37,215 bases of DNA. It comes from Candidatus Fonsibacter lacus (lineage in GTDB: Bacteria > Actinomycetota > Actinomycetes > Nanopelagicales > Nanopelagicaceae). The stretch covers positions 1 to 37,215 of the forward strand of contig RFXN01000003.1 in the NCBI GenBank assembly GCA_009921625.1, given 5' to 3'. Each line of letters starts with the position of its first letter. Positions within the stretch are counted from its first letter, which is position 1. The notes beneath the pieces were generated by a model, which did not search any database, had not been told where the DNA came from, and was given only the letters and a program-made list of their open reading frames with translations. The position numbers were made by a program, and so were the translations under genes. Of this stretch, positions 1 through 37,215 are shown one piece after another.

Positions 1-1409
1 ATTTCAGCTGAGGTGCTTGAAAGAAGATTCACCGCCATGTTGTAGGTGGGATTAAAAGATGATTTCAAAGGAAAAGTGCGGGCGGTTGCAAGACCCGCTA
101 GAGAAGGAATGTCAACTTCAGGGCTCCAAACCATCACGGCATGGCCTTCAACATCAATCCCCCTGCGGCCAGCGCGTCCGGTGAGCTGGGTAAATTCACC
201 AGGTGAAATATCAACATGGCTCTGGCCATTCCACTTGGTTAATCGGTCAATGACTACAGAGCGAGCAGGCATATTCACCCCCAGTGCAAGTGTCTCCGTT
301 GCGAAGACAACTTTGACTAAACCCTGTTGGAATAGCTCTTCTATCACCTCCTTAAGCGGAGGTATTAAACCGGCATGGTGCGCAGCCACTCCCTGTTCCA
401 GCGCTTTTGTCCAGGCAAGAAAATTCAAAGGTCCATAATCTTCAGGGGCGATTATTTGAGCGACCAAATCAATACGCTCCCTGATAAGCGCTTTTTCCTG
501 ATCATCAGTTAGGTTGAGATGGCTACAAAACTTCACGGCATTATCGCAGCCAGCTCGACTAAAAATGAAAAAAATTGCTGGCAGTAAATTTTCTTTGGCA
601 AGCTTCTCAACTATTAAATCTTTATGTGTCACTTTAAAGGTGGTATGAAACTTTCGATCTCTGTAGTTTCGATTATAGGTTTGTGAAATTTTTACCAATT
701 CAGAATTAACTTCCCTGGCATTTTTAAGTAATGGATATAACTCACCATTTTGCATGACATGTAGGTGTAGCGGTACGGGGCGTACCTCACTCAGAATAAT
801 TTCAATCGATCCTCGAACAGTTCGGAGCCATTCCCCAAATTCTTCAACATTTGAGACTGTCGCAGAGAGTGAAACTACGGCTATTTCCTGCGGCAAATGG
901 ATCAGAATTTCTTCCCACACAGCTCCCCGAAACTTATCTCCGAGGTAATGAACTTCATCGAGTACAACAAAGGCTAGATTGTGCAAGTTTCTCGAATTTG
1001 CATAAATCATGTTACGCAAAACCTCAGTGGTCATTACGACGATCTCGCCATTACCATTGATAGACAAATCTCCGGTGAGTAACCCAACTTTCGATTCGCC
1101 ATATTTCTCGACAAATTCGCTGTACTTTTGATTACTCAGAGCCTTGATTGGTGTGGTATAAAAAATTCGCTTACCTTGCCGCTGCGCCAAGAAAGTAGCG
1201 AAGTCACCGACAATGGTTTTTCCTGCCCCAGTGGGGGCGGCAACAAGAACACCACTGCCTAGCTCAAGATGTTTACACGCTTCTATTTGAAAATCATCTA
1301 GATCAAACGGTATTCGTGATAGATATTCAGAGAGCGCTGAATTTTTAGAGGTAGATCTCTTACGAGAGGCCGCAAAGCGTTCAGCTGGTGAAAGTTCCGG
1401 TTCAATCAT
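1..1409 (-). CDS. helY: HelY-like DEAD/DEAH-box (Ski2/Mtr4 family) helicase, partial; C-terminus runs off the left edge
   Basis: Not in the ORF track because it is open at the edge. The reverse complement from 1409 reads MIEPELSPAERFAASRKR...DDFQIEACKHLELGSGVLVAAPTGAGKTIVGDF...VVLDEVHYLGD...SLSATVSN...GEFTQLTGRAGRRGIDVEGHAV...FNPTYNMAVNLL. Walker A, DEVH, SAT and QLTGRAGRRG motifs are present. Confidence 0.9.
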   Translation of the reverse strand, partial: MIEPELSPAERFAASRKRSTSKNSALSEYLSRIPFDLDDFQIEACKHLELGSGVLVAAPTGAGKTIVGDFATFLAQRQGKRIFYTTPIKALSNQKYSEFVEKYGESKVGLLTGDLSINGNGEIVVMTTEVLRNMIYANSRNLHNLAFVVLDEVHYLGDKFRGAVWEEILIHLPQEIAVVSLSATVSNVEEFGEWLRTVRGSIEIILSEVRPVPLHLHVMQNGELYPLLKNAREVNSELVKISQTYNRNYRDRKFHTTFKVTHKDLIVEKLAKENLLPAIFFIFSRAGCDNAVKFCSHLNLTDDQEKALIRERIDLVAQIIAPEDYGPLNFLAWTKALEQGVAAHHAGLIPPLKEVIEELFQQGLVKVVFATETLALGVNMPARSVVIDRLTKWNGQSHVDISPGEFTQLTGRAGRRGIDVEGHAVMVWSPEVDIPSLAGLATARTFPLKSSFNPTYNMAVNLLSSTSAE

Positions 1410-2286
1410 GTTGGGACCAAGTGAGCAACGCGCTTGGTAGGCATTTAATTTCTACTGGAGTCGGGGCAATTCGCTCGCCATCTGCGTATGTCACCGCTTC
1501 GCCTGCAATTTCTATGCGTGATCCCCGGAATATTTCAACTTGTGGATGATGAATGTGTTTTCCGGAGTAAACCTTGGGAAAGATTCGCAAAAATTCAAAT
1601 TTGGGTACTGGTTTCAATACCATAACATCCAACAGGCCATCAGAGACTTTGGCGTCAGGGCATACCTTCATGCCTCCCCCGTACGAGGATCCATTACCGA
1701 CCGCAATAAGCATCGCTTTCACTTCGCGCACCTGATCATCAATTGTTATTGAGTAATGTCGTGGCTTGAATCGAGGAAGTTCTTGCACCATCGCCAAGTC
1801 ATATTTTCGACGACCTCTTGGCCATTTCTTCTGATTTGCTCTTTCGTTAACGATTGAGTCAAAACCTGTTGAACAGATCGCACCAAAGCGAACGCCATTT
1901 ACCTCGCCTAGATCTAGAAATCTTGGCTCATTCGATAGGTACATATCCAAATTTCGGATAGGTCGTTTGATATCCAGTCCCAGCGCTCGGGCAAAATCGT
2001 TGCCGGTACCAGCTGGAATGATTCCGATTGGGGTTTTCATTGGTTCTGAACTACTTAATGCATTAATTACGTGATGAATCATGCCATCCCCACCTATAAC
2101 AAATACTCTTTCAAAGAGTGAAAGATCTTTATCTTTTAACTCTTTCAGCGATTCTTGCAGAGAACTTGCTGCAATTACTTGGTATGGGATTCGAAACTTT
2201 TCGCAATAATCCATCGCGCTAGTTAAAACTCGTGCACCCTTACCTTGCCCAGATGTGGCATTGGCGATAATAAGATTAGCCTTCAT
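1402..2286 (-). CDS. Diacylglycerol/lipid kinase family protein (YegS/DagK-like)
   Basis: GGDGMIHHVINAL and GIIPAGTGNDFARALGL motifs. The ORF extends to 2322 but MKANLIIANATSGQGKG at 2286 is the likelier start. Confidence 0.85.
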   Translation of the reverse strand: MKANLIIANATSGQGKGARVLTSAMDYCEKFRIPYQVIAASSLQESLKELKDKDLSLFERVFVIGGDGMIHHVINALSSSEPMKTPIGIIPAGTGNDFARALGLDIKRPIRNLDMYLSNEPRFLDLGEVNGVRFGAICSTGFDSIVNERANQKKWPRGRRKYDLAMVQELPRFKPRHYSITIDDQVREVKAMLIAVGNGSSYGGGMKVCPDAKVSDGLLDVMVLKPVPKFEFLRIFPKVYSGKHIHHPQVEIFRGSRIEIAGEAVTYADGERIAPTPVEIKCLPSALLTWSQHD

Positions 2287-3061
2287 TGTTTGCCAAAGAT
2301 TTCTTTTCGCGGCGTTTATCAATTAAGAGGCAAATGCCACCTGCGGAGAGGTACAGAGCGCACAAGGGAAGCGCTAGCGCCAACATCGTTAGTGGATCTC
2401 CGGTGGGGGTAAATGCGGCCACAAATAGAAAGATAAGGAAAACTGCCACTCGCCAGGGTTTTAAAATAGCTCTTCCTGTTAATGCGCCGGCAGCGTTGAG
2501 AGCTAAAAGAAATACGGGAAGTTCAAATGCGATTCCAAAAAGAAGTATTACTCGTAGGACAAAATCTAAGTAATCATCAAAGCGGATGAGGTTGTTTAAA
2601 TTATCTGGAGTAAAACCTAAAAGAACTTTTATTGCGACCGGCAAAATATAGTAACCAAGTGTTACTCCGGCTGCGAAAAATGGAATAGCCCCCACAAAAA
2701 AGGCAAACGCCAACGTTTTCTCCCGTTTCTTCAAACCGGGAAGTACAAAAGCCCAAATTTGATAGAGCCAAATGGGCGCAGCGAGGATAACTCCAACCAG
2801 GAGCGCGACCTTTATTTGTAGGTTGAGCGGGCCAAGTACCCCCGAAACGTAGAGCGAAGTGCACTCTTTCAAGTCATTCAGTTCACCATTCTTGCCACAT
2901 ATTGGTTGCGCTAATTTAAGAATTATCTGGTTATAAAAAACCCAACCAACGATTGCAAGTAGGAGTACTCCAAGCGCGCTCTTAAAGACTCTTTTTCGTA
3001 ATTCACGCAAATGTGCAAGAACCGGCGCTTTGGATGGATCAATTTCACCATTTATTGACAT
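2276..3061 (-). CDS. tatC: Twin-arginine translocase subunit TatC
   Basis: HLRELRKRVFKSAL N-terminus, multi-TM, FELPVFLLALNAAG, TPTGDP near the C-terminus; next to tatA. Confidence 0.93.
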   Translation of the reverse strand: MSINGEIDPSKAPVLAHLRELRKRVFKSALGVLLLAIVGWVFYNQIILKLAQPICGKNGELNDLKECTSLYVSGVLGPLNLQIKVALLVGVILAAPIWLYQIWAFVLPGLKKREKTLAFAFFVGAIPFFAAGVTLGYYILPVAIKVLLGFTPDNLNNLIRFDDYLDFVLRVILLFGIAFELPVFLLALNAAGALTGRAILKPWRVAVFLIFLFVAAFTPTGDPLTMLALALPLCALYLSAGGICLLIDKRREKKSLANNEG

Positions 3062-3092
3062 GAGAGTTCAGGTGCCACAAAGCGATCGTGAA

Positions 3093-3296
3093 CTACTCAG
3101 ATTTATCTGGGTTATCTAATTTCTTATTACCCTGATCAGGGTCATCCCCATTTTTATTTGGATCTTTAAGTTCCCCTTTAAAGATACGGAGAGAACGGCC
3201 AAGCGCTCGTGCGGAGTCAGGTAGCCGTTTAGCTCCGAAAAGGAGAATGAGAATCAAAATAATGAGCAGCAAATGTGATGGTTCGCGAAGAAACAT
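3093..3296 (-). CDS. tatA: Sec-independent translocase TatA-like protein
   Basis: [52 protein letters not shown] Shine-Dalgarno just before ATG at 3296 (the ORF track start at 3311 is probably too early). Confidence 0.88.
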
Positions 3297-3368
3297 ACTG
3301 CGCCTCCTCAAGCCGGCTCTAGGTAAGAGCTCTTCTTAGTGCTTTCGCCTATCCCCTTACCTTAGTCG

Positions 3369-4237
3369 TTATTGGCGCCCCTTGAGCGCTGATTTGGCTG
3401 TTGCAGCCACCTGCGCCCTCATATCAGCAGGTGAGAGGATGCGAAGCGCCCCTTCAAGACTGATAGCCGCTCGGATCAGCCATTGGCGGTTAAATACCTT
3501 TACTGCTCCTACGTAGGCCGAACGCTTTTCATCAAATTCGAGGTTCTTTAGACCCCATTTCTCGATAAACCAGAGCGCTTCCGGTAACAATTCAATAATT
3601 ACCTCTTCACCGGTTTCACTGCCTGGATACTGTGGAGCGGGAAGATTGTGAAAACTCTCTGGTTTCGCAATCAGGTCGACGTCGCTAATTCGGTCTAGTC
3701 GAAAGATTAAATATTCATTCTTCATAATCGAATAGGCCAATAAGTAGGTGAAAGCGTTTCTATTGTAGATATTAATCGGAATAACTTGAGCGCACAGAAA
3801 TTCGTCAGCGGCTGCTGAGTAATAATTTACTTCGAGAGCGTATCAATCGCCTTAAGTATTTTAGGTAACACGGGTTGAGCGCTTGTCTGTGGAGGGTAAG
3901 TCTTTGAACCGCTCTTAGAAGAATCTTTCCAAGTTAGAATAGCTAGTAATTTCTCCCTCAGTGATCGTAAAATCTCTAAATCTTTATCGGGGGTTATGTT
4001 CATTAAGTTATCTATTGCAAGAAGAAGGGCAGCTCCCTCTTCGATAGTCAAGCTCATAGGTTGATTAAGAGTATCGGCGTTAGTAATGGTGATGAAACCA
4101 GAGTCGAAAGATACATCAATCAATTCTAAATGAGAGTAACCAGGCAGTCCGCAAAGCCAAATTAAATTAAGAGCTTGCAGAAACGGAATCATTTTCAGTA
4201 AGCGTTCCAAGCGCTTTCCTCCAGCGGAAATATTCAT
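3369..4237 (-). pseudogene. pafC: PafC-type WYL transcriptional regulator, interrupted (frameshift near 3844 and a likely in-frame loss of the HTH near 4170)
   Basis: ORFs 3827..4237 and 3369..3740 are the two halves. The out-of-frame reading YALEVNYYSAAADEFLCAQVIPINIYNRNAFTYLLAYSIMKNEYLIFRLDRI joins them. The N-terminal half reads RLLKMIPFLQA|LNLIWLCGLPGY with no HTH between. Confidence 0.75.
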
Positions 4238-5208
4238 GAATTAGCCAACAAGGTTCTCTCGATACCTGAGATTATTTCGGTGGCAAAAGTTGGCGGATAA
4301 ATTTCTTGCACATGCTCGATAGACCAGAGAATTTTCTCTTTTAAATCAACAACGTCGACGTTTTTGAAAGTAATTACTTTGCAATGGTCTAGGGTTTCAA
4401 TGTGAAAAGCTCTCTTGAAAATTTGATGCTCTATCGGCAGTTCATGGTCAACTTTAATGCGAACCTCTGACAGAATTTCACCGAAAAAAGCTTTCAAATG
4501 ATTTTCGATTTCACAATTATCAACAGCTGCGATGATTTTCGAATTAACCAATATTTCAATATTTCTCATCCGATCAACTCGGAAGGTTTTAAGCTTGTTA
4601 TCTTTGAAATCTCCGGCAAGTACATACCAATTTCCAAAACGAGTTGTTAGGACTTGGGGTCTAATCTCACGCTTTTCATCAATGCCTGGTCTGCTATATA
4701 GAAATTGGATGTTCTTGGCTTCCTTAATGGCTCGCCAAATAAGGCTCAGAGAATTATTCACCGGGATATCCAGTTTTCCTCTTTCGCTCGCCTCAATTAC
4801 AGCGTCAATGTCTACTTCGCTCCGAGATAGCAGTTTCTGTACTGCGCTTTTCGCCTCCCCCTTGGGAGAAAATTCCCGTATCACGTTCGCTGCTAAAGCG
4901 AGCCAAATCGTCTCTTCTTGATTGAAAGAAATTGGGGGCAGGAAATATTCTTCGGGGATTATTCGATACCCAATTTCATCATCGAAATATGCATCAATCG
5001 GGAGCACTTGTACTTGAATTCCAATTTCCCGAAGTTCATCTTTATCGCGCTCAAACATACGCTCCATGGAGTCAGGCTTCCCTGAGTATCCTGAAACGCT
5101 CTCGAATATTTGCTGCTTTGTTAATGGGCGTTTGGTGTCAAGAAGCGCCAACGTTAGATTGAGTAAGCGTTCTGCTTTCTCGATTTTTGGATCTCCATCG
5201 ACCGCCAT
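4234..5208 (-). CDS. pafB: PafB-type WYL domain transcriptional regulator with N-terminal HTH
   Basis: N-terminal HTH (KRPLTKQQIFESVSGYSG...MERMFERDKDELREIGI) and WYL-like core (RPQVLTTRFGNWYVLAGDFKDNKLKTFRVDRM); adjacent to pafC and tatA. Confidence 0.88.
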   Translation of the reverse strand: MAVDGDPKIEKAERLLNLTLALLDTKRPLTKQQIFESVSGYSGKPDSMERMFERDKDELREIGIQVQVLPIDAYFDDEIGYRIIPEEYFLPPISFNQEETIWLALAANVIREFSPKGEAKSAVQKLLSRSEVDIDAVIEASERGKLDIPVNNSLSLIWRAIKEAKNIQFLYSRPGIDEKREIRPQVLTTRFGNWYVLAGDFKDNKLKTFRVDRMRNIEILVNSKIIAAVDNCEIENHLKAFFGEILSEVRIKVDHELPIEHQIFKRAFHIETLDHCKVITFKNVDVVDLKEKILWSIEHVQEIYPPTFATEIISGIERTLLANS

Positions 5209-5244
5209 AACGCTAATGCTAACTAGTCCAGCTATTATCAGGCT

Positions 5245-5973
5245 ATGAAATCAACCTCTCGCCTTCCTGTCCGAATCTCTTCTAATACATATAAGGGATT
5301 TCTCGCCGGGGCGCTCCTCCTAATTTTTCTAGCAGGCTGCACCAGCGCTCCGGATACGCCAGATGCTGCCCCTACCCCTACCATTTCTTCCTCACCTAGC
5401 TCCGTGGCAAATTCGGCCTCTTTCTGTGAAAGCTCAACGGCAACACCGCGAGACCCGCTAGCGCCGAGTACACCGACTTCATATCTTCCAAAAAAGATCT
5501 ACACATTAACTCTAGAAACAAATTGTGGCGTTATCGAGATAGAGGCAGATGGCAGAAAAGCGCCAGCGACGGTTTCGACGATTGGTTTTCTCGCCAACGC
5601 GAAATATTACGACGGTACGTTATGTCACCGATTGACCACTTCGGGAATTTTCATACTGCAGTGTGGTGATCCGCAAGGCGACGGTGGGGGTAACCCAGGC
5701 TTTAACTTTGCGGATGAAAATTTACCGAACGAAGGGGAAAATAATTACCCCAAGGGAACAGTGGCGATGGCCAATTCTGGACCAAATACCAACGGGAGCC
5801 AATTTTTCCTCGTCTATGCCGACACCACTCTCGGACCCAATTATTCAATTTGGGGAAAAGTGAGAAAGGGTTTAGATCTTCTCGAAAAAATTGCTGCTCT
5901 TGGTACCAAACAAGGCGGACCCGACGGTGAACCATTCTTTCCAATAGAGATCAGAACTGCTCAACTTAAGTAG
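5245..5973 (+). CDS. Cyclophilin-type peptidyl-prolyl cis-trans isomerase, predicted lipoprotein
   Basis: Lipobox LIFLAGC; cyclophilin core CHRLTTSGIFILQCGDPQGDGGGNPGFNF...NGSQFFLVYADT. Confidence 0.9.
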   Translation: MKSTSRLPVRISSNTYKGFLAGALLLIFLAGCTSAPDTPDAAPTPTISSSPSSVANSASFCESSTATPRDPLAPSTPTSYLPKKIYTLTLETNCGVIEIEADGRKAPATVSTIGFLANAKYYDGTLCHRLTTSGIFILQCGDPQGDGGGNPGFNFADENLPNEGENNYPKGTVAMANSGPNTNGSQFFLVYADTTLGPNYSIWGKVRKGLDLLEKIAALGTKQGGPDGEPFFPIEIRTAQLK

Positions 5974-6862
5974 TTTCTAGCCCCTCTTCACTCTCCGAAG
6001 GGTTTTTCGCGCCTCTCCTGCGGGCGCGAGGAGCCCGCACGCCATCAGCGACTCTGCGCGAACGGAGAAGAAATCCGGTGTGGCCAATCATTCGATTGTC
6101 TGGGCGAACTGCCAACGAATCCACATGCCAACTTCGATGGAGGCTCTCCCAAGAATACGGTTCAGTAAACCGGCTATCGCTTCGTAGCGCTTCAACTATC
6201 CGAGAGAGTTGAGTAGTTGTGGTGACATAAGCAATAAACACTCCCCCTGGCCGAAGAAGAGCGCCGCTTTGCGCGACACATTCCCACGGGGCAAGCATGT
6301 CCAAAACGATGCGATCTACTCCATCAACCGGCAGCGCTTCGGATGAAAAATTTTCCGATTCAAAAGAACCTACTCGCACCTTCCAATTCTTGGGAGTTCT
6401 TCCGAAATAAATGTTTAGATTCTTCTCGGCTATTTCTGCAAAATCCACTCGCCGTTCAATGCTAATCACGCGACCTGTTGGTCCCACTGCGCGAAGAAGA
6501 GCGATAGTGAGCGCCCCCGAACCAACTCCTGCCTCTAGAACAACATCACCTTCTGAAATATCTCCATAACCGATGATGTCAGCGGCGTCCTTGGGGTAAA
6601 CAATCGTTGCGCCGCGTGGCATCGCCAGCACAAAGTCTTCATAAAGTGGTCGAATCAGAAAATATTGCGCCCCTGAACTTGATGTAACAAAAGACCCATC
6701 GGATAAACCAACGCATTGGGAGTGCTCAACAATGCCTTTATGGCTGTGCCATGAGCCTCCCTCTTTCAGAGTGAAGCTATAGAGCTTTCCTTTGGGGTCG
6801 GATAATTGCACGCGATCCCCATAACGCAAGGGTCCTTTCCGATTACTTCCAGGGAAATCCAT
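5966..6862 (-). CDS. trmI: tRNA (adenine-58-N1)-methyltransferase TrmI-like
   Basis: SAM motif VVLEAGVGSGALTIALLRAVGPTGRVISIE; RPLYEDFVLAMPRGATIVYPKDAADII; VLDMLAPWE. Start set at MDFPGSNRKG (6862), not 6916. Confidence 0.9.
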   Translation of the reverse strand: MDFPGSNRKGPLRYGDRVQLSDPKGKLYSFTLKEGGSWHSHKGIVEHSQCVGLSDGSFVTSSSGAQYFLIRPLYEDFVLAMPRGATIVYPKDAADIIGYGDISEGDVVLEAGVGSGALTIALLRAVGPTGRVISIERRVDFAEIAEKNLNIYFGRTPKNWKVRVGSFESENFSSEALPVDGVDRIVLDMLAPWECVAQSGALLRPGGVFIAYVTTTTQLSRIVEALRSDSRFTEPYSWESLHRSWHVDSLAVRPDNRMIGHTGFLLRSRRVADGVRAPRARRRGAKNPSESEEGLETT

Positions 6863-6885
6863 GTCGGTGAGTCTATGGTGTACTT

Positions 6886-7677
6886 GTGAACGAAGACAAA
6901 GCGACACTGTCGCCAAGTAGGGCTAATGACTATCTCAACTGCCCCTTGCTCTATCGCTTTCGGACTATAGATAAACTTCCAGAACCACCAAGCATTGATG
7001 CCATTCGCGGCACGCTTGTGCACTCCGTTCTAGAGAAGTTGTTCAGCTATCCAAAAACGCAACGGCACTATGACATTGCCGCAGCAGATATCAACCCTAT
7101 ATGGGAAGAAATGAAAGCCACACGCGAAGATGTTCCGCAAATTCTTCCAGAATTGAAGGAAGACGAGTTCCTATTTTCAGCGCTTACGCTTCTTCAACGC
7201 TATTTCGATTTAGAGAATCCTCAATCATTTGAACCATCGGAATTAGAAGCTCATGTTGAATACGATTTAAGCGAGACGCTATTAATTCATGGATATATAG
7301 ATCGCCTTGATATCGCCCCTACTGGAGAGATAAGAATTGTCGATTACAAAACCGGAAAGTCCCCTGGGCTAGGTTTTGAAGAAAAATCATTTTTTCAAAT
7401 GAGATTCTATGCGCTTATAATATGGAAGAATCTTGGTCGCGTGCCAAAACGTCTTCAAATGATCTTTCTCGGTGATGGCAAAATACTGACCCAAGATCCA
7501 ACAGAGGAAGAGCTAATCAAAACTCAGAATAAAATTGAGAAAATTGCGTTGGATATCCAAAACTCGAAATCAAGTGGAGTTTGGCCATCGCGTAAATCTC
7601 GTCTCTGTGATTGGTGTGCACATCGGAAGATATGTCCAGAATTTGGTGGAACACCGCCACCATTAAGTATTAATTGA
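6886..7677 (+). CDS. RecB-family PD-(D/E)XK nuclease
   Basis: SPSRANDYLNCPLLYRFRTID...RGTLVHSVLEKLF...IRIVDYKTGKSPG...CDWCAHRKICPEF (Cys cluster at C-terminus); divergent from trmI as in other actinobacteria. Confidence 0.87.
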   Translation: MNEDKATLSPSRANDYLNCPLLYRFRTIDKLPEPPSIDAIRGTLVHSVLEKLFSYPKTQRHYDIAAADINPIWEEMKATREDVPQILPELKEDEFLFSALTLLQRYFDLENPQSFEPSELEAHVEYDLSETLLIHGYIDRLDIAPTGEIRIVDYKTGKSPGLGFEEKSFFQMRFYALIIWKNLGRVPKRLQMIFLGDGKILTQDPTEEELIKTQNKIEKIALDIQNSKSSGVWPSRKSRLCDWCAHRKICPEFGGTPPPLSIN

Positions 7678-7685
7678 TGTCTCAA

Positions 7686-8345
7686 TTAGCAGAGCGCCCA
7701 TAGTTCTTTCAGACTTCGCCCTTCTAGCGTAGTGATAATTGCACATCGTGGTGCAGGCGATACGGGAGCAAGGTGTGGGACTGCTATTACTTTGGCGCCA
7801 CTGGCTCTGGCAGCGGTCACTCCAGTTGGCGAATCTTCGATAATCAAAGATTTGACGATATCCACCCCGAGTAAAGCCGCTGCTTTTAAATATGGATCGG
7901 GATGAGGTTTGCTCCGTTCGACATCGTCGGCTGAGATAGTTACTTCAAACGGCGACTTTTCAAATGAAGAAATAACAGCGTCGACTAAAACGCGAGGACT
8001 TGCAGAGACTAACGCGCACGGTAAGAGTTGCTCTTCAATTTCATCAAGCAAACTTCGTATTCCCGGCATAAGTGAGATATTTCTGAATTTAAGTGAAATT
8101 CTTGAGATTAATTCCGCTATAAACCACTCTGAACTTTCCCTTGAATTCGCAAGGCTTGACATGTAGTCACCGACTTTTTTCATCGGGCCACCTAAGCAAT
8201 ACATCTGATCCTCGTGACGCCAGAGCACATCAAATTCAGCCATCAGTTCTCGTTCTGTTGCTAGCCAATAAGGTTCGGTATCTACGAGGAGACCATCCAT
8301 GTCGAAAAAAATCGCCTCAGGAGAATCAGCTTTTTTGCTCATCAT
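7686..8345 (-). CDS. HAD-superfamily hydrolase (beta-phosphoglucomutase-like)
   Basis: IFFDMDGLLVDTEPYW, SASPRVLV, KPHPDPYLKAA, IEDSPTGVTAARASGA. Confidence 0.9.
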   Translation of the reverse strand: MMSKKADSPEAIFFDMDGLLVDTEPYWLATERELMAEFDVLWRHEDQMYCLGGPMKKVGDYMSSLANSRESSEWFIAELISRISLKFRNISLMPGIRSLLDEIEEQLLPCALVSASPRVLVDAVISSFEKSPFEVTISADDVERSKPHPDPYLKAAALLGVDIVKSLIIEDSPTGVTAARASGAKVIAVPHLAPVSPAPRCAIITTLEGRSLKELWALC

Positions 8346-11300
8346 GTTGCGTTGAAATATTTAGCTTCGGGGTGATGAACGATGATGGCAGAGGTGCTTT
8401 GCTCTGGATGTAACTGAAATTCTTCAGAGAGAATTACGCCGATGCGCTCTGGTTGAAGCAGTTCGCATAGTTGGGTTTGTTGAGTGAGATCAGGGCAAGC
8501 TGGGTACCCGAATGAATAACGTGAACCTCGATACCCTTGATCAAGAATGGCATCTAATTGAGAGCTGTCTTCGGTTCCAAATCCTAATTCCGCACGGATT
8601 CGAGCATGCCAATACTCGGCTAGCGCCTCAGTTAACTGAACAGAGAGCCCATGCAACTCTAAATACTCTCGGAATCTATTTTGAGCGAAGAGTTCTGCTG
8701 TAGCACCGCTTACTGCTTCGCCCATTGTCACGACATGAAAGGCAACAACATCTATTTCGCCACGCTCTTTTGAAGCGAAGAAATCTGATAAACAAAGCCG
8801 TCGATCTCTGCGCTGACGTGGGAAAGTTAACCGAGAGATTTCCCGCATTGCACCTGGCTCTTGGGGGTCAAGAATTACTAAATCATTACCTTCGCTGAAG
8901 CAAGGGAAATAGCCATAGACAACCGCCGCTTCTATCCAGTTTTTAACTTGAATATCATTGAGAAGTTGGCGCAATCTCGGACGCCCCTCTTCCTCTGCCA
9001 TCTGTTCAAAACTTTTCCCACCCTTCAATCCCCACTGTCCAACATAAAGCGCACGCTCATCAAGCATGCTGGAATAGTCATTGAGCGGAATTCCCTTCAC
9101 GACACGTGAACCCCAAAATGGAGGATTTGGAATGGAGTTGTCGCTCTGCACATCGCTCCGATTGGTGTCGACCAATTCTGAGTTTTCTTGTTTAGCAATT
9201 TTGGTACGTCGTTTTCGAAGTTCTGGCAATTCCGCTCCTGGCTCACCACGTTTAATCGCCATAAGTCGATCCATTAATTCCAAACCTTCAAACGCATCCC
9301 GTGCATAACGAACAGTTCCATCAAATTGTTCAGCTAAATCTTGTTCAACAAACGCTCGAGTAAGGGCTGCCCCGCCAAGAATTACCGGCCATTTCTCTGC
9401 CAACCCGCGCGAGGTCAATTCCTCCAGATTTTCTTTCATGATAACTGTTGATTTGACGAGCAAACCGCTCATGCCAATGACATCAACGCGCTCTTTTTCA
9501 GCTTCATCGATAATTGTGTTGATCGTCTGCTTAATCCCGATGTTGTGTACGTTGTAACCATTATTCGAGAGAATGATGTCAACAAGATTCTTGCCGATGT
9601 CATGGACATCACCTTTAACCGTTGCAAGAAGTATTTTTCCTCTGCCGGAAGAATCGCTTTTCTCCATTTTGGGTTCAAGATGAGCCACCGCTCTTTTCAT
9701 GACCTCAGCGCTTTGAAGAACGAACGGTAATTGCATTTCCCCTTTTCCGAAGAGTTCGCCAACAGTTTTCATGCCATCAAGCAAGAGATTATTTATTATG
9801 TCGAGCGGACTCATTCCCTCTGAGAGGGCTTGTTCCAAATCTTCCGCTAAACCAGTGCGCTCTCCATCAATAATTCTCTGTTTGAGGCGATACGGCAGAG
9901 CGAGCGCCGCGAGTTGTTCGGCTCGGGAATTTCGAGAGGAGGCAACCTCCACCCCTTCAAAATGCGCAAGGAAGGCGGTTAGAGGGTCATGAATCAGGTT
10001 TCCAGAGTTATCATCATATTTTCTTCGATCATAAATGAGATCTAGCGCCAATTCTCGAGTCTTTTCTTCAATCCGAGCGATTGGCGTAATTTTCGATGGA
10101 TGAATAATGGCGGAGGTTAACCCTGCTGCAACTGCTTCACTCAGGAAGACAGAGTTAAGAATAATTCGAGCTGCGGGATTGAGGCCGAATGAAACATTAC
10201 TGACTCCGAGTACGGTTTGAACTTCTGGAAAGAGCGCGCGAATTTGTTTGATGGCTGCCAAGGTTTCAATACCATCACGGCGAGTTTCTTCTTGCCCAGT
10301 TGCGATTGGAAACGTCAGGGAATCAATTAAAATATCGCTGGTTTTTAGCCCCCAGTTTTCGGTGAGGTCTTTAATCAACCGGACAGCAACTTTCACCTTC
10401 CATTCAGCCGTTCGCGCCTGTCCTTCTTCATCAATTGTTAAAGCAACAACTGCAGCACCATGCTCTTGAACTAAGGGCATAATTTTTGCAAAACGGGAGG
10501 TTGGTCCATCGCCATCTTCATAATTCACTGAATTAATGACCGCTCGGCCACCAAGCTTTTCTAGTCCAGCTTGTAAAACAGCTGGTTCAGTGGAGTCCAA
10601 AACAATGGGGAGGGTAGAGCTCGTTGCAAATAGTTCTGCTAATTTTTTCATGTCAGCAACACCATCGCGCCCGACATAATCAACGCATAGATCGAGCATG
10701 TGCGCACCTTCTCGAATCTGCTCTTTTGCGATCTCGAGGCATTCCTGCCAGTTCTCCGCTAACAGCGAGTCTCGGAATGCTTTAGAACCATTTGCGTTTG
10801 TTCGCTCCCCAATTGCAAGATAAGCATTTTGCTGTCTAAATGAAGTGTGTTGATAAAGAGAGGCCGCGCCGGAATCCACAGTGATTTTTCTTTTTGGGAT
10901 ATTACGATTCCGCTCCCTGAAAATCTTCACAACTTCAGCAAGGTGGGCTGGAGTGGTGCCGCAGCAGCCGCCAATAATGTTTAATCCATAATCATCAACA
11001 AATACCGCCAAGCTTTTAGCAAGTTCTTGGGGTGATAGCGGATAACGCGCTCCCCCATTTTCAAGTATTGGCAAACCTGCATTTGGCATACATGAGAGCA
11101 TCGTGCTGGCTGATTGCGAGAGCTGTCGAAGATGTTCACTCATCTCAGCAGGTCCAGTTGCACAATTGAGTCCAATCACATCGATTCCGAGAGGCTCTAG
11201 CGCTGTTAGCGCCGCACCAATTTCACTTCCAAGGAGCATGGTTCCAGTTGTTTCAACTGTAACTTGTGCCATCAGTAATAAATCTTTTCCCGATGCAGTT

Positions 11301-11830
11301 ATGGCAGCGCGACTCCCGTTAACTGCAGCTTTTGTCTGCAATAAATCTTGAGAGGTTTCAATAAGAAGCGCATCTGAACCTCCATCAATCAAGCCTCGAG
11401 CGCACTCTTCATATGCATCACGAAGCGTTGCATATGTTGTATGTCCTAATGTGGGCAATTTCGTTCCGGGGCCAATGGAGCCAAAGACCCAACGTCTCTC
11501 ACTCTCTGAAAATTCATCAGCCACCTCTCGTGCAAGCTTTGCGCCTGCGAATGCAAGTTCATAGATTCGATCTTCAATTCCGTATTCAGCAAGATTGCCA
11601 AAATTGGCGCCAAAGGTGTTGGTCTCAATGCCATCCACACCTACTTCAAGGTAAGCGCGGTGCACTTTCTTGACCATCTCAGGTGCGCTCACATTGAGGA
11701 TTTCATTGCACCCTTCATGCCCCTGAAAATCGGCCAGAGAAGGATTCTGCTCTTGTAGCATCGTGCCCATCGCCCCATCGACGATAAGGACCCGAGCCTG
11801 TTCGGTGAGGGTTTCGCGAAGGGTTTTCAT
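8342..11830 (-). CDS. metH: Cobalamin-dependent methionine synthase
   Basis: 1162 aa; DGAMGTMLQ, GGCCGTTPAHL, GERTNANGSKAFRD, B12-binding KGDVHDIGKNLVDIIL, C-terminal activation domain. Confidence 0.97.
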   Translation of the reverse strand: MKTLRETLTEQARVLIVDGAMGTMLQEQNPSLADFQGHEGCNEILNVSAPEMVKKVHRAYLEVGVDGIETNTFGANFGNLAEYGIEDRIYELAFAGAKLAREVADEFSESERRWVFGSIGPGTKLPTLGHTTYATLRDAYEECARGLIDGGSDALLIETSQDLLQTKAAVNGSRAAITASGKDLLLMAQVTVETTGTMLLGSEIGAALTALEPLGIDVIGLNCATGPAEMSEHLRQLSQSASTMLSCMPNAGLPILENGGARYPLSPQELAKSLAVFVDDYGLNIIGGCCGTTPAHLAEVVKIFRERNRNIPKRKITVDSGAASLYQHTSFRQQNAYLAIGERTNANGSKAFRDSLLAENWQECLEIAKEQIREGAHMLDLCVDYVGRDGVADMKKLAELFATSSTLPIVLDSTEPAVLQAGLEKLGGRAVINSVNYEDGDGPTSRFAKIMPLVQEHGAAVVALTIDEEGQARTAEWKVKVAVRLIKDLTENWGLKTSDILIDSLTFPIATGQEETRRDGIETLAAIKQIRALFPEVQTVLGVSNVSFGLNPAARIILNSVFLSEAVAAGLTSAIIHPSKITPIARIEEKTRELALDLIYDRRKYDDNSGNLIHDPLTAFLAHFEGVEVASSRNSRAEQLAALALPYRLKQRIIDGERTGLAEDLEQALSEGMSPLDIINNLLLDGMKTVGELFGKGEMQLPFVLQSAEVMKRAVAHLEPKMEKSDSSGRGKILLATVKGDVHDIGKNLVDIILSNNGYNVHNIGIKQTINTIIDEAEKERVDVIGMSGLLVKSTVIMKENLEELTSRGLAEKWPVILGGAALTRAFVEQDLAEQFDGTVRYARDAFEGLELMDRLMAIKRGEPGAELPELRKRRTKIAKQENSELVDTNRSDVQSDNSIPNPPFWGSRVVKGIPLNDYSSMLDERALYVGQWGLKGGKSFEQMAEEEGRPRLRQLLNDIQVKNWIEAAVVYGYFPCFSEGNDLVILDPQEPGAMREISRLTFPRQRRDRRLCLSDFFASKERGEIDVVAFHVVTMGEAVSGATAELFAQNRFREYLELHGLSVQLTEALAEYWHARIRAELGFGTEDSSQLDAILDQGYRGSRYSFGYPACPDLTQQTQLCELLQPERIGVILSEEFQLHPEQSTSAIIVHHPEAKYFNAT

Positions 11831-11862
11831 TGGAGTAAGGGTACCTGCTCTACTGTATGAGC

Positions 11863-12714
11863 ATGGAGATCTACTCCCTTCCCGCTCTCAGAGACCCAAT
11901 CATGATTGCGGCCTTTCAGGGTTGGAACGATGCTGGTGAGGCCGCATCAAAAACAGTCGAGCATTTATTGTCACTCTGGCCATCTCAGTTGATTGCGGAA
12001 GTTGAATCAGAGGATTTCTACGATTATCAAGTAAATCGCCCGCAAATATTCTTAGATGACAATGGAGATCGGGAGCTGTCATGGCCAACCACTACGGTGC
12101 ACGCAATTTCTGCTCCTAATTTTGAGCGTGATTTTTTAATTGTGACCGGCGTTGAACCTTCTATGAAGTGGCGCACATTTGTCGGCGAGCTTCTCTCTCT
12201 TGGTGAAGATTTAGATATTTCACTCGTAGTTTCTTTGGGTTCACTGCTTGCCGATGTGCCGCATACCCGCCCTATCCCAGTGACGCTTTCAGCAGCTAAT
12301 TCACTGCTAGCAAAGAAGTTCGATGTTGAGATGAGCCGGTATGAGGGACCAACTGGAATCCTGGGCGCAATTCAAGATGGTTGTAATGCTCGAGATTTAG
12401 ATGCTGTATCGCTCTGGGCCGCTATCCCCCACTATGTTGCGACGCCGCCTTGTCCCAAAGCCACCCTTGCATTATTAAATCGTCTTGAAGATTTACTAGG
12501 AATGAACATCCCTGAAGGCGAACTGCCTGATGACGCTCGGGCATGGGAGTTGGGCGCAACCCAAATCGCCCAAGAAGATAGCGAAATCCTGGAGTATGTT
12601 CAGTCCCTAGAGGAATCAAAAGATGCTGCTGAATTGCCGGAAGCCTCTGGAGAATCAATTGCCCGCGAATTCGAACGTTACTTACGTCATCGCGGAGATG
12701 AAAAAAACCGTTAG
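11863..12714 (+). CDS. PAC2 family protein (proteasome assembly chaperone-like)
   Basis: MEIYSLPALRDPIMIAAFQGWNDAGEAASKTVEHL; HTRPIPVTLSA; YEGPTGILGAIQD. Start at the second ATG (11863) is favoured by the leaderless promoter spacing; the ORF opens at 11857. Confidence 0.88.
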   Translation: MEIYSLPALRDPIMIAAFQGWNDAGEAASKTVEHLLSLWPSQLIAEVESEDFYDYQVNRPQIFLDDNGDRELSWPTTTVHAISAPNFERDFLIVTGVEPSMKWRTFVGELLSLGEDLDISLVVSLGSLLADVPHTRPIPVTLSAANSLLAKKFDVEMSRYEGPTGILGAIQDGCNARDLDAVSLWAAIPHYVATPPCPKATLALLNRLEDLLGMNIPEGELPDDARAWELGATQIAQEDSEILEYVQSLEESKDAAELPEASGESIAREFERYLRHRGDEKNR

Positions 12715-12718
12715 GTTT

Positions 12719-13954
12719 TTAAAGTGCGATACCTAAAGCCGAATCAAGGAATCGACTGAATTGACCAATTTCTGAAGTCTCCCCTACATCTTCGTTCGGT
12801 AGATTGCGTATTCGATCTTTCGCCCACGTATCGATCAAAGTAAAGGCGGCCGGAGTATCTAGATCGTCGCTAAGTCGTTCAGCAATCTTCTCCATCAAAT
12901 CACTTACATCTCCACCATATGGACTAGAGATCGCCTCACGCCACAATGCAATGCGTCTCTGGCTCTGCTTTAGCAATTGATCGCTCCAAGGTCGATCGCC
13001 TCGATAATGTCCAGACAGTAACGCCACCCGAAGTGCAAGGGGTTCAATTCCCTCGTTGCGCATAACAGAAACAAACTTTAAATTTCCTTTTGATTTACTC
13101 ATTTTCTCGCCATTTAGACCGATCATGCCGGTGTGAACAAATCGTTCCGCAAATTCTTTATCTGTCAGAACTTTTCCTTCGGCGGCACACATAGTGTGAT
13201 GTGGGAAATGTAAATCGCTACCACCACCTTGAATTGAAATAGGAGCGGTGAGGAATTTCAAAGCAATGGCGGTACATTCGATATGCCACCCTGGCCTTCC
13301 GCGACCAAATGGAGATGGCCATGAGGGTTCTCCTTCGCGCTCTCCTCGCCAAATTAAGCAGTCCAAGGGATGACGCTTTCCGGTTCGATGTGGATCACCG
13401 CCTCGTTCTGCGAATATTTCGATTTGTTGACCCTCTGAAAGTTGATTGTATGAGGAAAATTGTGGATCAGAGGAGATGTCGAAATAAAGATCGCATTCAA
13501 TTTGGTACACACTTCCTCTCTTTTTCAACTCATTTATCGCATCAATAACCCACGGAATAGTCTCAACTGCACCCATGTACTGATCAGGGGGAATTACTCG
13601 GAGTGCGGTCATGTCATCTCTAAATAGCGCGATTTGATCGGAGGCCAAATCCTCCCAATTCACGTGGTCGCGATTGGCCCTCTCAAGGAGCGGATCATCT
13701 ACATCAGTAATGTTCTGGACATATTCCACTTGTTGACCACGAAGGCGTAAGTACCGGTTAATAACATCGAATGCTAAATAAGTTGCGGCGTGGCCGAGGT
13801 GCGTTGCATCGTAAGGAGTGATTCCGCACACATACATTGAAACTTTCGGTTCAATAACCGGATCTCGTGATTGCGTAATTGAATTATATATTTTTAAGGC
13901 AGGGAATTCCTGATGCGCGAGAGATGGCAAATACACATGCGCCCAAGATTTCAT
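12719..13954 (-). CDS. mshC: L-cysteine:1D-myo-inositol 2-amino-2-deoxy-alpha-D-glucopyranoside ligase (mycothiol biosynthesis)
   Basis: CysRS-like: YVCGITPYDATHLGHAATYLAFDVINRYLR, GGSDLHFPHHTMCAAEG, KMSKSKGN. Confidence 0.93.
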   Translation of the reverse strand: MKSWAHVYLPSLAHQEFPALKIYNSITQSRDPVIEPKVSMYVCGITPYDATHLGHAATYLAFDVINRYLRLRGQQVEYVQNITDVDDPLLERANRDHVNWEDLASDQIALFRDDMTALRVIPPDQYMGAVETIPWVIDAINELKKRGSVYQIECDLYFDISSDPQFSSYNQLSEGQQIEIFAERGGDPHRTGKRHPLDCLIWRGEREGEPSWPSPFGRGRPGWHIECTAIALKFLTAPISIQGGGSDLHFPHHTMCAAEGKVLTDKEFAERFVHTGMIGLNGEKMSKSKGNLKFVSVMRNEGIEPLALRVALLSGHYRGDRPWSDQLLKQSQRRIALWREAISSPYGGDVSDLMEKIAERLSDDLDTPAAFTLIDTWAKDRIRNLPNEDVGETSEIGQFSRFLDSALGIAL

Positions 13955-13998
13955 GTCCGAAGTTTACTTCGTGATCTCTCGTTTTAGCGAAAATACTT

Positions 13999-14706
13999 CT
14001 AAATGGGTGGCCATGGCACAGCTGGCCAATCCTCTGAAGGAGAAGGGAAAACGGAGCTGTCAATCATTCTGTTGATGCGCGCCAGCGTGGCGTCAATTTC
14101 GCTCTCTGTTAACAAATCGACTGCCATATTCCGAAACTCATTAAATCTTCTTCGGATATCGAATAGCTTTTCGAATTCACCTGATGAGAGTGGCTCTTTA
14201 CGCCATTGCCAAAGAACGGTACGCAACTTATCTTCTTCATGAAAACAGACTCCGTGGTCACAGACAAACAACTCTCCCGTTCGCGAAGGTAAGAGGTGAC
14301 CAATTTTCCGGTCGGTATTATTAATAAGAGAATCAAAGATGACCACGGAACGAAGCCGTTCGTCCCGAGATTGTGCTAAATCGATGATGTCTACATTTTC
14401 ATCAATGTCAATCCATTCTTGCACCGAACCTGGCCCAAATGGCCCTTCGCGCAAGGTAGTGAATGGCACCACATTGAATTGACCAAAAACGCTAAACAAA
14501 TAGGCGGCAACTTCTCGAGCGGCTAACGTGCCATCTGGAAAATCCCAAAGCGGTCGTTCGCCCGCTACCGGTTTATAGATCACTGGAATTTCAGGACCAT
14601 CTTCGACAGTTATGTGACCGTAGAGCGTCGCATTTGAGGCATCGACTAATCGTCCGGTGACAGAAAGTTTGCCACTGGAGATTATTTCTCTAACGTCGAT
14701 AACCAT
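13999..14706 (-). CDS. SCO1664-family protein with PI3/4-kinase-like (HipA-like) fold signature
   Basis: IPVIYKPVAGERPLWDFPDGTLAAREVAAYLFS (Lys loop), VVIFDSLINNTDRKIGHLLP (catalytic-loop-like), LFVCDHGVCF (DxG-like). Start MVIDVREI at 14706 favoured over 14724. Confidence 0.83.
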   Translation of the reverse strand: MVIDVREIISSGKLSVTGRLVDASNATLYGHITVEDGPEIPVIYKPVAGERPLWDFPDGTLAAREVAAYLFSVFGQFNVVPFTTLREGPFGPGSVQEWIDIDENVDIIDLAQSRDERLRSVVIFDSLINNTDRKIGHLLPSRTGELFVCDHGVCFHEEDKLRTVLWQWRKEPLSSGEFEKLFDIRRRFNEFRNMAVDLLTESEIDATLARINRMIDSSVFPSPSEDWPAVPWPPI

Positions 14707-15214
14707 TTGCCCTCGGACAAACATGCCCTTGAGGATCTAACGGAGCGCCACAAAATTGACACGGAGGGCGTCCTGCACCGATAAGCGCAAAGGAATCAAG
14801 AGCAAAGATGAGTGCAGCGTCCATGAGAAGAGTAACTCGAAGTAAGGGTGGCCCTTCATCGCTATCTTCAACGATTTCACTCTCATCTCCCCCCTGTGCT
14901 TCGATAATCAATTCTTCATTTTGCGCGTTCCATGTCAAAGAGAGCGCAGTGACTCGAAATTCTTCACTAAATGGCGTTGCGAGCTGCGGTATCACTCTGT
15001 TCTTTCTTTTGAAATCTGCGGCTTTGCCGATCTTTAATTCTTTAAAGAGAGCAACAATCCGTTCTGACAGAATTGCTAATTGGCCCTTCTCTAGCGCAAC
15101 CGAAATATTCCGCCTCCCGTCGACTGCTTGCAGGTAAAACGTTCGTTCTCCTGGCATGCCGACAGTTCCCGAGATAAATCTCTCTGGAAAGGTGAAGTTA
15201 TGTATTTCGCGCAC
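14690..15214 (-). CDS. DUF3090 family protein with C-terminal zinc-ribbon-like motif
   Basis: Actinobacterial DUF3090 pattern; GRPPCQFCGAPLDPQGHVCPRANGYRR C-terminus; overlaps the kinase-like gene. Confidence 0.85.
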   Translation of the reverse strand: MREIHNFTFPERFISGTVGMPGERTFYLQAVDGRRNISVALEKGQLAILSERIVALFKELKIGKAADFKRKNRVIPQLATPFSEEFRVTALSLTWNAQNEELIIEAQGGDESEIVEDSDEGPPLLRVTLLMDAALIFALDSFALIGAGRPPCQFCGAPLDPQGHVCPRANGYRR

Positions 15215-15228
15215 TAGTTCACTTCCTC

Positions 15229-15927
15229 TCAGCCTTTTCCTTCTATTTTCTTTCCGTCGGTAAGTGGGCGGTGCTCTCCGCCAAGTAGTGACTTGAAGTT
15301 GCTGGCAACTATTGAAGATAGCTCGTGTTCTGTTCGATTATATTGAAGAAGTTTTGCCTTACCTTCGCCGAAATGGGCCACAGTTATGGAGCCGGGTTCA
15401 ACTACGAGCGATTGAAAATTATTTAATTCCATATTTAAAATGTTAGAAATTAGAAATTTAATAATATCTCCATGGCTTACAACTATGAAGTTACGATTAT
15501 CTGTTGAAATTTCTTGCAATTGTTTATAGAAATCTGCAACTCGACGCCAAACTGCTGCAAAATTTTCTCCTCGCGGAAAGGTAACTTCTGCAGGGTTCTG
15601 CTGCACCTGTGTCCACAGACTTTCAGTTGCCAACTCCTCAAGCTTGCGACCGCTCCATAACCCATAATCAGGTTCTATGATTCGAGGTTCGGTCTGCACT
15701 GCGATGTTGTTGCCGAACTCTCTGAGCCAGGGGGTAATAGTTTCCAAGCACCGTTCGAGGGGGCTAACAAAAACACGTTCTATGGGTAGTGGTCCGAGTA
15801 ATCGTGCGAGGTTCTTACTCTGCTCAACTCCACTTTGATCAAGCCGAATGCCTGGGTTTTGACCAGCCAAAATTCCATCCGCATTGGCGGTACTACGCGC
15901 GTGGCGAATAAGAATTACCGTGCCCAA
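15229..15927 (-). CDS. Histidine phosphatase (phosphoglycerate mutase-like) family protein
   Basis: LIRHARSTANADGILAGQNPGIRLDQSG, SPLERCLET, VVSHGDIIKF; TTG start preceded by AGGAGG. Confidence 0.87.
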   Translation of the reverse strand: MGTVILIRHARSTANADGILAGQNPGIRLDQSGVEQSKNLARLLGPLPIERVFVSPLERCLETITPWLREFGNNIAVQTEPRIIEPDYGLWSGRKLEELATESLWTQVQQNPAEVTFPRGENFAAVWRRVADFYKQLQEISTDNRNFIVVSHGDIIKFLISNILNMELNNFQSLVVEPGSITVAHFGEGKAKLLQYNRTEHELSSIVASNFKSLLGGEHRPLTDGKKIEGKG

Positions 15928-15980
15928 TGCTTTCCTCCTAGATACTCTCCCACCTAGAGGCTAGCGAAGATAGCGAGGAA

Positions 15981-16916
15981 GTGCAGTCGATGGATATCCG
16001 CCAGTTGGGCGCAAGTGGTCTTCGGGTATCTGCCCTTGGTTTAGGGACGATGACCTGGGGGCGAGATACCGATGAACATGAAGCTGCCGAACAGATGCGG
16101 GCTTTCTTGGATTACGGCGGCACGCTCATCGATACCGCTGCAATTTTTGGCGATGGAGATAGCGAACGGGTTGTTGGTGGACTCCTTAATACGTTGGCGC
16201 CTCGAGAAGAGGTAGTTATCGCCAGCAAAGCAGGGATGACGAAAACGGGGGTTGATAATTCTCGTGGAGCTCTGCTGAAAGATTTAGATGAATCGTTAAA
16301 AAGGTTGCGGACAGATTATTTAGATATCTGGATGGTGCAACGCTGGGATGAAACAGTTCCGTTAGAAGAAACGTTGTCAGCGTTAGAACTTGCGGTTTCA
16401 AGCGGGCGAGTTCGATACATAGGAATTTCGAATTTTTCAGGGTGGCAAACTGCGCGGGCTTTCACTCTTTTAGAACGTTCAATTCCGCTCTCTGTCACTG
16501 AGAATGAATATTCACTACTCAACCGGAGCGCAGAAAACGAATTGCTTCCATGCGCGATAGATGTTGGTTTAGGAGTGCTTGCTTGGTCTCCTCTCGGACG
16601 AGGTGTTCTTACCGGTAAGTACCTCAATGGCGTGCCGGCAGATTCTCGCGGCGCGAGTCCGCATTTGGGCCCATTCGTCTCTCCTTATTTGGAACCGCGA
16701 GCTCGTCAGATTGTGCAAGCGGTAAGTATGGCTGCAGATGGTTTGGGGTCAGCGCCTTTAGAAATCGCACTTGCTTGGGTACGTGATGCACCTGGCGTCA
16801 CAAGTGCGATTGTTGGTGCGCGAAGCGCTGCGCAGTTGCGCGGAATTTTACGGGTAGATGAAATCGAATTGCCGGCTGTTGTCCGCAGCGCTTTGGATGA
16901 TGTGAGCGCGACGTGA
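15981..16916 (+). CDS. Aldo/keto reductase
   Basis: LGTMTWG, GGTLIDTAAIFGDGDSERVVG, DLDESLKRLRTDYLDIWMVQ, GISNFSGWQ; C-terminal SAIVGARSAAQL. Confidence 0.92.
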   Translation: MQSMDIRQLGASGLRVSALGLGTMTWGRDTDEHEAAEQMRAFLDYGGTLIDTAAIFGDGDSERVVGGLLNTLAPREEVVIASKAGMTKTGVDNSRGALLKDLDESLKRLRTDYLDIWMVQRWDETVPLEETLSALELAVSSGRVRYIGISNFSGWQTARAFTLLERSIPLSVTENEYSLLNRSAENELLPCAIDVGLGVLAWSPLGRGVLTGKYLNGVPADSRGASPHLGPFVSPYLEPRARQIVQAVSMAADGLGSAPLEIALAWVRDAPGVTSAIVGARSAAQLRGILRVDEIELPAVVRSALDDVSAT

Positions 16917-17116
16917 TTACCTACGAGTATCACCTTGTGCGGGTTCCTCGAGGAACGAAAAAAAGTGTTGTGCAAAAAATGTTAGCGGAATTCGCAGAAA
17001 GAGATCGTTGGATCTTAGATCGGGTGCGGATTTATCCTGATGGAAGACATCTAGTACAACTTAAGCGAAAAGTTTGGCGACCAGAAATGGAATTCGAACA
17101 ATTACCCCCACTGTAA
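16913..17116 (+). CDS. DUF5703-like small protein
   Basis: 67 aa YEYHLVRVPRGTKKSVVQKMLAEFAERDRWILDRVRIYPDGRHLVQLKRKV; GTGA overlap with the upstream stop suggests translational coupling. Confidence 0.7.
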   Translation: MITYEYHLVRVPRGTKKSVVQKMLAEFAERDRWILDRVRIYPDGRHLVQLKRKVWRPEMEFEQLPPL

Positions 17117-17132
17117 CTTGCCAAAAAAGCCT

Positions 17133-18446
17133 TTAAGCCCGTTGTAAAAAACGATCTAGCGCCTCTGCGCCAAAACGAATCGCAGAGACTGGTACCCGCT
17201 CATCGATTCCATGAAAAAGAGCCATGAAATCAAGTTCAGGTGGCAACTTCAAAGGAGAGAAACCATAACCAGCAATACCTAGTTTTGAAAGGCCTTTATT
17301 GTCAGTGCCGCCACTCATGACATACGGCACCGGAATACCCTCCGGATCACAATCTTTAATAGCGGCACACATGGCATCAACTAACTCTCCGGTAAACGGT
17401 ACTTCTAATGCCACGTCATGAATGATTGGTTTAACGGAAATGTTAGATCCAGCAAGTTCTTTAATAGTTGAAATAAATTCATCTTCAAAACCTGGGAGGA
17501 ATCTCCCATCGATTACGGCGCGAGCGTATTGCGGGATGACATTCTCTTTATAACCTGCAGTGAGCATCGTTGGATTTGCGGTGTTCTGGGTGGTTGCGCC
17601 AATCATTCGAGCCATAGATCCGAGTTCATTAACAATTGCCGCTGGATTCTTCTCATCGAATTCTTTGCCAAGAGTTCGCGCTACCGTAGTGAGAAAGGTG
17701 CGAAGGGTTTCGGTGATTCGTATTGGCCACTGGTGAGTGCCAATGCGTGAAACCGCTTCAGCAATAGCGGTCACGGAATTCTCTTTGTTAACCATGGAGC
17801 CATGCCCTGCTTTCCCCGCTGCGGTCAACTCCATCCAATACATACCTTTTTCAGATGTCTCTACCAAGTAGAGCCGTTTGCCATTACTTAACGTTGCGGA
17901 GAATCCGCCCACTTCAGAAATCGCCTCATTACATCCCGCGAAAGCCTCAGGATGATTTTTAACTATCCAATTAACTCCGTATGTACCGCCAGCTTCTTCA
18001 TCCGCGAAAAATGCAAGGACGATATCTCGTTCCGGAATGTAGCCGCTGCGATACCAATCCTTGGCAACGGCAAGAATCATCGCATCCATATCTTTCATAT
18101 CTACGGCGCCTCTACCCCAAATTTCGCCATCGATAATTTCGCCAGACCAAGGATCTCTTTGCCAATCCGCCGCATCCGCAGGGACGGTATCTAGGTGGCC
18201 GTGGACAACTAAGCCTGGACGCGTGTTATCTCTTCCCTTTATTCGAGCAACAACGTTAACTCTCGTGTCAGCGGACTGATAGATGGTAGGCGTAAGTCCA
18301 CAATCTTTTAGGTAGTCCGCGACATATTCCGCGACTGCACGCTCATCACCTTTGCCCCCACCATGATTGACGCTGGGGATGCGAATTAATTCCTGACAGA
18401 GGCGAACCGCTTCGGCACCAAGTTCTTCATAATCTGTCTCCCGCAT
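17133..18446 (-). CDS. M20/M25/M40 family metallopeptidase (dipeptidase/deacylase)
   Basis: VVHGHLDTVPADAADWQRDPWSGEI, GRGAVDMKDMDAMI, FADEEAGGTYGVNW, MSGGTDNKGLSKLGI. Confidence 0.92.
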   Translation of the reverse strand: MRETDYEELGAEAVRLCQELIRIPSVNHGGGKGDERAVAEYVADYLKDCGLTPTIYQSADTRVNVVARIKGRDNTRPGLVVHGHLDTVPADAADWQRDPWSGEIIDGEIWGRGAVDMKDMDAMILAVAKDWYRSGYIPERDIVLAFFADEEAGGTYGVNWIVKNHPEAFAGCNEAISEVGGFSATLSNGKRLYLVETSEKGMYWMELTAAGKAGHGSMVNKENSVTAIAEAVSRIGTHQWPIRITETLRTFLTTVARTLGKEFDEKNPAAIVNELGSMARMIGATTQNTANPTMLTAGYKENVIPQYARAVIDGRFLPGFEDEFISTIKELAGSNISVKPIIHDVALEVPFTGELVDAMCAAIKDCDPEGIPVPYVMSGGTDNKGLSKLGIAGYGFSPLKLPPELDFMALFHGIDERVPVSAIRFGAEALDRFLQRA

Positions 18447-18489
18447 GGCTCTATCTTCCTACATCGTTCCTAGCTTTCCCATCATTCTC

Positions 18490-18534
18490 GTTATCTCCGT
18501 TATCTCCGTTATCTTCGTTATCTCCCTTATCTCT
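18490..18534. repeat. Five tandem copies of a 9-bp unit (consensus GTTATCTCC; GGAGATAAC on the minus strand)
   Basis: gttatctcc gttatctcc gttatcttc gttatctcc cttatctct read directly from the sequence. Confidence 0.95.
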
Positions 18535-18595
18535 AGCCGCTACTCACGCTGCAACTAGCGGTTTGATGGGCTCAATAGGCGTTGGTAGGCTCTCA

Positions 18596-18636
18596 CCTCT
18601 CAATGTGATCAGTTCCGTGCCGATTAAATTGAGAGG
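18596..18636. repeat. 9-bp inverted repeat CCTCTCAAT / ATTGAGAGG with 23-bp spacer, ending 8 bp before tRNA-Leu
   Basis: CCTCTCAAT at 18596-18604 and ATTGAGAGG at 18628-18636, read directly. Confidence 0.85.
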
Positions 18637-18644
18637 CTCACCTC

Positions 18645-18728
18645 GTCCGGGTGGCGGAATTGGCAGACGCGCTAGCTTGAGGTGCTAGTGCCCGAAAGGG
18701 CTTCGGGGTTCAAGTCCCCGTTCGGACA
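18645..18728 (+). tRNA. tRNA-Leu (GAG anticodon)
   Basis: gtccgggtggcggaattggcagacgcgctagcttgaggtgctagtgcccgaaagggcttcggggttcaagtccccgttcggaca: acceptor pairing, CTAGC-TTGAGGT-GCTAG anticodon arm, long variable arm, GTTCAAG T-loop. CCA not encoded. Confidence 0.96.
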
Positions 18729-18745
18729 CAAGTTTTAAAGAGCAA

Positions 18746-19612
18746 GTGCGGGTAAAGATAGAACTTGCCGGGGTTAATTTTATTGATGTCTATCACCGTC
18801 GTGGTCAATATCCACTGCACTTGAGTGATGGAACAGGTAGCGGAATCGGGATTGAAGGTATCGGTAGAACACCGGATGGTCATCGAATCTTTTGGTTAAA
18901 CGCTCTTGGCTCCTACGCTCAAGAAATTAATCTGTTCGCTAAAGATATAACTGCACTACCCAAAACATCGCTAGCAAATGAAGAGATACTCCCTCTTCTC
19001 TGTCAGGGGCTAACCGCACATTATTTAGTTGACTCTGCTTTTAGGGTGGAACAGGGGCAATGGGCGCTGGTCACTGCAGCAGCAGGCGGAGTAGGACTTC
19101 TACTCACCCAACTTCTAAAAATTAGAGGGGCCAATGTAATTGCTCTGGCCTCAACTTCTAAAAGAGCAGTGCTCGCAAAAGAACATGGCGCTGACCTTGC
19201 AGGTACCTATCGCGAGCTCGAAGAATTAACAGCGAAAGCCACGGGTGGCGCTGGCGTTGATGTGGTTTTTGATTCTGTTGGAAAAGATTATTTCGATATC
19301 TGCTTAAGTTCCTTAACTTCTTCGGGAATGTATGTTCTTTATGGAGCAGCAAGTGGCCCGGTGCCTCCATTCGATTTAATGCGCCTTAATTCCAAATCAT
19401 TAGCTATTAGAAGGCCAACTCTGGCTACGTATACAGCAACCGAAGCAGAGCGAATTCGGCGCTTGACTGATTTGATTACGCTTGCCGAAGGGAAACTTCT
19501 CCGTTATCCCCGCACGAAGATATTTTCGCTAAGCGAAGTCAAATCTGCACATCAATTAATCGAATCCCGATCTTATACCGGAAAAATCGGGATTGATCCA
19601 TGGAAGATCTAG
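18746..19612 (+). pseudogene. Quinone oxidoreductase-like (zinc-independent MDR) gene, apparently 5'-truncated next to tRNA-Leu
   Basis: AGVNFIDVYHRRGQYP, VTAAAGGVGLLLTQLLK, GGAGVDVVFDSVG. The usual ~28-residue N-terminal segment before (E)QVRVKI is missing; the frame opens into the tRNA 3' end. Confidence 0.72.
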
Positions 19613-19896
19613 CACGTATGGTGGCAATTATTGTCACCTTCCCTCTTTTAATATCTCCCTTAGTCTTTCTCGCTCTGCGATTTACAAATCGTCGCTGGGT
19701 GATGCTACTTTCGATTCCCTTGACGCTTATAAGTGCAATTTTTGGAGTGCTGCTTTTACTTAGCGAAATAGGCGTTGTTGGGCGGGCCTTTGGGCTCTGG
19801 GGAATCCTATTTGCACTTGCTTCGTCGCGGATTATTTGGCGCAAAATTCTAGAGATGAGAAGAGAAAAAACAGATCGCCCACACGAGAGTGAGTAG
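19600..19896 (+). CDS. Small predicted membrane protein
   Basis: 98 aa with two hydrophobic segments; overlaps the qor end and sits just before apt. Confidence 0.6.
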   Translation: MEDLARMVAIIVTFPLLISPLVFLALRFTNRRWVMLLSIPLTLISAIFGVLLLLSEIGVVGRAFGLWGILFALASSRIIWRKILEMRREKTDRPHESE

Positions 19897-19906
19897 GGTT
19901 AGGGAC

Positions 19907-20452
19907 ATGAGTACACCAGAATCAAGCGAACTGCGTTACGCGCGCAATCTGATTCGTGATGTGCCTGATTACCCATCTCCCGGAATCTTGTTTCGAGATT
20001 TAACTCCGATGATTGCAGATGGTCGAGCACTCCGAGCGGTAGTTGATGCCCTGGGGTCCCCAGCGGCAGACGCTACGCATTTTGCAGGACTTGAAGCGCG
20101 AGGTTTTATATTTGCTTCCGCGATTGCAGCTCGCCTAGAAAAAGGCTGCGTTCTTCTTCGGAAACCTAACAAGTTACCCCGCGAGAAATTCTCGGTTTCA
20201 TATCAATTGGAGTATGGAACAGATGCGATTGAAATTCATAAGGATGCTTTAACGCGATCAGATAAGGTACTAATAGTTGATGATGTCCTGGCAACGGGAG
20301 GAACTCTCTGTGCGGCCATTGAATTACTGGCAAAGACTCCTGCGACCTGTCTTGGCAGCGCCGTGGTAGCTGAAATCGCCCTCCTTCAAGGGCGAGAGCG
20401 AATCGGTAATCTCTACCCTAAACATCAATTACGCGCGCTATTTACTCTCTAG
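19907..20452 (+). CDS. apt: Adenine phosphoribosyltransferase
   Basis: IRDVPDYPSPGILFRDLTPMIAD, GLEARGFIFASAIA, LIVDDVLATGGTL (PRPP motif). Start at 19907 set by TAGGGT-N7-ATG. Confidence 0.93.
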   Translation: MSTPESSELRYARNLIRDVPDYPSPGILFRDLTPMIADGRALRAVVDALGSPAADATHFAGLEARGFIFASAIAARLEKGCVLLRKPNKLPREKFSVSYQLEYGTDAIEIHKDALTRSDKVLIVDDVLATGGTLCAAIELLAKTPATCLGSAVVAEIALLQGRERIGNLYPKHQLRALFTL

Positions 20453-20454
20453 CT

Positions 20455-21964
20455 TTATTCCAAAGTAATTAAATCGTAGTAATCATCGCGCCAGAGATCT
20501 TCGTCGCCATCTGGAAGTAATAACACTCGCTCAGGAGCTAGTGCGCTTACCGCTCCCTCATCATGTGTTACCAACACTATTGCGCCTTGATATTCACGTA
20601 GCGCTCCGAGTATCTCCTCACGCGAGGCAGGATCAAGGTTATTTGTTGGTTCGTCGAGCAATAGAACGTTTGCGGCGCTTACCACCAATTGCGCTAAGGC
20701 TAATCGAGTTCGTTCACCACCACTGAGCACTTTTACCGGTTTAAATACATCGTCCCCGCTAAAGAGGAATGTCCCAAGAACGTTACGCGCTTCGCCTTCA
20801 CTGATATCAACACGCGCTTTTAACATATTTGCCAGCACAGTTTCTTCGTAATTGAGTGATTCGTGCTCCTGGGCGTAGTAACCCAGCCTTAACCCATGCC
20901 CCGGTGCAACTGCCCCGGTATCAGGCTCTAACTCGCCAGCAAGCATTCGCAGCAAAGTTGTTTTGCCTGCGCCATTTAGCCCCAAAATAACTACTCGAGA
21001 TCCCTTATCAATTGCTAGGTCTACATCGGTAAAAACCTCGGTCGAACCGTACGACTTACTTAACTCCGCAGCGGTGAGCGGAGTTTTCCCACATGGAGCA
21101 GGAGATGGAAAACGGAGTTTTGCAACCTTATCTTTTGCTCGCTCTCCTTCAGTTGACGCCATAATTTTCTCTGCCCGTTTAAACATGCTCTGCGCCGCTT
21201 TAGCTTTACTCGCTTTTGCGCGCATTTTCTCGCCTTGCTTTTGGAGAATTTCAGCGCGTTTTTCAGCTATTGCGCGTTCTTTCTTTCTCCGATGTTCATC
21301 TTGTTCACGGGCTAAAAGGTAATTTCGCCATCCCATATTATAAACATCAATCACGTTACGATTAGCATCCAGGTAGAAAATTCGATTAACTACCGTTTCA
21401 ATCAATTTTACATCGTGGCTGATGATGACTAAGCCACCTGAATACTTGCCCAAGAAATCACGGAGCCAGATTATTGAATCTGCATCTAGATGGTTTGTTG
21501 GTTCATCCAAATATCTTTTCAGGCAATCCAAGATTGGTTGCAATCGCTTCTGCATCAGAAGTTGCGCTATAGCCGCCGGCGCTTTGAAACTCTTCTTCAG
21601 CTCGAGCGTACCGTTCCAAAACTTTTTCGAGCTCAGTGCCTTCGCTAGAACTCATCTTCTCTTCTAAAATTCGCATCCGATCGGCAATAGCATCTAAACC
21701 TCGAACTGAGAGAATACGGTTAATCACCGTTCCCTCTTCATCTCCGGTGCGAGGATCTTGAGGTAGATAACCAATACTTCCCGCGCGTAATACTTGGCCG
21801 CCTGCAGGAAGCGTCTCCCCTGCTAGTACTTTTGCGAAGGTTGATTTGCCGGCGCCATTACGCCCTACTAATCCGATTCGATCCCCATGGTTAATACGTA
21901 CCGAAACATCGGCAAGCAACAACCGAGCGCCCGCCCTCAATTCGACGCTTGCAGTGGAAATCAT
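20455..21964 (-). pseudogene. ABC-F ATP-binding protein, broken in the N-terminal ABC domain
   Basis: ORF 21503..22012 has Walker A (GLVGRNGAGKST) then stops after NLGLPEKIFG. ORF 20455..21555 resumes in another frame at LDEPTNHLDADSI and includes a complete second ABC domain (LSGGERTRLALAQL, LLLDEPTNNLD). The first LSGGQ signature is absent. Confidence 0.88.
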
Positions 21965-22057
21965 AGAGAAGATGCTCTCACGAAATATTCTCGATAAACT
22001 CCAACTCCCCAAGATAACCGGAGCCCCGGAGTAACTCTTACGCTGACGGAGTAATAA

Positions 22058-23009
22058 ATGGCTAATGCGCGTGGATATGCGGTAATGAAAGCGAAGGCAG
22101 ACCTAGTTCCCTTCTCATTTGAACGGCGAGCGTTACGTCCAGGCGATGTGGAGATATCAATCAGCCATGCTGGTATCTGTCATTCTGACATTCATCAAGG
22201 GCGTGAAGAATGGGGCCAAGCGATCTTCCCCATGGTTCCAGGACATGAAATTGTTGGACGCGTACGGGGCATTGGTGACGATGTTCGCGGTTTTACCGTT
22301 GGTCAACTAGTAGGTGTTGGAGTTTTTATTGACTCATGTCGAAAGTGTGAGAACTGTCTTGCAGGGCTTGCGCAATATTGCTTTGAAGGAATGACTGGAA
22401 CTTATAACACTATAGAACGAGACGGCACCACCGTTAATGTGTGCCGGCATCACTCTTTACTCGCCACTTCGTCATTGGCAGGCTGGGCCTGGCAAGCGAG
22501 TAGGAATTATCGGTCTTGGTGGTCTAGGTCATATGGGATTGAAGTTTGCTCATGCGATGGGCGCCCATGTCACTGTCTTTTCGCACTCTGAGAAAAAGAA
22601 GAGTGATGCTGAAACTATGGGCGCAGATGCTTTTGTTGCATCTCCTGGAGAGGATTACTTCAAGAAAAATATCAATTCATTTGATTTGATCCTTAACACA
22701 GTATCTGTAGATGTAAATCTTGAAAATTACCTTTCGCTCCTTCGCCTTGATGGAACATTGGTACTTATTGGCTTACCTGGAAAGCCGTATCAAGTTCCTG
22801 CTGGAGTTCTTCTCGGAAAACGTCGTCGATTAGCTGGCTCCATGATTGGTGGTGTACCCGAACTTCAAGAAATGCTCAACTTCTGTGGTGCGAACGGAAT
22901 CACTAGCGATGTCGAATTGATCGACCCCGATTACATTAACAAAGCTTGGGAGCGAACGGTTGCCAGTGATGTTAAATATCGGTTTGTCATTGATGCCAGT
23001 AAGTTTTAA
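22058..23009 (+). pseudogene. Zinc-dependent alcohol dehydrogenase (CAD/YahK-like), internal deletion with frameshift near 22424-22433
   Basis: 5' ORF GHEIVGRVRGIGDDVRGF...[32 protein letters not shown]; 3' ORF in a different frame (APP)[15 protein letters not shown]...[22 protein letters not shown]. Confidence 0.88.
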
Positions 23010-23697
23010 AATGCAATAGCTATTGCCGTTGCTAATATTGGAGTAACAAACAGAGCGGGAAGCATATCTCCGATTGCGATTGTTTTTATTGATAACAGTC
23101 GCAACCCGATTCCCACGAGCAGTAAACCCCCAACGCCAGTGATAGCGTCAATTTGATAATCGGAGAGCACTTTGCCGAGGAAAGCGCCAATAAGCGACCA
23201 GGCCCCTTGGTAAATCAAGACGCTAATTGCTGAAACCGCCACACCCCATCCAAGAGCAGCAGCGAATGCAATCGCTGCAAAGCCATCCATAATGCTTTTA
23301 AGAATCAATAACTCATGACCTGTTCCTAGGCCATCGCTAAAACAAGGGAAGCGGAGACAAATCCAGTAATGAAATTTGCATCGTTCTCCCTCGAAAATCT
23401 TGACCGCAATGTATCGCCAGTTCGTTCAAGTCGATTTTCGATTCTTAAGAGTGATCCAATTAGACCGCCGATTAATAAACCGCCCAAAGTGATCAGAATT
23501 GGTTTACCAGAACCGACGGCATCAAGATAACTCTTGTTCCACAAGGCCGCACACGCACTTGCACCACTAATAAATGTCACTAAGCCCAGAGCATCTGTTA
23601 TCAATGTTCTTGTGCGATGAGGTATTTTTGAACCCACCGCAACGCCTATGGTGCTACCGATTATAATGGTTACAACGTTAACTACCGTGCCAATCAT
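23006..23697 (-). pseudogene. DUF554 family membrane protein, frameshift/short deletion near 23330
   Basis: 5' half MIGTVVNVVTIIIGSTIG...FITGFVSASLVLAMA(stop); 3' half in another frame (DG)LGTGHELLILKSIMDGFAAIAFAAALGWGVAVSA. ATGA overlap with the uppP stop. Confidence 0.83.
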
Positions 23698-24575
23698 GAA
23701 AATTTCCAAAATGAGAGTGCGCCAATTATCAGACAGTAGAAAGCAAATGGATAAAGCGTATGAGTTTTAAACCAGCGAACTAGAAAAGCAATCGATACGT
23801 ATGTGCAGAGAGCTGAGATTATTGATCCGACAATAACGGGCCCGAGGATTTGTTGAATCTCTGGGTCAAATAGTTTTGGCAATTTAAGTATGCCCGCACC
23901 AAAGATGACCGGTGCGGCTATCAGGAAAGCAAAATCTGATGCTGCAGTGTGAGATAAACCACGAGCAAGACCGGCAGACATTGTTATTCCAAATCTACTA
24001 ATTCCCGGGAAAAGCGCAGTTGACTGAGCAATCCCGATAAGTAGGGCTTGTGAATTACTAATTTCATCCGAATCTGTCAGCTCTTTTTTAATTCGAGACT
24101 TCTTAAAAACTTCAATAGCGATGAGAATCAAACCGTTAAGAAAGAGAAATCCCCCGACGGCAAACGGATCGCTAAAAAGTTCCCCGACTTGATCTTGAAA
24201 GAGCACTCCCAAAAGAGCTACTGGAATCGTGGCAATCAGAATCTTCCAGATTAATTGCTCTGAAGCTTCTAGGCCTTGGCGCTTTGCTATTTTTGGAACA
24301 CTAACAAAAAAGGCTCTAATTAATAAAAGCCACCTATCTCGAAAAAACCAGATTAAAACTAAAGAGCTAGCAACATGTAAGGCAATAATTAAAAGTAGAT
24401 ATGGAGATTCCCCTGATGTTTCAGCAGCGAGAAATTTCTCCCAACTTCCACCAATCCATGCTGGGACTAGGACTGAATGGCCCAAACTGGAAACTGGAAA
24501 AAGTTCGGAGATTCCCTGTAGCGCACCAGTGATGATGGCTTGTATGTAGGAGAGTTGACTCTCAAGTGATTTCAC
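23694..24575 (-). CDS. uppP: Undecaprenyl-diphosphatase (UppP/BacA family)
   Basis: GALQGISELFPVSSLGHSVLV; FPGISRFGITMSAGLARGLSHTAASDFAFLIAAPVI; multi-TM. Confidence 0.87.
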   Translation of the reverse strand: MKSLESQLSYIQAIITGALQGISELFPVSSLGHSVLVPAWIGGSWEKFLAAETSGESPYLLLIIALHVASSLVLIWFFRDRWLLLIRAFFVSVPKIAKRQGLEASEQLIWKILIATIPVALLGVLFQDQVGELFSDPFAVGGFLFLNGLILIAIEVFKKSRIKKELTDSDEISNSQALLIGIAQSTALFPGISRFGITMSAGLARGLSHTAASDFAFLIAAPVIFGAGILKLPKLFDPEIQQILGPVIVGSIISALCTYVSIAFLVRWFKTHTLYPFAFYCLIIGALSFWKFS

Positions 24576-24606
24576 TATTACAGGGTACGCGACTACCCTC
24601 TGTTAA

Positions 24607-25263
24607 ATGCGGAGATTCTTCTCTCACACAATTCCGATGACGCCCTGGCGAGCAGCGAGTCAGTGGCAACTTTCGCTCTCTCGTTTATCCCTACTTACCG
24701 TTGGGTTGATAATTTTTGGAATAGGTGACGGTTTTCTGATAATTACTCATCTAGGCAATGCACCGTGGAGCGTTTTAGCGCAAGGGCTCTCATTAAAACT
24801 GGGAATATCTATTGGATGGGCAACTTTTTCGGTCTCCACCGCAGTGCTCTTGCTCTGGATACCTTTTCGCCAACGTCCAGGGGCAGGAACGATTGCCAAC
24901 ATTCTGGTGATTGCTCTAGCAATCGATCTGACAGTGGCTTGGATCCCTGCGCCGGAGAAGCTTCTGCTACGCATTCTGATGATGATTGTCGGCGTAGCCC
25001 TAGTCGGGGCCGGGTCAGCTATCTACCTCACCTGTGGCCTAGGTCCAGGCCCTCGTGATGGCCTGATGACCGCCCTGCATTATGCAACGGGCTTCTCTGT
25101 GGCGCGGGTACGAGCCGGCATAGAAGGCGTCGTCCTCGCCCTGGGCTGGGTCCTAGGTGGCCGGGTTGGTCCAGGAACGCTTGTCTTTGCACTAGGCATA
25201 GGTGGCAGCGTGGCTCTCTGGCTCACCGTCGTCGGACATCTGACAAGAAATACTCCTCAGTAA
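24607..25263 (+). CDS. YczE/YitT-like integral membrane protein
   Basis: GIGDGFLIITHLGNAPWSVLAQGLSLKLGISIGWATF...YLTCGLGPGPRDGLMTALHYATGFSVARVRAGIEG. Confidence 0.8.
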   Translation: MRRFFSHTIPMTPWRAASQWQLSLSRLSLLTVGLIIFGIGDGFLIITHLGNAPWSVLAQGLSLKLGISIGWATFSVSTAVLLLWIPFRQRPGAGTIANILVIALAIDLTVAWIPAPEKLLLRILMMIVGVALVGAGSAIYLTCGLGPGPRDGLMTALHYATGFSVARVRAGIEGVVLALGWVLGGRVGPGTLVFALGIGGSVALWLTVVGHLTRNTPQ

Positions 25264-25274
25264 CTGAAAATTCC

Positions 25275-25350
25275 CTGAGGGTTTGGGTACGTTTGAGGCC
25301 TTCCCTCGGTATCACGAGCCGTCATTTCGTGGCGGGGTCGTAAACACCCC
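25275..25350 (+). promoter_or_regulatory. Candidate structured 5'UTR of the NCS2 permease gene (three consecutive hairpins)
   Basis: CTGAGGG(25275)/CCCTCGG(25303), CACGA(25313)/TCGTG(25327), GGGGT(25334)/ACCCC(25346); then a GAGAGGGA Shine-Dalgarno and ATG at 25378. Confidence 0.45.
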
Positions 25351-26749
25351 CGAAACCAAAATAGTTGAGAGGGATACATGCTCGCTTGTCACCTTCTTCA
25401 CGATGGCCTACATCGTCGCCTTAAACCCGTTGATCATCGGTCTATCCAAAGATGCTGATGGGAAATTTATCGGTGGAGACGCTCCAAATCTTGCAAAGAT
25501 TGCTGCTGTAACGGCGCTAGTTGCTGGAGTCCTAACAATCCTCATGGGAGTTTTTGCAAACTTCCCACTCGCATTAGCTACCGGCCTCGGTCTAAACACC
25601 TTCGTCGCCGTTGGCATTGCGTCAAAGATGAGCTGGCAAGAGGCGATGGGCCTTGTAGTACTCGAAGGCATCATCATTCTCGTTCTTGTTCTCACCGGAT
25701 TCCGCGTAGCAGTCTTCCGCGCGGTACCAACCCAATTGAAGATTGCAATCTCCGTTGGTATTGGTCTCTTTATTGCGCTGATTGGACTCGTTGATGCTGG
25801 TTTCGTTCGTAGGACCGGCAATGGACCGGTTCCAGTTCAACTTGGAGATGGTGGAAACCTTGTTGGTTGGCCCATTGTTGTTTTCGCCTTTGGACTATTC
25901 CTCACCATCCTCTTGATGGTTAAACGCGTGAAAGCAGCAATCTTGATCAGCATCGTTGCATCAACAGTACTTGCAGTCATCATTGAGACCTCTCTCAAGA
26001 TTGGTCCTAACTTCATTGCTCCAGATAAAGTCAATCCAAAGGGTTGGGGCTTAAACGTTCCAGCGCTACCGGAGAAGATTGTCTCCACGCCTGACTTCAG
26101 CATCATTGGAAGTTTCAATCTATTTGGCGCATTCACAAGAATCTCTGTCATTGCTGCCATCTTAATTGTCTTTACTCTTTTACTCGCAGACTTCTTTGAC
26201 ACTATGGGCACCATGACAGCCATTGGTCAAGAAGCTGGACTTAATGATAAAGAAGGAACACCACCAAACGCTAACAAGATTTTGATTGTTGATTCGATTG
26301 CTGCAGCTGCCGGCGGCGCTGCTTCAATTTCTTCGAACACCTCTTATATTGAATCAGCATCTGGCGTTGGTGAGGGAGCACGTACAGGTCTTGCCTCTGT
26401 TGTTACAGGAATCTGTTTCTTGTTGACAACATTCTTGGCCCCACTTGTTGCGATTATTCCTTACGAAGCCGCTACCCCAGCGCTCGTTATTGTCGGCTTC
26501 CTCATGATGACTGGTATTAAAGATATTGATTGGAGCGATTTGGGAATTGCAATTCCTGGATTCCTTACAATCATTCTTATGCCATTTACATACAACATCA
26601 CTGTTGGTATCGGCGCTGGATTTGTTACCCACGTGTTAATCAGACTATTCCAAGGTCAAAGCAAAAAGATTCACCCCTTGCTTTGGATTGTCTCGGCTCT
26701 ATTTATGGTTTATTTCCTCAGTTCACCGATCAATGAGTGGATTGGTTAA
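25283..26749 (+). CDS. NCS2 family purine/xanthine-uracil permease; N-terminus apparently damaged
   Basis: LVTFFTMAYIVALNPLIIG...ANFPLALATGLGLNTF...LLADFFDTMGTMTAIGQEAGL...SSNTSYIESASGVGEGARTGLASVVTG. The GTG at 25283 lies inside a hairpin region; the best ribosome-binding site leads to ATG 25378 in a different frame. Confidence 0.85.
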   Translation: MGTFEAFPRYHEPSFRGGVVNTPETKIVERDTCSLVTFFTMAYIVALNPLIIGLSKDADGKFIGGDAPNLAKIAAVTALVAGVLTILMGVFANFPLALATGLGLNTFVAVGIASKMSWQEAMGLVVLEGIIILVLVLTGFRVAVFRAVPTQLKIAISVGIGLFIALIGLVDAGFVRRTGNGPVPVQLGDGGNLVGWPIVVFAFGLFLTILLMVKRVKAAILISIVASTVLAVIIETSLKIGPNFIAPDKVNPKGWGLNVPALPEKIVSTPDFSIIGSFNLFGAFTRISVIAAILIVFTLLLADFFDTMGTMTAIGQEAGLNDKEGTPPNANKILIVDSIAAAAGGAASISSNTSYIESASGVGEGARTGLASVVTGICFLLTTFLAPLVAIIPYEAATPALVIVGFLMMTGIKDIDWSDLGIAIPGFLTIILMPFTYNITVGIGAGFVTHVLIRLFQGQSKKIHPLLWIVSALFMVYFLSSPINEWIG

Positions 26750-26778
26750 TAACTTCATAAAGTTTCAAATGGTTACAA

Positions 26779-26808
26779 ATACCTGGAAATACCTGGAAAT
26801 ACCTGGAT
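26779..26808. repeat. Three tandem copies of a 10-bp unit ATACCTGGAA
   Basis: atacctggaa atacctggaa atacctggat read directly between the NCS2 stop and the terminator. Confidence 0.93.
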
Positions 26809-26812
26809 TGAT

Positions 26813-26861
26813 AAAATCTAGCGGCGAGAGAATCACCACGATTCTCGCCGCTAGATTTTTT
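26813..26861. terminator. Bidirectional intrinsic terminator between convergent NCS2 and ung
   Basis: AAATCTAGCGGCGAGAGAATC ACCAC GATTCTCGCCGCTAGATTT: ~19-bp stem with a 2-nt bulge, then TTTTTT; A-rich on the other side. Confidence 0.93.
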
Positions 26862-27495
26862 ATGTGAGTCTCCAATCAATTGGTTCCATTCTCTCCTTCT
26901 TCAGAATCTCATTGACTTTAGAAAAAGGTTGCGAGCCAAAAAAGCCCCGGTATGCCGAGAGAGGTGATGGGTGGGGCGATGCTAGAACGTGCTTGAACCC
27001 CAATTCACGTGCTGTTTGCTCTGCAGATTTGCCCCATGCGATTACTGGGATGTCCCGTGGTACGAGTGATCTTAAGATTGAATCGGTAATAACTTCCCAA
27101 CCTTTTCCCTTATGAGCAAGTGGAGCGCCAGGAGCAACAGTCAGTATGCGATTAAGAAGCAAAACTCCATTGTCTACCCAATTACCGAGATGTCCCGTTG
27201 TTGGTGGGGGGAAACCCAGATCGCTCTCATACTCAGCAAAAATATTACGAAGCGATGGTGGTAGTTTCTTTATAGGGATAGCTGAGGGTACTGAAAAGGC
27301 TAAGCCTTCTGCCATTCCTGGAGATGGATAGGGATCTTGACCAATAATGATTACTCTCACTGATTCGCGTGGCAAGCTCAGACTCTTGAAAATTAACTCT
27401 TGTTTCGGAAAAAATTCCGCCCTACTTAACGTCTCTAATATTGCGGAGATTCGATCCGAATGAGGTTTAATAACTTCATTCCAACTATTATCCAT
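26860..27495 (-). CDS. ung: Uracil-DNA glycosylase
   Basis: VIIIGQDPYPSPGMAEGLAFSV; LLLNRILTV; ASPHPSPLSAYRGFFGSQPF. Confidence 0.96.
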   Translation of the reverse strand: MDNSWNEVIKPHSDRISAILETLSRAEFFPKQELIFKSLSLPRESVRVIIIGQDPYPSPGMAEGLAFSVPSAIPIKKLPPSLRNIFAEYESDLGFPPPTTGHLGNWVDNGVLLLNRILTVAPGAPLAHKGKGWEVITDSILRSLVPRDIPVIAWGKSAEQTARELGFKHVLASPHPSPLSAYRGFFGSQPFSKVNEILKKERMEPIDWRLT

Positions 27496-27504
27496 AGCGC
27501 TAAA

Positions 27505-28281
27505 TTACGCTCGCGCGAACCAACGTTGCCCATCGTATGCAAGAGAAATCGGAATATTAAAAGTTGCAGAGAGCGAATCTGGCGACAAAGTACTCATAAT
27601 TGGCCCTGCTGCAACCACATTACCTTCTCTAATTAGAAGAACGTGAGTAGTGCCAAAAGGAATCTCCTCAACATGGTGGGTTACTAAAACGCTCGTTGGC
27701 GAGGTTGGATCTAGCGCAAGAGCGGAAAGTCTGCGAACGAGATCTTCTCGAGCACCAAGATCTAGACCCGCCGCTGGTTCATCTAAAATTAAGAGTTCAG
27801 GATCTGGCATCAAAGCGCGCGCAATTTGAACTCGCTTACGCTCCCCCTCGCTCATTGTGTAAAAAAGTTGGTCCCGACGATCGCCTACACCAAACTGATG
27901 AAGTAGAGCCAACGCTCGAGATTCATCCCACAAGTCATATAGTTCGCGCCATCTTCCGGTAACTGCGTATGCGGCGGTCATAACTACATCTACAGCGCGC
28001 TCTTCTGGAGGGATGCGGTCTGAGAGCGCCGCGCTGGCCAGCCCTATTCGCGGGCGCAATTCAAAGATATCTACCTTGCCGAGCGTTTCATCAAGTATCT
28101 CTACTTGGCCGCTTGTTGGATGCATCAACGTGGCTGCTATTTGTATCAGCGTGGTCTTGCCTGCTCCATTGGGGCCCAGAATGACCCATCGCTGCCCTGC
28201 CTCAACCTGCCAATTGAGTGGGTGAAGAATCTCCTTCTGGCCCCTTCGTAGGGTTACCTGAGAGAACTTAAGGACCGACAC
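27505..28281 (-). CDS. ABC transporter ATP-binding protein (YlmA/ModF-like)
   Basis: LGPNGAGKTTLIQIAATL; YTMSEGERKRVQIARALMPDPELLILDEPAAGLD. Confidence 0.88.
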   Translation of the reverse strand: MSVLKFSQVTLRRGQKEILHPLNWQVEAGQRWVILGPNGAGKTTLIQIAATLMHPTSGQVEILDETLGKVDIFELRPRIGLASAALSDRIPPEERAVDVVMTAAYAVTGRWRELYDLWDESRALALLHQFGVGDRRDQLFYTMSEGERKRVQIARALMPDPELLILDEPAAGLDLGAREDLVRRLSALALDPTSPTSVLVTHHVEEIPFGTTHVLLIREGNVVAAGPIMSTLSPDSLSATFNIPISLAYDGQRWFARA

Positions 28282-28356
28282 AGATGGAGAACTTACCGCA
28301 CCAGTGATGTGTTAGAGCTTGCACGCGGCGCATGTGGCGACAGATAACCTTCTCTC

Positions 28357-29520
28357 ATGAGCACGGTGGTGATTCTGAGCGGTATGGATCGCCCTGGGAT
28401 TACCCAAACCCTTTTTGAAGAGATTGACTCTCTGGGAATCTCCCATGCCATCTCGGATATCGAACAAGTGGTAATCCACGGCCATCTCATTCTTACCTTG
28501 GCGCTAGAGATATCTCCCGAAATTCGAAATTCAGTGCTCGGCAAGCTCGATTCCTATGCGGCCACTCATGGATTGGAGCTACGCGCAGAAGAGGCCGACC
28601 ATCAGCATATCGAAACTGACACTGCAGATTCATTTGTACATGTAACCGTTATGGGGCGCGAGTTAACCGCTGGACCATTAGGAAAGATAGCGTCAATTGT
28701 TCGAGAAGCTGGTGGAAATATTGAGAGAATTTTTCGTATTGCGCACTATCCAGTCACAGCCATCGAACTTCTCGTATCAAACGTTGTTGTCGACAATATA
28801 AAGAAATCTCTCGCCGAAGTTGCAAACACGACTGCGATAGATATCGGCGTGCAGTCCGGTGGTTTGCAACGCCGCGCAAAAAAGCTTGTTGTCCTTGATG
28901 TCGATTCCACGTTAATCCAGCAAGAGGTAATCGAATTACTTGCCGAACATGCCGGCGTGGGCCCCAAAGTCAAAGAGATTACTGACCGGGCAATGAATGG
29001 CGAGATTGATTTTGCACAAGCACTGCAAAAACGAGTCGAGCTTTTAACAGGCTTATCAGAGAAAATTATCGATGAAGTAAGAGGCCAGATTACGTTAACC
29101 CCAGGAGCTCGGACTTTGATTCGGACCTTGAAGAAATTGCATCACAAAGTGGGTATTGTCTCCGGTGGATTTACCGAAGTAATCACGCCCATAGCGCAAG
29201 AATTAGGTATCGATTTTATTGCTGCTAATCATTTAGAGATAAGAGATGGAAAATTAACCGGCAAAACCAAGGGCGAGATTATTGACCGAGCCGGAAAAGC
29301 AAATGCGCTTCGCCAGTTTGCAGCGCTTGCTGATGTAGATTTGGCGGATACCGTGGCAATTGGTGATGGCGCCAACGATCTCGATATGATTGCCCTTGCG
29401 GGATTAGGTATTGCCTTCAATGCGAAGCCAGTAGTTAGAGCTAGCGCCGACACCTCAGTCAATACTCCATATCTTGATTCTGTGCTCTACCTCTTAGGGA
29501 TTCCTGGAAACGAAATTTAA
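28357..29520 (+). CDS. serB: Phosphoserine phosphatase with N-terminal ACT domains
   Basis: ACT-like N-terminus; VVLDVDSTLIQQEVIELLAEHAG; GIVSGGFTEV; AIGDGANDLDMIALAGLGIAFNAKP. Confidence 0.95.
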   Translation: MSTVVILSGMDRPGITQTLFEEIDSLGISHAISDIEQVVIHGHLILTLALEISPEIRNSVLGKLDSYAATHGLELRAEEADHQHIETDTADSFVHVTVMGRELTAGPLGKIASIVREAGGNIERIFRIAHYPVTAIELLVSNVVVDNIKKSLAEVANTTAIDIGVQSGGLQRRAKKLVVLDVDSTLIQQEVIELLAEHAGVGPKVKEITDRAMNGEIDFAQALQKRVELLTGLSEKIIDEVRGQITLTPGARTLIRTLKKLHHKVGIVSGGFTEVITPIAQELGIDFIAANHLEIRDGKLTGKTKGEIIDRAGKANALRQFAALADVDLADTVAIGDGANDLDMIALAGLGIAFNAKPVVRASADTSVNTPYLDSVLYLLGIPGNEI

Positions 29521-30362
29521 AGGCGACATGCGTGGATATCTGTGACCAGAATTCCACGCGCTCCGATTGCCCATAAATCATCCATAACTTTCTGGGCATT
29601 CTTTCGCGGCACCATCGCTCGAACCGCTGACCAACCCTCAACACGTAGTGGTGAAATTGTCGGCGATTCAAAACCTGGAGTAATGGCGCAGGCTTGATCT
29701 ATTAGATCACTCTTTATGTCGTAATCCATCAGTACATATTGGCGGGCAATAATGACTCCAGTTAGTCGTCGTATCAGATTAGTGCTCTCTTCAGATTGTT
29801 CTTTGGCGCCAATTAAGACTGCTTCACTCTCCAAGATAGGTTCGCCGATAATTGCTAGACCGGCTTGTTTAAGGGTTGTGCCAGTAGATACAACATCTGC
29901 GATTGCATCGGCGACACCTAATTTTATTGAACTTTCAACTGCGCCATCGAGCGAGACTATCTCTGAATTTATCCTCAAACGTTTTAAGGCCTGGGTAAGG
30001 ATTCCAGGATATGATGTAGCGATTCGTTTACCTTGCAGAGCGCTCTCAGTTGTTGAATTTGCTAGACCCGCTGGTAGCGCGAAGCGGAAAGTAGATTTTC
30101 CATAGCCAAGCTTTAATAAGATTTGCGCGTTAACTTCAGAATCAATCAACAGATCTTCACCGGTGATTCCTAAATCAAGTTCGCCCGATGAAACGTAAAT
30201 AGCGATATCTCGAGGTCTAAGGTAATAAAATTCGATATCGTTTTCAGAATCTATGGTTACCAAATCCCGAGCGTCTGTCCGTTGGCGGTAACCAGCTTCG
30301 CTCAGAATTCGAATAGAATCCTCGGCTAAAGAGCCTTTATTTGGCAGCGCAATTTTTAACAA
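29517..30362 (-). CDS. hisG: ATP phosphoribosyltransferase (long form)
   Basis: MLKIALPNKGSLAEDSIRIL; DLGITGEDLLIDS; ADAIADVVSTGTTLKQAGL; C-terminal regulatory domain. Confidence 0.96.
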   Translation of the reverse strand: MLKIALPNKGSLAEDSIRILSEAGYRQRTDARDLVTIDSENDIEFYYLRPRDIAIYVSSGELDLGITGEDLLIDSEVNAQILLKLGYGKSTFRFALPAGLANSTTESALQGKRIATSYPGILTQALKRLRINSEIVSLDGAVESSIKLGVADAIADVVSTGTTLKQAGLAIIGEPILESEAVLIGAKEQSEESTNLIRRLTGVIIARQYVLMDYDIKSDLIDQACAITPGFESPTISPLRVEGWSAVRAMVPRKNAQKVMDDLWAIGARGILVTDIHACRL

Positions 30363-30371
30363 GTTGCTCTC

Positions 30372-30641
30372 CTAAAGCCGCTCATAGACATCATCAACAT
30401 TAATTCCCCTGGCAAGCATCAAAACTTGTAGGTGGTAGAGCAGTTGACTTATTTCTTCAGCTAAATTCTCATCGCTTTCATACTCTGCTGCCATCCAAAC
30501 TTCCGCAGCCTCTTCGACAATTTTTTTACCAATTCCATGTACTCCGAGATCAAGGAGTTTCCCAGTGCCTGAAGTGTCATGCGGGGCTATGCCATAATCC
30601 CGGTCAGAGAGCTCATCCCAGAGGTCATCAAAACTTTTCAT
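30372..30641 (-). CDS. hisE: Phosphoribosyl-ATP pyrophosphatase
   Basis: [14 protein letters not shown]...[45 protein letters not shown]; next to hisG. Confidence 0.95.
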
Positions 30642-30694
30642 ATGGAAAGGGTATCTGAGGTGGCAGGCTCGGCGCTTCCAAACAGCGAAAACGC

Positions 30695-31351
30695 TTACAT
30701 AGTGGCGAGTTCGCGAAGATGTTCCACCATTTGCGCTGGGTTGTCAGATTTATAAACGGCAGATCCAGCTACAAAGGTATCCGCTCCTGCTTCAGCGGCA
30801 AGTTGAATAGTGTTCGGAGATATGCCGCCATCTACTTGAAGCCAAACTCCACGGTCATTCTTGCCGAGCGCCTTGCGCACGGATTTAACCTTTTCAAGCA
30901 TTTCCACCATAAAACTTTGACCGCCAAAACCTGGTTCAACCGTCATGACCAATACCATATCTATTTCATCGCATAATTCTTCTATCGCTGAAAAACTGGT
31001 TTCCGGTTTTACTGCAACACCAACTCGAGCGCCTCGGGCATGAACATCATTGATTATCGCTCGCGGATTACTCGCTGCTTCGAAATGAAAAGTGACACTT
31101 GCGCTCCCCATCTCCGCAAATGCAGGAGCAGCCATTTCAGGCTCAACAACCATTAAATGTGAATCAACGGGTATCGGGCACTCTGCGATTATCTCGCTAG
31201 CTCGTTGAAAGTCGAAAGTGAAGTTGGGTACAAACTTATTATCCATGATATCGAGATGTATGAGATCAGATACTGCAGATACTATAGCAATCTCTTCATT
31301 TAGGCGCGAGAAATCAGCATTGAGAATACTTGGAGTGATGCGAATATCCAC
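30695..31351 (-). CDS. rpe: Ribulose-phosphate 3-epimerase
   Basis: [59 protein letters not shown]. Confidence 0.97.
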
Positions 31352-31374
31352 GGGATAACGATATCAAGCGGAAG

Positions 31375-32718
31375 TTATATCTTTGTGAATAACGCAAGAT
31401 ACATAGCATCTGTTTTATGAACTCCGGGCCACAATTGAACATCTGGTCGATTCTCAAGTTCCATGCCCGCAGGGAAGAAACTGCGAGCGTCAACGCTCCT
31501 AATCTCTGGAAAATTTTCAAGTACCCATTCACGATTTTCGACAGTCTCCTCAATTAGTGGTGAGCACGTCACATAACCCAAAACTCCCCCTGGATGAAGC
31601 AGTTCTATTGCGGAAGTCAAAAGAGAGCGCTGCAGCGAAACCAATGGCTTGATATCTGAAGGTTTTTTACGTAAGCGAGCATCGGGCCTACGACGGAGCG
31701 CTCCCAAACCTGAACATGGCGCATCGAGCAATATTAGAGCGGCGCTTTCGGGAGCAACTGGAGGTTTGCTACCGTCAGCAACTACAAGTGAATTGGTAAC
31801 CCTACGCATTAATTGCGCGCGATGTTCTGAAATCTCCAGCGCTATGAAATCTCTTTTTTTCTCGAGAGCCCAGCGATTTAGCAACGCTGCCTTGCCTCCA
31901 GGCCCCGCACACATATCTAGCCATATTCCTGGCGCATCACCAGCAGCAGAGTAGAGAGCCTGCGCGACCAAATATGAACCTTGATCTTGAACACCAGCAG
32001 TTCTGTTATGGATCTCGATTAAAGATTCAGGATTTCCGTTGACATATCTTCCTTGCGGAACCCATTCACACATCTCACTTTGATCCAAACTTGCAGTGGA
32101 CCACGTTGCTCCAGGATATATAACTACGCTCACCTTCGGATTACGGTTGTTTGCCGCCAGCTCGCACTTGACCTCATCCATATTTTGGCGCCGCCTTGAA
32201 TACTCTTCAACAATCCACTTAGGGTGAGCAAATTCAATCGAGAGTGAGTCAATTACAGAACACTCTGATGTCAATTGATCGATCCAAACAGAGAGCGGTT
32301 TCTCACTGATTCGTCGAGCAACTGCATTGACAAATCCTGAGGCTGACCCTGTTTTATTTTTAACCGTTAAGCGAACTGCGCTATCTACTGGAGCATGTGC
32401 GGGAATGTTTAAAGTGAGTAACTGATGTGCAGTCATTCTAAGAATATTTCGCGGTACCACATCAATTTTGTTAATTTTTCTATCTGAGGTTTGTTCAATA
32501 ATTCGATCATAAAGAAGTTGCATGCGCAGCGTGCCATACACTATTTCGGTTACAAAATTCCGATCCCTAGGCTCAAGGTCACTATTCTGTAAATAAGAAG
32601 GCACTAGCAGATTTGCATATGCGCCCTTCTCTTCCACATCTAACAGCGCACGCAAGGCCAGATTACGTGCGGCAAAACCAGGTTCATTTTTTTCTCGAGC
32701 GTCCCGCCTGTTATTCAA
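31375..32718 (-). CDS. rsmB: 16S rRNA (cytosine-967-C5)-methyltransferase (RsmB/Sun)
   Basis: NusB-like N-terminus; LDMCAGPGGKAALL; LLDAPCSGLGALRRRPDARLRK; VTCSPLIEE. Confidence 0.93.
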   Translation of the reverse strand: MNNRRDAREKNEPGFAARNLALRALLDVEEKGAYANLLVPSYLQNSDLEPRDRNFVTEIVYGTLRMQLLYDRIIEQTSDRKINKIDVVPRNILRMTAHQLLTLNIPAHAPVDSAVRLTVKNKTGSASGFVNAVARRISEKPLSVWIDQLTSECSVIDSLSIEFAHPKWIVEEYSRRRQNMDEVKCELAANNRNPKVSVVIYPGATWSTASLDQSEMCEWVPQGRYVNGNPESLIEIHNRTAGVQDQGSYLVAQALYSAAGDAPGIWLDMCAGPGGKAALLNRWALEKKRDFIALEISEHRAQLMRRVTNSLVVADGSKPPVAPESAALILLDAPCSGLGALRRRPDARLRKKPSDIKPLVSLQRSLLTSAIELLHPGGVLGYVTCSPLIEETVENREWVLENFPEIRSVDARSFFPAGMELENRPDVQLWPGVHKTDAMYLALFTKI

Positions 32719-33472
32719 AGCGCTCGTATCTTTGCACTTTAGCTCCCCTGAGCCAATCCTGGGCTTTCATATCTTTCTTACCTGCAGGTTGTAAATCAAT
32801 GACTTCTAATGCACCTTCACCACACGCAATAACCAACGAATTTTTATCGCTTAAAACCTGCCCTGGCGCAAAATCCACCGTCAATTTATTATCGTGAATG
32901 AGAGCTCGATGTATCAACATCCGTTCGCCTCGAAATACGCTCCATGCGCTGGGAGCTGGATTGAATGCCAAAATCTTTCTACAGATTACTTCTGCACTCT
33001 CCGTCCAATCAATTTCTACTTCCGACGCGGAAATTTTTGGCGCGAGTTGGAGTTTCCCTGAATAGTTGAATTCAGATTGAGGAACAGGAGGTAAACCCGC
33101 GATGATTTCTCGAATTTTGGGGACGACTTCGTCACTAGCTTCTGCAACTAATTTAGCCCACACTTCACCGGTAGTTAATCCAGAGATAAAAGGATTGAGA
33201 AATCTCTCAGGAATTATCCGTCCATAAGCCACTACGAAAACTAGATCAATCTCGCGAAGTTTCTGAGATACCTCATCCAAATTCTCATTTTCGAATATTG
33301 GAAGACTGTTCTCTTTCGCCCACTTACTGACAGGCGATGACACTGGCTCGCTACTTCTACCTCGGGGTTTTGGTGGATTTGTTAAAACGCCACAGACTTC
33401 TATATTACTTTGAAATATTTTATCAAAAAGTGGAAGCACCATTGCTGGTGTTCCCGCGAGAAAAATCCGCAC
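32711..33472 (-). pseudogene. fmt: Methionyl-tRNA formyltransferase lacking its catalytic core (in-frame internal deletion near 33180)
   Basis: VRIFLAGTPAMVLPLFD N-terminus and VVAYGRIIPERFLN, then LTTGEVWAKLVAEASDEVVPKI and the C-terminal domain (QLAPKISASEVEIDW). The WxNLHFSLLPxxRGAAP and xDTG segments are absent; 253 aa. GTG start overlaps the def stop (TAGTG). Confidence 0.82.
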
Positions 33473-34017
33473 TAGAAACCAAAACCACGTGTATCGTGTG
33501 GCGAGAGTCGAATTTCCGGCGCGGAAATTCCAAACCATTCGCTCTCTTTGATGTCATGCAGAGCTTTCTTTCGCGTTTCTTTATCCAAGCGATCAACAAA
33601 AAGGATGCCGTTGAGATGATCGGTTTCATGCTGAAATATGCGAGCCAGCAACTCTTCTCCGATTAATTCCACTGGATCACCATGCATGTTAAAACCTTTA
33701 GCAACAACTCTAAAAGCGCGGGTGCAGTTATACGTTAAACCGGGGATTGAAAGACAGCCTTCATCCCCTTCTTGTTCTATTTCGCCTAGAGATAAAATCG
33801 GATTAATGAGATGTCCAACTTCGTCATCGATTGCCCATGTAAATACCCGTAATGAAACACCAATCTGTGGCGCGGCAAGACCAGATCCGGGCGCATCAAG
33901 CATCGTATCTGTCAAGTCAGCAACTAACTTTTTGATCTCTTTGTCAAAAGCATCAACCTCGGTTGCCCTAGTAGCAAGAATTGGGTCACCGAATAAACGA
34001 ATGGGTTGAATCGCCAT
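33472..34017 (-). CDS. def: Peptide deformylase
   Basis: GSGLAAPQIGVSLRV; EGCLSIPGL; FQHETDHLNGILFVDR. Confidence 0.97.
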   Translation of the reverse strand: MAIQPIRLFGDPILATRATEVDAFDKEIKKLVADLTDTMLDAPGSGLAAPQIGVSLRVFTWAIDDEVGHLINPILSLGEIEQEGDEGCLSIPGLTYNCTRAFRVVAKGFNMHGDPVELIGEELLARIFQHETDHLNGILFVDRLDKETRKKALHDIKESEWFGISAPEIRLSPHDTRGFGF

Positions 34018-34034
34018 GAATCGATTCTACAATC

Positions 34035-36008
34035 TCAAAGAGCTATGGGATCGATCTTCACTCGCACGACATGCTCGCCTTTTGCCGACTGCTGTCGCAC
34101 CCGTCGAAATATTTCTTCCGTAACAAGATGTGTTTCATCATTTGGAATCCGTAGCACCGCTTCAGTCTCCCCATTAACCCCGGTTTTGGGGGCAGATACC
34201 AAGACATGTCCAGGCAAACCTCTGACCACTGAATTCACTGCTTGGTACTCTCCAAGAACTTGAATTGATTTAGCGATCGGAGGCAGGTGAAGCGATTGTC
34301 GTTCCATCAACTCCCGCTGACTTGCCCCGAGCCCATCCCAACGCACGAGAGCTTGAAGATTTCGGTTGCCGTAGTCAACATCGATAAACAGTTCACTCTT
34401 TGGGCGTAGCATCGTCGCTAATCCAAACCAGCGCCTGCGAGTATCTTCCTCTGCACCGAGCGCAGCGCGTTGCAAGGTTAAGTTCCCATTTAATATCAAT
34501 CCTGCGGCATATCCGAGCTCTGCGATTGGCTCGGAACCTGGAGTAGCCACTACGATTGTTGACTCATTATCTATATGATAAATCCGGTGCTGCAAGTTCG
34601 AAGAGATAATCACCTGATTTGGAAATGCGCGCCCAATCTCTTCGAGAATTCTCTCGTCGCCTATATTGGTGTTACGCAACTGGCGAGACTCACAGAAAGT
34701 GCAAGTCCAGTTATGAATGAGATTCCCACAGAGAAAGCATTCTGGAATTCGTTGAGAGTTCTTGAAGATAAGTTTCCCACCACAAGGACATAAAGCAGTA
34801 TTGAAGCAGCGACTGCAGGTTAAGTTAAGTACGTATCCTCGAAGTGGCACTTGAATGATAACTGGACCTGTTTTCAATCCTCGCTGCAGGGATTGCCAAG
34901 CAATAGTTGGCACTCGCCCACTTTGTTCAGGAGCGGCACGATTGGTAATAGCTCGAACTGTTGGTATTTGATCTTTTATTACTTCACTCCTGATACTTAA
35001 CAACGTTAGATATTTTTGAGTTATGTATTGAGTAGCAACGAGCGAAGGTGCAGGTCCAGCTATTATGAGGTGGGCTTTATCGATATGTGCCCGCATAATG
35101 GCAACTTCTCGGGCGTGATAATAAGGACTTCGCTGTTCCGAATAGGTATCACTGCCTTCTTCCCAAATAATAATTAAATCAACATCAGTCATGGGAAGGA
35201 GAACCGCGCTCCGAACGCCGACAACAATCTCTTTCTTGCCAAGTAGGAGCTCTACAAAACTCTCTTCTCGCTCTTTTCTCGTTAGTTCTGAATGCCAGAC
35301 GCTAATTTTTTCAGCAAGAGATTTGGTTCTCTTCTCTATGAGATTTACCATGCGATCTACATCAGCTCGATCGGGGAGTAACAGAATTATCTTGTGATGA
35401 CCGACTGTCAGTATTTTCTCGATAAAAATAAATGGATCCTCGCTTGGCGGTGGCGACCAAAACACGCGTATCGGTTGAGAGGTCTTTGGATTTTGTTTAA
35501 GAGCGCTCCAGAATCCACTTGGATATCGACCATCTTCCGGTGAAAGATTTTCTGATGCATTGAACATCTCTTTGGCATTATGAGCATTGAAATCTTCCTC
35601 GATAGATTTCTTTGTTAGCCGGGGTATTGCAAAACGGAGCACATCCCATCTAGTGCCGCCGTAATATTTTTTTACTTCAGCTACAAGTTCAAGAGTAGAT
35701 GCGGTCACCACCGGATATTTTTTAATAACCTCCGAAATAAAGCGCAATTTCCCATGAAAATTTGAATTCTCCTTCCGTGAAATCACTATTCCAAAGGTTC
35801 GTCTTCGATTAAAAGTTATTGAAACTAGCGATCCTGGAAAAACGTACTGACTCAGCTCTTCCGGTACGAGAAAGTCGAACTCGTCATCAACATGAGGTAA
35901 GCCAGTATCGACCAGAACGCTTGCTATTGGATCTACCTTTGCTTGGGCAGGAAGAGGCAAAGCGGCCTTTTCTCGTTTGAGACGAAGAGGAGGAACTTGA
36001 TGAGACAT
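34035..36008 (-). CDS. priA: PriA-like primosomal protein N' (actinobacterial type with degenerate helicase motifs)
   Basis: VLVDTGLPHVDDEFDFLVPEEL N-terminal domain; zinc-binding CSRCFNTALCPCGGKL...CFLCGN...CTFCE; no Walker A; WEEG where DEEH is expected. Confidence 0.88.
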   Translation of the reverse strand: MSHQVPPLRLKREKAALPLPAQAKVDPIASVLVDTGLPHVDDEFDFLVPEELSQYVFPGSLVSITFNRRRTFGIVISRKENSNFHGKLRFISEVIKKYPVVTASTLELVAEVKKYYGGTRWDVLRFAIPRLTKKSIEEDFNAHNAKEMFNASENLSPEDGRYPSGFWSALKQNPKTSQPIRVFWSPPPSEDPFIFIEKILTVGHHKIILLLPDRADVDRMVNLIEKRTKSLAEKISVWHSELTRKEREESFVELLLGKKEIVVGVRSAVLLPMTDVDLIIIWEEGSDTYSEQRSPYYHAREVAIMRAHIDKAHLIIAGPAPSLVATQYITQKYLTLLSIRSEVIKDQIPTVRAITNRAAPEQSGRVPTIAWQSLQRGLKTGPVIIQVPLRGYVLNLTCSRCFNTALCPCGGKLIFKNSQRIPECFLCGNLIHNWTCTFCESRQLRNTNIGDERILEEIGRAFPNQVIISSNLQHRIYHIDNESTIVVATPGSEPIAELGYAAGLILNGNLTLQRAALGAEEDTRRRWFGLATMLRPKSELFIDVDYGNRNLQALVRWDGLGASQRELMERQSLHLPPIAKSIQVLGEYQAVNSVVRGLPGHVLVSAPKTGVNGETEAVLRIPNDETHLVTEEIFRRVRQQSAKGEHVVRVKIDPIAL

Positions 36009-36049
36009 TAGCGCTCAACCCCTCCCTCGTATCGTGAGAGCGGAACGAG

Positions 36050-37215
36050 TTATCTTCCGGTCGCGCTCCGCAGTTGAGACACCTTATCGCGTGCCTCCCA
36101 GGTAAATTCAGGAAGTTCCCTGCCAAAATGGCCGTAGTTGCTCGTTCTTCGATAAATGGGGCGGAGCAAGTTGAGATCTCGAATAATCGCAGCAGGTCTG
36201 AGGTCGAAAACTTCTGTAACAGCGCTCTGAATTTTTTCAACAGAAATTGTTTCGGTACCAAAAGTTTCGACGAATAGCCCTACCGGCTGTGCCTTGCCAA
36301 TTGCGTATGCAACTTGTACCTCACAACGTTTGGCTAGCTCCGCAGCAACAATATTCTTTGCCACCCAACGCATCGCATACGCTGCAGAACGATCTACTTT
36401 TGAAGGATCTTTACCGCTAAAAGCTCCCCCGCCATGGCGCGCCATTCCACCGTAAGAATCTACGATGATTTTCCGTCCCGTTAACCCGGCATCACCCATC
36501 GGTCCACCTAAAACGAACCGTCCCGTTGGATTGACCAGGATGCGCATATCTTTTGTCGAGAGTTGGTACCGCGCTAAAACTGGATCAATCACGTGCTTCT
36601 TCAAATCCGCTGGAAGTACGCGTTCTAGATCAACTTCAGGGTCATGCTGAGTTGAAATTACTAAAGTATCTAGTCGAACCGCTTTCGCACCTTCGTATTC
36701 AACAGTAACTTGCGTTTTAGCATCAGGACGCAAATACGCAAGGGCTTGTGCTTTTCGCACCTTCATTAATTCATGTGAGAGCGCATGAGCAATCGCTATC
36801 GGCAACGGCATAAGTTCAGGAGTTTCATCAGAAGCGTAGCCAAACATCAAACCCTGATCTCCTGCGCCTTGGCGATCAAGAGGATCATTTGATTCGCGTG
36901 AACGCTCTTCTAAAGCAGCGTCGACTCCTTGGGCAATATCCGGTGACTGCTTTCCTAAAGAAAGACTTATTCCACACGAATTGCCATCAAAACCTCGTTC
37001 GCTGCTGTCGTATCCGATATCGAGAATCACTGAGCGAATCAGGCTCATCAAGTCAGGATTCGCTGAACTCGTCACCTCACCTGCAATATGGACTTGACCA
37101 GTGGTGAGTAACGTTTCAACAGCCACTCGACTTTTAGGATCTACAGATAGAAATGCATCTAATATGGAATCAGAGATTTGATCTGCCATCTTGTCTGGAT
37201 GGCCCTCAGTAACTG
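36050..37215 (-). CDS. metK: S-adenosylmethionine synthetase, partial at the right edge (N-terminus outside the window)
   Basis: Reverse complement of the edge reads [57 protein letters not shown]. Confidence 0.97.

Follow-up and report, generated by a model that had tools for sequence, protein, structure and literature searches.

Three neighboring genes coding for a SCO1664-family kinase, a DUF3090 protein, and a histidine phosphatase form a rigid block across Actinomycetota and Chloroflexota. We tentatively propose, with a probability of roughly 0.4, that this trio is a self-contained reversible-phosphorylation unit, independent of mycothiol, whose most likely target is an inositol-phosphate head group. 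The three families have already been catalogued as NCBI models, and the proximity of SCO1664 to mshC has been published; what is new here is the rigidity of the block, its independence of mycothiol, the predicted type II phosphatidylinositol (PI) 4-kinase (PI4K)–like fold of the kinase, the PUR-like fold predicted for DUF3090, and the nesting of trio genomes among those encoding phosphatidylinositol-phosphate (PIP) synthase.

The trio as a conserved gene block

The window, i.e., the whole 37,215-nucleotide stretch of DNA that was analyzed, contains the following genes on the minus strand, given in the order phosphatase, DUF3090, kinase, mshC:

15229..15927, minus (ORF 15927-15229, TTG start, AGGAGG at 15939-15934): histidine phosphatase of branch 1 (TIGR03848/MSMEG_4193-like, Rv2135c orthologue), first gene of the block; from profile and catalytic residues
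14690..15214, minus (ORF 15214-14690, GTG start, 14-bp gap after the phosphatase): DUF3090 (TIGR03847), predicted two-repeat beta-alpha PUR-like core and C-terminal CxxC-x8-HxC ribbon; from profile, model, Foldseek, and internal repeat
13999..14724, minus (ORF 14724-13999, 35-bp overlap with DUF3090): SCO1664-family kinase (TIGR03843), predicted type II PI4K-like catalytic domain; from profile, predicted structure, and invariant residues
12719..13954, minus (ORF 13954-12719, 44-bp gap after the kinase, just beyond the 13999-15927 segment): mshC (cysteine--GlcN-Ins ligase), downstream neighbor in this class only, outside the trio proper

These coordinates bear out the initial annotation, which had described four minus-strand genes with tiny gaps and an overlap of the kinase and DUF3090 genes; the overlap would be 17 bp if an internal ATG of the kinase gene, preceded by GAGGG, is used. 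All motifs quoted there (VIYKPVAGERPLWDFPDGTL, NNTDRKIGH, CDHGVCF, CQFCGAPLDPQGHVC, and IRHARST) were found. Promoter and terminator scans of the trio block gave results near the shuffled expectation. Beyond mshC lie PAC2 on the plus strand and metH on the minus strand, in the same order as in Tsukamurella.

The kinase matched TIGR03843 (SCO1664 family) over positions 2-253 of 253 with 267.4 bits (E = 1e-79), a full-length score above the curated cutoff of 172.4 that makes it a member of the family. The DUF3090 protein likewise belongs to TIGR03847 (161.9 bits versus a cutoff of 117.25; E = 1e-47) and matched PF11290 with 150.5 bits versus a cutoff of 27 (E = 5e-44). The phosphatase matched PF00300 (E = 4e-41); against TIGR03848 it scored 185.7 bits (E = 7e-55), below the cutoff of 203.85 and hence outside the subfamily as defined, as do many other syntenic phosphatases. 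By position it is the syntenic TIGR03848 counterpart, formally short of the family cutoff. The mshC product matched TIGR03447 (MshC) at E = 1e-161. The window thus has the same families, order, strand, and nearby mshC as the SCO1664/DUF3090/MSMEG_4193 trio (TIGR03843, TIGR03847, and TIGR03848), from which it differs in coming from a 1.35-Mb genome and in a phosphatase that lies below the TIGR03848 cutoff and has lost R173 and D169. This host genome also encodes mshA, Ino1, and PIP synthase. The corresponding genes of Mycobacterium tuberculosis are presumably Rv2133c-Rv2134c-Rv2135c.

Distribution was assessed in 247 evenly sampled Actinomycetota genomes, 99 with the trio and 148 without it. 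DUF3090 and the kinase were each detected in 99 of the 247 genomes, almost all of which also gave a phosphatase match. Among the few discrepancies are a kinase truncated at the end of a contig (G164) and a marginal kinase match of 9e-4 (G166). Order, strand, and residues were counted in 80 loci drawn from trio-bearing Actinomycetota genomes. All three genes were present at 77 of these loci, and at all 77 they followed the order phosphatase-DUF3090-kinase on a single strand, with spacing mostly within 60 bp. Such constancy of order and strand goes far beyond a chance arrangement, and the grouping of the three families as one unit is stronger than the initial annotation had supposed. When a fourth conserved partner was sought among flanking genes, the best neighbor was present at only 19 of the 80 loci.

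A scan of species genomes with the kinase as bait, in which kinase-less loci are invisible, returned 80 loci, 47 of them labeled Chloroflexota. The full ordered trio was found at 31 of the 47, DUF3090 with the kinase at 10, and the kinase alone at 6, gene absences being upper limits since some loci end near the kinase. DUF3090 and the kinase were also present at four loci labeled Tectomicrobia, Nitrospinota, or unnamed. Either of the other two genes, DUF3090 or phosphatase, may be lost from kinase-bait loci. The phosphatase and kinase occur without DUF3090 in Brachybacterium, in Kocuria, and in a second copy in genome G008; in Corynebacterium glutamicum, the kinase and phosphatase models match and the DUF3090 model does not. 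The second phosphatase-kinase pair of G008 (L102, G008:C17:145000-161500) lies ~245 kb away from a complete trio. Plasmid-borne copies were considered and set aside, because the matches in Tsukamurella and Nonomuraea seem to lie in chromosomal sequence that was deposited under a plasmid label.

The mshC neighbor and mycothiol

The initial annotation had suggested a link between the trio and mycothiol, a reading that the distribution of MshC largely refutes. MshC scored above the cutoff in only 22 of the 247 Actinomycetota genomes, all within the window's class. It was absent, by the same cutoff, from 77 of the 99 trio genomes, 43 of which had no match even at 1e-100. Outside the class, all 10 sub-cutoff matches to the MshC model that were checked carried PHHExE, which we take to be the zinc-site signature of cysteinyl-tRNA synthetase (CysRS), and they were therefore read as CysRS; the corresponding motif is PHHTMC in the window MshC and PHHEMG and PHHEMS in the two class members checked. 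Judged by co-occurrence with MshC, the trio is not part of the mycothiol system.

Among 113 genomes of the window's class, the kinase was found in 108 and MshC in 106. Where both were located (105 genomes), mshC followed the kinase on the same strand, no more than 3.5 kb away, in 93 and at a distance of ≤60 bp in 57; the 12 exceptions had the two genes on separate contigs (7), more than 500 kb apart on one contig (3), or on opposite strands (2). A single-contig genome of the window's family (G330) has the phosphatase and kinase and no MshC match at E ≤ 1e-140; genome G302 has MshC and no kinase. Adjacency of mshC to the trio is thus confined to one class, and profiling against MshC together with the neighborhood check shows the trio to be independent of mshC, contrary to the dependence considered earlier. 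The proximity is an old class-specific arrangement and not a functional requirement; mshC would have been appended to the block in the window's class, perhaps only as a housekeeping neighbor.

A mycothiol module, with the phosphatase acting as MshA2 (which dephosphorylates GlcNAc-Ins-3-phosphate) and mycothiol synthesis under the control of the kinase and DUF3090, would agree with the position of mshC in those 93 genomes, with the published close linkage of SCO1664 to mshC (Chater's review, PMC4255298), and with the presence of MshA2 as a step in the mycothiol scheme of PMC9736012. Against it stand the trio genomes that have no MshC, the CysRS nature of the sub-cutoff matches, the retention of the trio in Chloroflexota, and the phosphatase and kinase kept by G330 without mshC. 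We regard it as highly improbable, and mycothiol as the general function of the trio was rejected on distribution.

Predicted folds and active sites

The predicted structure of the kinase has a mean pLDDT of 93.5. Its first 11 matches in the PDB are all type II PI 4-kinases (best, 4hne; E = 3e-8, TM 0.64); later matches include PI4KIII, PI3K, and Fam20 among others, with TkArkI at rank 22. The single kinase sequence gave no match in the PDB, while a profile of 78 homologues found PI4KII-beta (E = 2.6e-4), with corresponding GSxQLF, NxDR, and IDNGL segments. The Pfam model PI3_PI4_kinase (PF00454) matched 63 of the 78 homologues at E ≤ 0.01 (best, 1.7e-11); the window kinase itself scored 21.7 bits, under the gathering threshold of 27.1, and so is not a formal member. 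The HipA_2 model matched 11 of the 78 homologues (best E = 6e-6) and the window kinase at E = 0.002, under the Pfam cutoff.

Residues K51, E71, D138, R139, K140, H143, and D156 of the kinase are invariant, so that the Lys, the catalytic Asp, and the metal Asp of the type II PI4K fold are in place. With PI4KII alpha and beta (PDB 4hne and 4wtv), the kinase shares the fold, the YKP..GE.P Lys loop, the NxDR catalytic loop, and the IDHG/IDNG metal site; it differs in its ~15% identity, its length of 241 residues, and a His in place of the usual metal-binding Asn (DRKxGH). HipA/HipA_2 kinases are distant members of the same superfamily, but the partner genes differ and no HipB-type antitoxin neighbor was seen. 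The PI3/4K-like kinase proposed in the initial annotation is therefore upheld by the top fold matches and by ATP-site residues that show no loss in the alignment. Together, the fold match and the invariant ATP-site residues make it most likely that the kinase is an active enzyme. The predicted fold narrows the substrate without fixing it, since relatives phosphorylate lipids or proteins.

The structure predicted for DUF3090 (pLDDT 86.8) consists largely of beta strands, plus two helices. In Foldseek, PUR-alpha repeats took the first seven places among its PDB matches (E = 1.7e-3 to 8e-3, TM 0.3-0.5), and when the two halves of the protein are compared, the final strand and helix of one align with those of the other (P = 3e-4). 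The predicted core may share the beta-alpha two-repeat topology of PUR-alpha (PURA), but the structural significance is weak, and Pfam and PDB profile searches gave no PUR sequence match. As a lead, DUF3090 looks like a two-repeat PUR-type fold.

G19, G22, R24, E42, K43, and R149 of the DUF3090 core are invariant, and C152, C155, H164, and C166 of the ribbon, a CxxC..HxC noted before (PMC9425974), are present in >90% of Actinomycetota members. The ribbon is missing from many Chloroflexota members, which keep the core, and from all those labeled Tectomicrobia or Nitrospinota. The idea that the zinc ribbon is what matters most in DUF3090 was rejected, the ribbon being dispensable and the core kept without it. 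The CxxC tail is present, but the zinc-ribbon adaptor that it had suggested is weakened; from the module of kinase, phosphatase, and adaptor put forward in the initial annotation, the single unit and the PI3/4K-like kinase with an intact ATP site stand.

In the phosphatase, R8, H9, R59, and H152 are invariant and E85 is present in 78 of the 80 members; the window protein has all five and so the residues of branch 1 of the histidine phosphatase superfamily. IRHARST, earlier taken as a departure from the usual RHGxT, is ordinary variation, with Gly (RHG) at position 10 in 47 and Ala (RHA) in 32 of the 80 orthologues. R173 (79 of 80) and D169 (77 of 80) are near-universal, and both are replaced in the window's genus, so the window phosphatase may be drifting or changed in specificity. 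Several other genera of the window's family keep both residues (L214, L215, L218, and L223).

The orthologous Rv2135c of M. tuberculosis, which shares the catalytic residues and for which RHA was already reported, has weak acid phosphatase activity, occurs in membrane fractions, and handles soluble substrates poorly, with a Km of 8-14 mM (PMC3866925). The earlier view that the trio families had no published function thus fails for the phosphatase, the reported activity being unspecific, and holds for the kinase and DUF3090, for which no function was found in the literature searched. At seven loci without the histidine phosphatase (L138, L139, L154, L165, L172, L176, and L182), an inositol-monophosphatase (IMPase)–family gene lies downstream of the kinase. 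The case for it as a replacement phosphatase is only circumstantial, because it is always on the opposite strand and its specificity is undecided.

Possible substrates of the unit

With calls made at E ≤ 1e-20, most of which fall below the model cutoff outside the window's class, PIP synthase was found in 98 of the 99 trio genomes versus 70 of the 148 genomes without the trio; the figures for Ino1 were 95 of 99 and 74 of 148. Trio genomes are almost a subset of PIP-synthase genomes, a co-occurrence that is confounded by descent. Two lineage contrasts follow the same pattern: Family f9 lacks both the trio and PIP synthase, while the other sampled families of its class have both, and genome G039 lacks both, while the remaining three genomes of family f32 have both. 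PI synthesis does not need the trio, because 70 PIP-synthase genomes are without it. Transposon screens give weak indications for DUF3090 mutants: MSMEG_4192 was altered with dibucaine (log2 1.49, P = 0.045; PMC10127668) and BCG_2151c with rifampicin (log2 −1.42; PMC11329110). Each strand is weak; taken together, the nesting with PIP synthase and Ino1, the lineage contrasts, and the DUF3090-mutant phenotypes make a membrane or inositol-phosphate substrate more likely than mycothiol, protein, or RNA.

In the mechanism we prefer, the kinase would pass a phosphate from ATP to the substrate through its type II PI4K-like domain, and the phosphatase, by way of a phosphohistidine at H9, would strip phosphate from that substrate or a close relative of it. 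DUF3090, a small protein with two putative PUR-like repeats, would hold or regulate the pair. The most likely substrate would be an inositol-phosphate head group at the membrane (PI, PI phosphates, or a soluble inositol phosphate). In favor of this mechanism are the gene block kept in two phyla, the PI4KII fold and profile matches of the kinase, the conserved active sites of both enzymes, the nesting among PIP-synthase and Ino1 genomes, and the membrane location of Rv2135c with its poor activity on soluble substrates. Against this stand the 70 PIP-synthase genomes without the trio and the phylum-wide confounding by descent, the protein kinases with PI4K-like folds (HipA, Fam20, and CtkA), the Chloroflexota kinase loci without the phosphatase (10 with DUF3090 and 6 alone), the Actinomycetota without DUF3090, and the PUR-like fold, which suggests nucleic acid rather than lipid. 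Stress-induced PI3P has reportedly been described in mycobacteria by Morita and colleagues. In a bolder form that we think unlikely, the trio would be a native phosphoinositide switch: The kinase would make phosphorylated PI and be a candidate source of PI3P, the phosphatase would reverse this and might also be the missing PIP phosphatase, and DUF3090 would be a regulator of a new type, the whole being an ancient endogenous counterpart of PI4KII signaling in Actinomycetota and Chloroflexota. A link to F420, shared by these two phyla, was dropped, since C. glutamicum has the kinase and phosphatase; to our knowledge, it is a species without F420.

The fold also admits a HipA/Fam20/CtkA-like kinase acting on protein Ser/Thr, possibly on DUF3090 or another cytosolic protein, with the phosphatase as the reversing enzyme. 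The HipA_2 matches, the Fam20 structures in the fold list, and the placement of the DUF3090 gene between both enzymes, overlapping the kinase gene here, are consistent with such a protein switch, but the closest structures are lipid kinases and not HipA or Fam20. Moreover, DUF3090 cannot be the sole target, because the kinase and phosphatase persist where it has been lost (Kocuria, Brachybacterium, and the second copy in G008). The usual substrates of branch-1 histidine phosphatases are small molecules, which also counts against a protein substrate, and we hold this reading to be rather unlikely. An RNA substrate appears very unlikely: PUR-like DUF3090 would bind RNA or single-stranded DNA and present it to the kinase, as for ArkI on tRNA, with the phosphatase as eraser. 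The PUR-alpha matches and aligned half-repeats, the commonness of C-terminal zinc ribbons in nucleic-acid proteins, and the presence of TkArkI in the kinase fold list point that way, but the resemblance to PUR is weak (E = 1.7e-3, TM ~0.4), DUF3090 is losable while the kinase and phosphatase stay, and the kinase is nearer to PI4KII than to ArkI.

Mycobacteria make PI via PIP and a "yet-unidentified phosphatase" (PMC6506517), and the trio phosphatase could be this missing enzyme, while the kinase would govern the reverse step to a phosphoinositide. The near-nesting in PIP-synthase genomes (98 of 99) and the membrane association of Rv2135c fit this proposal, but the 70 PIP-synthase genomes without the trio and the kinase loci that the phosphatase does not adjoin speak against it. 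PI is essential in mycobacteria, whereas Rv2135c is, we assume, dispensable, so redundancy would be needed; we judge the proposal quite unlikely.

Most actinobacteria, pathogens and antibiotic producers among them, carry the trio families. The status of the trio as a unit, its independence of mycothiol, and its nesting in inositol-lipid makers redirect experiments to inositol phosphates and the membrane, and make its members candidates for both the missing phosphatase in mycobacterial PI synthesis (PMC6506517) and the source of PI3P in bacteria.

Elsewhere in the window, an ABC-type ATPase is split, as if frameshifted, into two overlapping minus-strand ORFs (20455-22012; N-terminal ABC domain at 21503-22012, second ABC domain and ABC_tran_Xtn at 20455-21555), and the gene for a zinc alcohol dehydrogenase is broken into two ORFs on the plus strand (22058-23009; ADH_N at 22058-22591, ADH_zinc_N at 22437-23009). 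These neighboring breaks suggest assembly error or decay. The profile match of a quinone-reductase-like ORF at 18746-19612 begins only near position 31, so either the start of this ORF is missing or it sits farther upstream in a different frame. A lipid (diacylglycerol) kinase of the YegS/Rv2252/BmrU type directly follows tatC at 1402-2322.
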